Assembly: GCA_028245195.1 (NCBI GenBank)
Contig: JAOKCF010000010.1
Location: forward strand, 1 to 64,000
Source of the DNA: Vicingaceae bacterium
GTDB taxonomy: Bacteria > Bacteroidota > Bacteroidia > Flavobacteriales_E > Vicingaceae
Length of the DNA stretch: 64,000 bases
Direction: 5' to 3'
The notes under the pieces: generated by a model
What the model saw: the letters and a program-made list of their open reading frames with translations, nothing else
Told to the model about the DNA's origin: nothing
Database searches by the model: none
Program-made: the position numbers and the translations under genes
In this document: positions 1-64,000 of the stretch, piece after piece
Numbering within the stretch: position 1 is the first letter of the stretch
Layout of the letters: every line of letters starts with the position of its first letter

Positions 1-594
1 CAGGGAAAGGAGCAGGGTGTTCTCCTTCAATATCTAATTTTTGATTTGCTACTGATGTTCTTACAATATCTTCATTCCAATAATCTCCCATATTCTTTCC
101 TTTTATATTAGGTAGATATGGTGAAACAGAATTTGAGTATTCTCCATTTACACTTCTGTGTCGAGGGGGGAGAGATGGTTTTGTTTTATCGGAGAGTTTA
201 GTTAATGTAGGATAATAGTTATACTTTATAGATTTGGTTAGATGAAATATAAACTCATAAGATGGGGTTAGATTGGATTTTGATGATGAAGGTTTGGGAT
301 TGGTTTTAGACCAGATAATTGTGTTTCTGAGAATCCATCCTTGTTCTTGAAGGTTAAGGATTACCCTATGAGGAATATTTTGAAGGTTTCCATTGTAAAA
401 TGTATCTCCAAGAATTAAAAAGAAACTTCCTCCATTATTTAACACTCTCTTACAATCTCTAAGATGTTCTGATAGATTAACCACAAACTCCTCTGAGGTT
501 TTCTCATTCCCTAATCCTTTTTCATCAGAATAAGTTCTTTTATTCCAATAAGGAGTTAAATTAAAAATCCGTTTTTGATTAAATGTAAAGTTTT
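1..594 (-). pseudogene. DNA amino-methyltransferase fragment, 5' end lost, 3' end beyond window
   Basis: On the minus strand an open frame runs from about 604 leftwards off the window edge. Its translation contains NLTPYW, a degenerate version of methyltransferase motif IV (SPPYW), then RVLNNGGSFFLILGD, then GWILRNTIIWSKTNP, and near the edge EGEHPAPFP, which resembles the HPARFP block just before motif I in beta-class N4-cytosine/N6-adenine methyltransferases such as M.PvuII (from memory). There is no ATG, and the usual segment before motif IV is missing: the frame meets a TGA at 605-607, inside an inverted repeat. The middle proline of motif IV is Thr here. This looks like a 5'-truncated gene. 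A rare start codon within 540-600 cannot be excluded. The C-terminal part lies outside the window. Confidence 0.6.
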
Positions 595-623
595 TTGTCT
601 TATGTCAAAAAAACTTTACATTT
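581..623. repeat. 18-bp inverted repeat (hairpin) between methyltransferase remnant and membrane gene
   Basis: The left arm, 581-597, is AAATGTAAAG followed by six T and G. The right arm, 606-623, is C, seven A, then CTTTACATTT. The arms pair perfectly except for one extra A, with an 8-base loop at 598-605. The T-run and A-run lie inside the stem, so it is not a classical terminator with a 3' U tract. It sits at the point where the methyltransferase frame loses its N-terminus. Confidence 0.75.
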
Positions 624-645
624 GTTGAAATTTAAAAATTATCGT

Positions 646-1104
646 ATGAGTTATTTATTTAGTAATAAGCTTAAAAAAACAAGTGGTATGGCTTTTTATT
701 TGTCAATACTAGTTGGATTAGTTTTATTGTTAACAGATAGAATACAAGACATTTTTATTGTTAACGTTTTTTCAATTTTTTCATATGAGTGGTTTGGATC
801 AGAAAAAACAGGTTTTGGGTGGATAGAAAATGGGTTAGGTGACGAATTTTTTACCTTATTAATTATTGTTTCGGGATTAATAAACTCTTTTAGTAAAGAG
901 AAAATTGAAGACGAATTAATTTCAAGAATTAGGTTAGAGAGTTTGTCTTTATCTCTCTTTATAAGTTTTGGATTAATAATTATATCTACATTTTTAGTGT
1001 TTAATATTAACTATATGTATGTATTGGTGTTTAACTTATTTTTAATAATTCTCTTATTTAATTTAGTGTTTAAATTCAGACTATTCAAACACTATAACTC
1101 ATGA
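646..1104 (+). CDS. Small four-helix membrane protein paired with Xre regulator
   Basis: From ATG 646 this encodes about 152 residues with four hydrophobic segments (roughly residues 14-33, 60-78, 100-122 and 124-146), a charged loop after the second helix and a short basic C-terminus. An in-frame TTG at 595 would add 17 residues, but it lies inside the hairpin at 581-623, so 646 is preferred. The stop overlaps the start of the next gene as ATGA at 1101-1104, so the two are almost certainly co-translated. Two-gene units of a small integral membrane protein and a minimal Xre-type regulator are common in bacteria, often without known function. I do not recognise a specific family, and no catalytic motif is visible. 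Confidence 0.65.
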   Translation: MSYLFSNKLKKTSGMAFYLSILVGLVLLLTDRIQDIFIVNVFSIFSYEWFGSEKTGFGWIENGLGDEFFTLLIIVSGLINSFSKEKIEDELISRIRLESLSLSLFISFGLIIISTFLVFNINYMYVLVFNLFLIILLFNLVFKFRLFKHYNS

Positions 1105-1295
1105 AAAATAATTTAAAGTTATATCGAAGAAAGTCTGGATATACACAAGAAGATATTTCAAAAAAAATAGGTGTTTCTAGACAAACAATAAACTCCATTG
1201 AAAATAACAGATATCATCCCTCTATATTATTGTGTTTGAAACTTTCAAAAGAATTGGATTGTCAAGTAGATGATTTGTTTTTTCTTGAAAGATGA
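1101..1295 (+). CDS. Minimal Xre-family helix-turn-helix regulator
   Basis: This 64-residue protein is one Cro/CI-type HTH domain. QEDISKKIGVSRQTINSIEN (about residues 17-36) gives the two DNA-contacting helices, followed by HPSILLCLKLSKELDCQVDDLFF, the closing helices seen in short YozG-like or antitoxin-like regulators. It overlaps the membrane gene by four bases and probably regulates its own operon, perhaps in response to a membrane signal sensed by its partner (inference). No partner toxin is visible. No terminator-like hairpin follows immediately. Confidence 0.8.
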   Translation: MKNNLKLYRRKSGYTQEDISKKIGVSRQTINSIENNRYHPSILLCLKLSKELDCQVDDLFFLER

Positions 1296-1390
1296 TTTTA
1301 GAAAAGTTTAAGGGGGTAAGGTTAACCGTACAATAAGAATAAACCACCATAGTGGAATGAGTTTTATAGGGGGTGTTTAATCCCTCATCT

Positions 1391-1474
1391 ATGGGAAAAC
1401 GACCAAAAAAATTAGATAAAATTGAGAATCCAAAGATTGTATCAATTGGTTTAATTGATGAGAATTCCCATTAA
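1391..1474 (+). CDS. 27-codon ORF resembling the start of a ribbon-helix-helix protein
   Basis: An ATG at 1391 opens a 27-codon frame starting MGKRPKKLDKIENPKIVSIGL and ending at TAA 1472-1474. The opening resembles the basic N-terminus of small ribbon-helix-helix or mobilisation-accessory proteins, which usually continue into a helical half; here it stops at once. It is probably a gene fragment, or a short peptide ORF inside a non-coding region. A 7-bp hairpin (ATCAATT 1441-1447, AATTGAT 1453-1459) lies inside it. The flanking stretches 1296-1390 and 1475-1515 show nothing else. Confidence 0.2.
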   Translation: MGKRPKKLDKIENPKIVSIGLIDENSH

Positions 1475-1515
1475 TAACAAACTCACCTCAACGTTATCCC
1501 CTACTCGACTTTTTA

Positions 1516-1764
1516 GGATTATCCCCACCTCCTTCAATCCCTTACTACCCGATTGAATCTTTCTCAGAAAATAAATTGAGAAATTCTGTAATATTCTAAC
1601 GTTTATCGTTTCATTACCATATTTATAGATAACCTAAGTGTTCCAATCATAGGTTAAAACACTTACTATTAATTATCTAACAACTTCAATTGAGTAAGAA
1701 CGAAGGGAGGGAAAGGAAGTGGATTAGACATCGGGTAGTAATCTATAGGATTGAAATAATATCC
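1516..1764. ncRNA. Candidate structured RNA or long imperfect palindrome
   Basis: Two arms about 180 bases apart are collinearly complementary. TTCAATCC (1533-1540) pairs with GGATTGAA (1748-1755). TTACTACCCGAT (1542-1553) pairs with ATCGGGTAGTAA (1730-1741). AATC (1556-1559) pairs with GATT (1722-1725). TTTCTC (1560-1565) pairs with GGGAAA (1709-1714), with one G-T pair. Outside these, GGAT (1516-1519) can pair with ATCC (1761-1764). That gives about 30 pairs interrupted by short internal loops. The enclosed part has TAACCTA (1630-1636) with TAGGTTA (1650-1656), and AAGTGTT (1636-1642) with AACACTT (1658-1664), which cross each other. No coding frame fits. The strand is undetermined, and I match it to no known RNA family. 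Confidence 0.4.
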
Positions 1765-2130
1765 GAACATGACGGATGAGATTTCTCCGGTAGGGTTGAA
1801 AATGGTTATGGTATATGATAGATATGCGGGATTCAAACGGACTGGTCTAATCGAAATCTATAATTGAAGAATGGATTCACTCATTAACGGATACACAAAT
1901 CTGTAGGGTTTTGGTGTATCCAATTCAAAGATTGAATAAAACAGTAATGATAATGGATTATGTTTTATTTCAGAATTACTTGATTCAATTACAAGTTATA
2001 ACTGGAATGTTGGGGAATCACACTACCTTATGATAACATTTTAATGTATATAAAGTTTTGGGATTTTCCCAACGGGTATTATGAACTAAAGTTAAAACCC
2101 AATCAAACTTCAAAATAAATCACATGAAAT
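1765..2130. other. Gene-less interval rich in short hairpins
   Basis: No credible reading frame is visible. Several short inverted repeats occur: ATCCG/CGGAT around 1761-1776; GGATACACAAA (1889-1899) with TTTGGTGTATCC (1910-1921), one bulge; ATTCAA (1923-1928) with TTGAAT (1932-1937); AATAAAAC (1935-1942) with GTTTTATT (1962-1969); and TTGGGA (2058-2063) with TCCCAA (2067-2072). With the paired element to its left they make a structured stretch of over 500 bases. Each stem alone could arise by chance in AT-rich DNA. Confidence 0.5.
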
Positions 2131-2161
2131 AAAAAAGGCTCGCATATTGCGAGCCTTTTTT
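2131..2161. terminator. Bidirectional rho-independent terminator of the ExbB/ExbD operon
   Basis: GGCTCGC (2137-2143) pairs with GCGAGCC (2149-2155), flanked by an A-run on the left and a T-run on the right, so it can act in both directions. It lies just past the stop of the last exbD gene (leftward) and also closes off anything transcribed rightward from the 1.1-2.1 kb region. Confidence 0.9.
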
Positions 2162-2183
2162 ATTCTATCCGTGGGAATTATGG

Positions 2184-2660
2184 CTAATCTACAATCTTAT
2201 CTGTCTTTTTCGTGGAATAGTTAATCTTTAATGCATTTGCCTTTCTAAGCTCTTGCTTAACATCCGTTACAATTCCCATCTCAGCTTTCTGATCCGCTTT
2301 GATTGAAAATGTCATCAACGGCACCTCTGCAGGGTCCGTTTGCTCTCTTTCTCCTTCTACAAAAGGAATAATATCTTTTTTAGTTGCAAACGCATCGTTT
2401 AATTGGATTCTATCCGCTGTTCCAAATTGAGCTTGTAATAAATCTGTAGGCTCCCCAATGTAAATGTAACTTACTAATGATTTTCGCTCTAGCTTATTAA
2501 CCTCTGTAGCCATCGGTGTCACCACCTTTACTTTCAATGTTACTTCTCTCATCACGGTAGTTACCATGAAAAAGAACAACAGCATAAAAACAATATCCGG
2601 AAGAGCCGCTGTATTAACAGCAGGAATTCCACCGCTTTTTTTCTTTTTAAACTTTGACAT
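2184..2660 (-). CDS. exbD: ExbD/TolR-family biopolymer transport protein (second copy)
   Basis: This 158-residue protein has a short basic cytoplasmic start, one transmembrane helix at about residues 21-35 (LPDIVFMLLFFFMVTTVM) carrying the conserved Asp essential for proton flow in this family, and a periplasmic domain. It is the last gene of the four-gene operon, 2 bases after the other exbD. The expected role is to couple the inner-membrane proton gradient, with ExbB, to energise TonB-dependent outer-membrane transport or a related process. Two dissimilar ExbD proteins per ExbB is usual in Bacteroidota and may give a heteromeric stator. No tonB gene is nearby. Confidence 0.88.
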   Translation of the reverse strand: MSKFKKKKSGGIPAVNTAALPDIVFMLLFFFMVTTVMREVTLKVKVVTPMATEVNKLERKSLVSYIYIGEPTDLLQAQFGTADRIQLNDAFATKKDIIPFVEGEREQTDPAEVPLMTFSIKADQKAEMGIVTDVKQELRKANALKINYSTKKTDKIVD

Positions 2661-2662
2661 AT

Positions 2663-3262
2663 CTATTCTCCTGCGTTTTTAGGTTCAGCCTCAGAAATTC
2701 GTTGTGGATATACCTTCTTAACCGCTTTTAATTGATCTTCAGATAATTTTGAATCTTCAGCTTCAAGTTCTTGCATCGTTTTTCCAAACTTTTGCTGAGC
2801 ATATTCATTTCTCACTTCGTTGTATGCTCCCACTAGCTCATTTTGAACCTTAATGTACATTTCGTAAGAAGTTCCCCTATCATTCTGAAGAGATACAATT
2901 TGCTTCGAAACCATTATTTTACCTAACAATGGAACATCCGTTGCTCTACCTTCTGGCATTGACTCGTCTGTAAAGGTCTTATCACCAACAATAAATTCTT
3001 TGGCTGTTTCTCTTAATTGAGATACTAAAATTAGTTCTCCTTCAACTAAGAGTGCATCATTGGCATTAACTAAAACCTGAAAAACATTGCGCTCTTTCAC
3101 CTCCGGTGGTTCTTCCAATTCCTCCTCAATCGGCGGTGGGAGCTTACGGGTTAATCCCGTATCGACATCCATTGTAGTAGTTACCAAGAAGAATATTAAT
3201 AGTAAGAAGGCAATATCTGCCATCGAACCTGCATTAATTTCTGGGGATTCTCTCCTTGCCAT
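2663..3262 (-). CDS. exbD: ExbD/TolR-family biopolymer transport protein (first copy)
   Basis: At 199 residues this is longer than the typical 130-150. It begins MARRESPEINAGSMADIAFLLLIFF, with the conserved Asp at position 16 at the start of the single transmembrane helix. A PPPIEEELEEPPEVKER linker follows, then an extended periplasmic domain ending in a charged region. The sequence differs strongly from its neighbour, so this is an old duplication rather than a recent copy. It lies 8 bases after the 137-residue membrane protein gene. Assignment to the ExbD family is clear; the substrate or receptor partner is unknown. Confidence 0.88.
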   Translation of the reverse strand: MARRESPEINAGSMADIAFLLLIFFLVTTTMDVDTGLTRKLPPPIEEELEEPPEVKERNVFQVLVNANDALLVEGELILVSQLRETAKEFIVGDKTFTDESMPEGRATDVPLLGKIMVSKQIVSLQNDRGTSYEMYIKVQNELVGAYNEVRNEYAQQKFGKTMQELEAEDSKLSEDQLKAVKKVYPQRISEAEPKNAGE

Positions 3263-3270
3263 CTAATTTC

Positions 3271-3684
3271 TTATTTAAAAATTTTCATAAATGCTGAAGA
3301 AAGGGTAGCTAAAATTGCTCCAATTGCCAAAATATAAAAGGCAACTAAACCAGTACTAACTAATTTTGATTCCTCAGAGCTTGATATAAACTTAGCATAT
3401 TTCGGGGTCATTTCATCTCCTGCCAGTGCGTATGAAATTCCAAAAACAACTACCAATGCACCAACACCAATTAAAGCTCCTTTGGCCGCTTTTGCGTCTT
3501 TTGTCATCGCTATAATTGGAAATACAACTGCTGAAGCAGTAGCAAGTGCCATTAATACATAACACCAAGTCATTAAAAGTTCCGTATCAACTACTTCAAG
3601 ATAAAACAGAACACCCAACAATGCGCTAACTCCTAAAAGGACATAGAGCACAATAGGTAATATTTTTGATAGTCCTTCAGACAT
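3271..3684 (-). CDS. Four-helix membrane protein of the ExbB/ExbD operon
   Basis: This 137-residue protein has four hydrophobic segments (about residues 8-27, 36-59, 70-90 and 110-132) separated by short polar loops. I recognise no domain. It sits 2 bases after the exbB gene and 8 bases before the first exbD, so it is translated with the stator and is a candidate accessory subunit. I recall a similar unnamed gene between exbB and exbD in related Flavobacteriia, which supports a conserved partnership, but its function is not known to me. Confidence 0.8.
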   Translation of the reverse strand: MSEGLSKILPIVLYVLLGVSALLGVLFYLEVVDTELLMTWCYVLMALATASAVVFPIIAMTKDAKAAKGALIGVGALVVVFGISYALAGDEMTPKYAKFISSSEESKLVSTGLVAFYILAIGAILATLSSAFMKIFK

Positions 3685-3686
3685 AA

Positions 3687-4565
3687 TTAAGCTTTTTTGT
3701 TTTTCAATTCATGAGCAACTAATAAGTCAATTAAACTAATAGATGCATTTTCCATATCATTAACGATGCTATCCACCTTCGCTACGATATAATTATAAAA
3801 GATTTGAAGAATAATTGCAACGATCAAACCAAACACGGTTGTTAGAAGTGCAATTTTAATACCTCCCGCAACCAATGAAGGAGAAATATCTCCTGCTGCT
3901 TCAATTGCATCAAATGCTCCAATCATACCAATTACTGTTCCCATGAAACCAAGCATCGGTGCCAAGGCAATAAACAATGAAATCCAAGAAACCCCTTTCT
4001 CTAACAATCCCATTTGAACAGAACCGTATGAAATAACTGATTTCTCAACCATCTCAACACCTTCGTGGCTTCTGTCTAATCCTTGATAAAAGATACTTGC
4101 AACAGGTCCGCTTGTATTTCTACATACCTCCTTGGCAGCATCAACTCCACCTGAATTTAAAGCATCTTCTACATTAGCCAATAGCTTAGTGGAATTCGTA
4201 GTTGCCATGTTCAAGTAAATTATTCTTTCTATTACTATTGCTAAACCTAAAATAAGACATAACAATACAATACCCATAAATTCCGGGCCACCTTCGATAA
4301 ACTTTTCTTTTAATACTTGGTGAAAAGATTTTTCCTCTTCAACCACTGCTGTTTCCTCAACATTCTTTTCGGCTTCCATTGCCTCTTTTTCGGCAACAGC
4401 CGCAGCCTCTTCAGCAGCTTTCTCAGCAGCCATAGCAGCAGAATCTACCATTTCAGTTGCAGTTTCTTCTGTTGCAGCTTCTTCGCCCTCTTGAGCCATT
4501 GCGCAGTTGCTAACTCCAAAAGTTAAAAAGGATGCAAGAGCAAATAAAGTAAGTAACTTTTTCAT
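3687..4565 (-). CDS. exbB: MotA/TolQ/ExbB proton channel with Ala/Glu-rich N-terminal extension
   Basis: The 292-residue protein starts with a signal-peptide-like segment (residues 1-24, ending in AMAQ). Residues 25-80 are almost only Ala, Glu, Met, Val and Lys, predicted to be a long helix or coiled coil in the periplasm. The core from about residue 90 is the TolQ/ExbB channel, with three transmembrane helices; the last pair contains LAPMLGFMGTVIGMIGAF, a family signature. It is the first gene of the leftward operon and forms the proton-conducting core with the ExbD proteins. The start is at the signal peptide. The extension is unusual compared with E. coli ExbB but seen in related Bacteroidota. 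Confidence 0.9.
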   Translation of the reverse strand: MKKLLTLFALASFLTFGVSNCAMAQEGEEAATEETATEMVDSAAMAAEKAAEEAAAVAEKEAMEAEKNVEETAVVEEEKSFHQVLKEKFIEGGPEFMGIVLLCLILGLAIVIERIIYLNMATTNSTKLLANVEDALNSGGVDAAKEVCRNTSGPVASIFYQGLDRSHEGVEMVEKSVISYGSVQMGLLEKGVSWISLFIALAPMLGFMGTVIGMIGAFDAIEAAGDISPSLVAGGIKIALLTTVFGLIVAIILQIFYNYIVAKVDSIVNDMENASISLIDLLVAHELKNKKA

Positions 4566-4861
4566 ATTTTAATAATTAGTGATTCAGATTTAGTTTTAAT
4601 TTTTCTTGTAATTGTCTGCGAATTTAATAGTCTTTATACAATTCTAATAATTTATTTCAAAATATTGATTTTTAATGGACAAATAACAGCGCAAAAAGCT
4701 CTTTGATGTGCTGAAAAAGCTGTTTACACCACTTCAGTTGATAAAATCTCATTTCATAGAAGCAAACCATAAGCGCACATTCGATAGACATGGTCTCTTA
4801 TTTAAATCAACAATTTTAGATGCCATCTTTAAAGAACTTTTCTCCCTTTGCAGATTAAGTG
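4566..4861. other. Intergenic region upstream of exbB
   Basis: There are 296 bases between the exbB start and tRNA-Ser. Short frames on both strands have no protein-like composition and overlap the tRNA. I found no exact TAnnTTTG box on the minus strand. The promoter of the leftward exb operon should be here, but I cannot place it. Confidence 0.5.
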
Positions 4862-4948
4862 CGGAGAGGAAGGGATTCGAACCCCCGATACGGTTGCCCG
4901 TATACATGCTTTCCAAGCATGCGCCTTCAGCCACTCGGCCACCTCTCC
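4862..4948 (-). tRNA. tRNA-Ser (anticodon GGA)
   Basis: The minus strand folds as an 87-base class II tRNA. The 5' acceptor strand GGAGAGG (from 4948) pairs with CCTCTCC at the 3' end, followed by discriminator G. The D arm is GGCCGAGTGGCTGAAGGC. The anticodon stem is ATGCT/AGCAT around loop TTGGAAA with anticodon GGA. A long variable arm (TATACGGGCAACCGTATC region) and the T arm GGGGGTTCGAATCCC follow. The 3' CCA is not encoded. Confidence 0.97.
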
Positions 4949-5041
4949 TTTGTTATCTTCACCCTAAGCCCAAAACGGCTTGCCAAATTAATAAATTTAA
5001 TGGCTAAAGCGGTTGGAAAACTACATATTAATTCTTTACAT

Positions 5042-6070
5042 TTAGGAAATCTCTCCTCTAATATTCTTATCAAGGTAGTTTCTTTTTTCAGCATCAGACA
5101 GTTCTCCACAAGACAATAGGTACATTAACTTAGTTATCGCTGCCTCAAATGTCATGTCTCTTCCACTAATCACTCCGGCTTGCTCTAAATGAACTCCAGT
5201 TTCATATTTACTTTGAATTACACTGCCCGTTGTACATTGAGTAATATTCAATATAATAACACCCCTTTCATTCAATCGAGAAATCTCTTCCGAAAACCAA
5301 GTGTCAAAAGGAACATTGCCACTTCCAAAAGTTTCAATAATTAAACCCTTTAAATTTGGCATGTTTGCAATTGCCTGAAAAATGTCTCTTCGTAAGCCAG
5401 GAAATATCTTTATTGATGCAACATCATCTATTATGGTTTTTCTTGCTATAAGCTTCTTGTCTTCCCAGCCACGTATTGCAAATCGGTTGTACTTAATATG
5501 AACTCCTGCTTCTGCTAGTAAAGGATAATTTGGAGATTGAAAAGCCTCAAAATTTTCGGCACTCACCTTTGTTGTGCGATTGGCTCGATATAATGAATAT
5601 TCAAAATAAAGCGCGACTTCAGGAACTATTGGCCTTCCATTCTCAGTAGCTAATGCAATTTCGATGGAGGTAATTAAGTTCTCTTTTCCATCAGTTCTAA
5701 TTTTACCAATGGGTAATTGACTTCCCGTAAAAATAATTGGTTTGTTCACGTTTTCCAACAAAAAACTGGTTGCAGAGGCGGTGTAAGCCATTGTATCTGA
5801 GCCATGCATAATCACAAAGCCATCAAAAAACTCATAGCTAGATTCAATAATTTCTAATAATTCTTTCCAAACAACAATATTCATGTTGGATGAGTCTATC
5901 GCTTTTACTAAGGATTTTACGGTTATGTTACAATCAAACTTTTTTAATTCCGGTATTTCGTTTTCCAATTGGGTAAAATCGATAGGGTGTAATGAACCCG
6001 TTTCAATGTCTTCGACCATGCCAATTGTTCCGCCGGTATAAATCAATAATAACTCTTTTGATGTGCTCAT
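5042..6070 (-). CDS. ansA: Type I (cytoplasmic) L-asparaginase
   Basis: The 342-residue protein hydrolyses L-asparagine to aspartate and ammonia. YTGGTIG (residues 11-17) carries the catalytic threonine and HGSDT (89-93) is the second active-site block; FTGSQLPIG follows at 114-122. There is no signal peptide, which fits the cytoplasmic type I family. Its start overlaps the TatD stop by four bases (6067-6070), so the two are co-translated leftward from the promoter at 6842-6849. Length is normal for the family. Confidence 0.93.
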   Translation of the reverse strand: MSTSKELLLIYTGGTIGMVEDIETGSLHPIDFTQLENEIPELKKFDCNITVKSLVKAIDSSNMNIVVWKELLEIIESSYEFFDGFVIMHGSDTMAYTASATSFLLENVNKPIIFTGSQLPIGKIRTDGKENLITSIEIALATENGRPIVPEVALYFEYSLYRANRTTKVSAENFEAFQSPNYPLLAEAGVHIKYNRFAIRGWEDKKLIARKTIIDDVASIKIFPGLRRDIFQAIANMPNLKGLIIETFGSGNVPFDTWFSEEISRLNERGVIILNITQCTTGSVIQSKYETGVHLEQAGVISGRDMTFEAAITKLMYLLSCGELSDAEKRNYLDKNIRGEIS

Positions 6071-6837
6071 GGTTGAAATATTTGAATTGCATTCTTGGTT
6101 GTTATTTCTGCAACCTTAGCAACAGAAACCTCAAAAATATCGGAAATTTTATCTGCTACATTTAAAAGGTATGCACTTTCATTTCGTTTACCCCTATAGG
6201 GAGTAGGAGCCAAATAAGGCGAATCTGTTTCCAAAACAATATTCTTTAAGCCTAATTCCTTTACCACTTTGTCTAACCCTGAATTCTTAAACGTTACAAC
6301 ACCACCAATCCCTAATTTAAACCCTCCGTAATTTAAAATGTGACGCGCTTGCTCTAACGTTCCTGTAAAGCAATGGAAAACACCTCTCATGTTTTCATCA
6401 TTCTCATCGTCCATAATTGCTAAAATCTCTTCAAAAGCGTCCCTGCAATGAATGTCAATTGGCAAGTTCAATTGTTTCGCCCATTGTATTTGCTTGCGAA
6501 ATGCCATTTCTTGTTCCTTTTGAAAACTCTTATCCCAATATAGATCCATCCCAATTTCTCCAACAGCGATAAATTTACCCGTCTTTAATTCAAGTTCAAC
6601 TAATTGTAGTTCCTCTTCTACATTCGACCCCACGGAACATGGATGCAAACCCATCATCGCAAAACAATGATCCGGGTATTTGTTCACCAAATCCTTCATG
6701 CCTTTCACAGAAGTTGAATCAATATTCGGCATAAAAAACTGTAACACTCCGGCATTAATTGCTCCTTTTATTCTTTCTTCTCTATCATCGTTAAACTTTT
6801 CAGAATATAGGTGTGTATGGGTATCGATTAAATGCAT
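6067..6837 (-). CDS. tatD: TatD-family metal-dependent hydrolase
   Basis: This 256-residue protein has the complete TatD metal site: HTH at residues 7-9, GEIG with Glu94, DIHCRD with His130, FHCFTG with His155 and ETDSPYLAP with Asp205. The family contains 3'-5' exonucleases and D-aminoacyl-tRNA deacylase-like enzymes; the exact substrate here is not determined. It is first in a two-gene leftward operon with asparaginase. The TACTTTTG promoter box ends only four bases before the ATG, so the mRNA may be leaderless. Confidence 0.92.
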   Translation of the reverse strand: MHLIDTHTHLYSEKFNDDREERIKGAINAGVLQFFMPNIDSTSVKGMKDLVNKYPDHCFAMMGLHPCSVGSNVEEELQLVELELKTGKFIAVGEIGMDLYWDKSFQKEQEMAFRKQIQWAKQLNLPIDIHCRDAFEEILAIMDDENDENMRGVFHCFTGTLEQARHILNYGGFKLGIGGVVTFKNSGLDKVVKELGLKNIVLETDSPYLAPTPYRGKRNESAYLLNVADKISDIFEVSVAKVAEITTKNAIQIFQP

Positions 6838-6841
6838 AGGG

Positions 6842-6849
6842 CAAAAGTA
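6842..6849 (-). promoter_or_regulatory. -7 box TACTTTTG for tatD-ansA
   Basis: On the minus strand TACTTTTG matches the Bacteroidota -7 consensus TAnnTTTG exactly. It ends four bases upstream of the tatD ATG (6837). No matching TTTG -33 element is seen at the usual spacing. Confidence 0.6.
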
Positions 6850-6927
6850 AACTTTAGAATGTTTTTAGTAGGTTAATCCTTGAATGGAAAACATCGAATG
6901 AAATTCGTTTATTTTGCCTTAGTGAAT

Positions 6928-7920
6928 ATGAAGGTTAAAATATTAGTTATTCGATTTAGCTCAATTGGGGATATTGTTCTTACTACTCCTGTAATTCGCT
7001 GCTTAAAAAAGCAATTAGATGGGGAAGTTGAAATTCACTACCTTACTAAGATTAGTTATAAAAGCCTACTCGAAAACAACCCTTATGTAACTAAGATTCA
7101 TTCGATTGAAAAAAGTACAAATGAGGTAATTGAAGAGTTGCAAAACGAAGCATTTGATTATGTAGTGGATTTACATAAAAATTTGCGCTCTAGCAGAGTA
7201 AAACGAAAACTAGGAGGGCTTTCTTTTTCTTTCGATAAACTCAATTGGCAGAAATGGTTATTGGTAAATTTCAAGATAAATCGAATGCCAAAAATTCACA
7301 TTGTTGATCGATACTTGCAATCTGTTAAAGCATTAGGTGTTAAAAACGATGAAGAAGGACTCGATTACTTTCTACCAGAAGGGATCGAGGAGGGACAGCT
7401 TCTTCCGGAAGGTTTTTCTAAAACGTATGTAGCTATAGTCCTTGGAGCCACTCATGCAACCAAACGTCTTCCCGACAGTAAGTTCAGAGATTTAGTGACT
7501 GCCGTAAAACAACCAATCGTTTTAATCGGAGGAAAGGAAGGCATCCATCTTGGTACTAAACTTGGAGAAATAGATTCGAAGAAGATTTTCAATGCAGCAG
7601 GTAAAATGACTTTGAATGAGTCTGCTGTATTACTGAAGCAAGCTTCTGCAGTTATAACTCACGATACCGGAATGATGCACATTGCCGCTGCATTTCAGAA
7701 AAAAATTATTTCAATTTGGGGAAATACGGTGCCCGACTTTGGCATGTATCCTTACCTCAATAAAGAAAACAGAAGCACATTCAAGGTAATTGAAAATAAC
7801 AATCTAAATTGTCGTCCTTGCTCTAAAATTGGTTTCGACAAGTGTCCAAAAGGGCATTTTAAGTGCATGGAGGAGTTAAATTTAAACATTATAAGTAAAT
7901 TTGTTAAGCAAGAAAAATAA
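6928..7920 (+). CDS. Glycosyltransferase family 9 (heptosyltransferase-like)
   Basis: The preferred start is ATG 6928, giving MKVKILVIRFSSIGDIVLTTP, the typical GT9 opening; an upstream ATG at 6880 adds 16 non-conserved residues. From 6928 the protein has 330 residues. The C-terminal half contains GATHATKRLP, VLIGGKEG, HDTGMMHIAAAF and SIWGNTVPDFGMYPY, the nucleotide-sugar binding blocks of LPS heptosyltransferases. A Cys-rich tail (CRPCSKIGFDKCPKGHFKCM) is common in Bacteroidota members. The likely role is adding a sugar to the LPS core or another surface glycan at the cytoplasmic face. It is divergent from tatD. The donor sugar cannot be told from sequence. Confidence 0.88.
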   Translation: MKVKILVIRFSSIGDIVLTTPVIRCLKKQLDGEVEIHYLTKISYKSLLENNPYVTKIHSIEKSTNEVIEELQNEAFDYVVDLHKNLRSSRVKRKLGGLSFSFDKLNWQKWLLVNFKINRMPKIHIVDRYLQSVKALGVKNDEEGLDYFLPEGIEEGQLLPEGFSKTYVAIVLGATHATKRLPDSKFRDLVTAVKQPIVLIGGKEGIHLGTKLGEIDSKKIFNAAGKMTLNESAVLLKQASAVITHDTGMMHIAAAFQKKIISIWGNTVPDFGMYPYLNKENRSTFKVIENNNLNCRPCSKIGFDKCPKGHFKCMEELNLNIISKFVKQEK

Positions 7921-7943
7921 ATTAATTGAGCCAGATTCGATTT

Positions 7944-8814
7944 ATGTATTCCTTACTATTCGGTCTATTAATCGTATTCAACGGTTGTAAAAAAGAAAAT
8001 GAAGATGACATTTTTGTTCGCGAAACAAACATAAAAAAATCTAATGTTAAGTACTCATTTTTTGCTGCTGGTCATACATATGGCAGTTCCTCTAATCATA
8101 TTTATAGCATGCACACTCCTTTTGTGCAGCACATTCCTTTTAAAACAACTATCCAAATATGAGATTAGGAGTTTTAAACGGAGATGCGGTTCCAATTGCA
8201 ACCGCTGCTTATTGGGACTCTGCCCAATTAACAATATCGAAATTTAATTTTCCTATTTATATTGCTGCGGGCAATCATGACAGGGGACCCGAATTTAGAA
8301 ATCGATCCCCGAGAGATTTCTACTCGTTTGTTCTGGAGAACGACCTCTTCATTGTTTTAAATCCAAATAAATGGAACATTGACGGGGATCAAAAAGATTT
8401 TCTTGTTCAAACTATTCAAAGCAACTAGAATGATTCAAACAATATCTTTCTATTTTGTCATGAATTAATTTGGTGGGCTCCCGACAATAAATTTGGGAAC
8501 ATAGAAATTAATTATCGCCCTCATTATCCAGGAAGCTCAAATTTCCACACTGAAGTAAAACCAATTCTAGATACTTTACCAAATGAGGTTTTTTTTTGCA
8601 GGCGATTTACACAGCAAATGTGCATGCATATATGTATTACAAAGAGGGCAATATAACCCTTATTGGAAGCGGCATGGGAAGTGGAGTAAATGACAACATT
8701 ATTGCAGTTGACGTAAACATAGATGGTAGTATAAATTACAACTTACTTGTGTTAAATTCAGGCCAGCCGAATGAATTAGCTGACCTCGAAAACTTCCTAT
8801 TACCTTTATTTTAA
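7944..8814 (+). pseudogene. Broken metallophosphoesterase lipoprotein gene
   Basis: ATG 7944 begins a lipoprotein signal peptide with lipobox IVFNGC. After AAGHTYG the reading frame is lost near 8140-8150, then resumes with MRLGVLNGD, ATAAYWDSA and FPIYIAAGNHDRGPEF, the GNHD metal-binding block of calcineurin-like phosphoesterases. A TAG at 8426-8428 interrupts it, but the same frame continues with FLFCHELIWWAPDN. At least two more frameshifts occur near 8588-8610, one at a run of nine T, before NITLIGSGMGSGVNDNII. At least four lesions make this a pseudogene. It follows the GT9 gene after 23 bases and ends converging on the thioesterase gene. Confidence 0.85.
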
Positions 8815-9317
8815 CCAAAAAGCGCTTTCAACTCTGTTGCTGCTTCAGGTTTCATTTTACCAGCAAGGATTAAACTTAATTGCCTTCTTCTTAGGGCTCC
8901 GGCATACCGTTCTTTCTCTAAATCTGTTTCTGCTATTAACTCAGGAACCTCTATGGGGCTGCCATTTTGATCCACTGCTACAAAAGTATAAATGGCCTCA
9001 TTTGATTTTTTCTTTGTTCCGTTTGGCAAATCGATATACACATCTAAGTAAACTTCCATGGAAGATGTAAATGCTCTAGAAATTTTTGCTTCAATGGTAA
9101 CAACATCGCCCAGCCTAATTGGCTGATTAAATGACACGTTATTTACAGATGCTGTAACCACAACACGTCTTGAGTGACGTTGAGCTGAGATACCCGCAGT
9201 TATGTCCATCCAACTTAATAGTTGACCTCCCATAAGGTTTGTCAAAACATTGGTGTCGTTTGGTAAAACAATTTTAGATGTTTGGGCAAATGTTTCTGCT
9301 GCGATTCTAGCTTTCAT
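8811..9317 (-). CDS. Acyl-CoA thioesterase, hotdog fold (YciA-like)
   Basis: ATG 9317 gives a 168-residue protein beginning MKARIAAETFAQTSKIVLPNDTN; a TTG six codons upstream is less likely. The hotdog core has LPNDTNVLTNLMGGQLLSWMDI (the catalytic Asn/Asp helix), SVNNVSFNQPIRLGDVVTIEAK and a C-terminal helical tail. Enzymes of this family hydrolyse short to medium acyl-CoA thioesters in the cytoplasm. The gene converges on, and overlaps by four bases, the dead metallophosphoesterase gene. Confidence 0.88.
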   Translation of the reverse strand: MKARIAAETFAQTSKIVLPNDTNVLTNLMGGQLLSWMDITAGISAQRHSRRVVVTASVNNVSFNQPIRLGDVVTIEAKISRAFTSSMEVYLDVYIDLPNGTKKKSNEAIYTFVAVDQNGSPIEVPELIAETDLEKERYAGALRRRQLSLILAGKMKPEAATELKALFG

Positions 9318-9386
9318 ACCTTTATTTTTGAGCAAGTAAAAGTACGTAAGATGGCGTATGAATGTTCCTGTAAAACTGTTTTTCGA

Positions 9387-10451
9387 CTAAAACTGTTTAG
9401 CTAGTAGCCAAGCAGCTTTATTTTCATTCGATTTAACTTTTGAAAGTAAGGCCCTTGCATCGCTGTCTGATACAAAGCTACCAAAGCTAACAGCATGCAG
9501 GTTTTTAAACTGGCCCAATAATAGGGCATCGTAACCCTTGTTAATTAGCTTTTTAACTAATCTTTCAGCATTACGTTTACTCGAAAAACAACCCCCCATT
9601 ACATGATACTTTAGGTCTTGCCTTAATTTTTCATTGTCAACTTTGGTATTGTCAACTTTTGGCTCCACCTTTTCAGTTCTGTTATCTACCCAAATATTAG
9701 TTATTTCTGTTGGGGAAATGGTATATTGAAAAATACCTTCCACCAGTTTTAACTCTTCTACTTTACCATTGAACTCCGTAAAATCAGTTGCTTTTCGCTC
9801 CTCGAACGAGGAAGCCTCTTTATCTATATTAAATAAATTAGAATACTGAATAGCAGATGTATCTAATACATTAAACTGCAAATTCAAAAAATAGGCTCCG
9901 ATAAATAAAACTAGGAGCATTGCTGCCGCTGGCCAAAAAATAGAACGCCGTTTCTTCTCTCCCACTTTAGCAATCGGAATAACTTTTTTAATCTCTTTCT
10001 GAATTCGCTGCTCTGCTCCTGCCCTTAAAATAGGCTGAACTCTCATAGAACTTAAACCAAAGGAATCTAACAGAAAGTCATTCTTTTCCTCAGCAATAAA
10101 TTGAATATTCCCTTCTGGGTCTAAAAATAGAGTTCCAACTTTTTCAATTTTAATCTTATCCCCCTTGTTTAACCCTTCAATCGATTGATCCACAAAAGCT
10201 TTAATTAATTCGTTTGCTTCACTATAACTCAAGCTTTGTTTTTCAGCAATATGGCTACTTAAAAGACCATCGTTATTCTTCAAATTTTTATTAAAGGAAA
10301 TTTGTTTTGAGGGAGGATTGATTTTATGTTGAATGGGTTGAATCTTCGCAGCCGCGTAGTTCGCTACAAAACCTCCAAAATCAGAAATTACAACACAGTC
10401 ATAGCTGTAAAGTAAATCGGAAATGTACAGGTCAATCTTGATGTTTTGCAT
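9387..10451 (-). CDS. HU-CCDC81 and SPOR domain membrane protein
   Basis: The 354-residue protein has two N-terminal HU/CCDC81-like segments (about residues 1-55 and 60-130; ISDFGGFVANY and KGDKIKIEKVGTLFLD are the recognisable strands). A single transmembrane helix follows at about 170-190, then a low-complexity linker, and a C-terminal SPOR domain at about 280-350 (YHVMGGCFSSKRNAERLV). SPOR domains bind denuded peptidoglycan at division sites. The HU-like part is cytoplasmic, so the protein could link nucleoid or cytoplasmic factors to septal wall (inference). The architecture is typical of, and largely confined to, Bacteroidota. A VDNTKVDN short repeat lies in the linker. Confidence 0.87.
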   Translation of the reverse strand: MQNIKIDLYISDLLYSYDCVVISDFGGFVANYAAAKIQPIQHKINPPSKQISFNKNLKNNDGLLSSHIAEKQSLSYSEANELIKAFVDQSIEGLNKGDKIKIEKVGTLFLDPEGNIQFIAEEKNDFLLDSFGLSSMRVQPILRAGAEQRIQKEIKKVIPIAKVGEKKRRSIFWPAAAMLLVLFIGAYFLNLQFNVLDTSAIQYSNLFNIDKEASSFEERKATDFTEFNGKVEELKLVEGIFQYTISPTEITNIWVDNRTEKVEPKVDNTKVDNEKLRQDLKYHVMGGCFSSKRNAERLVKKLINKGYDALLLGQFKNLHAVSFGSFVSDSDARALLSKVKSNENKAAWLLAKQF

Positions 10452-10477
10452 ATAATGCGAAGGTATTTAAAAATGGA

Positions 10478-10502
10478 GAATGATGAATGATGAATGATGA
10501 AT
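10478..10502. repeat. 7-bp tandem repeat GAATGAT x3.6
   Basis: Three complete copies of GAATGAT and a partial fourth lie in the intergenic gap between the HU/SPOR gene and kdsB. Copy-number change here would alter spacing upstream of the HU/SPOR gene without touching a coding region. Confidence 0.85.
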
Positions 10503-10563
10503 TTTTATAAAATTATTTTTTCAGTTCCTAGTTTTTTAATCAAACATATCGATCAACCAAGTC

Positions 10564-11295
10564 CTAATTTATTAGTTCCTCTAGGTCGTCTGGAGTATCT
10601 ATTGAAAAGGCTTCTTCTTCGGTAATTGCCGTCTTTATTCGGTATCCATTTTCAATCCAGCGAAGTTGTTCTAAGTTTTCTGCTTTTTCCAACCTACTTG
10701 GTTTTAAATTACATATTTCTTTGAGCGTTTCAAATCGATACGCGTACATGCCAATATGCTTATAAAAATTGAATACTTCATTCCAATTCTCCTTTTCTAC
10801 CCCTAGTAAATATGGAATACATTGACGGCTAAACAAAATTGCAAAATCATCGTCATCCAACACCACCTTGGGCTTGTTGGGATCCCACAAGGTCTTGGCA
10901 TCTTCAATAAGTTTGACTAAGGTTGCTATTTCTGTGTTTTCTTGCGTAAAACAGCTTAAAATCAAGTCAATTTGAGATGGCGAAATAAAAGGTTCATCAC
11001 CTTGAATATTGACCACAACATCAAATTCAATTTCCATTTGAAGGGCAGCATCTAAACACCTATCTGTTCCGCTTTGATGATTTTCAGAAGTCATAACTAC
11101 TTCTCCGTTAAACGTTTTAACGACATCGAAAATTCGTTGATCGTCGGTGGCAACCACTACATGATCTAGCGCAGTTGATTTTTTTGCTTGTTCGTAAACC
11201 CGTTGAATCATAGATTTGCCCTTGATTTCTACTAAAGGTTTAGCAGGAAATCGAGTAGAAGCATATCTTGCAGGAATTATTCCAATTGAGCGCAT
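10564..11295 (-). CDS. kdsB: 3-deoxy-manno-octulosonate cytidylyltransferase
   Basis: This 243-residue enzyme activates Kdo with CTP to CMP-Kdo for lipid A-core assembly. Diagnostic blocks are IGIIPARYASTRFPAKPL (residues 4-21), SENHQSGTDR (70-79) and NIQGDEPFI (96-104, Mg/CTP site), ending with AFSIDTPDDLEEL. Length is normal for the family. It is the clearest sign of Kdo-type LPS in this organism. It lies about 110 bases upstream of the HU/SPOR gene in the same direction and probably has its own promoter. Confidence 0.95.
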   Translation of the reverse strand: MRSIGIIPARYASTRFPAKPLVEIKGKSMIQRVYEQAKKSTALDHVVVATDDQRIFDVVKTFNGEVVMTSENHQSGTDRCLDAALQMEIEFDVVVNIQGDEPFISPSQIDLILSCFTQENTEIATLVKLIEDAKTLWDPNKPKVVLDDDDFAILFSRQCIPYLLGVEKENWNEVFNFYKHIGMYAYRFETLKEICNLKPSRLEKAENLEQLRWIENGYRIKTAITEEEAFSIDTPDDLEELIN

Positions 11296-11348
11296 GTTTC
11301 AATACTTTTAACGAATGTAATAACTATTTACTTGAAATCCTTGAATGA

Positions 11349-11582
11349 AGAAGAGTTAAAGTATTCCCAAATCCATTCAACAAAATAATTACAATTGAAT
11401 TAAGCGACTCAAGTATTCGAAAATTACTTAGATTGTATTCAATCGACGGCAGACTAATTATCGAAAAACACGTTTCTAGCAGTTTTGATATTAACACTGC
11501 CGGTTTAACTAGCGGATTGTACTTTTTTCAAGTAATTCAAAATGGACAAATTGTTGTTTCACAAAAATTGGTGAAAGAATAG
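11349..11582 (+). pseudogene. Orphan T9SS C-terminal sorting domain
   Basis: In the gap between kdsB and gdhA an open frame with no start codon (preceded by TGA at 11346-11348) encodes about 77 residues: VKVFPNPFNKIITIEL, then LYSIDGRLI and AGLTSGLYFFQVI, ending KLVKE and TAG at 580-582 of the 11-kb block. This is a type A T9SS sorting domain (VFPNP start, GLYF strand, KxVK end). The cargo domain it should follow is absent, so it is the 3' remnant of a deleted secreted-protein gene. The remainder of 11296-11707 holds the gdhA promoter. Confidence 0.8.
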
Positions 11583-11659
11583 TCAGAATACAATTTATCC
11601 CTTTTATTAAGATCAGAAGTTGACTGCACATACTTGTAATAATGAATAATTAAATTATT

Positions 11660-11667
11660 TACATTTG
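11660..11667 (+). promoter_or_regulatory. -7 box TACATTTG for gdhA
   Basis: TACATTTG matches TAnnTTTG exactly and lies 40 bases before the gdhA ATG at 11708, giving a leader of about 35 bases. No good -33 TTTG is found at consensus spacing. Confidence 0.6.
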
Positions 11668-11695
11668 CTCTTAGAAATTAACAGAAATAATATAA

Positions 11696-13072
<1,377 letters not shown>

Positions 13073-13091
13073 TCGTAAACATTAATTATTT

Positions 13092-13131
13092 AAAAAAGCC
13101 CCAAGCTATAAAATAGCTTGGGGCTTTTTTG
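13092..13131. terminator. Bidirectional terminator between gdhA and the LOG gene
   Basis: GCCCCAAGCTAT and ATAGCTTGGGGC form a 12-bp perfect stem with a short AT loop, flanked by A and T runs. It ends gdhA (rightward) and the uvrA-LOG unit (leftward). Confidence 0.95.
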
Positions 13132-13148
13132 TGTCTCATTTTTACTCT

Positions 13149-13853
13149 CTACATATTCGGTTTTAACGTATACTTCTTATAGAAATTGTCTATGTGTTCT
13201 AACGCTTCATCTACATTGTCAGCAAGATAGAACAGATCAAGGTCAACAGCATTAATGTTTCCATTTGTTTCTAGAAGCGTTTCTTTAATCCAATCCAAAA
13301 GCCCACCCCAAAAGCTTTTACTCATTAAAACTATCGGGAATTTAGCAATCTTATTTGTCTGAATTAGGGTTAGAGCTTCAAAAAACTCATCCAAGGTTCC
13401 AAAACCTCCAGGGAGGACGACAAAACCCTGAGCGTACTTTACAAACATTAATTTTCTCGTAAAGAAATAATTAAAGTCTAAATTCTTATCTGGATCAATA
13501 TGCTCATTGTGAGACTGTTCAAATGGTAAATTAATATTCAGTCCAATCGACTTACCTCCTGCTCTTTGAGCACCTTTATTTGCCGCTTCCATAATTCCTG
13601 GGCCACCACCGGTAATCACTCCATAGCCCTTCTTGCAAATTTTATATGCTAATTCATCTGCAATTTTGTAATACTTGTGATCAGGTTTGGTTCTCGCAGA
13701 TCCAAAGATAGATACAGACGGTCCTATTTCAGATAGCTTTTCAAAACCCGTTACAAACTCTGACATGATTTTAAAAACGGCCCAAGAGTCGTTGCTTTTA
13801 ACCTCACTCCACTCTTTCTCCTCAAATTTTTCAATGATTCTCTTATCTCCCAT
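13149..13853 (-). CDS. LOG-family nucleotide monophosphate phosphoribohydrolase
   Basis: The 234-residue Rossmann-like protein contains TGGGPGIMEAANKGA (81-95) and LPGGFGTLDEFFE (147-159), the PGGxGTxxE signature of the LOG family, which releases the base from cytokinin- or purine-type nucleoside 5'-monophosphates. The true bacterial substrate in this clade is uncertain. The gene overlaps the uvrA 3' end by 11 bases, so it is translated downstream of uvrA. Confidence 0.9.
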   Translation of the reverse strand: MGDKRIIEKFEEKEWSEVKSNDSWAVFKIMSEFVTGFEKLSEIGPSVSIFGSARTKPDHKYYKIADELAYKICKKGYGVITGGGPGIMEAANKGAQRAGGKSIGLNINLPFEQSHNEHIDPDKNLDFNYFFTRKLMFVKYAQGFVVLPGGFGTLDEFFEALTLIQTNKIAKFPIVLMSKSFWGGLLDWIKETLLETNGNINAVDLDLFYLADNVDEALEHIDNFYKKYTLKPNM

Positions 13854-16707
13854 CTTTTAGTTCTTTTTTAAGGTACCTTGCCGTATGGCTGTATTTGTTC
13901 TTCGCTACTTGCTCTGGTGTTCCTTTCGCCATTATAGTTCCTCCATTCTTCCCTCCTTCGGGGCCCAAGTCTACAATATAATCAGAAACCTTGATCATAT
14001 CTAAGTTGTGCTCTATTATAAGAACAGTATTGCCCAAGTCTGCTAATTTATTTAACACTTTAAGAAGTATTCTAATATCTTCAAAATGCAACCCTGTAGT
14101 CGGTTCATCTAATATATAAAACGTATTCCCTGTATTTTTCTTCGCTAATTCGGTTGCTAATTTTACTCGTTGTGCTTCACCGCCTGAAAGTGTGGTTGAG
14201 GCTTGGCCTAAATGAATATACCCTAGTCCAACCTCTTGCAGAGTCTTAATTTTTAACAAGATAGAGGGTATGTGTTCAAAAAAGACTACTGCCTGATCAA
14301 CAGTCATGTTTAAAATATCAGAAATTGACTTGCTTTTATATCGTACCTCCAGAGTTTCTCTATTATAGCGTCGTCCTCTGCATTCCGGACACTCAACATA
14401 TACATCGGGAAGGAAATTCATTTCAATAGTTTGAACACCAGCTCCTTGGCACGTTTCGCAACGTCCACCTTTCACATTAAACGAAAACCTCCCTAGTTTG
14501 TACCCTCGAATTTTTGCCTCTGGCATATTAGCGAATAGCTTTCGAATGTCGGTAAAAACGTTCGTATAAGTTGCCGGGTTAGACCTTGGTGTTCTGCCAA
14601 TTGGAGATTGATCTATTTCAATAATTTTATCAAGCTGCTCAATCCCATAAATGGACTTGTATGGCATAGGGGTTCGCTTGCCGTTATAAATATAGTTGTT
14701 CAATATAGGATACAAGGTAGAATCAATTAGGGTAGACTTTCCACTGCCCGAAACTCCTGTCACACAAATCATTTTTCCTAAGGGGAGTTTCAAGTTAACA
14801 TCTTTCAGATTATTTCCAGTGGCTCCCTTAAGTTCAATAAATTGCCCATTCCCTTTTCTTCTGTTCTTTGGAATCTCTATTCTTATATCATTGTTTAGAT
14901 ATTGAGCTGTTATCGAATTTCCTCTTAACACATCTCCAGGAGTTCCTTGCTCAACAATTTTACCTCCATGAACTCCAGCTTTGGGTCCAATGTCAATTAT
15001 GTAGTCAGATGCAAGCATAATGTCTTTATCATGCTCCACAACAATGATTGAATTACCAATATCCCTTAAATTTTGCAGGGCTTCAATTAGTTGATTATTG
15101 TCTCTTTGATGCAAGCCAATACTGGGCTCATCTAAAATATAAAGTACTCCAACCAATTGAGACCCAATTTGAGTAGCCAGTCTAATTCGCTGAGCTTCTC
15201 CACCTGACAGTGTTTTTGCACTTCTGTTTAACGACAAGTAAGTTAGTCCTACATCTAATAAAAACTGAATTCTTGTCCGTATTTCCTTCAATACATCTCT
15301 CGCTATGACTAGCTCTCGTTTTGAATAATAACTTTCAATTTCCTCAAACCATTCAGCCAATTCATCCACATCCATAGAAGATAGGTCTGCAATATTTTTA
15401 TTCCCAATCTTAAAGAAAAGAGATTGCTTTTTTAATCTAGAACCATCGCACGAATCGCAAGGAACTTTGTTCATAAACTGTTCGGCCCATTTTCCAAGCT
15501 GCTTTGCCTTGTTCTCCTCGTACTGCCTATTTATAAAAGAAGTAACCCCTTCAAACTCGAAAGAGCATTTGGAAGAACCACTACCACTACCACTACCTAT
15601 CTTTTCTACTATAGTAATGGGAGAGTTTGTTCCCTGTAAAATAGTGCCCAGAACTTCTTCTGTTAAGTCTTGTATTGGCGTTGACAACTTAAATCCGAAA
15701 TGATGAAGTATTATTTCAACTTGTTTAAAAATCCATTTATTAGAGTAGTCGCCAAGTGGAAGTAATCCCCCAGCTTTAATTGATTTTTTCTCGTCTGGAA
15801 TAATTTTTTCTCTACTAACTTCTGCCACCTCACCCAAGCCATTGCACTTTTTACACGCTCCATAAGGGGAATTAAATGAAAATGTGTTAGGAGCAGGATC
15901 GTCGTAAGAAATTCCACTAGTTGGGCACATTAAATTGCGACTGAAAAATCTAGGATCTTGCTTTTCTTTCCCTTTTTCAATTACCATCAATACTCCTTTC
16001 CCATGTCTCATTGCTAAAGCGATGGCGTCTGAAATTCGATTTTTATCTTTCACATTCACCTGAATTCGATCCACCACAATTTCTATGTCGTGTGTTTTAT
16101 ATCGATCCACTTGCATGTTACGAGAAATATCCACAATGACACCGTTTACTCTAACTTTTATAAATCCCTGCTTTAGAATATTTTTAAACAGCTCTTTATA
16201 GTGCCCTTTCCTAGCCTTAATAACGGGAGCCAATAGAGTTATAGCCTTGCCTTCAAACTCCTTAATAATTAAGTTTAGTATCTCTTTGTCGGAGTATTTC
16301 ACCATCTTTTCTCCGGTAGTATATGAATAAGCTGTTGCCGTCTTAGAATAAAGTAGACGGAGAAAATCATAAATTTCAGTAATTGTGCCTACTGTAGATC
16401 TTGGATTTTTACTGACCGTTTTTTGTTCTATAGAAATGACAGGACTCAAGCCATTAATTTTATCAACGTCTGGTCGTTCTAGTGTTCCTAGGAACTGCCG
16501 AGCATATGACGCAAAACTTTCAACATAGCGACGCTGGCCTTCTGCATATATAGTATCGAAAGCAAGAGATGACTTTCCACTTCCACTTAGGCCAGTAATT
16601 ACAACTAGCTTCTCTCTTGGAATTTTTAAAGATATATTTTTAAGATTATGGACTCTTGCTCCCTCTATTTCAAGGGGTTCAACTGTTTCAAATGCTTCCT
16701 TGCTCAT
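13843..16707 (-). CDS. uvrA: Excinuclease ABC subunit A
   Basis: The 954-residue DNA-damage recognition ATPase has tandem ABC modules: Walker [10 protein letters not shown] (39-47) and GVSGSGKST near residue 650, with [12 protein letters not shown] and [12 protein letters not shown] signatures. The second zinc module (CETCQGAGV ... CPECRGRR) has all four Cys. The first, [10 protein letters not shown] ... CKKCNGLG, lacks one canonical Cys, a change I recall in other Bacteroidota. Near residues 370-378 lies a Gly-Ser run coded by a 6-bp repeat (15577-15597). With UvrB and UvrC it performs nucleotide excision repair. The LOG gene overlaps its end. Confidence 0.96.
15577..15597. repeat. Hexanucleotide repeat inside uvrA coding a Gly-Ser run
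   Basis: ACCACT is repeated about 3.5 times on the plus strand and encodes GSGSGSGS in UvrA. Because the unit is six bases, copy-number change would keep the frame and only lengthen or shorten a flexible loop. Confidence 0.9.
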
Positions 16708-16753
16708 ACTTATTTACGATTACTTAAGTAACAGCAAAAAATCAAATTTGTTA

Positions 16754-17722
16754 TCAATTTAACTCGTAATTCGTATTAGTTGGCAATTTAATTTCATAGC
16801 TGTTTTTTGAAGTATTGTTCAAATATGACTCTCTTAACCAAGGATTAAAATGCTTCAATATTTTATAGCTAATGTTATGCTGTTTCGCAAAATCTGCAAA
16901 GCTAGTTATTGTTGAATCTGCGCTAACAGTTTTATAATCCAACTCAGGGTATAAGTCAGCTTTCCGAATATTAAAGCCATATTTTTGGGGATTTTCAAAA
17001 ATATTCTTTATTGCTAAAATCCTAAACACATACCTTCCTGTTTCCTCAACAAGTAGTAAATCAAAATAACTTCCTGCCTTTTGCCGCTCTAATTCGATTG
17101 AAATTCTTCCCTTACCTGCATTGTATGATGCAGCAACTAAACCCCAATCTCCATATATATCATATGCGTCTTTTAAATAATGACAAGCAGCATTGGTAGC
17201 CTTTTCAATATGGTATCGCTCATCTACTTCCCCATTAATTTCTAAGCCATACTCTTTTCCAGTAGCTTTCATAAATTGCCAGTACCCTGCAGCTCCTGCC
17301 GGAGAGACGATGTTTTGCAAACCACTTTCTATTAAAGCCAAATACTTAAAATCATCTGGAATACCATTCTCCTTTAGAATCGGTTCAATTACCGGAAACC
17401 AACGATTTGCCTTTTTAAAGTACAAAATTGTGTTGGAATGAAAATAAGTATTGGAATGAATCTCTCGATCTAACCTTTCATAAACTTCCGGCTCTTCCAA
17501 AGGAACTTTTCCCCCAGCAAACTGAATTTCAGCAGGTGGCCTCAAAGAAAAAATCTGATACTCTTCTTCCATCTTTGATTGATGAAGAGCTTCCTCTTCA
17601 TCTTTATTAAAAGAGAAAGTGAACAATTGAATTAATCCAAAAAGGGCTAAAGGGATTAGTAGTAAATTAATTGATTTCAATAGGTTGTTTTGCTTCTTCA
17701 TCTTCTTTTGGTTTTTTTTCAA
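16754..17722 (-). CDS. Membrane-anchored lytic transglycosylase (MltD/SLT-like)
   Basis: The 322-residue protein starts with a basic segment and one transmembrane helix (about 18-37); ATG 17701 is an alternative start. The SLT domain at about 120-230 includes [11 protein letters not shown] with catalytic Glu132, [12 protein letters not shown] and [12 protein letters not shown]. The C-terminal 60 residues ([23 protein letters not shown]) look like a LysM-type glycan-binding module. It cleaves peptidoglycan glycan strands to 1,6-anhydro products at the periplasmic face. Its 5' end overlaps the 3' end of the dead wecA-like gene by 56 bases (35 from the second ATG). Confidence 0.9.
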
Positions 17723-18777
17723 ACAGCTTTAGTTTGGTAGTTAAATATAATGAAACGAAAACCACCAAGGCGTAAAATCCAAACAGAATTGTAAACAAGT
17801 GGGTCCAATTTTTAATTGACAATGTAATCAATAGCATTACAGTAGAGAAAATACCCAAACCTGCTACTAATAATGCAACAGACTAATCAGATAACCCGAA
17901 ATAAGATAAATGGTGAGTGGTATGATCCTTCCCTCCAACGAATGGTGACCGACCCTTAGATATTCTATTAATGACGACACTTGCTGTGTCAGATAAGGGA
18001 ACAATGAAGGCTAGAATAGGAAGAATAAACTGTCGCGAGGTTGTGTGATATTCTGTAGCACTATGGTTCCATAAGAACTTAATAGAAAGCGCCGCTAAAA
18101 CAACTCCTAAAAACTGACTGCCTGTATCTCCAATATACATTTTCGATGGATGCCAATTGAAAAACAAAAATCCCAGCAAAGCCCGAATTAAACCTAAAAC
18201 CAATACGAAATATGATGATTCAAAGTTTCTGTTAAATACAATTACAGTTAACATACCAATTAACGCAAATATGGAAGCTATGGTAGTAATCCCATCCATA
18301 TTATCCAACATGTTAATTGAGTTCATTAACCCTACAACCCATAAAATGTGATTGCATAATTAAGCCACTCCGTTACAAACACACAAATTGAATTTCCTGT
18401 TGCTATTAATGTTATCGCGCATAATGCTTGTGCGATTGACTTTAATTTAGGGTTTGTATTAAATGCATCGTCTGCTAACCCCACTAAAAATCCTAAACAA
18501 GAGGCTACTACAATCCCTATTAACCTAAGGTCAATTGGGGTGTGTTGATTGGGAAAAAGATCTGATATTGCGGGATTACTAGTAAAAATACAATAAAAAA
18601 TGAAATTCCTCCAAAAGCAGGCTTAGATGTTGAATTCTACCGTATAACCTTATCGTCAATATTTCGAATACCTAAATTCCTGGAAAACTTCAAAAAGATT
18701 CTATTAATTAAGAAGCTAAATAATAAACTGCCCAAAAAAAGAGAAGAAATTTTCAAAACAAAAAACTCGCCTTCCAT
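17667..18777 (-). pseudogene. Decayed UDP-sugar:undecaprenyl-phosphate transferase (WecA/TagO/MraY family)
   Basis: The full family length can be traced from ATG 18777 to TAA 17667, with four lesions. MEGEFFVLKISSLFL ... GIRNIDDKVIR is followed by TAG at 18637-18639 where TGG (Trp) is expected, then KPAFGGISFFIVFL. A frameshift falls at about 18555-18575, followed by TPIDLRLIGIVVAS and VGLADDAF. A second frameshift lies near 18340-18355 before MNSINMLDNMDGITT. A TAG at 17883-17885 falls after HHLSYFGLSD, and the last helices follow in frame. Family motifs (GLADDAF, NMLDNMDG, GDTGS, GGKDHTTHH) are recognisable. Such enzymes put the first sugar phosphate on undecaprenyl phosphate. This copy cannot make a full protein. 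Confidence 0.88.
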
Positions 18778-18779
18778 GC

Positions 18780-19328
18780 TTAAAATATAAATTGAGTATT
18801 TAGCTCCTTAAAAGTTGGAGCAACTTGATCTTTTTCTGATACGGTTGGATTCTTAACATCCCAATCTATACCCAACTGCCGATCATTCCATTTTATTGAA
18901 CCTTCAGCATCCTTGTTGTAACCCTCAGTGCATTTGTATGAGAAAATGGTATTATCTTCCAATGTTTTAAACCCATGTGCGAAACCAGGAGGAATATAAA
19001 ATTGAGTTTTGTTCTTTTCAGATAAAATAATTGAATAATGTTGTCCGTAGGTTGAAGAGTTTTTCCGAATATCCACAGCAACATCTAAAACAGCTCCTCT
19101 GATCACGGATACTAACTTCCCTTGTGCGAATGGTGGGTTTTGAAAATGAAGCCCGCGTAATACATCTTTTGAAGATTTTGAAAGATTATCCTGAGCATAT
19201 TTAGTCTGCAGTCCTGCTTGTTTAAATTTTTCAGCATTAAATGCCTCGAAAAAATAACCTCGCTTATCCTCAAAAACAGCTGGATGTAAAATTAACAATC
19301 CCTCAATTTTTACTTTTTCAATCTCCAT
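18780..19328 (-). CDS. rfbC: dTDP-4-dehydrorhamnose 3,5-epimerase
   Basis: From ATG 19328 this is 182 residues, the normal RfbC length; a longer frame upstream to 19460 has unlike composition and reads through Wzc remnant DNA. The cupin core contains VLRGLHFQ with the catalytic His61, YIPPGFAHGF (111-120) and SYKCTEGYN with the catalytic Tyr131. The enzyme epimerises the 4-keto sugar in dTDP-L-rhamnose synthesis. No rfbA, rfbB or rfbD is in the window, so it depends on genes elsewhere or is stranded. It is intact between two broken genes. Confidence 0.9.
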   Translation of the reverse strand: MEIEKVKIEGLLILHPAVFEDKRGYFFEAFNAEKFKQAGLQTKYAQDNLSKSSKDVLRGLHFQNPPFAQGKLVSVIRGAVLDVAVDIRKNSSTYGQHYSIILSEKNKTQFYIPPGFAHGFKTLEDNTIFSYKCTEGYNKDAEGSIKWNDRQLGIDWDVKNPTVSEKDQVAPTFKELNTQFIF

Positions 19329-19350
19329 TCTTTTTTCTCTTAAAAAATTT

Positions 19351-19716
19351 TCATATCCCCTTCGATTCTTTCGACTCATCTTCATAATAGCCATAACCGT
19401 AGCTACGTTTTTTAGAATCAACTCCATTAAAAACATTCGTTTCATAATAATCATCAACATTTAAAAGCTGATTAACCTTGTTTGATTTTTCAATTTGAAT
19501 TATAGCGTCAGGTTGATAGATCGGCGATGTGTACCTCAAATAAAGAAAACTTCCTAACACAGAAATTACAATCACAAGTATAACCCATAATAGGTTCTTT
19601 TTCAATACATAGATGAACAATCTAAGGTCAAAATAAGTATTGAAGTTGCCAAATTGATCAGGTGCTACTTTGGAGCTCTTATTTTGATTAGAATATGGGG
19701 ATTGAGATTCTTGCAC
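19351..19716 (-). pseudogene. Wzc-like chain-length regulator/tyrosine kinase with large internal deletion
   Basis: A 121-codon frame keeps the Wzc start: a cytoplasmic leader, the first transmembrane helix (LLWVILVIVISVLGSFLYL, about 43-61) and the opening of the periplasmic Wzz domain (SPIYQPDAIIQIEKSNK). At about residue 97 it jumps to DSKKRSYGYGYYEDESKES, which resembles the C-terminal tyrosine-rich tail of Wzc kinases. The rest of the periplasmic domain, the second helix and the whole kinase domain are missing; full-length relatives have about 800 residues. The join is in frame, so a mini-protein could be made. It follows wza by 2 bases. Function as chain-length regulator is not expected. 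Confidence 0.75.
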
Positions 19717-19718
19717 TA

Positions 19719-20477
19719 TTATTTAACTCTATCAATTACAAAATAAAGAGTTAACAGTCCTGTTAACAAACTCAAGATAGGTGTCACTTCTCCTAACAAT
19801 TGCCGTGATGTAACACCAATTGGTTCTACATAAATAATATCATTAGCTTGCAAAATAATATCAGCTTGACTAATTCCTTCTATCGTAGCTAAATCAATTA
19901 GATAAACCTCAGGATCAGCTAAATCTCCTCTTATTAGTTTTATGCGAGCAGCTCTCCCTTCGTTCGCAAGACCTCCTGCCAAGGCCAGGGCTTCCAATAA
20001 TTTAATATTATTATTTTGTAAGGTTATCACCACACCATCACCGCCGCTTCCCGGAAAAATTGTAACCCTTCTATTGGTTACATTCAAAAGTAAAAATGGA
20101 TCAACAAACACCTCGTCGTATTTCTCTTCAAGAAAATATTCCGCTTCACGAATTGTCATACCATTAACCTCTACCCTCCCAATAATTGGCAAATTAACTT
20201 GACCATCAAACTCAACGATATAAGTAATACCTTGATTTAACTGTTGAAACATTTGAGCATTGTTCTCTGTAACATCTACTAGTTTCATCCCATTGTTGGT
20301 GAACAATCGAAAACTGATTGCATCATTCGCCGCAATTCGATACTCTTCTGTAGTATCTTTCGCTTGGGTGTTGTACTTATAATCTTTTGGAGTCCTGAAC
20401 ATGATACTTGGATTCAAAGGCTTACAAGAAGCTAAAAAATAACAAGCTACGATGATTCCTAAAATTCTTTTAATCAT
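19719..20477 (-). CDS. wza: Polysaccharide export outer-membrane lipoprotein (Wza-like)
   Basis: The 252-residue protein has a lipoprotein signal (LASC, Cys18). The poly_export domain follows (YRIAANDAISFRLF ... VEFDGQVNLPIIGRVEV ... MTIREAEYFLEEKY), then a SLBB-like segment (VTIFPGSGGDGVVITL ... LLEALALAGGL). A C-terminal hydrophobic helix (ILSLLTGLLTLYFVI) would cross the outer membrane. It should form the export channel for capsule or exopolysaccharide. It appears intact, although its usual partner Wzc, immediately downstream, is reduced to a stub. It may instead serve the polysaccharide cluster at 37.6-46.7 kb (inference). Confidence 0.9.
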   Translation of the reverse strand: MIKRILGIIVACYFLASCKPLNPSIMFRTPKDYKYNTQAKDTTEEYRIAANDAISFRLFTNNGMKLVDVTENNAQMFQQLNQGITYIVEFDGQVNLPIIGRVEVNGMTIREAEYFLEEKYDEVFVDPFLLLNVTNRRVTIFPGSGGDGVVITLQNNNIKLLEALALAGGLANEGRAARIKLIRGDLADPEVYLIDLATIEGISQADIILQANDIIYVEPIGVTSRQLLGEVTPILSLLTGLLTLYFVIDRVK

Positions 20478-20537
20478 TTCTGTAGTATCTTTTAAACTAC
20501 AAATCTATTCAATTAATGGTAGTTTCTTGTAAAAATG

Positions 20538-20892
20538 TTAGCGAAGTAATTCCATGTATAAATTATTCATATCGCTCACCAAGCGACTGTAATGATACTT
20601 TTCATGCACTAACTCCAACCCCCTCCTTCCCAATTCAAGTATTTGGTCTTCATTCTCAATTAATTGAAGTAGATTTTTGCTGAAAGAATCCGGACAATTT
20701 GAAGGTGATAGTAAGGCCGTTTCATTCGGAATTACAATATTACTAACACCTCCTACTTTTGCATAAACAATTGGCTTACAAGAAGCTTGTGCCTTGATAA
20801 GGCTAACTGGTGTCCCTTCATTTAATGAACTTAACGCAATAATGTCTAATCCGGAGTTGGCCCAATCCACATCCTTAATCCAAGAGGTAAAA
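20538..20892 (-). pseudogene. C-terminal fragment of a GT4-type glycosyltransferase (GT-B fold)
   Basis: SWIKDVDWANSGLDIIALSSLNEGTPVSLIKAQASCKP (in pieces) is the nucleotide-sugar-binding half of a Glycos_transf_1 protein, followed by the normal C-terminal helix region and stop. The N-terminal two thirds are missing. At about 20885-20893 the frame meets asparagine-synthase DNA in another frame, so the two genes were joined by a deletion. An ATG at 20922-20924 exists but lies in the foreign part. Confidence 0.82.
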
Positions 20893-21428
20893 TGAAGTGT
20901 AATCAATCTCCCGTGGAATGTCAAACTCCAACAGAGCTTTCATTTCTGAAGCGAAGTAGAATGCATTTTCTTTTTTACAAAACAAAAGTGGTTTTATGCC
21001 AAATCGATCTCGAGCAATTAAACTTGTTTTTTCCTGTATATCATTTATTACAAAAGCAAAAAAGCCATTCAATTTGTTTAAAAAAATACAGTGCCGTAGC
21101 AATCGTATCCATTCAATAAAACCTCAGTGTCACTTTCATTTTTAAACTGATACCCTTTCTCAATTAAATCCTTTAAGTCCCTTATAGTTATAAATCTCTC
21201 CATTAAAACAATTGAATAGCGCTTACTTGCGTCTTCCATGGGCTGGTTAGATGCCGAATTTGTATCAATGATGGATAATCTGCGATGTCCTAAAACAGTT
21301 GAGTCGTAACTAACAATGCCCGCTGCATCCGGGCCCCTTTTTTTAAGACGTTTAATAGCAACCTCAGTCCTCGCTAACTCATCATTCGAAAGAGAGTAGT
21401 TTGCAATAATTCCTGTTATACCACACAT
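20893..21428 (-). pseudogene. N-terminal fragment of asparagine synthetase (AsnB-type, glutamine-hydrolysing)
   Basis: MCGITGIIANYSL starts the class II amidotransferase domain with the catalytic Cys2. The frame is disturbed around 21190 (IVLMERFITI where FNGEIYNY is expected) and again at a T-run near 21085. It then resumes as FLNKLNGFFAFVINDIQ ... ARDRFGIKPL ... FASEMKALLEFDIPREIDYTSF. There it ends at the join with the glycosyltransferase fragment, so the synthetase domain is absent. In polysaccharide loci AsnB-type enzymes amidate sugars or peptides. This copy is dead. Confidence 0.85.
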
Positions 21429-21430
21429 GC

Positions 21431-21814
21431 TTAATTCATTTTATTTTGAATAGTCTTGAATGCGGCAATAGCCCATGCCAATATTAACAACAACCCTCCT
21501 ATGGGTGTAATCGGTCCTAAAAAACCGAACCACTCAGCACCTAAAAAGCTTCTTAAGTTTAGCAAATAGATAGAAAAACTAAATAATAATACGCCTATTA
21601 CCAATAAGTTCAATAGCAATTTGCTTTTTAATTGACCTTGAGTCGATAAAAAAAGCAGGAATAGGGAATGGTACATTTGATACCTGATCCCTGTTTCAAA
21701 ACTGGCTAGCTGACTTTCAGTCAATATGTCTTTCAAGGCGTGGGCACCGAATGCTCCGATTATAAAGGCCAAACCTCCTAAAACAAATCCCCAACCAAGA
21801 AACTTCCTTTCCAT
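21431..21814 (-). CDS. DUF423 small membrane protein
   Basis: The protein (127 residues from ATG 21814; a GTG lies one codon earlier) has four transmembrane helices and the DUF423/TMEM256 features GFVLGGLAFIIGAFGAHALKD at the start and FETGIRYQMYHSL in the second helix. The family is widespread with no established function. The TATTTTTG promoter box ends four bases before the ATG, so the mRNA may be leaderless. The stop is two bases before the dead asnB start, suggesting it was once the lead gene of that locus or was brought next to it by deletion. Confidence 0.85.
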   Translation of the reverse strand: MERKFLGWGFVLGGLAFIIGAFGAHALKDILTESQLASFETGIRYQMYHSLFLLFLSTQGQLKSKLLLNLLVIGVLLFSFSIYLLNLRSFLGAEWFGFLGPITPIGGLLLILAWAIAAFKTIQNKMN

Positions 21815-21818
21815 CACT

Positions 21819-21826
21819 CAAAAATA
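21819..21826 (-). promoter_or_regulatory. -7 box TATTTTTG for the DUF423 gene
   Basis: An exact TAnnTTTG match on the minus strand lies four bases upstream of ATG 21814. The GTG at 21817 would be inside the likely untranscribed part, which supports the ATG as start. Confidence 0.55.
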
Positions 21827-21900
21827 AACATAGCAATTAATATTGCATTCGGTAGTCCATGCATTTAAATTCAATTAATTTAGAGGTTCACTTACGATAC

Positions 21901-23238
21901 ATGAAAAAGATACTTTTAATTGGGGCGGGGCGGTCGACGGGGACTTTAGTTAAATACCTTATAAACAATGCTGAAGCAAACGAATGGCAAGTTACGATTG
22001 CAGATAGAAATTTTGAATTTCTTGATAAGAAATTCAAAGAATTGCCCTTTGTGACGACTGAAATATTTGACGTCACAGATAAAGATCAAAGAGAGGCTCT
22101 TATTAAGGCCTCTACTCTTGTGATCTCGATGCTTCCTGCTCATATGCACATTAGTGTAGCTAAAGACTGTATTAATTTTAAAAAGCACATGGTAACAGCA
22201 TCTTATATTTCAAAAGAAATGCAAGAATTGGATGCAAAAGCAAAAGAAAATGGAGTTATCATCATTAATGAAATTGGAGTAGATCCTGGAATTGATCATT
22301 TATCTGCTAAAAAAGTAATTGATGAAATTGTTGCGAGCGGCGGAAAATTAACAGATTTCGAGACATTTACAGGAGGCTTAGTTACTCCAGAAAGTGACAA
22401 TAATCCTTGGAACTATAAGTTCACTTGGAATCCCAGAAATGTTATCTTGGCCGGTCAAGGAGGAGCGGTAAAGTTTATACAAGAGGGCACGTACAAGTAT
22501 ATCCCTTACCAAAAGATGTTTCGCAGAACTGAAATAATTGACATCGAAGGCTTCGGGAAATTTGAAGGTATAGCGAATCGCGATTCGCTAAAATATCGTC
22601 AAGTGTATGGTTTAGAGAATATTGCAACCATGTTTAGAGGCACCTTGAGAAAACCTGGTTATTGCAGAGCATGGGATGCATTTGTACAGTTAGGGGCTAC
22701 AGATGATTCGTACACTATTGCTAATTCTAAAGATTTAACATTTAGGTCCTTTATCAACTTATTTTTGCCTTATAACCCCAATGACTCTGTGGAACTTAAA
22801 TTTCGCCATTACCTTAATATAGCTCACGACGACATCCAATTGTTTGAAAAGTATCAGTGGCTGGACTTATTTGAAGACATTCCGGTTGAATTGGATAATG
22901 CGACCCCTGCAGAAATTTTACAGAAAATTTTAGTGCGGAAATGGACGCTACAAGAAGACGACAAAGACATGATTGTAATGTGGCATAAGTTTGTTTACAT
23001 CAAAGGAGGAGAGAAATTTGAAAAGCATTCTTCTATGGTTGTTATGGGAGAAGATCGAACTCATACTGCAATGGCTAAAACAGTTGGACTTCCTGTTGGG
23101 ATAACTGCTAAAAAGATTCTAAATGGTACAATTAATGAACCCGGTGTTCACATTCCGATTAAAAAGTCAATTTATGACCCTATTTTAAAAGAGCTAGAGG
23201 ATTATGGAATTTGTTTCGCCGAAAAAGATATTACTTAA
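21901..23238 (+). CDS. Saccharopine dehydrogenase-family protein (Lys9-like)
   Basis: ATG 21901 gives 445 residues beginning MKKILLIGAGRSTGTLVKYLI, a Rossmann NAD(P) site; an upstream ATG (21859) adds 14 poor residues. The N-terminal dinucleotide domain includes VISMLPAHMH and NEIGVDPGIDHLSAKKVID. The large C-terminal domain (GLVTPESDNNPWNYKFTWNPRNVILAGQ) is that of saccharopine reductase-type enzymes, which join or split lysine and a 2-oxo acid via saccharopine. Lysine breakdown is the likely role in Bacteroidota, but direction and partner are unproven. It is transcribed divergently from DUF423. Confidence 0.87.
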   Translation: MKKILLIGAGRSTGTLVKYLINNAEANEWQVTIADRNFEFLDKKFKELPFVTTEIFDVTDKDQREALIKASTLVISMLPAHMHISVAKDCINFKKHMVTASYISKEMQELDAKAKENGVIIINEIGVDPGIDHLSAKKVIDEIVASGGKLTDFETFTGGLVTPESDNNPWNYKFTWNPRNVILAGQGGAVKFIQEGTYKYIPYQKMFRRTEIIDIEGFGKFEGIANRDSLKYRQVYGLENIATMFRGTLRKPGYCRAWDAFVQLGATDDSYTIANSKDLTFRSFINLFLPYNPNDSVELKFRHYLNIAHDDIQLFEKYQWLDLFEDIPVELDNATPAEILQKILVRKWTLQEDDKDMIVMWHKFVYIKGGEKFEKHSSMVVMGEDRTHTAMAKTVGLPVGITAKKILNGTINEPGVHIPIKKSIYDPILKELEDYGICFAEKDIT

Positions 23239-23842
23239 TCTTTAAATCAAGAACTTTCTCTTCTTCCAGAAAAGCTTCAAACGAATCATTTATTCCAATT
23301 GCCCCAACACCTTCAGGTGTTCCAGTAAAAATTAAATCTCCAATTTTTACTGTAAAAAATTGTGAGACGTATTCGATAATTGCATCAATTGAGAATAGCA
23401 TGTCTCCTGTGTTTCCTTGCTGCCTACTCTCGCCATTTATTTTTAACGAAAAATTTAAGTCGCTTAAGTTGTGAAATTTTTCTTTTGGAATAAACTTTCC
23501 AACTGTTGCTGAACCGTCAAACGCTTTCGCTTTTTCCCATGGGAGCCCCTTTTCTTTGCATTCTTGCTGTATATCTCTTGCTGTAAAGTCTATGCCAACA
23601 GTAAGTTCAGAGTAATATTTGTGCGCAAACTTTTGACTAATGTTTTTACCAACTCGGTCTATCTTCACTACAAGTTCTGCTTCGTAGTGAACATCTTTAG
23701 AAAAACTAGGGTAAAAAAATGGCATGCTCTTAGGGAGCAGAGCTGTGTCGGGTTTTAAAAATACAACGGGCTCTTTTGGAACCGGGTTATTTAATTCCTT
23801 TGCATGTGCTGAATAATTTCTACCAATACAAATAATCTTCAT
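23231..23842 (-). CDS. Fumarylacetoacetate hydrolase-family protein
   Basis: The 203-residue protein is a short, single-domain FAH-fold enzyme: MKIICIGRNYSAHAKEL, KPDTALLP, HYEAELVVKI with the metal-binding Glu pair, VGIDFTARDIQ with the metal Asp, GLPWEKAKAFDGSA and TGTPEGVG. Members hydrolyse or decarboxylate 2-oxo acids such as acylpyruvates or oxaloacetate. The lack of a long N-terminal domain argues against true fumarylacetoacetase. It converges with the saccharopine gene (8-base overlap) and sits two bases after the exonuclease gene. Confidence 0.88.
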   Translation of the reverse strand: MKIICIGRNYSAHAKELNNPVPKEPVVFLKPDTALLPKSMPFFYPSFSKDVHYEAELVVKIDRVGKNISQKFAHKYYSELTVGIDFTARDIQQECKEKGLPWEKAKAFDGSATVGKFIPKEKFHNLSDLNFSLKINGESRQQGNTGDMLFSIDAIIEYVSQFFTVKIGDLIFTGTPEGVGAIGINDSFEAFLEEEKVLDLKIK

Positions 23843-23844
23843 TA

Positions 23845-24612
23845 TTATTGGTTAAAAGACCTTAGTTTGATTGCTGTAAGAACTTTCTTTGTGTAAAGAG
23901 GGAAGTCTCCATTCATCATCCATTTATAATAAGAAGGGTCTCTTTCAAGAACTTGGGAAACAGGAGTTCCCTTGTGCTTTCCAAAGTTAAAAACCTCAAC
24001 CTTCTCTTCATTGTACACAATTCGACCCATTAAGTCAGCATTGTTGGTCCTCTTAGAAAATTCAGACAAAAAGTTAACATTGTTCTCTAGTTCCTCGTAT
24101 CTCTCAATTTGGGCTTGTAATACTTCGTAGGTTGCCATATTATCAGCTTCTGCACTATGTGCGTTAGTAAGATCCTTTCCGCAATAAAATTTATAAGCAG
24201 CCACCAAAGTTCGCTGTTCCAGTTTGTGAAAAATATTTTGCACATCAACCAAACTCCTATTGTCAATCTCAAAATCCACTCCTACTCTAAGAAATTCTTC
24301 TGCCAATAATGGCACATCAAACTTGTTAGAATTAAATCCTGCTAAATCGCTATTATCAATAAAAACAGCCAAACTCTTCGCCATTGACTTAAATGTCGGC
24401 TCATCCTTCACATCGTCGTCGTAAATTCCATGAATCTCAGAGGACCCTTTGGGGATTGGCATTTCTGGGTTGACTCTTCGGGTTTTAACTTCTTTCTTCC
24501 CATCTGGATATAACTTTAGAATCGATATTTCAACAATCCGATCTTTCGCTACATCAACTCCTGTGGTTTCTAAATCAAAAAATACTATAGGCTTTTTTAA
24601 TGCTAACGTCAT
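23845..24612 (-). CDS. DEDDh-type 3'-5' exonuclease (DnaQ-like)
   Basis: The 255-residue protein has Exo I FFDLETTG (residues 11-18), Exo II GFNSNKFDVPLL with its Asp, and Exo III HSAEAD, the DEDDh arrangement. The C-terminal 70 residues (FGKHKGTPVSQVLERDPSYYKWMMNGDFP) form a small extra module found in Bacteroidota PolC-type exonuclease homologues. It could be a proofreading, RNase T-like or repair nuclease; no polymerase gene adjoins to decide. It is co-transcribed with the FAH-family gene. Confidence 0.9.
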   Translation of the reverse strand: MTLALKKPIVFFDLETTGVDVAKDRIVEISILKLYPDGKKEVKTRRVNPEMPIPKGSSEIHGIYDDDVKDEPTFKSMAKSLAVFIDNSDLAGFNSNKFDVPLLAEEFLRVGVDFEIDNRSLVDVQNIFHKLEQRTLVAAYKFYCGKDLTNAHSAEADNMATYEVLQAQIERYEELENNVNFLSEFSKRTNNADLMGRIVYNEEKVEVFNFGKHKGTPVSQVLERDPSYYKWMMNGDFPLYTKKVLTAIKLRSFNQ

Positions 24613-24659
24613 ATTACTTTATAAATATTCTTACGAATTGATATTTTTCATAAGTACTC

Positions 24660-24812
24660 TTATCTGAAAGATAATCCCCTTTTTATTCTAGCCCGGTAAT
24701 TAATGTCTACAAAATTGTACTGCTCAGGCTTAATACCTTGTTTGGTAAGAACTTTTTCGAATAGCGCTTTCGTGTCATACGCTCTCTTCTTTGTATGAAT
24801 ATTGTTAGTGAA
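24660..24812 (-). pseudogene. In-frame coding remnant after the E2 gene
   Basis: Directly behind the odhB/bkd-type E2 stop (TAG 24813-24815) and in the same frame, 50 open codons run to TAA at 24660-24662. The translation KRAYDTKALFEKVLTKQGIKPEQYNF ... INYRARIKRG (in pieces) is protein-like, with a pattern reminiscent of the C-terminal strand region of FtsQ (Y, six residues, Y, then a basic strand). There is no start codon, so it is most likely the tail of a deleted gene. It is not expected to be translated unless the stop is read through. Confidence 0.35.
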
Positions 24813-26111
24813 CTAAATTTCTCTATTCAAATCAAATTCTTCTAAAATTTTTGCTACTCTTTGCACAAAGCTACCTCCCAAAGAACCGTCTACCACTCGA
24901 TGATCGTAAGATAAAGATAGGAACATCATATGACGCACACCGATTGTGTCTCCAAACGGGGTCTCAATTACTGCCGGTTTCTTTCGAATTGCTCCAACAG
25001 CCAATATAGCTACTTGAGGTTGATTGATAATTGGGGTCCCCATAACGTTACCAAACGTTCCTACATTAGTCACCGTGAATGTTCCTCCTGAAACTTCATC
25101 GGGACTCAACTTATTAATTCTTGCTCTATTCGCTAAATTGTTTACTTTCTTTGATAACCCTACCAAGTTCATTTGATCTGCATCTCGAATTACAGGAACT
25201 ATTAAATTTCCTGAAGGTAAGGCAGTTGCCATGCCTAAATTGATGTGCTTTCGTTTAATGATCGTATCGCCACTAACAGATACATTAATCATTGGCATTT
25301 CCTTAATAGCTCGTGCGACAGCTTCCATGATTAAAGGAGTGTATGTGATTTTCTCTCCTTCGCGCTTTTCGTAAATGTTTTTAACCTTATTTCTCCACAT
25401 TACCATTTCAGTAACGTCAGCTTCTACAAATGAAGTTACATGTGCCGATGTTTGCTTAGACATTGTCATGTGGTCCGAAATCATCTTTCGCATTCGGTCC
25501 ATCTGAATAATTTCATCGCCATCTCCCATTTGAACAACAGCTTGTGCTTTTGCAGGTGCTGCAACGGATGATTTAGCCTCAGTCGCAGAAGGAAATGGAG
25601 CGTTCTCCTTATTTTGGATAAATTTTACCAAGTCTTCTTTAGTAATTCTATTATTTAAGCCAGTCCCAGATATTTGATCTAACTCTATTCCACTTATTCC
25701 TTCTTTTTCTGCTATACTTCTAACTAAGGGAGATAAGAACTTTCCAGAAGGAGAGTTCTTGGTCAATTCTTCTATTAGCGCTACTGTTGCAAAATTTTGA
25801 ATCTCTTCGACAGCTTTTGGATCTTGTTCTTGAACAGCGGCTGGAGCTGAAACTCCTGCGCTTGCTTCCCCTTCTACCTCAATTATGGCAATGGTACCTC
25901 CAACTTTTACAACGTCGTCTACTTGAAATAAAATTTTCTTTAGTACGCCAGACTCTTGAGCTGGAATCTCGGAATCAACCTTATCCGTCGCAATTTCTAA
26001 AACAGGTTCTTCCGCTTCAATAGTATCACCTTCAGCTTTTAACCATTTGGTAATAGTCGCTTCCGCAACACTTTCTCCCATTTTGGGCATTGTCAATTCA
26101 ATCTCTGCCAT
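24813..26111 (-). CDS. Lipoyl-dependent 2-oxoacid dehydrogenase acyltransferase (E2)
   Basis: The 432-residue protein has an N-terminal lipoyl domain with the target lysine in EIATDKVDSEIPA (about 40-52) and an E3-binding domain (FLSPLVRSIAEKEGI ... GTGLNNRITKEDLVKFI, about 124-170). The catalytic domain contains NVGTFGNVMGTPIINQPQVAILAVGA and the active-site DHRVVDGSLGG. It transfers acyl groups from lipoamide to CoA. Domain order and the TDKVDSE site fit branched-chain or 2-oxoglutarate E2; the exact substrate is undecided. A TAACTTTG promoter box lies 24 bases upstream. No E1 or E3 gene is adjacent. Confidence 0.93.
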   Translation of the reverse strand: MAEIELTMPKMGESVAEATITKWLKAEGDTIEAEEPVLEIATDKVDSEIPAQESGVLKKILFQVDDVVKVGGTIAIIEVEGEASAGVSAPAAVQEQDPKAVEEIQNFATVALIEELTKNSPSGKFLSPLVRSIAEKEGISGIELDQISGTGLNNRITKEDLVKFIQNKENAPFPSATEAKSSVAAPAKAQAVVQMGDGDEIIQMDRMRKMISDHMTMSKQTSAHVTSFVEADVTEMVMWRNKVKNIYEKREGEKITYTPLIMEAVARAIKEMPMINVSVSGDTIIKRKHINLGMATALPSGNLIVPVIRDADQMNLVGLSKKVNNLANRARINKLSPDEVSGGTFTVTNVGTFGNVMGTPIINQPQVAILAVGAIRKKPAVIETPFGDTIGVRHMMFLSLSYDHRVVDGSLGGSFVQRVAKILEEFDLNREI

Positions 26112-26135
26112 AATTTTTATCTTATTTTAGTTTTG

Positions 26136-26143
26136 CAAAGTTA
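26136..26143 (-). promoter_or_regulatory. -7 box TAACTTTG for the E2 gene
   Basis: This is an exact TAnnTTTG match on the minus strand, 24 bases before the ATG at 26111. No clear -33 element is present. Confidence 0.55.
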
Positions 26144-26234
26144 ACTAAATTTTAGATGAAGTTTAGACCGGGTTTGTTCAGCGTAACTCCCTTAAAGGGA
26201 ATCAATTTATCTCTTTTTACGATATTTGTTTTAC

Positions 26235-26808
26235 ATGAAAAAACTACTTTTATTTTGTGCTATTTTTTTCTCTCAACTTCTTTCGTTTAGCCAAAGCGAG
26301 AGGTTACTGGACTTTAGCATCGAGTCAGTAGATGGCGATAAAAGAGCGCTGATTAGATGGCCCATGGCAGCGGGTTCAACTTATTTGGACTTAGTGCTTG
26401 AGCGAAGTAGTGATAATATTCTCTATCAAGTGGTTTGTATATACCCGGGTGTTTGTGGCAGTAAAGACAGCGCGCAATCGTATTCTTGGATTGATTCCGA
26501 TCCCATAAGCCTCACGACTTCGTTTTATCGTTTAAAAATTAGATGAAGTTGAGTTCTCAATCGTCTCCGAATTTACTGTTAATGCATGAAATGAAGATAT
26601 TTTACTTTTCCCGAATCCAAATAGCGGAACTTTTAATCTAGAATTTACAAATCCAACCAATGACAAATTTGATATTTTACTTTTTCAATCTGACGGCACC
26701 TTGCTCTATACTGAAGAGAATCTCAATGGAAATAAATATTCTGGAAACTTTTCTGAATTACTGAGAGGATTGTCCTTTCTGCAAGTAGTTGTGAAAAATA
26801 ATGACTAG
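26235..26808 (+). pseudogene. Broken T9SS-secreted protein gene
   Basis: ATG 26235 starts a signal peptide (MKKLLLFCAIFFSQLLSFSQ) and a beta-rich domain (LERSSDNILYQVV). A one-base frameshift in an A/T run near 26537 ends that frame at TGA. The next frame continues LDEVEFSIVSEFTVNA, is cut by TGA at 26587-26589, and goes on to DILLFPNPNSGTFNLEF ... DGTLLYTEENL ... LLRGLSFLQVVVK, a T9SS type A sorting domain ending at TAG 26806-26808. The intact gene would have coded about 190 residues, short for a T9SS cargo. Two lesions make it non-functional. Confidence 0.82.
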
Positions 26809-26866
26809 CGAATTGTCAAATTATTCATTCGTTGAATTTTCCTTCTATTAAGAAAGTCCCTTTTAT

Positions 26867-26874
26867 TACCTTTG
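26867..26874 (+). promoter_or_regulatory. -7 box TACCTTTG for kbl
   Basis: This is an exact TAnnTTTG match 19 bases before the kbl ATG at 26894, giving a short leader of about 14 bases. Confidence 0.6.
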
Positions 26875-26893
26875 AAAATCTAAATAGAAAACG

Positions 26894-28084
26894 ATGTACG
26901 GAAAAATTAAAGAACACCTACAAGCCGAACTTTCTGACATAGAAAATGCTGGTTTATTCAAAAAAGAAAGAATTATAACCTCAGCTCAAGATGCTGTTAT
27001 AAAATTAGATAGTGATAGGGAAGTCATTAATTTTTGCTCCAATAACTACTTGGGGCTTTCCTCACACCCAAAGGTTGTTAATGCTGCAAAAGCTGCGTTA
27101 GATAGCCACGGTTTTGGAATGTCCTCTGTGCGATTTATTTGTGGGACACAAGACATTCATAAAACCTTAGAGGCTAAGATTGCAGAATTTTGTGGGACAG
27201 AAGATACCATCTTGTATGCTGCAGCATTTGATGCTAATGGTGGTGTTTTTGAGCCACTTCTTGGCGCAGAAGATGCCATCATTTCTGATTCTTTAAATCA
27301 CGCCTCAATTATTGATGGCGTTCGACTTTGCAAAGCCGCTCGGTATAGGTACGCCAATAACGATATGGCTGACCTAGAGGAACAGCTAAAGAAAGCTCAA
27401 GACCAACGATTTCGTATCATTGTAACGGATGGTGTATTCTCAATGGATGGTTATGTGGCCCAATTGGACAAAATATGCGACCTCGCCGAAAAATATGATG
27501 CAATGGTAATGGTAGACGACTGCCATTCTCATGGATTCATAGGTAAAACAGGAAGAGGCACTGCTGAATATTGCAATGTTTTGGGTAGGGTTGATATTAT
27601 AACTGGCACCTTAGGTAAAGCGCTAGGTGGAGCGATGGGAGGATTTACTACAGGCAAAAAGGAAGTTATCGAACTCCTACGTCAGCGATCTAGACCTTAT
27701 TTATTTTCTAACTCTTTAGCGCCTGCAATTGTAGGAGGCTCAATTGCTGTATTAGATTTATTGAAAGGAACTACAGCATTTAGAGATAAGCTAATGGACA
27801 ACGTAGCTTATTTTAAAGCTGGCGTAAAAGCTGCTGGTTTTGATTTTAAAGATGGTGAGTCGGCAATTGTTCCTATTATGCTTTACGATGCTAAACTTTC
27901 TCAAATTTTCGCTGACAAGCTATTAGAAGAGGGTATCTACGTTATTGGATTCTTCTACCCAGTTGTTCCTAAAGAGCAAGCAAGAATAAGAGTTCAGCTT
28001 TCAGCAGGTCATGAAAAGCAACATTTAGATCATGCAATTGCAGCTTTCGCTAAGGTTGGAAAAGAACTTGAAGTTATAAAGTAG
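26894..28084 (+). CDS. kbl: Glycine C-acetyltransferase (2-amino-3-ketobutyrate CoA ligase)
   Basis: The 396-residue alpha-oxoamine synthase has [15 protein letters not shown] near residue 40, [28 protein letters not shown] and the PLP-lysine segment [14 protein letters not shown], with SRPYLFSN after it. It joins or splits glycine plus acetyl-CoA and 2-amino-3-oxobutyrate in threonine degradation. Length matches E. coli Kbl (398). No threonine dehydrogenase is adjacent, so this is a stand-alone gene with its own promoter and terminator. Other alpha-oxoamine synthases are close homologues, so the substrate is inferred from best family fit. Confidence 0.9.
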
Positions 28085-28100
28085 GTAACATAACAAGCAT

Positions 28101-28136
28101 AAAAAAACCTCTATGAAAAATCATAGAGGTTTTTTG
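28101..28136. terminator. Bidirectional terminator between kbl and ppiD
   Basis: AACCTCTATGA and TCATAGAGGTT form an 11-bp stem with a small A-rich loop, flanked by A-run and T-run. It serves kbl rightward and the coaX-ppiD operon leftward. Confidence 0.95.
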
Positions 28137-28160
28137 TGTTATGTTTTATGTACTGATATA

Positions 28161-30227
28161 CTAATAGAACTTCAATCGATTATCGACAACTTTCGCTTTA
28201 TCTTTCAAGGCATTGTAAACAGCTCCATTTTCTACCCTAGTAGCCATAGTTCTGATTTCATTTTCTCGAATTTCTGCCAAATTAGGTTCGCTTGCACTAA
28301 CATTTTTGTCTACAGAAACTACAAATACTCCATTATTTCCTGAAATTGGCTGACTTAATTGACCCGGAGTTAACGCCCAAGCTGCTCCTACTACCTTTGG
28401 CTCTAATCCAACGCTCGGTATCGCCGGACTTGCAAAAGTTACATTTGCATTCTCAACAGCTAACCCTGTTTTTCCTGCTAGTGATCCAATATCAATTGCA
28501 TCGCTAAACTCTGACTTTAAAATTTCAGCTTTCTTTTCTTGTCTGGCCAAAAATTCAACTCTGTTTCTTACCTTGTCTAAAGGAGCAATTCCTTCCTTGT
28601 CTACATTTTCTAAAATTGCAACAACGAAAGCTCCTTCAACATCTTTTGCTTCTGATACATCTCCCTGATCAGCATCTTGCACCCATCTAGCTAAGTCTCT
28701 TGAGAGCCCTAACCCTTGAACCAAATTGTCATTTTCAGTTAACACAGCAGATCGTTGTTGAAGATTATTCTTAGACAACTCACCTCTGAATGATTCAATA
28801 TCAGTTACATTAATAGAAAAGCTATTTGCTTGATTAAATAAATCAGCATAGGTTTCTTTACTTGGTTTAACTTCACGAGTAATTGTTGCTATTTGAATCT
28901 TTTTCACCTCAGGTAACCTTTCAGTTAATTCAATAATGTGAAAGCCAAATTGCGTTTCTACTTTTGAAAATTCGCCGACGTTTGAAGAGAAAGCAGCATC
29001 ATTAAGTGGTTTTACCATCATTCCTTCAGCAAACCAATCTAAATCTCCGCCTTTTATGGCTGAAGCTTTGTCATCAGAAAGTGGAACAAGAGAGTCAAAA
29101 GGATTCCCAGATTTTAATGCGACCATAACACTGTCTGCAGTTTTTTCTGCTGCTTCCATTGTTCTACTTTGTGCTCCTATTAAAATATGTCTAGCTCGAA
29201 CTGAGTCAGGAGCCATTTTAATGTCTTTCACCTTTGCAATTGACCAAATATTTCCGACTAATTTTGGCGATACTACATATCCAGAGTCCTGATTCCAAAG
29301 TGAAGTATCAGCTCCAATAGGAAAATTTGCCTTTGAATAATAAACAGGTATAAAGTTTTGATCAGAGTTAGCATTAACGAAAGTAGAGTCATTCCCATTC
29401 GTTTTAAACTCTTCATATGTCTTGTTCACCCACTGCTTTGTTTCTTCTTGATCTTCTACAGATGGTACTATAGGGAAGTAAGCGTAAGCAATTTTTCTGC
29501 TCGCCTTTTGATCATAATCTGACTTTGTCTTATTATATAAACTTGAAATCTCTGACTCAGACGCCTCAATTGTAGAGTCTTCAATAGAAGAATATGGCTT
29601 AAAAATATATTTAAAGGCCATCGCTCCATTATTTTCATTGTACTTTTCTTTTGCAAATGCAGAAGGAGTGTAAATGCCTTTTTTAACTAATACATTGTAT
29701 TTATCCATTCTATGATTCCTTTTCAATGCTCTTTCGAAATCAACCCACTGTGCCTTCGTTGCCTCATCATTATCAAGGTTTTGTAGAAACTGAATTACCG
29801 CATTAGCATTAAATTGACCAGTATTTGGGTCTGTGAAAGCTTGCCTCACTTGTGGATGAGGGTTCGACCCGCTAACTAAGTCCATTAGTTCTCTAGTAGT
29901 AACTTGAATTCCCAACTCTTTAAGTTGCTCTCCGACTAAGATATCGGAACTCATCTCAGCCCAAACCGACTCGCGAATGGTAGATTTAGTTCTCTCATCT
30001 AACTCTTGTTCCGTTTGCTTTTGGTAATTCTCGTAACCTCTTTGAACTTTAAAGTCAAACTCTTGAGGAGATATTTGTTGTCCGTTTATCTCTGCAATAC
30101 TTAATGGAGCTTGTTGTCCGTTAGAATTTGCAGAAAAATATTCTGTTAGCATGAAAGCTAGCAACGCTATACCGATGATAATTAAAACCAAGAACGAACG
30201 CTCTCTTATTTTTCCAATTATTGCCAT
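28161..30227 (-). CDS. ppiD: PpiD-like membrane-anchored peptidyl-prolyl isomerase
   Basis: ATG 30227 (MAIIGKIRERS) is preferred over ATG 30236, giving 688 residues. A cytoplasmic start is followed by one transmembrane helix (about 12-30), a SurA_N/trigger-factor-like chaperone region (LSIAEINGQQISPQEFDFKVQ), a PPIC rotamase domain at about 345-440 (RARHILIGAQ ... GGDLDWFAEGMMVKPLNDAAFS ... FGFHIIELTER) and a long C-terminal helical/parvulin-like region. It helps fold proteins leaving the Sec translocon. It is the last gene of the leftward operon from coaX, separated by about 100 bases from the CorC-like gene. Confidence 0.92.
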   Translation of the reverse strand: MAIIGKIRERSFLVLIIIGIALLAFMLTEYFSANSNGQQAPLSIAEINGQQISPQEFDFKVQRGYENYQKQTEQELDERTKSTIRESVWAEMSSDILVGEQLKELGIQVTTRELMDLVSGSNPHPQVRQAFTDPNTGQFNANAVIQFLQNLDNDEATKAQWVDFERALKRNHRMDKYNVLVKKGIYTPSAFAKEKYNENNGAMAFKYIFKPYSSIEDSTIEASESEISSLYNKTKSDYDQKASRKIAYAYFPIVPSVEDQEETKQWVNKTYEEFKTNGNDSTFVNANSDQNFIPVYYSKANFPIGADTSLWNQDSGYVVSPKLVGNIWSIAKVKDIKMAPDSVRARHILIGAQSRTMEAAEKTADSVMVALKSGNPFDSLVPLSDDKASAIKGGDLDWFAEGMMVKPLNDAAFSSNVGEFSKVETQFGFHIIELTERLPEVKKIQIATITREVKPSKETYADLFNQANSFSINVTDIESFRGELSKNNLQQRSAVLTENDNLVQGLGLSRDLARWVQDADQGDVSEAKDVEGAFVVAILENVDKEGIAPLDKVRNRVEFLARQEKKAEILKSEFSDAIDIGSLAGKTGLAVENANVTFASPAIPSVGLEPKVVGAAWALTPGQLSQPISGNNGVFVVSVDKNVSASEPNLAEIRENEIRTMATRVENGAVYNALKDKAKVVDNRLKFY

Positions 30228-30331
30228 TGAAATCAATTAAAAATTTAGGGTTGCGAATATACGATAGTAAACTGAATTAATAAAGCATTAAAAACGCTTA
30301 ATTTTAAGCAAATGAAAGTAGCTATTCTACA

Positions 30332-31600
30332 TTAATTATCTTGCTTCAGAACCTTTAAATGAACAAGGTCAATTTTATTCTGAAAAACTTTCTTCACTGT
30401 AAAAACAAATTGATCTTTTTGAATTTGCTCATTCATTGCAGGGATACTCTCGAAAGTATCAATAATTAAACCTGCAATTGTTTCGTAATTATCTGACTCA
30501 GGAAGACCCAAATTATATTCGTTGTTCAAATAATCCACTTCCAATCGCGCTGCGAACAGAAACTCGTTATCGCTAATTTTGGTTTCCATCAAAGCCTCTT
30601 TGTCGTGTTCGTCTTCAATTTCTCCAAAAATTTCCTCAATTATGTCTTCAATTGTAACAATTCCAGCTGTACCACCAAACTCATCCACAACCACTGCAAT
30701 ACTGCGCTTTTGTTGAATAAATATTTCCAATATTTCATTCGCTTGCATAGACATTGGAATAATAGGGAGTGGTAATAAAATTGACTTTATGCTTTCGGGT
30801 TTTTTAAACAACTCAAATGAATGAGTGTACCCTATAATGTTGTCGATATTATCTTTGTAAATCAATATTTTAGAAAGACCTGTTTCTATAAATTTATCTT
30901 TCAATTTTTCAAGGTCTTCCTCCATTTCAAGCGCTACGATTTCTGTTCGAGGAATCATACATTCACGCGCTTTTACCTTTGAGAAGTCGAGTGCATTTTG
31001 AAAAATTTGAATTTCGTGGTCAACTTCTTCTTGAGAAAGTACATGCTCCGTTCCTTCCTTTAAATAGTGCTCTAAGTCAATTCTTCCAAAATTCAAATCT
31101 TCTTCAGAGCTCAACTGCGGCGAAAATATTTTTATCAATAGTTCTGAAATTCCAATAACTAATAGCATTGGAAGAAACATAATCCAATAAATAATGAAAA
31201 GGGGCAAGGCAAAAAACCGCAACATAAGGTTAGGGTTTATTCTAAAAAGTGTTTTGGGTAAGAACTCTGCGGTTACAAGAATAATAAGGGTTGAGAGAAT
31301 CGTTTGAATAATTAGAATAACTAATTCTCTTTCGGTAAAAGCAGCAATCTTGGGCTCCAAAATTTTTGCCATAAAAATTCCATAAACGACTAAGGCAATG
31401 TTGTTACCAACTAGCATTGCTCCAATGAACCTAGAAGGCCTTTTTAAAAAATTAGAAATTATTTTTGCAAAAAAGTCCCCTTGTTTGCCGTCGAGTTCAA
31501 TTTTCAACTTGTTCGCCGATACAAAAGCAATTTCCATCCCTGAAAAGAAAGCTGAAAAAACAAGCGTACTAAGGATTATTCCCCATTGGTAACTGTCCAT
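30332..31600 (-). CDS. CNNM/CorC-type transporter (DUF21, CBS pair, CorC_HlyC domain)
   Basis: The 422-residue protein begins with a DUF21/CNNM membrane domain (residues 1-165, four hydrophobic segments, SGMEIAFVSANKLKIEL). Two CBS motifs follow (RECMIPRTEIVALE ... and SIAVVVDEFGGTAGIVTIEDIIEEIFG), and a transporter-associated C-terminal domain (LEVDYLNNEYNLGLP) closes it. CNNM/CorC proteins are implicated in Mg2+ or other cation efflux, and this branch is often labelled haemolysin. A related protein, GldE, is linked to gliding in flavobacteria; there is no gld gene here to support that name. Confidence 0.9.
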   Translation of the reverse strand: MDSYQWGIILSTLVFSAFFSGMEIAFVSANKLKIELDGKQGDFFAKIISNFLKRPSRFIGAMLVGNNIALVVYGIFMAKILEPKIAAFTERELVILIIQTILSTLIILVTAEFLPKTLFRINPNLMLRFFALPLFIIYWIMFLPMLLVIGISELLIKIFSPQLSSEEDLNFGRIDLEHYLKEGTEHVLSQEEVDHEIQIFQNALDFSKVKARECMIPRTEIVALEMEEDLEKLKDKFIETGLSKILIYKDNIDNIIGYTHSFELFKKPESIKSILLPLPIIPMSMQANEILEIFIQQKRSIAVVVDEFGGTAGIVTIEDIIEEIFGEIEDEHDKEALMETKISDNEFLFAARLEVDYLNNEYNLGLPESDNYETIAGLIIDTFESIPAMNEQIQKDQFVFTVKKVFQNKIDLVHLKVLKQDN

Positions 31601-31619
31601 AAAATCAAATATAACTTAT

Positions 31620-31823
31620 TTACCCTTTTTTCTCGGCTTCCCTTTCGTGAAACATACGTTGTTTTCTTCGCATAATGAATAAGAAAATAGCAATTACCGA
31701 AAACCCAAAAAAATAAAGCGCATCATAAATACTATTCTGAATTGCCCAATAAATGGCAATTAGGAAGGTAGCAATTGCTATTACCATCCAAGCCTTTTCT
31801 ATGAACTTTATAACTTTAATCAT
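31620..31823 (-). CDS. Small two-helix membrane protein
   Basis: The 67-residue protein has two hydrophobic segments (about 10-28 and 33-50) and a basic tail (RRKQRMFHEREAEKKG). It overlaps the start-side end of lptC by eight bases and precedes the CorC-like gene by 20 bases. The same small gene appears between lptC and the CorC-like gene in related flavobacteria as I recall. Function is unknown. Confidence 0.75.
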   Translation of the reverse strand: MIKVIKFIEKAWMVIAIATFLIAIYWAIQNSIYDALYFFGFSVIAIFLFIMRRKQRMFHEREAEKKG

Positions 31824-32385
31824 TTTCGATGTTGATTATCCCGCTTGGTTGAAGAATTCTATACTCTGTAAAGTTTTGGTTGGAAATCAAGCCCGTTCCC
31901 ATGATTATTTGGTCTGCAGTAGTTATTTTCACAAAGACATCTGAGGTAATTTGTTCAGTATTTTTATTCCAAAGTAGCTCCTCTGTATTCAACTGCTCTC
32001 CTTTTTCATTTACCACTATAACATTTTCACGAGCTTGCATTTTATTGGCATAAATGGAATCAATGGCATAGTTAGAAGTGAGTTTAGTGGTAACGTTCAT
32101 ATGATTATCAAAAATTTTTACTTCCACACCCTCTGGCATCTCGTTGTAATTTTTCTCCCCAGCATATTGGTGTAATATTGGTGCATGAAGTTGAAAAACT
32201 ACATTCCCGCTTGTGCTATACATCACCTCAACCTCCTTAACCACTTGGTCTGGTAAAACTTCTATATTGTCGTATTTCTTAACCTCTTCAATATCATTTG
32301 AGCACGAAAAAAGCACCCCAAAAAACACTGGTAAACAGCATTTTATAAAGGTGCTCTTGCTCTTTAAGTTGAGGTGTTGTTTCAA
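31816..32385 (-). CDS. lptC: LPS export ABC transporter periplasmic protein LptC
   Basis: The 189-residue protein has a lipoprotein-like signal (FFGVLFSCSN) and the LptC jellyroll region: MYSTSGNVVFQLHAPILHQYAG, MPEGVEVKIFD, TLTSNYAI-like strand KLTSNYAIDSIYANKMQARENV, and LWNKNTEQITSDVFVKI. LptC receives LPS from LptBFG and passes it to LptA in the periplasm. The Cys lipobox is a Bacteroidota feature; E. coli LptC keeps an uncleaved helix. It abuts the TPR gene with no gap (32385/32386). Confidence 0.9.
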   Translation of the reverse strand: MKQHLNLKSKSTFIKCCLPVFFGVLFSCSNDIEEVKKYDNIEVLPDQVVKEVEVMYSTSGNVVFQLHAPILHQYAGEKNYNEMPEGVEVKIFDNHMNVTTKLTSNYAIDSIYANKMQARENVIVVNEKGEQLNTEELLWNKNTEQITSDVFVKITTADQIIMGTGLISNQNFTEYRILQPSGIINIEND

Positions 32386-33681
32386 TTAAAATCTAGCTTT
32401 TGTAGATTCTCCAATCCAACAACCAATGTTAATTGTATCCCCGGCCTTCGTTCCACCAAAGAAGCAATCTTCTTGAGTTGGAAAATATTTTGAATACGTA
32501 GCAATCTTTCCGTTTGCCTTACCCAATACCGATGGGTCTATTGATTTTGCTTTATTATAATAGTCAACTGCTAGCCAATAAATCGCTTTTTGTGCACAAG
32601 CGTCTTCGCCGCCACAAGAGGAGCTAGAGGCAATTATATCTCCAATAATTAGGTAAGGTAATCCCCATCCTCCTTTAAGGCTTGCTGCCTTTCTCGCATT
32701 GGTTCTTGCTTGTGCAAATTTGCCTGCACTTCGTTGAGATTCTGCCAATTCAATGTAATAGTCTGCTTTTTTAGTTTCATCTTGAGCTAAATCAATCGCT
32801 TGTTGAAAGAAACTTTCAGCTGCACCAAATTCCTTATTTTTCAAACTCATAATTCCCATTTTTTCAGCAGAAACTGAAGATGGGTTAGATGCGTGCATTT
32901 CTTTCGCAATGGTGAAGAAAATTGGAGCATCCGTGCAATTCTTTTTATCTAGAATGTCAGCCGTTCTCTCCATCCATGTTGCGTCTGCTTTGTTTTTCTC
33001 ATACCCGTCTTCGGCCATTTTAACTAGCACTTCAGAACTCAAATAAGGACTTGCAAGTTTATTCACACTCTCTAGGGCTTGCACGTAATATTCTTGAGTC
33101 TTTTTGCCTTCATATTTAGCAATGTTAAACGCTAAAATATCTGTCAATTGTCCAAAAATCTTAACCAAATCTTCCGGAGTTTTCTTTTCAGCTCTTTCCA
33201 TTAACACTACTGCGCTCATATAAGAGGCAATTGTTCCAGCCTCAGCAAAGTTGCCTCCTTCATTAACTGCGCTTTCTAAAACTACAAACGGCAATTCAGG
33301 CTGGTTCCTCTTGTACCGCAATAAGTCTATACCCTTTCTTCCGTCAACTCGCCCTTTGTTACTTCCAAAATTCTCTTTTCTCCTATCGTAAACTGTTATT
33401 ATAGAATCTACAATTGCAGATTTTTGAGCTTCTGTTTTTGCTTCCCCTTCTCTTCTCTTTAACAAAGCAACCCCATCAACATACATTTTTTCAGATGAAG
33501 CTGGGCAAATGTCATATGCTACTTTCCAATACTTGTAAGCATCATTATACATTTTTTGCTTGTAATAGTCTCTATACAAAGAGAGGCTCTCTATGCACTT
33601 AACACTATCGGCTCCATACTTTTGTCCAAATGAACTTCCTGCCATTAAGGCTAAAATCATCAATAATCCTAATTTTCTCAT
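32386..33681 (-). CDS. Secreted tetratricopeptide-repeat protein
   Basis: The 431-residue protein starts with a signal peptide (MRKLGLLMILALMAGSSFGQ) and is otherwise helical repeats: residues 25-60 and 265-345 contain TPR-like pairs (FGAAESFFQQAIDLAQDETKKADYY and FAQARTNARKAASLKGGWGLPY, given in pieces). C-terminal cysteines (DCFFGG, IGCW) may form disulphides. It lies between an outer-membrane beta-barrel gene and lptC in an operon whose order is conserved in flavobacteria, suggesting an envelope-assembly role. No enzyme motif is visible. Confidence 0.85.
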   Translation of the reverse strand: MRKLGLLMILALMAGSSFGQKYGADSVKCIESLSLYRDYYKQKMYNDAYKYWKVAYDICPASSEKMYVDGVALLKRREGEAKTEAQKSAIVDSIITVYDRRKENFGSNKGRVDGRKGIDLLRYKRNQPELPFVVLESAVNEGGNFAEAGTIASYMSAVVLMERAEKKTPEDLVKIFGQLTDILAFNIAKYEGKKTQEYYVQALESVNKLASPYLSSEVLVKMAEDGYEKNKADATWMERTADILDKKNCTDAPIFFTIAKEMHASNPSSVSAEKMGIMSLKNKEFGAAESFFQQAIDLAQDETKKADYYIELAESQRSAGKFAQARTNARKAASLKGGWGLPYLIIGDIIASSSSCGGEDACAQKAIYWLAVDYYNKAKSIDPSVLGKANGKIATYSKYFPTQEDCFFGGTKAGDTINIGCWIGESTKARF

Positions 33682-33692
33682 GTTTGCTTTTT

Positions 33693-35021
33693 TTAATCGT
33701 ATTGTCTTTTAATAAACCACTTATCATTTATTGTTACACCGACTTGTAGGTTGAAAAAATTCTCTTGTGTTAATCCTACCTCATCTTTTCCTCTTTGTCC
33801 AAACTCAGCTCCAAAGTTTAATGTAGAGAAGGTTTTTCGCAATGGTAAGGACAATCCAAAACTTATGCCAAACTCTGAAACGTCTTCATTATTAATTCTG
33901 ACGATAGAGGTATTGTATCTAAATCCGGACCTGTAGCCTATCTTACTAAGGTATGACCCAAATCCTGTTGTATTTACATATTTATCGAATCCCACATGAA
34001 TTGATTGTCCATTGGCTAATTCTACATTTGGACCAAAATCTGCATCTCCCCAAGTATTTAAGCGTAAATCAGCAGTTAACATCCAGTTACTCTTCTTTTC
34101 TAATGCTACACCTATTCCCCAAACTGCTCTATTTGCAACTTTTACTTTTGAGTTATCTTCAAACAGAGCTGTATCTCTAAAACGCTCTAGCCCCTCAACT
34201 CCATTATAGTTTCTAACTATTCTTGACCGTTCAGCATTAAACTCATCTCCTGGAGATAGGATTGCCCCAACAACAACTCGAAACTTTTCATTCAAATGTT
34301 TGAAATATTGAATCCCTAATTGATAGGATACGCTGTTTACTTGGACTTTTCTTTCATCTAGCGAGTTCATAAACCCTGAACTTGTGTTCTCGTAGACAAC
34401 TCTTCTATTATCTATTAGCTGTCCAAAATAATAACTTCCCGTCACCCCAACAGAAAGGTTTTTTAAAAACTCGTACCCAAATCCAAAGTAAATTTCATTC
34501 ACTCCTCCTGATCCTTCGTAACTATAGTCAAGTAATTCAGTGTTTATAGTATCCGTGGTAGAATAGTCATATCCAATAAAGCTAAAAGGCTTTATTCCAA
34601 ATGCCATTCCTGCCTTCTCGCCTAATGGAACAGCTAAACTCATATGACCAAACTGAGTGTTGCTCCCTGATCTGATTTGACCACCTGAAGTGTATTCGGC
34701 ATTTCTAGATATTGCAGAAAACTCAAACGTTGTTAAACTAATGTTGGAAAAGGAGGCCGGATTAACAGGATTAATAAAGTTGGACCCTCGATCGTTCAAA
34801 TTTGCATTGCTTCGTGATAACGAATCATAAACCAAAGGCTTATACTGAAATGGTCGCCAGGCAATTCCAGCCCCACCTAGACCAAAATTACCGTTAAAGG
34901 TAGATGTGTTTAGGGTTCCAATACCATATCTCGAATATGGAGAATCTGTGTTTTTTTGAGCCCTCAAAAAGCCAAATACCATTAATAAAATCAATGTGAG
35001 AGCGAACGTTTTATTCGCCAT
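33693..35021 (-). CDS. Outer-membrane beta-barrel protein (FadL/porin-like)
   Basis: ATG 35021 gives 442 residues with a signal peptide (MANKTFALTLILLMVFGFLRAQ). SPYSRYGIGTL, an opening shared by a family of Bacteroidota outer-membrane proteins, follows, then alternating amphipathic strands ending in an aromatic C-terminal strand (FFNLQVGVTINDKWFIKRQYD region). An ATG six codons upstream (35039) is possible. It overlaps coaX by 11 bases from the chosen start. It likely sits in the outer membrane; substrate unknown. Confidence 0.85.
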   Translation of the reverse strand: MANKTFALTLILLMVFGFLRAQKNTDSPYSRYGIGTLNTSTFNGNFGLGGAGIAWRPFQYKPLVYDSLSRSNANLNDRGSNFINPVNPASFSNISLTTFEFSAISRNAEYTSGGQIRSGSNTQFGHMSLAVPLGEKAGMAFGIKPFSFIGYDYSTTDTINTELLDYSYEGSGGVNEIYFGFGYEFLKNLSVGVTGSYYFGQLIDNRRVVYENTSSGFMNSLDERKVQVNSVSYQLGIQYFKHLNEKFRVVVGAILSPGDEFNAERSRIVRNYNGVEGLERFRDTALFEDNSKVKVANRAVWGIGVALEKKSNWMLTADLRLNTWGDADFGPNVELANGQSIHVGFDKYVNTTGFGSYLSKIGYRSGFRYNTSIVRINNEDVSEFGISFGLSLPLRKTFSTLNFGAEFGQRGKDEVGLTQENFFNLQVGVTINDKWFIKRQYD

Positions 35022-35745
35022 TGTAAATAAGTATGTCATTCAAGCCTTTTAGCACCAAATTTGGGTCTGCAAAGATGCCATTTTTTAACTCTTTTACAAA
35101 GAAATTGGAATCTCCCCCTGTAATTACGATTTTTAGTGATTTATATTGCTTTTCATAACTTTCAATAAACCCTCTCATTTCAGAGATTAATCCGTTTACG
35201 GCACCAGAAAGCATTGACGTAATAGTTGTATCACCAATGCTTTGAGGGTTATCGGCTCCTTCCCATTTCAATAAAGGAAGTTTACTTGTATAGTCATTCA
35301 TGGCTTGCAGCCTTAATTGCACTCCAGGTGAAATTGCGCCGCCCAAATAGTCTCCCTCTGCTGTTAAAAAATCATAAGTAACGCAAGTACCTGCGTCAAT
35401 CACCAATGTGTTTTGGTTTGGAAACTGACCCTGCGCTCCTGCAACTGCTGCAATTCGATCCTTTCCTAACGTGTCAGGACTTTGATACTCCAACTTAAAA
35501 GGTAGCGCTGTTGCATGGCTTAACAGCAGCTTTGGAACTCTCAAAGCAGGTATTTCTAACTCGGCTTCTGCTTGTTCATTGACAGATGAAATTATTAGTG
35601 CACTTATTTCATAGCTATTTAGAATCTCATTATTCAATTCAAGTGCATCGTTTTTCAAACTAAAAGTATGCACCATTTCTCTCCCTTCAAAGGTGGCGAA
35701 CTTAGTTCGAGTGTTCCCAATATCAATAGCCAAGCGTACTTTCAT
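35011..35745 (-). CDS. coaX: Type III pantothenate kinase
   Basis: The 244-residue kinase phosphorylates pantothenate in CoA synthesis. The ASKHA-fold P-loop is LAIDIGNTRTKFATFEG (5-21); GKDRIAAVAGA and VIDAGTCVTYDFL (about 118-130) are family signatures, with GGAISPGVQLRLQAM and VITGGDS. It is the first gene of the leftward operon leading to lptC and ppiD. Its TACTTTTG promoter box ends five bases before the ATG. Confidence 0.94.
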   Translation of the reverse strand: MKVRLAIDIGNTRTKFATFEGREMVHTFSLKNDALELNNEILNSYEISALIISSVNEQAEAELEIPALRVPKLLLSHATALPFKLEYQSPDTLGKDRIAAVAGAQGQFPNQNTLVIDAGTCVTYDFLTAEGDYLGGAISPGVQLRLQAMNDYTSKLPLLKWEGADNPQSIGDTTITSMLSGAVNGLISEMRGFIESYEKQYKSLKIVITGGDSNFFVKELKNGIFADPNLVLKGLNDILIYNGE

Positions 35746-35750
35746 TGCGT

Positions 35751-35758
35751 CAAAAGTA
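35751..35758 (-). promoter_or_regulatory. -7 box TACTTTTG for the coaX operon
   Basis: An exact TAnnTTTG match on the minus strand, identical to the tatD box, lies five bases before the coaX ATG, suggesting a leaderless or nearly leaderless mRNA. Confidence 0.6.
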
Positions 35759-35796
35759 TGGATAGTTTGAGTAGTAGGAAATTTTTTAAATTAAAT

Positions 35797-35829
35797 TTTG
35801 TTGTGGCACGAATTTTATTTTTACATTTG
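35797..35829 (+). promoter_or_regulatory. Promoter of tRNA-Phe (TTTG ... TACATTTG)
   Basis: TACATTTG (35822-35829) is an exact -7 box. TTTG at 35797-35800 is 21 bases upstream, close to the -33 spacing of 17-19. The mature tRNA starts 43 bases further on. Confidence 0.65.
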
Positions 35830-35872
35830 ACGCCCGATAAAAATTGTGTTGACAGTTTTTAATAGCGGTGAG

Positions 35873-35945
35873 GGTGCCATAGCTCAGTTGGTAGAGCAAA
35901 GGACTGAAAATCCTTGTGTCGCTGGTTCGATTCCAGCTGGCACCA
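35873..35945 (+). tRNA. tRNA-Phe (anticodon GAA)
   Basis: The 73-base cloverleaf has acceptor GGTGCCA/TGGCACC with discriminator A, D arm GCTC/GAGC, anticodon stem GGACT/AATCC region with loop CTGAAAA and anticodon GAA, and T arm CTGGTTCGATTCCAG. No CCA is encoded (CTT follows). A terminator stands 12 bases downstream. Confidence 0.97.
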
Positions 35946-35956
35946 CTTGAGAAACG

Positions 35957-35989
35957 AAACCTCAATCACAATGTGATTGAGGTTTTTTT
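35957..35989 (+). terminator. Terminator of tRNA-Phe
   Basis: CCTCAATCAC and GTGATTGAGG form a 10-bp stem around a three-base loop, extended by A/T pairs and followed by seven T. Confidence 0.92.
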
Positions 35990-36037
35990 ATTTTAACAAA
36001 CTGAAGTCATTCAAGTGAGTTAAAATAAAAAAGAAAC

Positions 36038-37013
36038 GCTTATCCGTAAAGTTGCCCCAATTAGAGAATTTTGCTTATTTTAAAGGTATAAATTTATTAA
36101 AGTTTGTTGAAGATTTTCCAGATGAGTCATCTTGCATAGATCACCTCAAGGCTTTAAGAGAAAGAGAAGGTATTGCTTGTAAGAAGTGTCAAAATGAGAA
36201 ACATTATTATTTAAAAGCTAAGGATCAATGGTCTTGTAGTTCTTGTAGATTTAGAACAACACTTAGAAGTGGGACTATGATGGAAAGTTATAAACTTCCT
36301 GTTAGAGAGCGGTTTATAGCTATGGCTTTTATGAATTATAGTAAAAAAGGTATTTCTGCTAAAGAGTTACAGCACCAATTAGGTCGAAAACGTTATGAAC
36401 CTGTGTGGTTGATAATGCACAAGATAAGAGCAGCGATGGGCAAGCGAGATGACCGTTATAAATTAGTTGATATGGTTGAATTTGATGAAGGATATTTTGA
36501 AACAGAAACTAAGGATATTGATAAGCAAAATTTAAAAAGAGGGAGAGGAAGTCAGAAGTAAACTAATGTAGCTGTGATGGCAGAATCAACTCCTTTGGAG
36601 GATTTAGAAACAGGCAAGAAGAGCAAGCATGTTCGATATTTTAAGATGAAAGTTCTTGATAATCATAAGTCTGGAGACATAAACGAAACTGTTGAAAATG
36701 GCATTCAAGATTCAAGCATCGTTTTTAGTGATAAAAGTACAAGCTATGTTGACATAGCTGATTATGTTGAAGTCCATATTACGGAAAAATCAACCAAAGA
36801 AACTACCAATAACACGCTCAAATGGGTACATATAGCAATAAGTCACGCCAAGAGAACGCTATTCGGTATTCGTCATAAGATTAAAGGAAAATACTTACAG
36901 AATTATCTAAATGAGTTCTGTTACAAGTTGAACCGGAGGTATTTTGGAGACCAACTATTTGATAGATTACTAATTGAAGTCACACAAGACATGAGGTATT
37001 TAAACGGATAAGC
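36038..37013 (+). mobile_element. IS1595-family insertion sequence, inactivated
   Basis: Ends are marked by a 10-bp inverted repeat: GCTTATCCGT at 36038-36047 and ACGGATAAGC at 37004-37013. The element is about 976 bp with one transposase gene almost end to end; the stop codon lies inside the right repeat. I see no clean 8-bp target duplication: left flank AAAGAAAC, right flank ATATAAAA. A further inverted pair, AAACGAAACC (35952-35961) and GGTTTCGTTT (37043-37052), flanks the element. It sits just behind tRNA-Phe. Confidence 0.8.
36052..37011 (+). pseudogene. IS1595-family transposase interrupted by an in-frame TAA
   Basis: TTG 36052 opens MPQLENFAYFKGINLLKF, followed by a zinc ribbon (CKKCQNEKHYY ... 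CSSCRFRTTLRSGT, about residues 43-75) and the first catalytic Asp in VEFDEGYFE. After RGRGSQK the codon 36559-36561 is TAA where Gln is usual, and the same frame continues TNVAVMAEST ... VFSDKSTSYVDI (second Asp) ... NTLKWVHIAISHAKRTL ... KIKGKYLQNYLNEFCYKLNRR. A single CAA-to-TAA change explains it. A GTG at 36574 could restart the C-terminal half, but no active enzyme is expected. Confidence 0.88.
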
Positions 37014-37026
37014 ATATAAAAGAATT

Positions 37027-37055
37027 AAAAAGCGAAGCTTAAGGTTTCGTTTTTG
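37027..37055. terminator. Weak terminator-like hairpin after the IS
   Basis: A run of A plus GCGAA pairs imperfectly with TTTCG plus a run of T around an 8-base loop, with one bulged G. It may be a relic of a tRNA-unit terminator or may end the transposase transcript. Confidence 0.35.
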
Positions 37056-37063
37056 ACCTAGAT

Positions 37064-37107
37064 TGACCATAGAACTATTTTTTCATGCTTCCAGAGCACC
37101 ACTTAAG
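37064..37107 (+). pseudogene. tRNA-Phe-like remnant lacking its middle
   Basis: TGACCATAG (37064-37072) resembles the tRNA-Phe start GTGCCATAG. TTCCAG-AGCACCACTT (37089-37104) matches the tRNA-Phe 3' end TTCCAGCTGGCACCACTT with a two-base gap, and the following AAGAAA parallels GAGAAA. The D, anticodon and most of the T arm are gone. It is followed by its own strong terminator at 37108-37139, like the intact gene. It could be a decayed duplicate or an att-type partial copy of the tRNA end. Confidence 0.4.
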
Positions 37108-37139
37108 AAAAGCCTTGCAGCAAATGCAAGGCTTTTTTT
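37108..37139 (+). terminator. Terminator after the tRNA-like remnant
   Basis: AAAGCCTTGCA and TGCAAGGCTTT form an 11-bp stem with a GCAAA loop and a run of T behind. Confidence 0.9.
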
Positions 37140-37196
37140 GCTTCGTAAAACAACGCCTTCCGCGCAATTCTATTCGATCCGACTCGTTTCTACACC

Positions 37197-37529
37197 ATGA
37201 AAAAATCAACCTCCTTTTCAGTGAAAGAGCGCGTGCAAAGTTTTGCACCTGCCTTTAATGGCATAAAGCTACTTTTCAAAAACGAACACAATGCTTGGGT
37301 GCATTTGTTTTTTATGCTTGCGATTATAGTTCTTGGAACAATCGTTCAATTAAATAGTGTGGAGTGGTTGTTTATCGCCCTTGCCGTTAGCTTGGTCTTT
37401 CTTTACGAATTGTTTAACACTGCGCTAGAAAAGTTGGCCGACAAGGTGGAGCCAAGCTTTAGCACCATTATAGGGGCTGTGAAAGATTATGCTTCGGCCG
37501 CTGTTTTAATCGCTTCTGCTTTGCAGTAA
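37197..37529 (+). CDS. dgkA: Diacylglycerol/undecaprenol kinase
   Basis: The 110-residue protein has an amphipathic start and three transmembrane helices. NEHNAWVHLFFMLAI, the metal-binding NTALEKLADKVEP and DYASAAVLIASA are DgkA-family blocks; Glu in NTALE and Asp in KVKD-like VKDYASA are the usual catalytic residues. It phosphorylates diacylglycerol or undecaprenol, recycling the lipid carrier used by the neighbouring polysaccharide cluster (inference). It is transcribed towards that cluster and ends about 40 bases from it. Confidence 0.92.
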   Translation: MKKSTSFSVKERVQSFAPAFNGIKLLFKNEHNAWVHLFFMLAIIVLGTIVQLNSVEWLFIALAVSLVFLYELFNTALEKLADKVEPSFSTIIGAVKDYASAAVLIASALQ

Positions 37530-37568
37530 TTGTGGAAGTGCTTGTTTTGGGACCAAAAGCAATCGTGC

Positions 37569-38948
37569 TTATCTGTGGTCTTTGAACATGGTAAAAACCG
37601 TTAAGAATATAATTTTCACATCAAAAAACAAGGTCCAGTTGTTCACGTAAAACCGATCCAAGCGAACTCTATTTTGCAACAAGATAAAATCGTCAATTTC
37701 TCCTCTAAACCCTTTAATTTGCGCTAACCCAGTAATGCCCGGTTTAATAGCATGTCGGTTCATAAAGTTGCCAACCAGGTTCGCATATTGTTCAGTGTGT
37801 TTTAGCATGTGAGGTCGAGGACCAACAATGCTCATTTGCCCCTTCAAAACGTTAATGAACTGCGGTAGCTCGTCTAAAGAGGTTTTGCGTAAAAACGCCC
37901 CCACCTTCGTTATTCTTGGGTCGTTTTGCGTGGCTTGTTTTGCATCAGCTTCTGCATTTTGCTTCATACTTCTAAACTTGTAACAGTTAAAACCTCTGTT
38001 ATTTAACCCCGAACGTTTTTGCTTGAAGAAAACAGGCCCTGGTGAACTAAATTTAACTGCAATGGCAATAATGGGGAACAACCAACTAAAGAGTAATACG
38101 GTTACCAACACTGAGAATAGTAAATCTAACCCCCTTTTAATGAGTGCGTTGTATTGATCGTCAAGCGGTGTAAGCGAAAGCTTTAGAATGTTGGTTTGAC
38201 TAAAATTGACCACATTAAAATTTTGAGACCCTACTTTTTTCCAATTAAATACTAACCTTAAACGAATAAAGTGGTTGTCGCAAAACAAAGAAAGCTCTTC
38301 AATTTCGTCTTCTAAATAGCCTGACAATGAAACATACAGCTCAGAAATAGGGAAATCCTTGTTTATTTTCTGCAATTCTTGTAATTGGATGCCTACCGGT
38401 TCTAATTGAACAATCTTTTGGGTTTCCGTTGAAATATTATTTTCTAAAAACTCTTGTACTTCGCTCAGTTGCGCTTTTGACCCCATTAACACAATAGAGG
38501 TCTGGATTTTATTCTTCTTCAATTTCCGCAGGTAAACAAAGAAGGTTAACTTTCTACCAACGAGCAGAAAAGCTGAAAAACTGATGTACGTATACAACAA
38601 GAAAAACCGCGAATAGAAGGTTTTAATCAACCCATTGAATGCAACCGTAATTAAGAGTTGCAACACAATTGCAGTCACTACTGCAAAAATGTACCTGTTT
38701 TTACTAGTAAAGTTTTGTAGGTTGTAAATTTTCTGTGAATTAGACACCAGAAACCAGGTGATATTGATGAACAACAACAAACCAATGTAATTACTTTGCA
38801 GAAAGTCAAACGGAGCATTCGATTGAAAATTGAAGTTATTCCCGGAATAAAAACGCAGGTATATCCCCAAGCCGAATGCAACGTTTAAAACGACGGTGTC
38901 AACAATTCTATAATAGAAGGAAAGAAAGTATTCGTGATTTCTATACAC
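37569..38948 (-). CDS. Polyprenyl glycosylphosphotransferase (WbaP/WcaJ-type initiating enzyme)
   Basis: The 459-residue protein has four N-terminal transmembrane helices, a cytoplasmic Rossmann-like middle (SIVLMGSKAQLSEVQEFLE) and a C-terminal PGT domain: KRGLDLLFSVLVTVLLF, SPGPVFFKQKRSG, CYKFRSM, KTSLDELPQFINVLKGQMSIVGPRP and RHAIKPGITGLAQIKG, with the catalytic Asp-Glu in LDELPQ. It transfers a sugar-1-phosphate to undecaprenyl phosphate. It is the last gene of the leftward polysaccharide operon and the only intact initiating enzyme in the window, the WecA-like gene at 17.7-18.8 kb being dead. Confidence 0.94.
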   Translation of the reverse strand: MYRNHEYFLSFYYRIVDTVVLNVAFGLGIYLRFYSGNNFNFQSNAPFDFLQSNYIGLLLFINITWFLVSNSQKIYNLQNFTSKNRYIFAVVTAIVLQLLITVAFNGLIKTFYSRFFLLYTYISFSAFLLVGRKLTFFVYLRKLKKNKIQTSIVLMGSKAQLSEVQEFLENNISTETQKIVQLEPVGIQLQELQKINKDFPISELYVSLSGYLEDEIEELSLFCDNHFIRLRLVFNWKKVGSQNFNVVNFSQTNILKLSLTPLDDQYNALIKRGLDLLFSVLVTVLLFSWLFPIIAIAVKFSSPGPVFFKQKRSGLNNRGFNCYKFRSMKQNAEADAKQATQNDPRITKVGAFLRKTSLDELPQFINVLKGQMSIVGPRPHMLKHTEQYANLVGNFMNRHAIKPGITGLAQIKGFRGEIDDFILLQNRVRLDRFYVNNWTLFFDVKIIFLTVFTMFKDHR

Positions 38949-40051
38949 TAATCTGGCTTTTTATTGGCTAATTTAAGGAATAAGTCCTCATAGGAATTAA
39001 TGATATTTTCCCAAGTATAAAATTCTTCGATCTTTTTTCGATTCGCATCAACGTAGTTTAACCGCATGTGCGAGGTTACTTTTTGGTTCAAAATGTCTGT
39101 CACCTCAACTGCGGTGGTAAAATACAACGCATCTCCTTCTAGTACTGCTCCATTAAATTCATTTTCATGTGCTACAATAAAAGCAGAAGAAGCCATTGCC
39201 TCTAAAAGCGAAGGATTTGTGCCGCCTACAGAATGACCATGAAAATAATAATTAGAGAAATGTCGCAAATTATTCAGGTCATTCAAATTGTAAATTCCCC
39301 CTAAAAATTGTATTCGTTTGTCGTGCTTAAACTTTACAACCAAGTGCTGACCAAAAGCATTTTCCGTTTTGCCAATTATTAAAAATGGCAATTCTGAATT
39401 AGATGCACTCATCCCATCCAAAATTGTTTCTACGTTATTTTCTGGCTCCATGCGGGCAATCAACATATGGTACCCTTCTTCTTTCAGTTGGTACTTTTTT
39501 ATAACCGTTGCATCGGGATTGTTGAACAAATTTGATCCATACGCGATAAAAGTGGAGTCGACCTTGTACTTGTTTTTAAGAAAAGACTGAATGCCCTTTG
39601 AGTCGGCTACTAAATGGTCGGAACTAGTAACCGCCCACTTTTCTGCTTTGCGCAAAAACTGCTGAACGGAACCACTGAACTTTGTGCGTTTCCACTCGAG
39701 CCCATCCATATTGGTTACAACAATGGCATTTTTAGGCAACAAATTTTTCCAAACAGAACTACTCGTGTAACCCAATTGTAATAGAATGTCAAAATTTTGT
39801 TTTCTGGAATTGAGGATACAATTTAAGTCATAAAAGAATTGCCCAACGGTTCCTATCTTCCCTTCCCAATCTTTACAATGTTGAATTTGAACACCGTTCC
39901 ATTCCGATTTTTGATAGGGATGGTCAGACGAATTATAAACGACAACTTCGTGCCCCTTTTTGACCAAGCCCATAGAAAGGAATTCAGCAAATTGCTCAAA
40001 TCCTCCGTAGTGATTTGGTATGCCCCTAGTTCCTAATATTCCTATTCTCAT
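38948..40051 (-). CDS. Glycosyltransferase, DUF1972/GT4 type (rhamnosyltransferase-like)
   Basis: The 367-residue GT-B enzyme starts MRIGILGTRGIPNHYGGFEQ, the DUF1972 signature of rhamnosyl- and related transferases. The C-terminal half has ARMEPENNVETILDGM and HSVGGTNPSLLEAMASSAFIVAHENEFN, the donor-binding blocks. It shares one base with the PGT gene and overlaps the upstream polymerase gene by 26. It likely adds a sugar to the repeat unit on the cytoplasmic side. Confidence 0.88.
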   Translation of the reverse strand: MRIGILGTRGIPNHYGGFEQFAEFLSMGLVKKGHEVVVYNSSDHPYQKSEWNGVQIQHCKDWEGKIGTVGQFFYDLNCILNSRKQNFDILLQLGYTSSSVWKNLLPKNAIVVTNMDGLEWKRTKFSGSVQQFLRKAEKWAVTSSDHLVADSKGIQSFLKNKYKVDSTFIAYGSNLFNNPDATVIKKYQLKEEGYHMLIARMEPENNVETILDGMSASNSELPFLIIGKTENAFGQHLVVKFKHDKRIQFLGGIYNLNDLNNLRHFSNYYFHGHSVGGTNPSLLEAMASSAFIVAHENEFNGAVLEGDALYFTTAVEVTDILNQKVTSHMRLNYVDANRKKIEEFYTWENIINSYEDLFLKLANKKPD

Positions 40052-41318
40052 TAATTTGAGGTTTCATTTGTAGAAGTAACAGTAAAAAGAATACAAAAAA
40101 TACAATCCCCTTATTGCGTTCAATTACCGATTCTGTCAATTGAAAAATGGTAAACCCAATTAAAAAGGCTCCCAAGAGAACGTTTCTTTGCTTCAAACTT
40201 GCAACAAACAAGCTTACATGCAAAATTAAATACAAGCTTAAGCCGAGCAATCCTAATTCTGCAAGCACTTGAATGAATTGGTTATGAATGTTATAATTTT
40301 TATACCATGGGTTTAATCCTATTTCATAGAATTCTTCATTCATCTCCGCCCTTCTGTCTCCAGGAGAATAACCTAGCCAAAGCACATCGTCTTTCAGTAT
40401 TTTCTTCCATGCTACATACCACAAGGTAATCCGCAATGATGTTCCATTAAATTGCCAAATATCTTCTTCAACAATGAATTCCCCTCGTTTAACCTTCTCA
40501 AGGTTCTCCATGCCATTTAGCTGCGTCAGCTCTACAATGCGACTTTTAACGGCAGGAACTTTTGAAATTCCGTAAACAGAGGCAGCGCCAATTAAAAAGA
40601 CTACTAGTACTTCCTTCCATCCTATTTTGTGTTTCAATAAACGAATAAAAACCCCTACAACTAAAAAGAGAGATGTTACAATGAGAACGTTCTTCGAAGC
40701 AGAAATAAGTAAGCCCATGAAGGAAAGTAAAAGGCCAATTACAAACAATACTTTTTCATACGAAACCAATAATTTGTTCTGGATGAAACGTGCAGAAATG
40801 ATTACGGAAAGAAAAATGTAATACGAGTAAAAAACAGCGTGAAACGCAAGTGAACTCGTAAAATCGTGGTAGGTTAATAGGGTGCCCTCAGAAAAATAAT
40901 GGGAAATAGACTGTGTTAGTAAAACAATGGTGCACACTGCCATTGAATACACAAAGGCTTTCAACCAAACTAAGCATTCACGAAAGCTGGGCCGCAAGTC
41001 AAACAAAATAAGGGGAAAAATTAGAAAGCTCAATTTGCTTTCTATGTTTTTAACTCCATTATTGAAGTCCGAAGTGTATGCTAATGAAACAATTTGCAAC
41101 AAGAAAAAACCGATGCAAGAAAAGAAAATCCATTTTTCCGATTTACTATCAAACTTATAGCTTGGTTTTCTCTCGATTGTTACTTTCTGAATGATCCAAA
41201 ATAAAGCTAAGGCAACAATACCTAAGTTCGCTACTTTATAGGGCAACGGAAATGTGACCGCAATAAAAAGAATACTAAAGTGTATCCCTCTGCTCAAATA
41301 ATGATTTAGCTTCTCCAT
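40026..41318 (-). CDS. O-antigen ligase/polymerase-family membrane protein
   Basis: The 430-residue protein has about 11-12 transmembrane helices and a large periplasmic loop at about 240-320 (RGEFIVEEDIWQFNGTSLRITLWYVAWKKI, in pieces). WLGYSPGDRRAEMNEEFYEIG, followed by NIHNQFIQVLAELGLLGLSLYL, is the Wzy_C/WaaL motif region with its conserved His. It either polymerises repeat units or ligates them to lipid A-core. It is one of two such proteins in this cluster; which one is ligase and which polymerase cannot be decided here. Confidence 0.85.
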   Translation of the reverse strand: MEKLNHYLSRGIHFSILFIAVTFPLPYKVANLGIVALALFWIIQKVTIERKPSYKFDSKSEKWIFFSCIGFFLLQIVSLAYTSDFNNGVKNIESKLSFLIFPLILFDLRPSFRECLVWLKAFVYSMAVCTIVLLTQSISHYFSEGTLLTYHDFTSSLAFHAVFYSYYIFLSVIISARFIQNKLLVSYEKVLFVIGLLLSFMGLLISASKNVLIVTSLFLVVGVFIRLLKHKIGWKEVLVVFLIGAASVYGISKVPAVKSRIVELTQLNGMENLEKVKRGEFIVEEDIWQFNGTSLRITLWYVAWKKILKDDVLWLGYSPGDRRAEMNEEFYEIGLNPWYKNYNIHNQFIQVLAELGLLGLSLYLILHVSLFVASLKQRNVLLGAFLIGFTIFQLTESVIERNKGIVFFVFFLLLLLQMKPQINENRNIRN

Positions 41319-41473
41319 TTCTTAGTCAGAATTATTGTAAATCTACCGTTAATCTGATAGTAGAATTTAAAACTCCTGTACTTTTTATTCACGGCTACAA
41401 ATAAGGACTCTAAAAAACTGTTTGTTGAAATAGTTGAGCAAAGCGGTTGCCAACTGATGAGTTGTCTTTATTT
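41319..41473. other. Intergenic gap within the polysaccharide cluster
   Basis: 155 bases without a gene. A 22-codon open stretch directly behind the glycosyltransferase gene (VGNRFAQLFQQTVF in a shifted frame) is protein-like but too short to assign. No clear promoter or terminator is seen. Confidence 0.4.
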
Positions 41474-42550
41474 TCAACTATCCAAGACCTTTTGATAGGC
41501 TTCAAAGGTCTTCTGAGCAGCAACCTCCCAGGTGTACTTTTTACTAATCAATTCATTGAACTTCAGGTTAACTTGCTCTTCTAAAGCTTTCTCTATCGCC
41601 TCTTGAATTGATTTAGGACGATCAGGCTCGCAATAAAAAGCATAATCTTCAAAATACTCTTCGGTATCTCCTTTCTTTGTAATTACAATGTTGCATCCCA
41701 AAGCAGCAGCTTCAAGTGAACTTAAACCCGTGGTTTCAAACCAGCTTGGCAAAACATGAACCTTTGCCTTTCGAAGGCGATTAATTACCTCATCTCTTTC
41801 TAATTGCCCCGAGAAAAGAACATTCCCCCCAGCTTCAGCTACACATTTCTCAAAATATTTTTGATGGTTAGGAGCCGGCTTCCCAATTAACTCTAATTGG
41901 ACGTTCATATTTTTAAATGCTCGAATTAACGTCAACTGATTCTTAATGGGTTCAATTCTGGCAACGCAAAGTACCCTTAACTCTTTCGAAACGTCGGCTA
42001 CCTTGTCTAAAAAAACAGGGTGAACTGCGTTCGGAATAACCCGATGCTCGGTTTCAAAAAAATACCACTTTTTAAGCCGATGCAGTTCGCTTTCCGAATT
42101 GGGAAGCAATAAAGCTGCTTGTTGAAGCACTTTTTCAACACTTTTCTTATGGCCTTGAAGGAGGTATGCTCTATTTCCTATTAATTCTTTGTTGGCAAAG
42201 CTTCTTGCCATGGTTTTGATGTATTCAATTCCATCCTTGCCAAATAGTTTTAACAGTAGAATCGATTTCCATCCATTCACCTTTAATTCTACCTCAGAGT
42301 AATCAACAAAAATAGTTGAGACCACATAGGGTAGCTCACTTTGCTCAATATGAGATAAGATGTTATTCGGGCGAATTACATTGAAAAAATGAAGCAGATC
42401 ATAGTTTTTATAGTCAACTTGTTCGTTGGCCAATAATACATCTACCTCCACTCCAAGTTTGGCTAGCGCGTGGGCTGTCTCCTTTATTTGAACCGTATCT
42501 CCGCCAGGAGCAGAAAACAAAGTTGGACGAGAAATCATGGCTACTCTCAT
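41474..42550 (-). CDS. Glycosyltransferase family 4-like (GT-B)
   Basis: The 358-residue protein begins MRVAMISRPTLFSAPGGDTVQI, an acceptor-side glycine-rich loop. It contains LCVARIEPIKNQLTLIRAF and LPSWFETTGLSSLEAAALGCNIVITKKGDTEEYF (in pieces), the Glycos_transf_1 donor site with the conserved Glu pair spacing. Its start overlaps the upstream membrane gene stop as ATGA (42547-42550). Sugar specificity is unknown. Confidence 0.9.
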   Translation of the reverse strand: MRVAMISRPTLFSAPGGDTVQIKETAHALAKLGVEVDVLLANEQVDYKNYDLLHFFNVIRPNNILSHIEQSELPYVVSTIFVDYSEVELKVNGWKSILLLKLFGKDGIEYIKTMARSFANKELIGNRAYLLQGHKKSVEKVLQQAALLLPNSESELHRLKKWYFFETEHRVIPNAVHPVFLDKVADVSKELRVLCVARIEPIKNQLTLIRAFKNMNVQLELIGKPAPNHQKYFEKCVAEAGGNVLFSGQLERDEVINRLRKAKVHVLPSWFETTGLSSLEAAALGCNIVITKKGDTEEYFEDYAFYCEPDRPKSIQEAIEKALEEQVNLKFNELISKKYTWEVAAQKTFEAYQKVLDS

Positions 42551-43770
42551 CTCAATCCGTCCTTTTTTGTTGTAATTTTAAATTGCGGGAACATTGGAAT
42601 AAAGCACATTACCCACAATATTGCTTCTGCTGTAGAGGTAAAAAAACTACCCATCAACTGGTAACTGAACATAAAAGAAAAAAGAAAAAGATTAAAATAG
42701 TTTTGGTACACCTTCATTCTTATAAAGAGATAGAACTGTAGGCCAAAACGCAACAATAATCCAAGAATTCCATACATGGCTAAAGTTTCTGCTGTAGCAT
42801 TTGGCAGCGCCAACACTGGCCAATTTTCTTTAGAATACCCCTCTGAGTCTGAAGCTGAATAATAAGGCCTAATTACATCCTCACCAATCAACTTTATTTG
42901 TCCCGCTCCGATTCCAAAAATGAGGCTTCTTTCAGCGGCACACTTGTACCCTAAATAAAATGCCTGATAGGTTCTTCCATTTACAGAGGTGTCGTCTCCG
43001 CCAAAAATTTTACCCACTCGCTCACTCAGTCCATCATTCAATACCATCACCGAAGCCGACCCAAGAGTACCCGTAAATAATAACAGTAAAAAAAACTGCT
43101 CAATACGACGATATTTTAAATAGGCAAAAGTTATAACTACCAAGAAACCAATGAAAAAAGCCCCTAAGAATCCAAATGAAATCGTTGCCAATGCTGGGAT
43201 AAATACTGCAGAAAATAGCAGTACATGCTTGATTGAAAAGTCTTGGTATAACTTTAAAAATGAATAAATAACTAAAGGCGTAACGATTAACGCATAATGT
43301 GAGGGTTCGTATGCTAAGCCCTGATATCTCTTAAAAACATTCCCAGTCCCCACAAAATCATGATACTTCCAAAAATAGCTGCTAAATTCAGATTCATAAA
43401 GTGCAAGCCCAATAACAAATAGTGCAAAAGTAGAGATGCAAGAAAAGCGAAAGACCCCATCCAAATACTCTCGATTCGCTTGCAAATACTTAAACCCGAT
43501 AAAACTGGAAACAAAAAGCAAAAAATAATATGCCGTAGATCGAAGGTAGTAAACAACGTTAACCCCTAAGTAAAAATGTATGAGACCATATACAATAGCA
43601 AGAGTAAAAAGGCTAATCATTATGTTACGAAATTGCTTAGTCAGCAAGTATTTGTAGCCAAACCCTGCTAAAACATTAGTCACAGCAATAGGAGTAATGA
43701 TTCCAATAAAATTGAAAATAAAAAAACCCTGAGCGAGCAGGTATGCTGAAATCGCCTTTTTCTTATTCAT
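42547..43770 (-). CDS. Putative O-antigen polymerase (Wzy-like), second membrane protein
   Basis: The 407-residue protein has about 11 transmembrane helices and a polar loop at about 255-320 (GGDDTSVNGRTYQAFYLGYKCA and FGIGAGQIKLIGEDVI) typical of Wzy-type polymerases, which are otherwise very divergent. It overlaps both neighbouring genes by 4-8 bases. With the ligase-like protein at 40.0-41.3 kb it supplies the polymerisation step at the periplasmic face. Confidence 0.78.
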   Translation of the reverse strand: MNKKKAISAYLLAQGFFIFNFIGIITPIAVTNVLAGFGYKYLLTKQFRNIMISLFTLAIVYGLIHFYLGVNVVYYLRSTAYYFLLFVSSFIGFKYLQANREYLDGVFRFSCISTFALFVIGLALYESEFSSYFWKYHDFVGTGNVFKRYQGLAYEPSHYALIVTPLVIYSFLKLYQDFSIKHVLLFSAVFIPALATISFGFLGAFFIGFLVVITFAYLKYRRIEQFFLLLLFTGTLGSASVMVLNDGLSERVGKIFGGDDTSVNGRTYQAFYLGYKCAAERSLIFGIGAGQIKLIGEDVIRPYYSASDSEGYSKENWPVLALPNATAETLAMYGILGLLLRFGLQFYLFIRMKVYQNYFNLFLFSFMFSYQLMGSFFTSTAEAILWVMCFIPMFPQFKITTKKDGLR

Positions 43771-44533
43771 CTACCAGCAGCTTCTTTATTTTTATTTTAA
43801 ACAAAACCAAATAATAATCAAAATAGGCTAAAACTGCATTCCTTGCCTTATTTGTGACACGAGCTACTCGGGCTTCTTTAAATGCACTAGTGATATGCGT
43901 GCTACTTACACCATAGGCTCCCATGTGCACTAAAATCTCGTTAATAAAAACTACGCTTAAGCTCTTTCCCTTTCGAAGAAGAAGCTCATAGTCGCCTGTG
44001 ATCTTGTAATTTATATCGAAATTCCCCCATTGCTCAATGTACTTCATATTCAGAAATCCACCTGCATGTAAAATTTTCATTTCACGCTTAAAGATTTCCC
44101 ATTTAAACGGTTCCCCAAACTCTCGAACAACCTTTCCTTCAGATATAAGTTGAGCTTTTGCGGTTATAAAATCAGCTTCGGGAAATTCATAAATACGTTG
44201 CGTATAATTATCCAACGCAGTGTCAAGATATATATCATCTGACCCTAAGTACGCCACCCAATCCCCTTCAATTAATTTGAGCGCTTTATTCCAAGCGTCA
44301 TAAATGCCTTTATCTTTTTCAGAAATCCATTTAAATTGAATTCCAGCATCCTTAAACCATTGCTCATTTTGTGTTAAAATAGTAACCGTCTCATCAGAAG
44401 ATGCTCCGTCAACAACAATGTATTCAAATGGCTTAACCGATTGATTCAGTATAGAATTAATCGTGCTTTGTATGGTTTTTGCACTATTGAAGCAAGCAGT
44501 AACAATCGATATTTTACAAGTTTCCCTATTCAT
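43763..44533 (-). CDS. Glycosyltransferase family 2
   Basis: The 256-residue GT-A enzyme has SIVTACFNSAKTIQSTINSIL, EYIVVDGASSDETVTIL, SEKDKGIYDAWNKALKLIEGDWVAYLGSDDIY with the DxD-like metal site, and a helical C-terminus. This WcaA-like subgroup (GIYDAWNKAL) is frequent in O-antigen and capsule loci. It overlaps the polymerase gene by eight bases. Confidence 0.92.
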   Translation of the reverse strand: MNRETCKISIVTACFNSAKTIQSTINSILNQSVKPFEYIVVDGASSDETVTILTQNEQWFKDAGIQFKWISEKDKGIYDAWNKALKLIEGDWVAYLGSDDIYLDTALDNYTQRIYEFPEADFITAKAQLISEGKVVREFGEPFKWEIFKREMKILHAGGFLNMKYIEQWGNFDINYKITGDYELLLRKGKSLSVVFINEILVHMGAYGVSSTHITSAFKEARVARVTNKARNAVLAYFDYYLVLFKIKIKKLLVDE

Positions 44534-44537
44534 CGTT

Positions 44538-45266
44538 TCATTTAATACTCAACTGCCCTGTTTTTAGCATTATTTGATAGATTGCATATTTAAAAGCTCC
44601 TTTTTTATAAGATATTCCTGTTGAACCAGATAGGGAGTTAAATTTAGGGTAATCAGAAAAATTTCTAACACCCGATTGCCCCTTCAGCGCCTTAAAAAAT
44701 TCATGTTCCAAGTAGTTGCCCTCTAAATCTTCAACTTCTACGTATGCCTTAGTAAGATGTTCTTTATAAAAAGACACGTCACATTTAAAAAGACGGGTGT
44801 CTACAATAGGTTTGTTTCTTTGATACAAAAGGAAACAGTTTGAATGGCTACAATTTGAAACTATCGATTTAAAGTTATCTACCTGTATTCTTCCTGTCAA
44901 TTTATAAAAGTCCTTCGCTTTCGAGAGCACTTCACTCTTTTCTAACGCCGTATTAATAATCTCTCCTTCTCCAAACCCTTTCCCCTGTTTTTGAATTTTG
45001 TAATTGCTCCCTAAAAAACTAATAATTTCTAATTCTGCGCCTAAAGAAGAAGCCAATTGCTTTTCTTCTTTAAAATCGTAAGGGTATTGGGTGTTCTCGC
45101 AAAACACAATTTGCTTGAAAATTCGACTATTCAATATGCCTTTAAGGTTTTCTTGATACTCTTTGAGTCTTTGATTTGGATTGGAGATAACCGTTAGTGG
45201 AGTTTTAGAAACATTTGGGTCAATTGATGCAGTAAGTAATAAAGTTTGACTACTGTGTTTTTGCAT
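44538..45266 (-). CDS. Unassigned protein of the polysaccharide cluster
   Basis: The 242-residue soluble protein has no family I can name. It opens with a strand-rich segment (TLLLTASIDPN), then KGILNSRIFKQIVFCENTQYP, GKGFGEGEIINTALEKS and FYKLTGRIQVDNF. The last resembles a phrase found in uncharacterised capsule-locus transferases of Bacteroidota, so a glycosyltransferase-like role is possible (inference from context). It overlaps the flippase gene by 17 bases and precedes the GT2 gene by four, so it is an integral member of the operon. Confidence 0.75.
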   Translation of the reverse strand: MQKHSSQTLLLTASIDPNVSKTPLTVISNPNQRLKEYQENLKGILNSRIFKQIVFCENTQYPYDFKEEKQLASSLGAELEIISFLGSNYKIQKQGKGFGEGEIINTALEKSEVLSKAKDFYKLTGRIQVDNFKSIVSNCSHSNCFLLYQRNKPIVDTRLFKCDVSFYKEHLTKAYVEVEDLEGNYLEHEFFKALKGQSGVRNFSDYPKFNSLSGSTGISYKKGAFKYAIYQIMLKTGQLSIK

Positions 45267-46704
45267 GTTTCTTTTTTCTTAACAACAACTCATCTTTTAG
45301 TAACCACAAAGTTACGAGGTAAATTAGACTTGCCACGACTAATGCTATAATTCTACAAACAAGGTTATTGCATGGGAAAAACTGCTGCACCAAATAGAGT
45401 GAAGTCCCCATTAACAAGAGCGCTATGAAGTAATTTTTTAGCTGCAACAAAGAAGAAAGTGAAAAGTAATTTTTTGTAAAATACAACAGAACCACTGCAA
45501 TTAAAAACTCGGTTATGAGCGAGGCAACTGAAGCCCCGACTGCTTGGTAATTAGGAATTAAGATCAAATTTAAAGTAAAGTTTAACCCTGCTCCTAAGGT
45601 CACAGCAATTAAAAATTTCTTTTCCTTTTTTCCAGGAAACAAGATTTGCATTCCACACAGGTTGCTTAAACTAACCGTGAAAATTAACAATACAAGAATT
45701 TGAAGCACCGGAATCGAGCCTCTAAAGCTCTCCCCAGCGTATAACAATATTAAATCTTCAGCATAATAGTATAGCAGCAATATTGCCGGGAGAGAAACAA
45801 AAAAGATATACCGAAGGGTGATGTTTATTATTTCTTTCCATTTAACTGTTTCTCCTTTCTCAAAAAATTGAGTTGCTTTTGGAATCATAACTGTATTGAG
45901 TGCGAGAATTATTGTGATGGCTAATCTTACAATTCGCATTGGAGCCGTGTATATTCCAACCTCAGCCTTACTTGAAAAGTAGCCAATCATAACCGTATCT
46001 AAATTAAGATAGATACTTCCCATAACCGCTAGTAGCGAGGAGGTAATAACTAAAGATAAGTGCTCCTTAACTGCCAGTTGAAATGCCCTGAACGAAAAAC
46101 GTTCCAATAGTTTTTTACCAAACCTGTGCACAAAAAACCAAGCGTTAACTATTGCATTTCCTCCAAGCGCGAAAACCATGATAAGCGCATAGGCATTATA
46201 GTCTGATTTTGACTGTACAAAGATAAAAACCAACGCTAAAGCAATGATTTTCACCACCAAATTCCTTAGCGTAATAAATTTATAATCTTCAATCCCCTGG
46301 AAATACCATTCCGCCTCAAACAAGGAGAATACAATTAGTAAACTGTTGATGAGAATTAAATTGACCTCACTTTCAATAATACCAGTAAAAATGAACAACA
46401 CCAAAACGGAATACGAAAGGAGAACCAATAAGATGTTAACGGCAAATAGTTGTGAAAAAGAGGTCAATTCTTTCAAACGATTTCCTTTGGTTTTCGCCAT
46501 TTCTCGAATACCATAGATAGGAATACCCAAGGTGGAAAGAATAATAAAATAGTTAATTACCCCCATAGAATAATTTACCCTCCCAATTCCATCTGCTAAT
46601 AGAACCCTTGAAACATATGGAAAGACAATTAATGGGAAAATTATTTTGAGCAACGTATTGCTCAAATTGAAAAGAAAATTATACTGAATAGACTTGGTTT
46701 TCAT
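45250..46704 (-). CDS. wzx: Polysaccharide flippase (Wzx, MOP superfamily)
   Basis: The 484-residue protein has about 14 transmembrane helices. FPYVSRVLLADGIGRVNYS near the start, FFVHRFGKK-type loops and a C-terminal tail of Lys/His fit the PST/Wzx family. It moves lipid-linked repeat units across the inner membrane. It is the first gene of the leftward cluster, 63 bases behind a TATCTTTG promoter box. Confidence 0.92.
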   Translation of the reverse strand: MKTKSIQYNFLFNLSNTLLKIIFPLIVFPYVSRVLLADGIGRVNYSMGVINYFIILSTLGIPIYGIREMAKTKGNRLKELTSFSQLFAVNILLVLLSYSVLVLFIFTGIIESEVNLILINSLLIVFSLFEAEWYFQGIEDYKFITLRNLVVKIIALALVFIFVQSKSDYNAYALIMVFALGGNAIVNAWFFVHRFGKKLLERFSFRAFQLAVKEHLSLVITSSLLAVMGSIYLNLDTVMIGYFSSKAEVGIYTAPMRIVRLAITIILALNTVMIPKATQFFEKGETVKWKEIINITLRYIFFVSLPAILLLYYYAEDLILLYAGESFRGSIPVLQILVLLIFTVSLSNLCGMQILFPGKKEKKFLIAVTLGAGLNFTLNLILIPNYQAVGASVASLITEFLIAVVLLYFTKNYFSLSSLLQLKNYFIALLLMGTSLYLVQQFFPCNNLVCRIIALVVASLIYLVTLWLLKDELLLRKKKHAKTQ

Positions 46705-46767
46705 TTAGAATGATGATGAAGGTTCCTGGATTACATTTTAGCCTAAACACAAAACGATTTCTCTAAA

Positions 46768-46775
46768 CAAAGATA
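46768..46775 (-). promoter_or_regulatory. -7 box TATCTTTG for the wzx-led polysaccharide operon
   Basis: An exact TAnnTTTG match on the minus strand lies 63 bases upstream of the wzx ATG (46704), so the operon would carry a leader of about 55-60 bases. I see no -33 TTTG at the usual spacing. Confidence 0.5.
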
Positions 46776-46804
46776 GATTTTTTCACTTTTGCATGGTATT
46801 TGAA

Positions 46805-46812
46805 TAGATTTG
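46805..46812 (+). promoter_or_regulatory. -7 box TAGATTTG for the vWA gene
   Basis: An exact TAnnTTTG match lies six bases before ATG 46819. It implies that translation starts at 46819, not at the TTG 46810 inside the box. Confidence 0.5.
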
Positions 46813-46818
46813 TCATCT

Positions 46819-48225
46819 ATGAGATTTATTGTATCGTTTTTATTCTGTTCACTGCCCTTATGGGGAATTTCCCAAATTCAACTTAGTCAAACTAATTTCG
46901 ACCTAGGCGAAATTTCCTTGTTGAATTCTGACATTGTTGATTTTGACGTGAAAAACATCTCTTTAAAAAATATTTTCTTGCTGAGAATTGAAGGGGAACA
47001 AACTGTTCGCTCGCAATACACCTCTAAAAGCTTTAACGCCGGAGCAACAGAAGGAATTCAAATTAAACTAAACCCTGACAAAAAAGGTAAAATTGAGCGA
47101 AAAGTAAAACTGTATTTCAGCAACAACTCCTCGCCAATTGAAATTACAGTTAAAGCGATAGTAAAGGACTTACCAAAGAATAATAGAACTGCTTGCCCTA
47201 AATTTGGAAGCGCCCTAAAACCCCCTACCGGGAAAACTCAACCAGTTACTAAAATTCAGAAGTTTGAACTGTTTCTTTACGACAGTGAAAGCAAGGATAA
47301 GCTCGCTCTCGCAGCTGAAACTGCGGAAGCACAGGAAGTAAAAGCTACTTCAACTGTTGTTGAAACACCAACAAATACAGACAAGCAATCTAATTCGAAA
47401 ATTGAAAAACAACCTCGACCGACAAGAAATACAACGAGAAAAAATCCGGATGATCGGAGAAATTCCCCTTCCTTGGGACAAATTCTATTTGGCAGTGCGG
47501 ATAACAAAGAAAATGCTGAAGTTGATGTTAAAGTAGAAGAAGTTAAAGAGGCTATTGAAGCAGAAGAACAAGTTACTCAGGAAACTTCTGTTATTATAAA
47601 AGAACAGGAGTCCGAGAAGAAAGCTAAAGTAGAGCAACAAACAGCTGCTGAAAGTAATTTGCTAGATCAATCATACAAACCAAACAATGTGGTTTTTTTA
47701 ATTGATGCCTCTACCTCCATGCGAGAAGAGCAAAAAATGGATATTTTGAAAAAAGCCATGATTGAGCTTCTAGAACCTCTTAGAGAAATTGACTACATCA
47801 CAATTGTAACGTATTCCGGCGAAGCAAATGTTGTCCTTCCCACCTCCAAAGGGAATTTAAAGGCAGAAATAGCGCTGCAAATAGAAAATTTAAAAGCGGA
47901 TGGAAGTACGAATGCAGTAAAAGGAATAAAAAAGGCAATTCAAGTGGGTAAGAATAACTTTTTACAAGATGGGAATAATCAAATATTTTTAGCCTCAGAC
48001 GGAGCGTTTAACATTGGTGAAAACAACATGAGTTTGCGGAAAAAAATTAAGAAAACAGCAAACGAAGGTCTGACCATAACGGTTTTGGGAATTAAGAACG
48101 ACAATTGGACCAACAAGTCGTTAAAAGAATTAGCCGAATTGGGCGATGGAGATCTGATAAAAATTAAGTCTATGCGTGACGCCAATAAGGTAGTGCAGAG
48201 TATGAAGAAGAAAGCCTTGCGTTAA
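46819..48225 (+). CDS. Secreted vWA-domain protein with DUF1573-like N-terminus
   Basis: From ATG 46819 the protein has 468 residues: a signal peptide (MRFIVSFLFCSLPLWGISQ), a beta-sandwich of about 100 residues (LSQTNFDLGEISLLNSDIVDFDVKN, in pieces) resembling DUF1573/ASPM-SPD2 domains, and a disordered basic/acidic linker (about 120-285). A C-terminal von Willebrand A domain carries an intact MIDAS: DASTS near residue 293, Thr in DGSTNAVKG and Asp in ASDGAFN. vWA domains bind ligands through the metal. The location is periplasmic or at the surface; no T9SS tail is seen. Partner unknown. Confidence 0.85.
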   Translation: MRFIVSFLFCSLPLWGISQIQLSQTNFDLGEISLLNSDIVDFDVKNISLKNIFLLRIEGEQTVRSQYTSKSFNAGATEGIQIKLNPDKKGKIERKVKLYFSNNSSPIEITVKAIVKDLPKNNRTACPKFGSALKPPTGKTQPVTKIQKFELFLYDSESKDKLALAAETAEAQEVKATSTVVETPTNTDKQSNSKIEKQPRPTRNTTRKNPDDRRNSPSLGQILFGSADNKENAEVDVKVEEVKEAIEAEEQVTQETSVIIKEQESEKKAKVEQQTAAESNLLDQSYKPNNVVFLIDASTSMREEQKMDILKKAMIELLEPLREIDYITIVTYSGEANVVLPTSKGNLKAEIALQIENLKADGSTNAVKGIKKAIQVGKNNFLQDGNNQIFLASDGAFNIGENNMSLRKKIKKTANEGLTITVLGIKNDNWTNKSLKELAELGDGDLIKIKSMRDANKVVQSMKKKALR

Positions 48226-48410
48226 TGAAGCGATTCCAGTGATGTGGGACTTTCAATAGGGCTAACCTTTACTTCTAAATTTTTATAATCAATCGCTTTA
48301 GTTTCAGAATAGTGTTGAATATAAATACTCAATAATGATATTGCCAATGCTATACTAAAAGAAATAATCGTGCGTTTTGTTGAGTGTTTCTGATTCATCG
48401 TAGGTTTCAT
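48222..48410 (-). CDS. Small single-helix membrane protein
   Basis: The 62-residue frame has a basic start, one transmembrane helix (about 14-33) and a polar tail (KVSPIESPTSLESLH). It converges on the vWA gene with a four-base overlap and diverges from dxr. Composition looks genuine, but no family is recognised. A second ATG at codon 5 is possible. Confidence 0.5.
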   Translation of the reverse strand: MKPTMNQKHSTKRTIISFSIALAISLLSIYIQHYSETKAIDYKNLEVKVSPIESPTSLESLH

Positions 48411-48493
48411 TCACTTTTAAAAAGACAAATATCTGCTTTTGTCATCCTGTTAGAATTAAATGTACGTTACTTTTACACAAAAGTTTCTTGAAA

Positions 48494-49657
48494 ATGAATA
48501 CGACCTCAATAGAAAAGAAAATAGCACTACTCGGCTCGACTGGTTCTATTGGCACACAAACTCTTGATGTAATCAGACAAAATCCCGACAAATTTAAAGT
48601 TGAAGTACTCACTGCTTACTCTAACGATGAATTGCTGCTTAAACAGGCGCTCGAATTTAAGCCAAATGTGGTTGTCATCGTAGATGAATCTAAGTATGAA
48701 GCACTTTCTGAGCGGTTGTGGAAAGAAGGTATAAAAACCTATTGCGGAGAAAAATCATTGGAAGATGTAGTACAAATGGACGAAGTTGATCTAGTATTAA
48801 CTGCTTTAGTAGGTTACTCAGGATTAAACCCAACCATTGCTGCCATAAAAGCAAAAAAGGCAATAGCATTGGCCAATAAAGAAACATTAGTAGTGGCGGG
48901 GGACCTAATAACCAATTTAGCGAATCAATACCAGGTTCCGTTGCTGCCTGTTGATTCTGAACATTCAGCAATTTTTCAATGCCTCGCAGGAGAGTTCCAT
49001 AACAAAATCGAGAAAATATATTTAACCGCATCTGGAGGTCCTTTTAGAGGTTGGTCTGCAGAGAGGTTGGCTAGTGTTACAAAAGCTCAAGCTTTAAAAC
49101 ACCCTAATTGGGAAATGGGTGCAAAAATTACCATTGACTCGGCAACGTTGATGAACAAAGGATTGGAGGTAATTGAAGCGAAATGGTTGTTTCAATTGGA
49201 AAGTAGCCAAATTGATACGGTTGTTCATCCGCAGTCCATTATTCACTCTGTTGTCCAATTTGAAGATGGTAGTATGAAAGCGCAAATGGGTTTGCCAGAT
49301 ATGAAGCTACCCATTCAATATGCATTAGCATACCCGAGAAGGATTAGTTCAGATTTTCCTCGTTTTAATTTTATGGATTACCCAGAGCTTACTTTTGAAA
49401 AAGCAGACCAAAAAACATTTAAAAATTTAGCACTAGCTTATCAAGCATTGGAACTAGGCGGCACAGCTGCTTGCGCATTAAACGCTGCGAATGAAATAAC
49501 AAACGCGGCATTTTTGCAAGATAAGATTGGCTTCCTAGAAATCGCAAACATTAACGAACAGGTGATGCAGAAGTCCTCTTTTGTCAAAACCCCGAGCATT
49601 GATGATTATGTAAATTGCAATTCTGAAGCTCGTAGCTTGGCAACTGAATTACTGTAA
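48494..49657 (+). CDS. dxr: 1-deoxy-D-xylulose 5-phosphate reductoisomerase
   Basis: The enzyme converts DXP to MEP in isoprenoid synthesis. From ATG 48494 it has 387 residues; an in-frame TTG two codons earlier is less likely. It contains the NADPH loop ALLGSTGSIGTQTLDV (about 11-26), ALANKETLVVAGD, the metal block PVDSEHSAIFQCL, LTASGGPFRGW and HPNWEMGAKITIDSATLMNKGLE (in pieces). All metal ligands (Asp/Glu pair, Glu of GLEVIEA) are present. It is followed after 113 bases by rseP, which has its own promoter. Confidence 0.96.
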   Translation: MNTTSIEKKIALLGSTGSIGTQTLDVIRQNPDKFKVEVLTAYSNDELLLKQALEFKPNVVVIVDESKYEALSERLWKEGIKTYCGEKSLEDVVQMDEVDLVLTALVGYSGLNPTIAAIKAKKAIALANKETLVVAGDLITNLANQYQVPLLPVDSEHSAIFQCLAGEFHNKIEKIYLTASGGPFRGWSAERLASVTKAQALKHPNWEMGAKITIDSATLMNKGLEVIEAKWLFQLESSQIDTVVHPQSIIHSVVQFEDGSMKAQMGLPDMKLPIQYALAYPRRISSDFPRFNFMDYPELTFEKADQKTFKNLALAYQALELGGTAACALNAANEITNAAFLQDKIGFLEIANINEQVMQKSSFVKTPSIDDYVNCNSEARSLATELL

Positions 49658-49724
49658 GTTCAAATCTCCAGCTTCATTTGTTGTTAATTATTCCAAACGA
49701 TGAGTTTTAGCAACTGGCTATGGG

Positions 49725-49753
49725 TTTGGTGCCTTTTATATTAACTATCTTTG
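49725..49753 (+). promoter_or_regulatory. Promoter of rseP (TTTG, 17 bases, TATCTTTG)
   Basis: The -33 TTTG at 49725-49728 and the exact -7 box TATCTTTG at 49746-49753 are 17 bases apart. This is the clearest Bacteroidota promoter in the window, 17 bases before ATG 49771. Confidence 0.75.
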
Positions 49754-49770
49754 CCGCTTAATTTTTTTGA

Positions 49771-51090
49771 ATGGAAATTTTAATTCAAGCAAGTCAATTG
49801 CTCCTAAGTTTATCAATTCTAGTTGTTTTACATGAACTAGGACATTTTATCCCTGCCAAGCTTTTTAAAACTAGGGTTGAAAAATTCTATTTGTTTTTTG
49901 ATCCTTGGTTTTCACTTTTTAAATTCAAAAAAGGTGAAACAGAATATGGAATTGGTTGGTTGCCATTGGGCGGTTATGTTAAAATTTCCGGAATGATTGA
50001 TGAATCCATGGACAAAGAGCAAATGAAGAAACCTGCTGAACCTTGGGAGTTTCGCTCAAAACCGGCTTGGCAACGTTTAATTATTATGCTTGGTGGAGTC
50101 ACCGTCAATGTTATTCTTGGAATTCTGATTTACATTATGGTGATGTTTACTTGGGGTAGAGAGTATATGGCTCCCGAAAACATGAGGTATGGTGTTTATG
50201 CCGATTCAACTGCTCAAAGTTTTGGGTTTCAAAGTGGCGACAAGATATTAGGTACAGGCGGAAAAGAAGTAAAAAAATTCAGTGATGTCCAAATCAACAT
50301 TTTGCTAGATGATGATAAAACCGTTACCATTGACCGGAAGGGAGAACCCTTAGACATAGAAATGTCAATAGAAACTGTTGAAGCTATGCTTGAGAATCAA
50401 AAACCGTTTTTACAGATTGCTTTGCAGCCAAAAGTTGGCTCCGTAGGGAAAGGATCAAATGCAGAAAAGGGTGGATTGATGGAAGGAGATTTAATTATTG
50501 ATGTTCAAGGCGTTCGTGTTGAATATTGGAGGGATTTAATAGCTCAAATACAAAAAAATAAAAATAAAGAGGTTAAGCTAATTGTAGAAAGAGGTGGGGA
50601 AAACGTAGGATTAATAGTTGATGTTTCAGATGAAGGAATAATTGGAATCGGAGTTGAGGCAATAGATAAACAACTTGATTTCAGTATTGAAACCTATACT
50701 TTTGCACAATCTGTTCCTGAGGGGTTTAGAGAAGCATATAACAAGTTTGACTCATATTTGAAACAAATGAAATTAATGTTTACTCCAGAGACAGGAGCTT
50801 ATAAGTCAATGGGTGGGTTTATTACTATTGGCAAGGCCTTCTCAACGACTTGGGATTGGGAGCGATTTTGGAATTTCACCGCTTTTCTATCTATCATTTT
50901 GGCTATTATGAACATCTTACCTATTCCAGCTTTAGATGGCGGTCACGTAATGTTTTTGCTTTACGAAATAATTGTAGGAAAATCGGCTCCAGAGAAGTTT
51001 ATGGAATATGCTCAGATTGCAGGTATCGTTATTCTGTTGTCATTAATGCTTTTTGCTAACGGAAATGACATTTTGAAGTTATTCAATTAA
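49771..51090 (+). CDS. rseP: Site-2 intramembrane zinc metalloprotease (RseP)
   Basis: The 439-residue protein has the zinc motif HELGH at 21-25 in the first transmembrane helix, one or two PDZ-like regions (about 120-290; GSNAEKGGLMEGDLIIDVQGVRV, in pieces) and the second motif NILPIPALDGGH near residue 380. It cleaves membrane-bound regulators such as anti-sigma factors. The family opens with the same segment VVLHELGHFIPAKLF. Transcription is from a good promoter at 49725-49753. Confidence 0.94.
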   Translation: MEILIQASQLLLSLSILVVLHELGHFIPAKLFKTRVEKFYLFFDPWFSLFKFKKGETEYGIGWLPLGGYVKISGMIDESMDKEQMKKPAEPWEFRSKPAWQRLIIMLGGVTVNVILGILIYIMVMFTWGREYMAPENMRYGVYADSTAQSFGFQSGDKILGTGGKEVKKFSDVQINILLDDDKTVTIDRKGEPLDIEMSIETVEAMLENQKPFLQIALQPKVGSVGKGSNAEKGGLMEGDLIIDVQGVRVEYWRDLIAQIQKNKNKEVKLIVERGGENVGLIVDVSDEGIIGIGVEAIDKQLDFSIETYTFAQSVPEGFREAYNKFDSYLKQMKLMFTPETGAYKSMGGFITIGKAFSTTWDWERFWNFTAFLSIILAIMNILPIPALDGGHVMFLLYEIIVGKSAPEKFMEYAQIAGIVILLSLMLFANGNDILKLFN

Positions 51091-51153
51091 TTGTTAACAC
51101 CAACCTGTTTTAAAACTGAGTTGTAATAGCCACAACAAGCAACTTCTCAAGGT

Positions 51154-51161
51154 TATTTTTG
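51154..51161 (+). promoter_or_regulatory. -7 box TATTTTTG for the 51.2-kb gene
   Basis: An exact TAnnTTTG match lies 13 bases upstream of ATG 51175. No convincing -33 element is visible. Confidence 0.5.
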
Positions 51162-51174
51162 AAGAAAAGAAAAT

Positions 51175-52014
51175 ATGAGAAGTACACTTCTTTTCGTTGC
51201 GTTATTCATCTGTGGAATTATTCAAGCCCAGCATTCTACTTTAAGGTTTACTGACCAAGCTATCAACTTGAATCAAAAATCTGTTCTAATTGTACCTTTT
51301 GAGAGTAAAATGTACCTCAGCGACATTAATAAGACATTAGCAGAAAACAATACCCTTACTTCAAGTCAAATCATAAATAGGTTTACAACAGCAATAGACC
51401 AAAGTATTTATTACGCTTTTGAAGAAAAATGTAAAGTAAATTCCTTTTACGGTATCGAAGATACTGCCGTAACACAAGATTTAAATTACGTCTACGATAA
51501 TTTGCGGTTGGAATATGAACTGGTATCCGTAACCGAGGATAAAACAAAAACTGAAAAACTTAGAGCTAAACTTAAAAAGAAAGAGGATAACAGTTATAAA
51601 AGAGGTCAAATTAATAACGGCGAGATTATATCTACAAGAGATGTTCGAGAAAGGTATATGAAGGCAGTTATAACTGATCAACAAATGCTGGACAGCATGC
51701 ATTTTAAATTTGACAATGATTATTTCCTTTTTGTCAACCAACTGGATATAAAAAACGATTATTCGGACATGACTGCTGCTCAGCAAGGGAGTTATAACCG
51801 CATTGTGCAATTGCATTATACCCTTTATGCTAAAGACGGAGTGATTTTAACAACCGGTATCTCCAAAACAACTTTCTCAAATCATCAAAACGATATTAAT
51901 AAGATTATCAGCGAGAATTTTCCGATTTTAGCTTATCAAATTTTTGAAGATTTATTCCCATCTGAGGAGGAAAACACAGGCCCTAAAGTAAACTTGAAAA
52001 ACCCATGGAAGTAA
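51175..52014 (+). CDS. Secreted protein of unknown function
   Basis: The 279-residue protein has a signal peptide (MRSTLLFVALFICGIIQAQ) and no named domain. The start SVLIVPFESKMYLSDINKTLA resembles the opening of lipoprotein/stress-type proteins with a VxPF strand. The middle (LRAKLKKKEDNSYKRG) is strongly basic. It overlaps the antiporter gene start by ten bases, which suggests translational coupling and a shared envelope or ion-stress role (inference). Confidence 0.8.
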   Translation: MRSTLLFVALFICGIIQAQHSTLRFTDQAINLNQKSVLIVPFESKMYLSDINKTLAENNTLTSSQIINRFTTAIDQSIYYAFEEKCKVNSFYGIEDTAVTQDLNYVYDNLRLEYELVSVTEDKTKTEKLRAKLKKKEDNSYKRGQINNGEIISTRDVRERYMKAVITDQQMLDSMHFKFDNDYFLFVNQLDIKNDYSDMTAAQQGSYNRIVQLHYTLYAKDGVILTTGISKTTFSNHQNDINKIISENFPILAYQIFEDLFPSEEENTGPKVNLKNPWK

Positions 52015-53291
52015 TAAACCCTTACATCGCTATAATTGGGATAAGTCTCATTATAATTCTCTCCTACTTTTTCAATATTATCTCACAGAAAACAAATATC
52101 CCTTCTGTTTTAATGTTAATTGTCTTGGGAATTCTAATGAAACAAGGCATGAACTTTATAGGGATTTCCGCAGGAAAACAACTTTTTAGTTTACTTGAGT
52201 TATTAGGAATTGTAGGGCTAATAATGATTGTGCTAGAAGCCGCCTTAGATCTTCAATTGACCAAAGAAAAATGGCCAATCATTTGGAAATCATTTAGTGT
52301 AGCCTTAATTTCTTTGATACTTTCAACAGCTGCCATTGCCTATATTATAAACTATTTTTTAATAGAAGACTTCTTCACTTGTATTATTTATGCCGTTCCA
52401 CTCTCGATCATGAGCAGTGCTATTATTATACCATCTGTTGGTGGCTTGGGAGAAGAAAAAAAAGAATTTATGGTATATGAAGGTACCTTCTCCGACATAT
52501 TAGGTATCATGGTTTTTTACTTCCTTATAGGCAATGCAGGAGCGGACAATGCCAAAGTTGTTATTTGGGATGTTGTAAGTAACATTTCAATAACCATAAT
52601 TCTGAGTACTTTAATTAGTTACGGATTAGTTCTTATTTTTCAAAAGATGAACTCTCAAGTAAAGTTGTTCCTGCTTATTGCTGTGCTGCTTATCCTATAT
52701 TCAGTTGGCAAATTATTCCACCTTTCTTCGTTACTTATAATTTTAATTTTTGGCTTAGTTCTAAATAATAACCAGTTGTTTTTCAAAGGATTTCTTCGAA
52801 AGTGGTTGCAACCTAAAAAAGTAAAAAATATTCTTCACGATTTCCATTTAGTTACTATGGAAACCGCCTTTGTTGTTAGAACATTTTTCTTTGTGCTTTT
52901 TGGTATTACAATTACGCTTGCCTCTTTGCTCAACTTAAAAGTTGCTTTAATTAGCCTTGCCATTTTAACCTCCTTGTATGTCGTTAGAATCCTTGTTATT
53001 AAATTATTTGTCCAGAAAGACATTAACCCTCAAATTTGGCTTGCCCCTAGAGGGTTAATTACCATTTTATTATTCTTTGCGATTCCTGCAGAATACCAAA
53101 CTGAGGCTTTTGATTCAGGAATACTACTTTATACTATAATTATTTCCTGTGTGATCATGGCTGCTTCTTTAGTAGCAAATGGTAAAAAGGTCATTCCTGT
53201 TGAGGACATGACCTTTATTTATGGCCCAGCTCCCGAAAATACGGACAGTGAAGAAGCGCTTGAGGTTGATATTCCTAAACTACAAGATTAA
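52005..53291 (+). CDS. Monovalent cation:proton antiporter (CPA1/NhaP-like)
   Basis: The 428-residue protein has about 12-13 transmembrane helices and the CPA fold: PSVLMLIVLGILMKQGMNFIG at the start, VLEAALDLQ, SSAIIIPSVGGLG with the usual core Pro/Ser region, GTFSDILGIMVFYF with the Asp-Ile motif of the ion-binding helix, and LAPRGLITILLFFAIP near the end. It exchanges Na+ or K+ for protons. The C-terminus is short, with no TrkA domain. It converges with the S41 protease gene with a four-base overlap. Confidence 0.9.
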   Translation: MEVINPYIAIIGISLIIILSYFFNIISQKTNIPSVLMLIVLGILMKQGMNFIGISAGKQLFSLLELLGIVGLIMIVLEAALDLQLTKEKWPIIWKSFSVALISLILSTAAIAYIINYFLIEDFFTCIIYAVPLSIMSSAIIIPSVGGLGEEKKEFMVYEGTFSDILGIMVFYFLIGNAGADNAKVVIWDVVSNISITIILSTLISYGLVLIFQKMNSQVKLFLLIAVLLILYSVGKLFHLSSLLIILIFGLVLNNNQLFFKGFLRKWLQPKKVKNILHDFHLVTMETAFVVRTFFFVLFGITITLASLLNLKVALISLAILTSLYVVRILVIKLFVQKDINPQIWLAPRGLITILLFFAIPAEYQTEAFDSGILLYTIIISCVIMAASLVANGKKVIPVEDMTFIYGPAPENTDSEEALEVDIPKLQD

Positions 53292-54892
53292 TTAGACAAC
53301 TTTTCGATAGCGCCTTGTACCACTATGTCGTCCTCGTTTACTACTTGGTAAAATACTTTTTCTCGAAACAAATTTCTTGCGATGGTTGCTTTTAATCGTT
53401 GTCTAATTATTACTTCCGATGTTGATGCCCCTTTTTCATCATAATCCACTCCTTTTCCCTCAGCAAAAATGTAAAACTCCTGCAACATGTCTGTAGAGAT
53501 CTTAAATTTCCGAGCAAAGTTTTCAGCTTCATAGGTTTTAATTAACGATTTCCTGTACTTATCCACATATTGAAAGCCAAACTGAAAAAATATTCCTTGA
53601 TAATTCAAACTACCTAAATAATACGAGCTACCTACAGTATCGATTGGAACAAAAATATCTGGCATTATTCCACCTCCACCATATACAATTCTTCCTCCTT
53701 TAGTTGTGTACTTCAAGGAATCTGGAAAATCAATGCTATCTGAGTTAAGTAATTCTCCATTATTGTAGCGCTCATATGCTTCGTTGTTATAATCTTCTAT
53801 TCCTCCCTCATAAGATTTTTGTATGCTTCTACCGGTGGGGGTGTAATACCTTGCAACTGTTAAGCGAACTCCAGAACCGTCGGGCCAATTCATCCCTTCT
53901 TGCACCAAACCTTTTCCGAACGAACGACGCCCAATTATAGTGCCTAGATCATTGTCCTGTAATGCTCCAGCAACTATTTCACTAGCAGAAGCAGACATCT
54001 CGTTTATTAAAACGGCAACTTTCACGTTCTCCAACTCTCCTTTGGAAGTGGCGAAAAACTCTCGTTTAGACCGTGCTTTGCCTTTGGTATATACAATTAA
54101 ATCTCCTTTAGGCAAAAACTCATCGCAAATGTCAATTGCAGAGTTCATGTACCCCCCTGTGTTATTTCTTAAGTCAAGAATCAATTTAGTCATCCCTTGC
54201 TTTTTCAGCGAGCGCATTGCTGACATAAACTCTGAATGGGTGTCTTTTGCAAACCGAAGGACCTTAACATATCCGGTTGAATCATTAATCATGTACTCTG
54301 CCTCGACACTATAAACAGGAATCTTATCTCTTCTAATTGCAAAGTCAATAGCATCCTTTGTTCCTTTTCGTTTAATTGCAACGTTTACGGTTGTTCCCTT
54401 TGGACCTTTCAACAATTTCACCACCTTGCTATTGTTAATCGTCTCACCTGTTACATTTTCTCCATCAACGGTAATAATTCTATCTCCAGCCATTATTCCT
54501 AACTCCTCAGACGGTCCCCCTGCCAATGCTTGAACAACAATAATAGTATCTTCTTGAATGCGAAACTCAATTCCAATGCCGTCAAACTCGCCTTCTAGTG
54601 GATCGTTCATTGCAGCATAATCTTGCTTTGGAATGTAATACGAATGTGGATCGAGATTCTGAAGAATTTCGCTAATTGTCTCCTCTACTATTTCTTGCGA
54701 ACGAACAGTATCAACGTAATCACTATTGATATAGCTAATAATCTGTTGCAACTTATCATTTTGTGTAAACTCTTTTTTCGAAAACAAAGCAGCTTCACTC
54801 TGCCCCTCCATGTTTTTGCCTAAATACACCCCGATTGCCAGTGCAACAGCAACAAAAATTGGCATTAGTATTAATAATCTATTTGATTTCAT
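53288..54892 (-). CDS. ctpA: C-terminal processing protease (S41)
   Basis: The 534-residue protein has a signal anchor (about 8-26) and a PDZ domain at about 75-165 (GIGIEFRIQEDTIIVVQALAGGPSEELGIMAGDRI, in pieces). The S41 catalytic domain has KLILDLRNNTGGYMNSAIDICDEFL, the catalytic Ser in NEMSASASEIVAGALQD and the general-base Lys in GRRSFGKGLVQ. A C-terminal region of 150 residues follows. It degrades or trims periplasmic proteins. It begins one base after the deaminase gene stop, in the same operon. Confidence 0.93.
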   Translation of the reverse strand: MKSNRLLILMPIFVAVALAIGVYLGKNMEGQSEAALFSKKEFTQNDKLQQIISYINSDYVDTVRSQEIVEETISEILQNLDPHSYYIPKQDYAAMNDPLEGEFDGIGIEFRIQEDTIIVVQALAGGPSEELGIMAGDRIITVDGENVTGETINNSKVVKLLKGPKGTTVNVAIKRKGTKDAIDFAIRRDKIPVYSVEAEYMINDSTGYVKVLRFAKDTHSEFMSAMRSLKKQGMTKLILDLRNNTGGYMNSAIDICDEFLPKGDLIVYTKGKARSKREFFATSKGELENVKVAVLINEMSASASEIVAGALQDNDLGTIIGRRSFGKGLVQEGMNWPDGSGVRLTVARYYTPTGRSIQKSYEGGIEDYNNEAYERYNNGELLNSDSIDFPDSLKYTTKGGRIVYGGGGIMPDIFVPIDTVGSSYYLGSLNYQGIFFQFGFQYVDKYRKSLIKTYEAENFARKFKISTDMLQEFYIFAEGKGVDYDEKGASTSEVIIRQRLKATIARNLFREKVFYQVVNEDDIVVQGAIEKLSN

Positions 54893-55339
54893 TTACTCTT
54901 GAATGTTAGGTATGTGTTCAATCTCAACTCCTGCTTTCTCCAAAAATTTTATCCCTGAGTCATCTTTGTAGGAGTTTAAATATACCACCCTCTTAATTCC
55001 AGACTGCAATACCAATTTACTGCATTCTCGACAAGGGGATAGTGTAATATAAAGCGTCGCTCCATTAGAATTGTTCGTGGATTTAGCAACTTTCATAATG
55101 GCATTCGCCTCAGCATGCAATACGTACCACTGTGTCTTGTTATTTTCATCTTCGCAGCAATTGTCAAAGCCTGTTGGAGTTCCGTTATATCCATCAGAAA
55201 TGATCATACTGTCTTTTACTATCAATGCTCCAACTTGCTTGCGTTCACAATGCGACAATGCCCCCCACTCCGCCGCCATACGCAAATAAGCTCGATCGTA
55301 ACGCAATTGCTTTTCTTTTGTTTTATAATCTATATTCAT
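54893..55339 (-). CDS. Deoxycytidylate deaminase-family protein
   Basis: The 148-residue zinc deaminase has the HAE motif (75-77, HAEANAI) and PCREC (102-106), the zinc-binding Cys pair, plus GYNGTPTGFDNCCEDENN, typical of dCMP deaminases. It converts dCMP to dUMP for thymidylate synthesis. ComE-type homologues are similar, but the TPTG loop favours dCMP. It is the upstream partner of the S41 gene, with no gap. Confidence 0.9.
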   Translation of the reverse strand: MNIDYKTKEKQLRYDRAYLRMAAEWGALSHCERKQVGALIVKDSMIISDGYNGTPTGFDNCCEDENNKTQWYVLHAEANAIMKVAKSTNNSNGATLYITLSPCRECSKLVLQSGIKRVVYLNSYKDDSGIKFLEKAGVEIEHIPNIQE

Positions 55340-55423
55340 TTTTTTCCTTTTTGTTGTTAATGTGAGCGGAATCGAAGAAAGAGTTTCATAGGTATAGATT
55401 TCAACTGTCGGTCAATGGTCCCA

Positions 55424-56008
55424 TTAATTTTGAACTTCAGAATTCTCAATATACCGCACAACTGTTTCGGCAAAATTTTCATGCTCCAATTTCTGTATTT
55501 TTTTTGCCAACTCCTCTACCGTTTGTCCTTCGGCGACAGAGCACTTAGCTTGGAAAATAATTTCTCCTTTATCAAATTCATTATTTACTAGGTGAATCGT
55601 AATTCCGCTTTCATTTTCACCTGCTTCAATTACAGCATTGTGCACATTTTCGCCAAACATTCCTTTTCCTCCAAACTTTGGAAGTAAAGAAGGGTGTAAA
55701 TTAAAAATTTTGTTGTTGTACGCACCTACAACATCTGCTTCTACCTTTCTCAGAAACCCTGCTAAAACTATCCATTCAATCTTTCGCTGCTTTAAAAATG
55801 AAACTATTTTAGTGCTATCAGAAAAATCTTGATTCGAAAAATAAAAAATAGGAACGCTATTTTTTTCAGCTACTTCGTAGATTCCCGCAACTTTCTTATT
55901 GGTTAACAAACAGTCAACCTGAACGTCTGGTTGTAAATCATTTGTAAAAGCAAGGATTCTGTCGGCATTACTTCCCGCACCTGAAGCAAAAATGGCTATT
56001 TTGGACAT
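55424..56008 (-). CDS. purN: Phosphoribosylglycinamide formyltransferase
   Basis: The 194-residue protein transfers a formyl group from 10-formyl-THF to GAR in purine synthesis. It has the N-terminal phosphate loop IAIFASGAGSNADRI (4-18), LAGFLRKVEADVV, NLHPSLLPKFGGKGMFG with the catalytic Asn-His pair, and ESGITIHLVNNEFDKGEIIFQ with the catalytic Asp. Length is normal. A TAAATTTG box lies 17 bases upstream. Confidence 0.94.
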   Translation of the reverse strand: MSKIAIFASGAGSNADRILAFTNDLQPDVQVDCLLTNKKVAGIYEVAEKNSVPIFYFSNQDFSDSTKIVSFLKQRKIEWIVLAGFLRKVEADVVGAYNNKIFNLHPSLLPKFGGKGMFGENVHNAVIEAGENESGITIHLVNNEFDKGEIIFQAKCSVAEGQTVEELAKKIQKLEHENFAETVVRYIENSEVQN

Positions 56009-56025
56009 GTAAAAAAATCAAAACC

Positions 56026-56033
56026 CAAATTTA
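56026..56033 (-). promoter_or_regulatory. -7 box TAAATTTG for purN
   Basis: An exact TAnnTTTG match on the minus strand, 17 bases before the purN ATG. It lies in the short divergent gap with the deiodinase-like gene. Confidence 0.55.
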
Positions 56034-56047
56034 GTTTAAATCGCTCT

Positions 56048-56725
56048 GTGAGTAAAACAAATCAACCAAAAGAAGGCTTTAAATTTTTTGAGGCAAATAA
56101 CTTCAACGAAGACCAAGTCATAGACAGAAGCGCTCAGTTTTTTCATGAATTGAATGGCAGGCGCTCTATCAGAGAGTTTGCTGACAAAAAAATTCCTGAA
56201 GGAGTAATTGAAAACATCATAAAAACAGCATCAACCGCACCATCTGGAGCGCACAAACAACCTTGGTTTTTTGCAGTAGTTACCTCTATAGAAGTGAAGA
56301 AAAAAATTCGAGATGCTGCAGAAAAAGAAGAATACGAGAACTATAATGGACGAATGAGTGATGAGTGGCTAAAAGATTTAGAAAAGTTTGATACTAATTG
56401 GAAAAAACCTTTCTTGGAAATTGCCCCAGCGTTAATTGTTATTTTCAAGCAAACGTATGAAGATACAATAGAAGGGAAAGCTAAAAATTATTATGTGAAC
56501 GAATCGGTAGGAATTGCCGCTGGAATGCTCATTTCTGCAATTCATCATGCTGGTTTAGTTACCTTAACTCATACTCCAAGCCCTCTTAATTTTTTAGCAG
56601 AACTACTTAGCAGACCAAAAAATGAAAAACCATACCTTCTGCTTCCTATTGGATTTCCTTCAAAAGAAGCACAAGTTCCTTTGCTTGAAAGAAAGACTCT
56701 GACTGAGGTGATGAAAGAATATTGA
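56048..56725 (+). CDS. Iodotyrosine-deiodinase-like flavoprotein (nitroreductase fold)
   Basis: GTG 56048 begins 225 residues. NGRRSIREFADKKIP (36-50) and STAPSGAHKQPWFFAVV (62-78) form the FMN site. KEEYENYNGRMSDEWLKDL and TNWKKPFLEIAP carry Glu95, Tyr99 and Lys120, which align in spacing with human iodotyrosine deiodinase Glu157, Tyr161 and Lys182, the residues that clamp the halotyrosine amino acid (from memory). LLPIGFPSKEAQVP ends the core. It probably removes halogen from halotyrosines reductively, or acts on a similar phenol; bacterial members are known. Ordinary nitroreductases lack the lid triad. It diverges from purN. Confidence 0.82.
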   Translation: MSKTNQPKEGFKFFEANNFNEDQVIDRSAQFFHELNGRRSIREFADKKIPEGVIENIIKTASTAPSGAHKQPWFFAVVTSIEVKKKIRDAAEKEEYENYNGRMSDEWLKDLEKFDTNWKKPFLEIAPALIVIFKQTYEDTIEGKAKNYYVNESVGIAAGMLISAIHHAGLVTLTHTPSPLNFLAELLSRPKNEKPYLLLPIGFPSKEAQVPLLERKTLTEVMKEY

Positions 56726-56895
56726 TAAAAGACGAAGTAAAAATTAAACCCAAAAAACTAATAAAACTCAGTTTGTAAACCTTCGCATAATTATGATGTG
56801 GGGGCAATAATTAATTATTAATCTTGTAGTGAAAATAAATTTTGATATTCTTTCAAGAAGGATTTTCTTTGCAACTTAAATTAAAATTAGAAAAG
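56726..56895. other. Leader region of acpP
   Basis: 170 bases between the deiodinase-like gene and acpP. A TTTG at 56772-56775 and AT-rich boxes are present, but none matches TAnnTTTG at the right spacing. An upstream in-frame ATG (56842) would add 18 hydrophobic residues to ACP and is rejected as start. Confidence 0.4.
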
Positions 56896-57132
56896 ATGGC
56901 AGATACAGCATCAAGAGTAAAAGCAATTATCGTTGATAAATTAGGCGTTGAAGAAAGTGAAGTAACAGCAGAAGCTAGTTTCACAAATGATTTAGGTGCC
57001 GATTCATTAGACACAGTTGAGTTAATAATGGAATTCGAAAAGGAATTCAACATCGCTATTCCTGACGACCAAGCAGAAAAAATTGCAACCGTAAGTGACG
57101 CAACTACTTACATTGAAGCAAACGGTAAATAA
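56896..57132 (+). CDS. acpP: Acyl carrier protein
   Basis: From ATG 56896 the protein is 78 residues, standard ACP length. [18 protein letters not shown] contains Ser37, which receives the 4'-phosphopantetheine. The protein is acidic, with four short helices. It is followed by fabF after 15 bases and then rnc, the classic acpP-fabF-rnc string. Confidence 0.97.
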
Positions 57133-57147
57133 TTAATTCTCTACACA

Positions 57148-58395
57148 ATGGAGTTGAAGAGAGTTGTTGTAACCGGACTTGGCGCAATTACGCCAATTGG
57201 AAACACCGTTGAAGAGTATTGGAACGCATTGTTAGATGGGAGGAGCGGCGCTGCTCCCATCACTCAATTCGATGCTTCCTTATTTAAGACTCAATTTGCC
57301 TGCGAAGTAAAAAATTACGATCCAAACGATTTTTTTGACAGAAAGGAAGCGCGTAAGCTCGACCTTTTTGCTCAGTATGCCATGATTGCTGCTGATCAAG
57401 CTATTGCTGATTCAGGGCTAGACATGGATGCTGTTGATAAAGATCGATTCGGTGTAATCTGGGGTGCAGGTATAGGAGGTTTAAAAACTTTTCAAGACGA
57501 GGCTGTCGCTTTTGGAGCCGGAGACGGCACTCCTCGATTCAATCCATTCTTTATTCCTAAGATGATTGCAGATATTGCACCAGGCCATATCTCAATTAAA
57601 CATGGATTAAGAGGTCCAAACTTTACCACGGTCTCAGCTTGCGCATCTAGTACCAACGCCATTATTGATGCCGTTACCTATATTCGATTAGGTAAAATGA
57701 ATCTTTGTGTAGCAGGAGGGTCTGAAGCTGCAGTTACTGAAGCTGGAATTGGAGGGTTTAATGCCCTTCAGGCACTTTCTAAAAGAAACGACAATCCAAC
57801 AACAGCCTCTAGACCCTTTGACAAGGACAGAGATGGTTTTGTGTTAGGTGATGGTGGTGGTTCTCTTATTCTAGAAGAGTACGAGCATGCTAAGGCTCGT
57901 GGGGCAAAAATTTATGCTGAAGTTGTAGGAAGTGGTCTTTCAGCTGATGCTTATCACATGACTGCTCCGCACCCTGATGGTCTAGGAGCAATGAACGTGA
58001 TGAAATATGCCTTAGAAGATGCAGGCATGAAGCCGGAAGACATTGATTACATTAATGTACATGGGACATCAACTCCACTTGGAGACGTAGCAGAGTCAAA
58101 AGCGATTCTTGGCGTATTTGGAGAACATTCGTATAATTTAAACATTAGCTCAACGAAGTCCATGACTGGTCACCTTTTAGGTGCAGCAGGAATTATTGAA
58201 GCTATTGCATGTATATTATCTGTTAAAAACGACATCGTGCCTCCAACCATTAATCACTTTACCGATGATGAAGCTTTTGATCCAAAGCTCAACTTTACTT
58301 TTAATAAAGCTCAAAAACGAGTAGTTAGGGCCGCACTAAGTAATACATTCGGGTTTGGTGGACATAATGCTTCTGCAATTTTCAAAAAAATATAA
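57148..58395 (+). CDS. fabF: 3-oxoacyl-ACP synthase II
   Basis: The 415-residue condensing enzyme has the nucleophile Cys165 in TTVSACASSTNAI, His in INVHGTSTPLGD and His in TKSMTGHLLGAAGIIEA, giving the Cys-His-His triad. The opening RVVVTGLGAITPIG and the terminal SNTFGFGGHNASAIF are typical. It elongates acyl-ACP with malonyl-ACP. It lies between acpP and rnc. Confidence 0.97.
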   Translation: MELKRVVVTGLGAITPIGNTVEEYWNALLDGRSGAAPITQFDASLFKTQFACEVKNYDPNDFFDRKEARKLDLFAQYAMIAADQAIADSGLDMDAVDKDRFGVIWGAGIGGLKTFQDEAVAFGAGDGTPRFNPFFIPKMIADIAPGHISIKHGLRGPNFTTVSACASSTNAIIDAVTYIRLGKMNLCVAGGSEAAVTEAGIGGFNALQALSKRNDNPTTASRPFDKDRDGFVLGDGGGSLILEEYEHAKARGAKIYAEVVGSGLSADAYHMTAPHPDGLGAMNVMKYALEDAGMKPEDIDYINVHGTSTPLGDVAESKAILGVFGEHSYNLNISSTKSMTGHLLGAAGIIEAIACILSVKNDIVPPTINHFTDDEAFDPKLNFTFNKAQKRVVRAALSNTFGFGGHNASAIFKKI

Positions 58396-58398
58396 GTC

Positions 58399-59106
58399 TT
58401 GAGCCTTTTTAAAGGGATAAAATATTTTCTTCTTTCTGACAATAGCAAACAAAAAACCTTACGGCAAATCCTTGGGTTTTATCCTAGAAACTTTTCACTA
58501 TACGATCAAGCTTTTACACATAAATCTATTGTAAACGATGGTAAGGATAACGACAAAGTTAGTAATGAACGACTTGAGTTTTTAGGAGATGCCATCCTTG
58601 GATCAATTGTAGCGGAATATTTTTTTCAAAAATTTCCCTATGAAGATGAGGGATTCTTAACTAAAATACGATCAAAATTAGTTAGTCGGGATTTCTTAAA
58701 TCAACTATCAGTAGATATAGGACTTGATACATTCCTTGAAACATCTGTTAATTTATATCGTTCTAAATCAATTTTTGGAGATGCGTTTGAGGCGCTTATT
58801 GGTGCAATCTATTTAGATAAAGGTTACGAACAGTGTAAGAAGTTTGTTGTCAATAAAATTATTAAAGATTATGTGGATGTTGACGAGTTGCTTGCAACTG
58901 AAACAAACTTCAAAAGCAAGCTAATTGAATACTCTCAAAGTAAAAAAATGAACTACAAATTTCAGACTATAGCTGTAGAAACTGAAAGTATTAAATTTTT
59001 TAAGTGTGAACTTTTCATTGGCACAGGAGAGGCAATAGTTGGAGAAGGCAACTCAAAAAAAAGAGCCGAACAGGAAGCTGCTCGACTCTTTTTTGAAAAA
59101 TTTTAA
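58399..59106 (+). CDS. rnc: Ribonuclease III
   Basis: TTG 58399 starts 235 residues, three bases behind the fabF stop. The nuclease signature NERLEFLGDAILG is at about 55-67, with the second acidic site in DAFEALIGAIYLDKG. The dsRNA-binding domain occupies the last 70 residues (NFKSKLIEYSQSK ... EGNSKKRAEQEAARLFFEKF). It processes rRNA and other double-stranded RNA. No alternative ATG fits the N-terminus. Confidence 0.95.
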   Translation: MSLFKGIKYFLLSDNSKQKTLRQILGFYPRNFSLYDQAFTHKSIVNDGKDNDKVSNERLEFLGDAILGSIVAEYFFQKFPYEDEGFLTKIRSKLVSRDFLNQLSVDIGLDTFLETSVNLYRSKSIFGDAFEALIGAIYLDKGYEQCKKFVVNKIIKDYVDVDELLATETNFKSKLIEYSQSKKMNYKFQTIAVETESIKFFKCELFIGTGEAIVGEGNSKKRAEQEAARLFFEKF

Positions 59107-59112
59107 AGGCTT

Positions 59113-60102
59113 TTATTTCAACTCTGCCAGCATATCCTTCAGTTCTGTAATAATATCCACCTCAACAGAATCTATTTTTTTTAATTCAGCAAGATCGTAG
59201 GTAATCCAGTCACCTATATGGATAAGATATAAAGCTTGTTGAATTTTTCCCTTTCCTTTAGCAAAAATCTCGTTTACATTGCTTGTATACTTTCCAGCAA
59301 CCTCGATTGATTTTTCAATTCGAGCTGTGTTTCTATGGTACTCGTCATTTGATCTAAAAAATACGACTGACAAATCTTCGTTTTTTGTTCTCCATCCAAC
59401 CAATTCGTTGTGATTCATTTCAGGAATAACATGGTGAGAGGATAACATTTTAGAGTTTTCAGCAATTTGCTGTCTAAAACGAACCGCAACACCTTCCATA
59501 GGAGCTTCTGTATAAATTATTGGAAACGTTCCGTGTAATTTGTTGGCTACTTTCATGGCCTCTGATTGAATGGAGTTTTCTTCTTTATCCATCAATTGAA
59601 TTGCACTTTCTACTTCTCCAATAAAATAATCGCTTATTAAACCATATTGATTCAGTACAAAAAACAATTGAGGAAAAGATAATCCAAAAGCCGCTCTTGG
59701 AGGAAGACCTCCTCTGATTTGAATCATATTGTGATTCCTCTCTGTTGCTAACTCTCCAAATTTACCACCACCGGTAATAATCGCAATCTCTGCCCCTTTA
59801 TCGTAAGCTTGTTGATACATTTCAAGTGTTTCTTCTGTATTTCCAGAGTAAGAACAACAAATCACTAACGTATCTTGGTTCACAAAAGATGGTATTTTAT
59901 AGTCCTTATTGATGGTAATTGGCAGCGCACATTGCCCACTTACCAATTGACTAATAATCGTTCCACCTATACCCGAACCCCCTAGTCCACAAATTAATAC
60001 GTTCATTAAAGAGTTGTCCGCATTTAGAAAGTCAGATTTAATACCTACTCCCATTGCCTCTTTTAAATGAGAAGTAAAACCTGCAATTAATTTATCCATC
60101 AT
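59113..60102 (-). CDS. Bifunctional phosphoglucose/phosphomannose isomerase (SIS domain)
   Basis: The 329-residue protein has a tandem SIS fold: VLICGLGGSGIGGTIISQLV (36-55), CSYSGNTEETLEMYQQA and ITGGGKFGELA in the first half, and RFRQQIAENSKMLSSHHVIPEMNHNELVGW in the second, with the Glu-His catalytic pair of the PGI/PMI family. It interconverts fructose-6-phosphate with glucose-6- and mannose-6-phosphate. Smaller than canonical PGI (about 550). An ATG one codon in is equally possible. It converges on rnc and diverges from lysS. Confidence 0.9.
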   Translation of the reverse strand: MMDKLIAGFTSHLKEAMGVGIKSDFLNADNSLMNVLICGLGGSGIGGTIISQLVSGQCALPITINKDYKIPSFVNQDTLVICCSYSGNTEETLEMYQQAYDKGAEIAIITGGGKFGELATERNHNMIQIRGGLPPRAAFGLSFPQLFFVLNQYGLISDYFIGEVESAIQLMDKEENSIQSEAMKVANKLHGTFPIIYTEAPMEGVAVRFRQQIAENSKMLSSHHVIPEMNHNELVGWRTKNEDLSVVFFRSNDEYHRNTARIEKSIEVAGKYTSNVNEIFAKGKGKIQQALYLIHIGDWITYDLAELKKIDSVEVDIITELKDMLAELK

Positions 60103-60197
60103 AGCTATTCAATTTTAAGAAGTGCAAAGTAACCAAAAAAAGCTCCACATTGAGCAAACTAAGGAGTTAACGCCACCTTTTTTAAGCCACTTAATAT

Positions 60198-60205
60198 TAT
60201 CTTTG
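60198..60205 (+). promoter_or_regulatory. -7 box TATCTTTG for lysS
   Basis: An exact TAnnTTTG match identical to the rseP box, 18 bases before ATG 60224. It argues against the longer frame from 60122. Confidence 0.65.
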
Positions 60206-60223
60206 CCGACAAATTTTGTCATT

Positions 60224-61930
60224 ATGAGTATTGGACTAACAGAACAGGAGAAAGTAAGAAGAGTAACTTTAAAGCGGCTGATCGATTTAGGCATAAATCC
60301 TTACCCCGCAGAACTCTTTCCAATCAACACAAATTCGAAAGAAATCAAAGAAGGCTATAAGGAAGCTGAAAATAACTTTCAAGAGGTTGTTGTGGCAGGC
60401 CGTTTCATGAGTAAACGAATCATGGGTAAAGCCTCATTTGCAGAGATTCAAGATGCTTATGGAAAAATTCAAATATACATCAACAGAGATGAAATTTGCA
60501 CAGGGGAAGACAAAACAATGTATAACGATGTATTCAAGAAGTACCTTGATATTGGTGATATTGTTGGGGTTAAAGGAAAAGTATTTAAAACTCAGGTAGG
60601 AGAAATTTCGGTTCATGCAACAGAATTAATTCTCTTGACTAAGTCGTTGCGCCCATTGCCAATTGTCAAAACAGATAGCGATGGTAAAACACACGATGCT
60701 TTTACTGACCCTGAGCAAAGGTATCGCCAGCGATATACCGACCTGATTGTGAACCCTCATGTTAAGGAGGCCTTTATAAAAAGAACAAAGCTGACTAACT
60801 CTATGCGGCAGTTTTTGAATCATAAGGGTTATTTAGAGGTTGAAACCCCAATTTTGCAACCCATTTATGGAGGAGCAGCAGCTCGTCCGTTTAAAACGCA
60901 CCACAATACACTGGACATGACTTTGTATTTAAGAATTGCCAACGAACTTTACCTTAAAAAGCTAATTGTTGGTGGGTTTGACGGAGTTTACGAGTTTGCA
61001 AAAGATTTTAGAAATGAAGGGATGAGCCGCTTCCACAATCCTGAGTTTACCCAAATGGAACTTTATGTAGCCTACAAAGATTACTATTGGATGATGGATT
61101 TGGTTGAGGAGATGGTAGAAAAGATTGCACTTGACATCCACGGGAAAACCGAGGTACAGGTAAGAAAAAATACAATTAATTTTCAGCGTCCTTGGAAACG
61201 TTACACCATGTACGAGGCTATTGAGCATTTTACTGGAGTGGATATTTCTGAAATGAATGAAGCGGAATTAAGAATTACTGCAGAAAAGTTAGAAGTGCCA
61301 ATTGATGAAACAATGGGACGAGGAAAGCTGATAGATGAAATTTTTGGTGAAAAGTGTGAGCCTCTTTTAATTCAACCTACCTTTATTACTGACTATCCGG
61401 TAGAAATGTCCCCTTTAGCTAAAAAACATCGTTCTAAAGAGGGATTGGTGGAGCGATTTGAAGCGGTATGTAACGGCAAGGAGATTTGCAATGCTTTTAC
61501 CGAACTAAATGACCCCATTGATCAAAGAGCTAGGTTTGAAGAGCAATTAGAACTTGGAAAAAGAGGAGATGATGAAGCCATGATTTTAGATGAGGATTTT
61601 TTAAGAGCCATCGAAATTGGAATGCCTCCAACATCTGGTCTGGGTATAGGAATTGACCGGTTGGCTATGATTATGACCAACTCAAACTCTATTCAAGATG
61701 TCTTATTCTTTCCTCAAATGAGACCAGAAAAGAAGGCTATTGAAATGAGTGACTCGGAAAAAACAATTTTTGAAGTCCTGAAAAAAGAAGGGAACTTAGA
61801 AATTGCAGATTTAAAAGAAAAAGCGGGATTGAGTGGAAAGCAGTGGGATAAAGGCCTGAAAGGACTTACAAAATTGGGCCTAACCAAAGTGGAAGTAAAT
61901 GGGGACACAAAAACTATTTGTCTAAAATAG
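60224..61930 (+). CDS. lysS: Lysyl-tRNA synthetase, class II
   Basis: ATG 60224 gives 568 residues; the in-frame ATG at 60122 would add 34 non-conserved residues and precedes the promoter. The N-terminal OB domain ([23 protein letters not shown], in pieces) binds the anticodon. Class II motif 2 is [18 protein letters not shown] and motif 3 is [13 protein letters not shown]. About 70 extra residues follow the core ([20 protein letters not shown] ... [10 protein letters not shown]), a winged-helix-like tail seen in Bacteroidota LysS. The enzyme charges tRNA-Lys. Confidence 0.96.
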
Positions 61931-61988
61931 CGAATTAATAACATTTGCTTAAATTAGAAGACTGACCACCAAACAAAAACAGAATACA

Positions 61989-63152
61989 TTGGGAAAAAAA
62001 GAGATTAAATCAGTTAAATACGGATTAGAAAAAATATTTGAAGGTGCGCAAGACTTTTTGCCGCTTTTAGGTACTGATTACGTAGAATTTTATGTGGGTA
62101 ATGCAAAACAGGCTGCTCACTTCTACAAAACGGCTTTTGGCTTTCAATCTTACGCTTATAAAGGTCTTGAGACCGGAAGTAAGGATTCTGTATCATATGT
62201 TTTAAAACAAGACAAAATAAGGTTGGTGCTTACTACACCTCTTAATTCTAAAAGCCCTATCAATGAGCATATTGTAAAACACGGTGACGGGGTTAAGGTT
62301 GTTGCTTTGTGGGTTGAAGATGCTCGAAAATCATACGAAGAAACTACTACTCGAGGAGCCAAATCATACCAAGATCCAAAAGTTGAGAAAGATGAGCATG
62401 GCGAAGTTGTAACGGCAGGTATTTACACTTACGGCGAAACAGTTCACATGTTTGTAGAACGTAAAAATTACACTGGTACGTTCATGCCAGGATTTGAAAA
62501 ATGGGTGTCTGACTATAATCCAGAACCGACTGGCTTAAAATACATTGACCATATGGTTGGAAATGTTGGTTGGAACGAAATGAACACTTGGGTAAAATAC
62601 TATGAAGACGTAATGGGCTTCGTGAATTTCCTATCGTTTGATGATAAACAAATTCATACCGAATACTCTGCCCTAATGAGTAAGGTAATGAGTAACGGAA
62701 ATGGTAGAATTAAATTTCCAATTAACGAGCCAGCTGAAGGAAAGAAAAAATCTCAAATTGAAGAGTACTTAGACTTTTACGAAGGCCCAGGTGTGCAGCA
62801 TATTGCAATTGCGACGGATGACATTTTAACCACGGTGGCAGATTTAAGATCTAGGGGAATTGAGTTTTTATCTACTCCTCCTGATGATTATTATCGATCT
62901 GTTCCAGGTCGTTTAGCCGAATTTAGCCACGAGTTAAAAGAAGACATTGAGAAATTGAAAGGTTTAGGAATAATGATTGATGCTGATGAAGAAGGATATT
63001 TACTACAGATCTTTACAAAACCAGTAGAAGATAGACCAACACTTTTCTTTGAAATAATTCAAAGAATGGGAGCTAGAGGCTTCGGAGCGGGCAATTTTAA
63101 AGCTTTGTTTGAATCTATTGAAAGGGAGCAAGCAAAAAGAGGTACGCTATAG
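61989..63152 (+). CDS. hppD: 4-hydroxyphenylpyruvate dioxygenase
   Basis: TTG 61989 starts 387 residues. The two VOC modules are FLPLLGTDYVEFYVGNAKQ near residue 25 and LKYIDHMVGNVGWNEM near 182. The Fe(II) ligands are His in YIDHMV, His in GVQHIAIATDD and Glu in LFFEIIQRMG. It turns 4-hydroxyphenylpyruvate into homogentisate in tyrosine breakdown. No other gene of the pathway adjoins, although an FAH-fold protein is at 23.2 kb. The stop is 85 bases from the epimerase, which is on the opposite strand. Confidence 0.95.
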   Translation: MGKKEIKSVKYGLEKIFEGAQDFLPLLGTDYVEFYVGNAKQAAHFYKTAFGFQSYAYKGLETGSKDSVSYVLKQDKIRLVLTTPLNSKSPINEHIVKHGDGVKVVALWVEDARKSYEETTTRGAKSYQDPKVEKDEHGEVVTAGIYTYGETVHMFVERKNYTGTFMPGFEKWVSDYNPEPTGLKYIDHMVGNVGWNEMNTWVKYYEDVMGFVNFLSFDDKQIHTEYSALMSKVMSNGNGRIKFPINEPAEGKKKSQIEEYLDFYEGPGVQHIAIATDDILTTVADLRSRGIEFLSTPPDDYYRSVPGRLAEFSHELKEDIEKLKGLGIMIDADEEGYLLQIFTKPVEDRPTLFFEIIQRMGARGFGAGNFKALFESIEREQAKRGTL

Positions 63153-63237
63153 ATATTATTTTAATCTTGATAATTGTTTTATTTCTCTTGTATATTCTAT
63201 CCTGCCTTCAAATCTGCAGAAAGCTTCAGGTTAATGG

Positions 63238-63639
63238 TTATTTATCTTGGCACAGCTCAACTAATACTCCTCCGGTCGACTTTGGGTGCAGAAACGCAAT
63301 TTTCTTGTTGTCTGCCCCACTCTTAGGCGTCTCATGAATCAATTGAAACCCTTCAGCTTTTAAACGCCGTATTTCAGCCTCAATATCACTCACATCGTAA
63401 GCTATGTGATGAATTCCCTCTCCTCTTTTTTCAATAAATTTTGCAATTGGGCTTTCAGGGTTTGTCGCTTCTAGCAATTCAATCTTACTTTCACCTATTT
63501 GAAAAAATAGAGTGGAAACTCCTTCACTTTCTACCACTTCTGTTTTGTAAGAAGGCTTACCAAGTAAAGTTTCATACATTTTAGCCGACGCTTCAATGTT
63601 TTTCACTGCAATTCCTATATGTTCTACTTTGTTGAGCAT
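63238..63639 (-). CDS. mce: Methylmalonyl-CoA epimerase
   Basis: The 133-residue VOC-fold protein starts LNKVEHIGIAVKNIEAS (2-18) with the first metal His. It has EGIHHIAYDVSDIEAEI with the second His and GVLVELCQ with the metal Glu. It epimerises (R)- and (S)-methylmalonyl-CoA in propionate and branched-chain amino acid metabolism. Length is typical for the family. It is probably co-transcribed with the HD-type gene upstream, whose stop is 34 bases away. Confidence 0.92.
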   Translation of the reverse strand: MLNKVEHIGIAVKNIEASAKMYETLLGKPSYKTEVVESEGVSTLFFQIGESKIELLEATNPESPIAKFIEKRGEGIHHIAYDVSDIEAEIRRLKAEGFQLIHETPKSGADNKKIAFLHPKSTGGVLVELCQDK

Positions 63640-63673
63640 AATTTTTAATCGATACTATAAATATCTTGCCGAA

Positions 63674-64000
63674 TTACTTCTTAGATGCTACAAGTTTATT
63701 CTTTAATTCTTCTATTCTCTTTTCTTTTTCTGGTTGTCTTCTTGTCTGAGAAGACCTCGTAAAGTACTTGTGACCGCTTAAGAATCCTATATTCATCTCC
63801 ACCCATTGCATCGGATTGTCTTCTAACTTACCAAATTCCACCAGTTCTTGTCTTAATGTTTCCGCAATTGGATAAAAGTCTTGTCGACCAAGGTAATCCA
63901 AATCGGAATCACACATAATTTCCTCCAAGTGATTATTCGGAGTTTGGGGCATTTTTGTAGCACCAATTAATTCAATCACCTGTTTGATCTGATCCTCTGT
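63674..64000 (-). CDS. HD-superfamily metal-dependent hydrolase, C-terminal part
   Basis: The frame is open to the window edge, so the N-terminus lies outside. The 108 visible residues run from TEDQIKQVIELIGATKMPQ through HLEEIMCDSDLDYLGRQDFY, with the paired Asp typical of COG4339/HD hydrolases (DxDLxxLG), to a helical tail ending KEKRIEELKNKLVASKK. The catalytic HD pair is in the missing part. Substrate unknown. Confidence 0.75.
   Translation of the reverse strand, partial: TEDQIKQVIELIGATKMPQTPNNHLEEIMCDSDLDYLGRQDFYPIAETLRQELVEFGKLEDNPMQWVEMNIGFLSGHKYFTRSSQTRRQPEKEKRIEELKNKLVASKK

What the first reader, a model, noticed from the sequence alone, without database searches (positions are those of the whole stretch)
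1516..1764. Long-range paired element in a gene-less stretch: candidate new structured RNA
Four collinear helices (8, 12, 4 and 6 bp, plus a 4-bp outer one) join sequences about 180 bases apart, enclosing two crossing 7-bp stems that could form a pseudoknot or alternate. I see no coding potential. The 12-bp and 8-bp perfect arms in register, separated by small internal loops, are unlikely by chance. Known possibilities such as 6S RNA, a retron msr-msd or a decayed transposon palindrome were considered, but none matches signatures I can recall. It lies next to a methyltransferase remnant and an Xre/membrane pair, so it may belong to an accessory island.
Basis: partly seen in the sequence, partly recalled or inferred. 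Interest (0 to 1): 0.55.

Follow-up and report, generated by a model that had tools for sequence, protein, structure and literature searches.

The report
Broken copy of a mobile-element leader
The odd gene-less stretch is a cut-off copy of a conserved non-coding control region found in a family of small mobile DNA elements; the long hairpin first noticed is not conserved, but the region itself is real and its job is unknown.

Summary
The helices are present at the stated coordinates, and an in-register 12+8 bp arrangement is uncommon by chance (3 in 200 shuffles of the window). They are not a conserved RNA structure: in homologues the 12-bp helix breaks with no compensatory change. The stretch is still part of something real. 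All 10 aligned copies share a ~70-bp box (window 1563-1632) that resembles a promoter. Behind it is a slot holding one of three unrelated non-coding cassettes (A, B, D) or, in one element, a small HUH Rep gene. Intact copies continue into a conserved 83-100-aa ORF and an excisionase-like HTH gene. Cassettes of one type are more alike (84-100%) than four-fold sites of the adjacent genes (43-94%). The window copy is type A, cut off before these genes, at the exbD side of an island inserted between glmS and exbD; the probable other end, on contig C5, carries the HUH-Rep version. Best reading: a promoter plus untranslated leader RNA controlling the ORF/HTH operon. Transcription and mechanism are inferred. 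No Rfam family matches.

The parts
1474..1562 (+). Upstream flank, strongly shared only with the copy on contig C5 (L002).
   Evidence: 84% identity over window 1469-1626 to G000:C5:46530-46687; flank diverged in the other elements
1563..1632 (+). Conserved box shared by all 10 aligned elements; promoter-like (TTG 1576-1578, 18 nt, TAACGTTT 1597-1604), not tested
   Evidence: alignment A3; exact 27-mer of the box in 11 of 94 loci held (several loci are the same place)
1612..2036 (+). Type A non-coding cassette, cut off at its 3' end relative to intact copies
   Evidence: 80% to L061 7190-7605, 88% to L076, 79% to L077; alignment A2
1635..1665 (+). Hairpin TAAGTGTT/AACACTTA kept 8/8, 8/8, 8/8 and 7/8 in the four type A copies
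   Evidence: almost no variation, so no covariation
1724..1890 (+).
1889..1921 (+). Hairpin GGATACAC/GTGTATCC; outer pair G-C, G-U, A-U in three copies, A.C in the fourth
   Evidence: columns 303/339 and 310/335
1730..1764 (+).
1..1295 (.). Island cargo: DNA methylase piece (2-484 -), membrane ORF (595-1104 +), Xre-type HTH (1101-1295 +)
   Evidence: MTase 71% identical to the island at the same place in G002
2101..2184 (.). Chromosomal backbone next to exbD, with a 17-bp perfect inverted repeat, terminator-like (2128-2164)
   Evidence: matches glmS-exbD intergenic DNA of G001 and G003

Best explanation
The stretch is a truncated copy of the non-coding control region of a family of integrative elements. 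A conserved box, probably a promoter with operator-like repeats, would drive an operon. In intact elements that operon has an untranslated leader of about 230-560 nt (cassette A, B or D) followed by an 83-100-aa ORF and an excisionase-like HTH gene. In one element a small HUH Rep gene sits in the leader's place. The leader most likely acts as an RNA that sets expression of the downstream genes in a type-specific way, as immunity or copy-control leaders do. Shown: homology, gene order, cassette exchange, nucleotide conservation, truncation of the window copy. Inferred: promoter, transcription, RNA-level action, excisionase role.
For: Second copy 84% identical in the same genome, next to a Rep-like ORF and an HTH_17 ORF. 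Homologues: 2 real among 4 non-self hits in 395 class genomes, full copies in 4 of 35 family-f5 genomes, two copies in 1 of 5 f38 genomes. The box is shared by 10 of 10 aligned copies. The 83-100-aa ORF and HTH follow in all eight copies whose contigs reach that far and which are not truncated. Cassette identity 98-100% (B) and 84-95% (A), against 53-94% and 43-70% at four-fold sites of the adjacent genes. HTH resembles excisionase families. Type B folds with z about -3, type D -7.5.
Against: Type A + strand z is only -0.3 to -1.4 in three of four copies. The RNAalifold covariation term is unfavourable (+4.25), with only 6 of 108 pairs changed on both sides. In B, 4 of 7 variable sites are unpaired against 32% of positions, which is no evidence. 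The -7 match to TAnnTTTG is incomplete, and the TTG is missing in 2 of 10 copies. No RNA-seq. High cassette identity could also come from recent exchange by recombination.
Confidence: 0.45

Rival explanations
1. The box and cassette are a DNA site: an origin (nick site and hairpins) for rolling-circle replication or mobilisation by a HUH Rep. Type C carries its own Rep; types A, B and D would use one supplied in trans.
For: HUH Rep gene directly behind the box in L002 (PF23343 E 4.5e-5, below Pfam cutoff; motif PHIHMVIK read from the sequence); a second Rep-like ORF above cutoff in the neighbouring element of L076; hairpin-rich cassettes on both strands.
Against: No relative of the L002 Rep beside types A, B and D by tblastn; I saw no box upstream of the L076 Rep; the box is equally conserved without Rep; relatives of the L002 Rep are rare (1 of 46 and 3 of 395 genomes, own genome included).
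Confidence: 0.25
2. The cassettes are passive mobile inserts or hotspot cargo that move between elements by homologous recombination in the flanking box and ORF, with no role for the host element.
For: B cassettes nearly identical across two families while flanks differ; three unrelated cassettes in one slot.
Against: The start of A and of B/C/D diverges gradually after the box rather than at a sharp junction; in these searches cassettes were found outside such elements only as decayed pieces.
Confidence: 0.2
3. The window stretch is a chance long-range palindrome in otherwise unconstrained intergenic DNA.
For: The helices are not conserved; the description was chosen after the fact.
Against: 79-88% identity to three other elements over more than 400 nt. 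This rival holds for the helices, not for the region.
Confidence: 0.05

Closest known systems
CI RNA immunity leader of satellite phage P4 (passage seen in PMC4825925)
   Same: Untranslated leader upstream of an operon in an integrating element; type-specific RNA would explain unrelated cassettes in one slot
   Different: CI RNA pairs with seqA and seqC in its own leader and stops transcription; no such pairing, transcript or processing was shown here
sgm-sRNA of Salmonella Genomic Island 1 (abstract seen, PMC9299015)
   Same: Non-coding RNA encoded by an integrative island and needed for its mobilisation
   Different: It lies between mpsA and oriT; no such module was searched for here
HUH Rep proteins of the REP_ORF2-G2P family (PF23343)
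   Same: One element carries such a gene in the cassette slot
   Different: The window copy and nine other copies have a non-coding cassette there instead
Islands at the 3' end of glmS (attTn7-like sites; recalled)
   Same: Island lies directly downstream of glmS
   Different: Recombinase-like ORFs of serine type; no Tns proteins noticed, none searched for; other copies sit elsewhere

Membership tests
Any of the 4227 Rfam families | Score at or above the family's gathering cutoff | tested here: not met
   for the window; for types A and B, all hits below gathering score
   0 of 24 pairs changed on both sides; 12-bp helix broken in 4 of 5 copies
Conserved structured RNA built on other hairpins of cassette A | Compensatory changes in homologues | tested here: inconclusive
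   6 of 108 pairs with a double change, covariation term unfavourable, only 4 sequences
P4-type RNA immunity leader | Untranslated leader transcript processed to a small antisense RNA | not testable with these tools
   no transcript data
P4-type RNA immunity leader | Leader upstream of the element's replication genes | tested here: inconclusive
   downstream ORF matches no family; HTH is excisionase-like; Rep in the slot of one element only
Retron msr-msd | Adjacent reverse transcriptase gene | tested here: not met
   the three window ORFs on the island side were scanned: methylase, no family, HTH; the ORFs on the other side look like ExbD/TolR proteins by eye
Decayed inverted-repeat transposon | Homologues show terminal inverted repeats or a transposase at these ends | tested here: not met
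   homologues show box-cassette-ORF-HTH order instead
SGI1 sgm-sRNA | Encoded between mpsA and oriT | not tested
   no search for mpsA or mpsB was made

The most novel reading that the evidence does not exclude
A family of integrative elements keeps one promoter-like box and one operon but swaps, between them, unrelated non-coding cassettes or a HUH Rep gene. The cassettes would be a new class of mobile-element RNAs (or DNA origins) that set type-specific immunity, copy number or mobilisation.
Probability: 0.3. Interest if true: 0.65.

Novelty: new variant of a known kind. Interest (0 to 1): 0.42.

Why it matters
Non-coding cassettes that are better conserved than the synonymous sites of their neighbouring genes, and that can be exchanged for a nuclease gene, point to a control step of a little-known mobile-element family. 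If they are type-specific RNAs, they give a directly testable case of RNA-based incompatibility or immunity outside the enterobacterial model. The window copy itself is a remnant and probably inactive.

Tried and rejected
Chance hits: a pattern scan of genome contigs gave 4 stretches; L027 lies inside a coding gene, and L027-L030 gave no blastn hit at E 0.01 to the query region. The G229 and G216 matches lie inside coding genes. The DNA search of 60 relatives listed weak matches at E up to 1 in 57 genomes, the best outside the own genome at E 0.0013; I took all of these as chance. Box, cassette and protein searches of viral contigs, phages and plasmids found nothing.

Coding potential: a minus-strand ORF in cassette A (window 1669-1857; 62-97 aa in four copies) has a one-base deletion in the window copy relative to the others, and variable columns show no codon pattern. 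In cassette B a plus-strand ORF exists, but by my reading of the differences most of the few changes alter residues. Both rejected as genes, not excluded.

Decayed Rep in cassette A: tblastn of the L002 Rep found only itself.

Papers: no paper on this element family was seen in searches; these cover only the held open-licence library. What I saw of each paper: PMC9299015 abstract; PMC7366714 and PMC4825925 passages; all others listing only.

Full report
Observation. The stretch folds better than shuffles, z -2.7 and -2.8 on the two strands, 1 of 200 shuffles as good. In the 64-kb window a 12-bp helix at 100-300 nt with an adjacent 8-bp helix occurs once; in 200 dinucleotide shuffles of the window it occurred 3 times in total. 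It is unusual, but the description was chosen after seeing it. Rfam has nothing.

Where it lies. In three same-genus genomes (G001, G003, G004) glmS and the gene at window 2184-2660 (ExbD/TolR-like by eye) are convergent neighbours with short intergenic DNA. Here, backbone similarity begins only at about 2101. On contig C5 of the same genome glmS is followed by foreign DNA. So C5 beyond glmS and C2 1-2100 are most simply the two ends of one island between glmS and exbD; the gap is not assembled, so this is inference. A fourth relative, G002, has a related methylase at the same place (71% over 569 bp), and no copy of the block was found in it.

A second copy. Window 1469-1626 matches C5:46530-46687 at 84%. 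There it lies between a serine-recombinase C-terminal-like ORF (PF07508 E 0.0028, below cutoff) and a 122-aa Rep-like ORF (PF23343 E 4.5e-5, below cutoff), followed by a 100-aa ORF, a 58-aa ORF and an HTH_17 ORF. On the reading above, the two copies have the same orientation within the island.

More copies. Searching 395 class genomes with window 1470-1630 gave 5 genomes with a match at E 0.001: the own genome, G095 (83%), G214 (75%), and two (G229, G216) that lie inside coding genes and are chance. Searching 35 genomes of G095's family with the G095 segment gave 7 with a match: full copies in G095, G445 (two), G439 (two) and G433 (two), and only fragments in G435, G131 and G437. In 5 genomes of G214's family only G214 matched, with a second copy cut by the contig end. 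In all: 11 copies, the window's included, in 6 genomes of 3 families. In 45 other genomes of the window's own family no Rep homologue was found, and 60 relatives gave only weak DNA matches beyond the own genome (best E 0.0013, taken as chance).

Anatomy. Ten copies were aligned (L096 was left out because its contig ends in the cassette). All share a ~70-bp box (window 1563-1632). Most copies have TTG, 18 nt, then TAnnGTTT-like bases. The sigma-ABfr consensus is TTTG near -33 and TAnnTTTG at -7 (passage of PMC7366714); the fit is partial and 2 of 10 copies lack the TTG. After the box come different things. Type A: window, L061, L076, L077. Type B: L062, L080, L081, L082, L096. Type D: L078. Type C: L002, a HUH Rep gene. 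The types share no clear similarity in the slot beyond its first bases, except that A and D share a 3' part just before the next gene. Then come an 83-100-aa ORF with no known family (9 of 11 copies; L062 truncated by the contig end) and an excisionase-like HTH protein (8 of 11; absent from the window copy, beyond the contig end in L062 and L096). Elements differ in how they integrate: serine-recombinase-like ORFs next to glmS or sodA in some, a tRNA-3'-end-like sequence at the left end in L078 and L082 and tyrosine-integrase-like ORFs in L081 and L082, the last two read by eye. So box-slot-ORF-HTH is a core that does not depend on the integrase.

Window copy. Homology to type A ends at about 2036, before the downstream ORF. 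It is a remnant.

Conservation. For the six type B pairs (L062, L080, L081, L082) the cassette is 98-100% identical over about 230 nt, while upstream flanks are 35-53% and four-fold sites of the adjacent genes 53-94%. For the three type A pairs (L061, L076, L077) the figures are 84-95% (cassette), 56-75% (flank) and 43-70% (four-fold sites). L062 enters with 159 bases of one gene only. This means strong constraint on the nucleotides or recent exchange of cassettes; I cannot separate the two.

Structure. The 8-bp helix keeps 8, 8, 6, 8 and 0; its loss in L002 depends on an alignment with a gap there, and an ungapped TCAATCCC/GGGATTGA pairing 168 nt apart can be drawn in L002. That is the one result in favour of the outer helix; it involves no changed pair. 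One crossing stem is lost in 2 of 5 copies, the other weakened or lost in all 4 homologues. A hairpin at 1635-1665 is kept in the four type A copies almost without variation. A hairpin at 1889-1921 shows G-C, G-U and A-U at one pair, but is broken there in L077. RNAalifold over four type A sequences gives 6 of 108 pairs with double changes and an unfavourable covariation term. Fold z-scores on the + strand: A between -0.3 and -1.4 in three copies and -3.4 in L077, B about -3, D -7.5. Type B has 7 variable sites in 246 nt, 4 unpaired, against 32% of positions unpaired: no evidence either way.

Reading. I take the box as a promoter and the cassette as an untranslated leader or RNA that controls the ORF/HTH operon, by analogy with P4 CI RNA (passage in PMC4825925) and, more loosely, the SGI1 sgm-sRNA (abstract). 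The rival I rate next is a rolling-circle or mobilisation origin. Neither is shown.

Noticed in passing
L024 4358-6525; L038 8184-8507 and 13323-15164: The 3' end of glmS looks like an integration hotspot: the same recombinase-like ORF follows glmS in the window's genome and follows both a full glmS and a truncated duplicate in G131 (80% over 753 bp).
   Followed up: partly
L061 13219-14961 and 14884-15999: A 580-aa serine recombinase ORF at the right end of the element runs into the 3' end of glmS on the other strand, while a small recombinase-like ORF sits at the left end; integration may split the recombinase gene.
   Followed up: partly
L076 3593-3961: A second HUH Rep-like ORF (PF23343, above cutoff) in a neighbouring element in G445, only weakly similar to the L002 Rep.
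   Followed up: partly
window 1310-1330; L002 1177-1203; L051 604-672: A short sequence (ggggtaagg.taaccg) occurs near both ends of the island in inverted orientation, and a similar one in the related island of G002; it may mark an attachment site or element end.
   Followed up: no
L024 8924-9166 and 14330-14662; L078 11376-11708; L082 and L076: Elements carry copies of a small secreted-looking repeat protein (VEYENQ-type repeats), a recurrent cargo gene of unknown role.
   Followed up: no
L078 6162-6413: Type D cassette is strongly self-complementary (long nested inverted repeats, fold z -7.5).
   Followed up: partly
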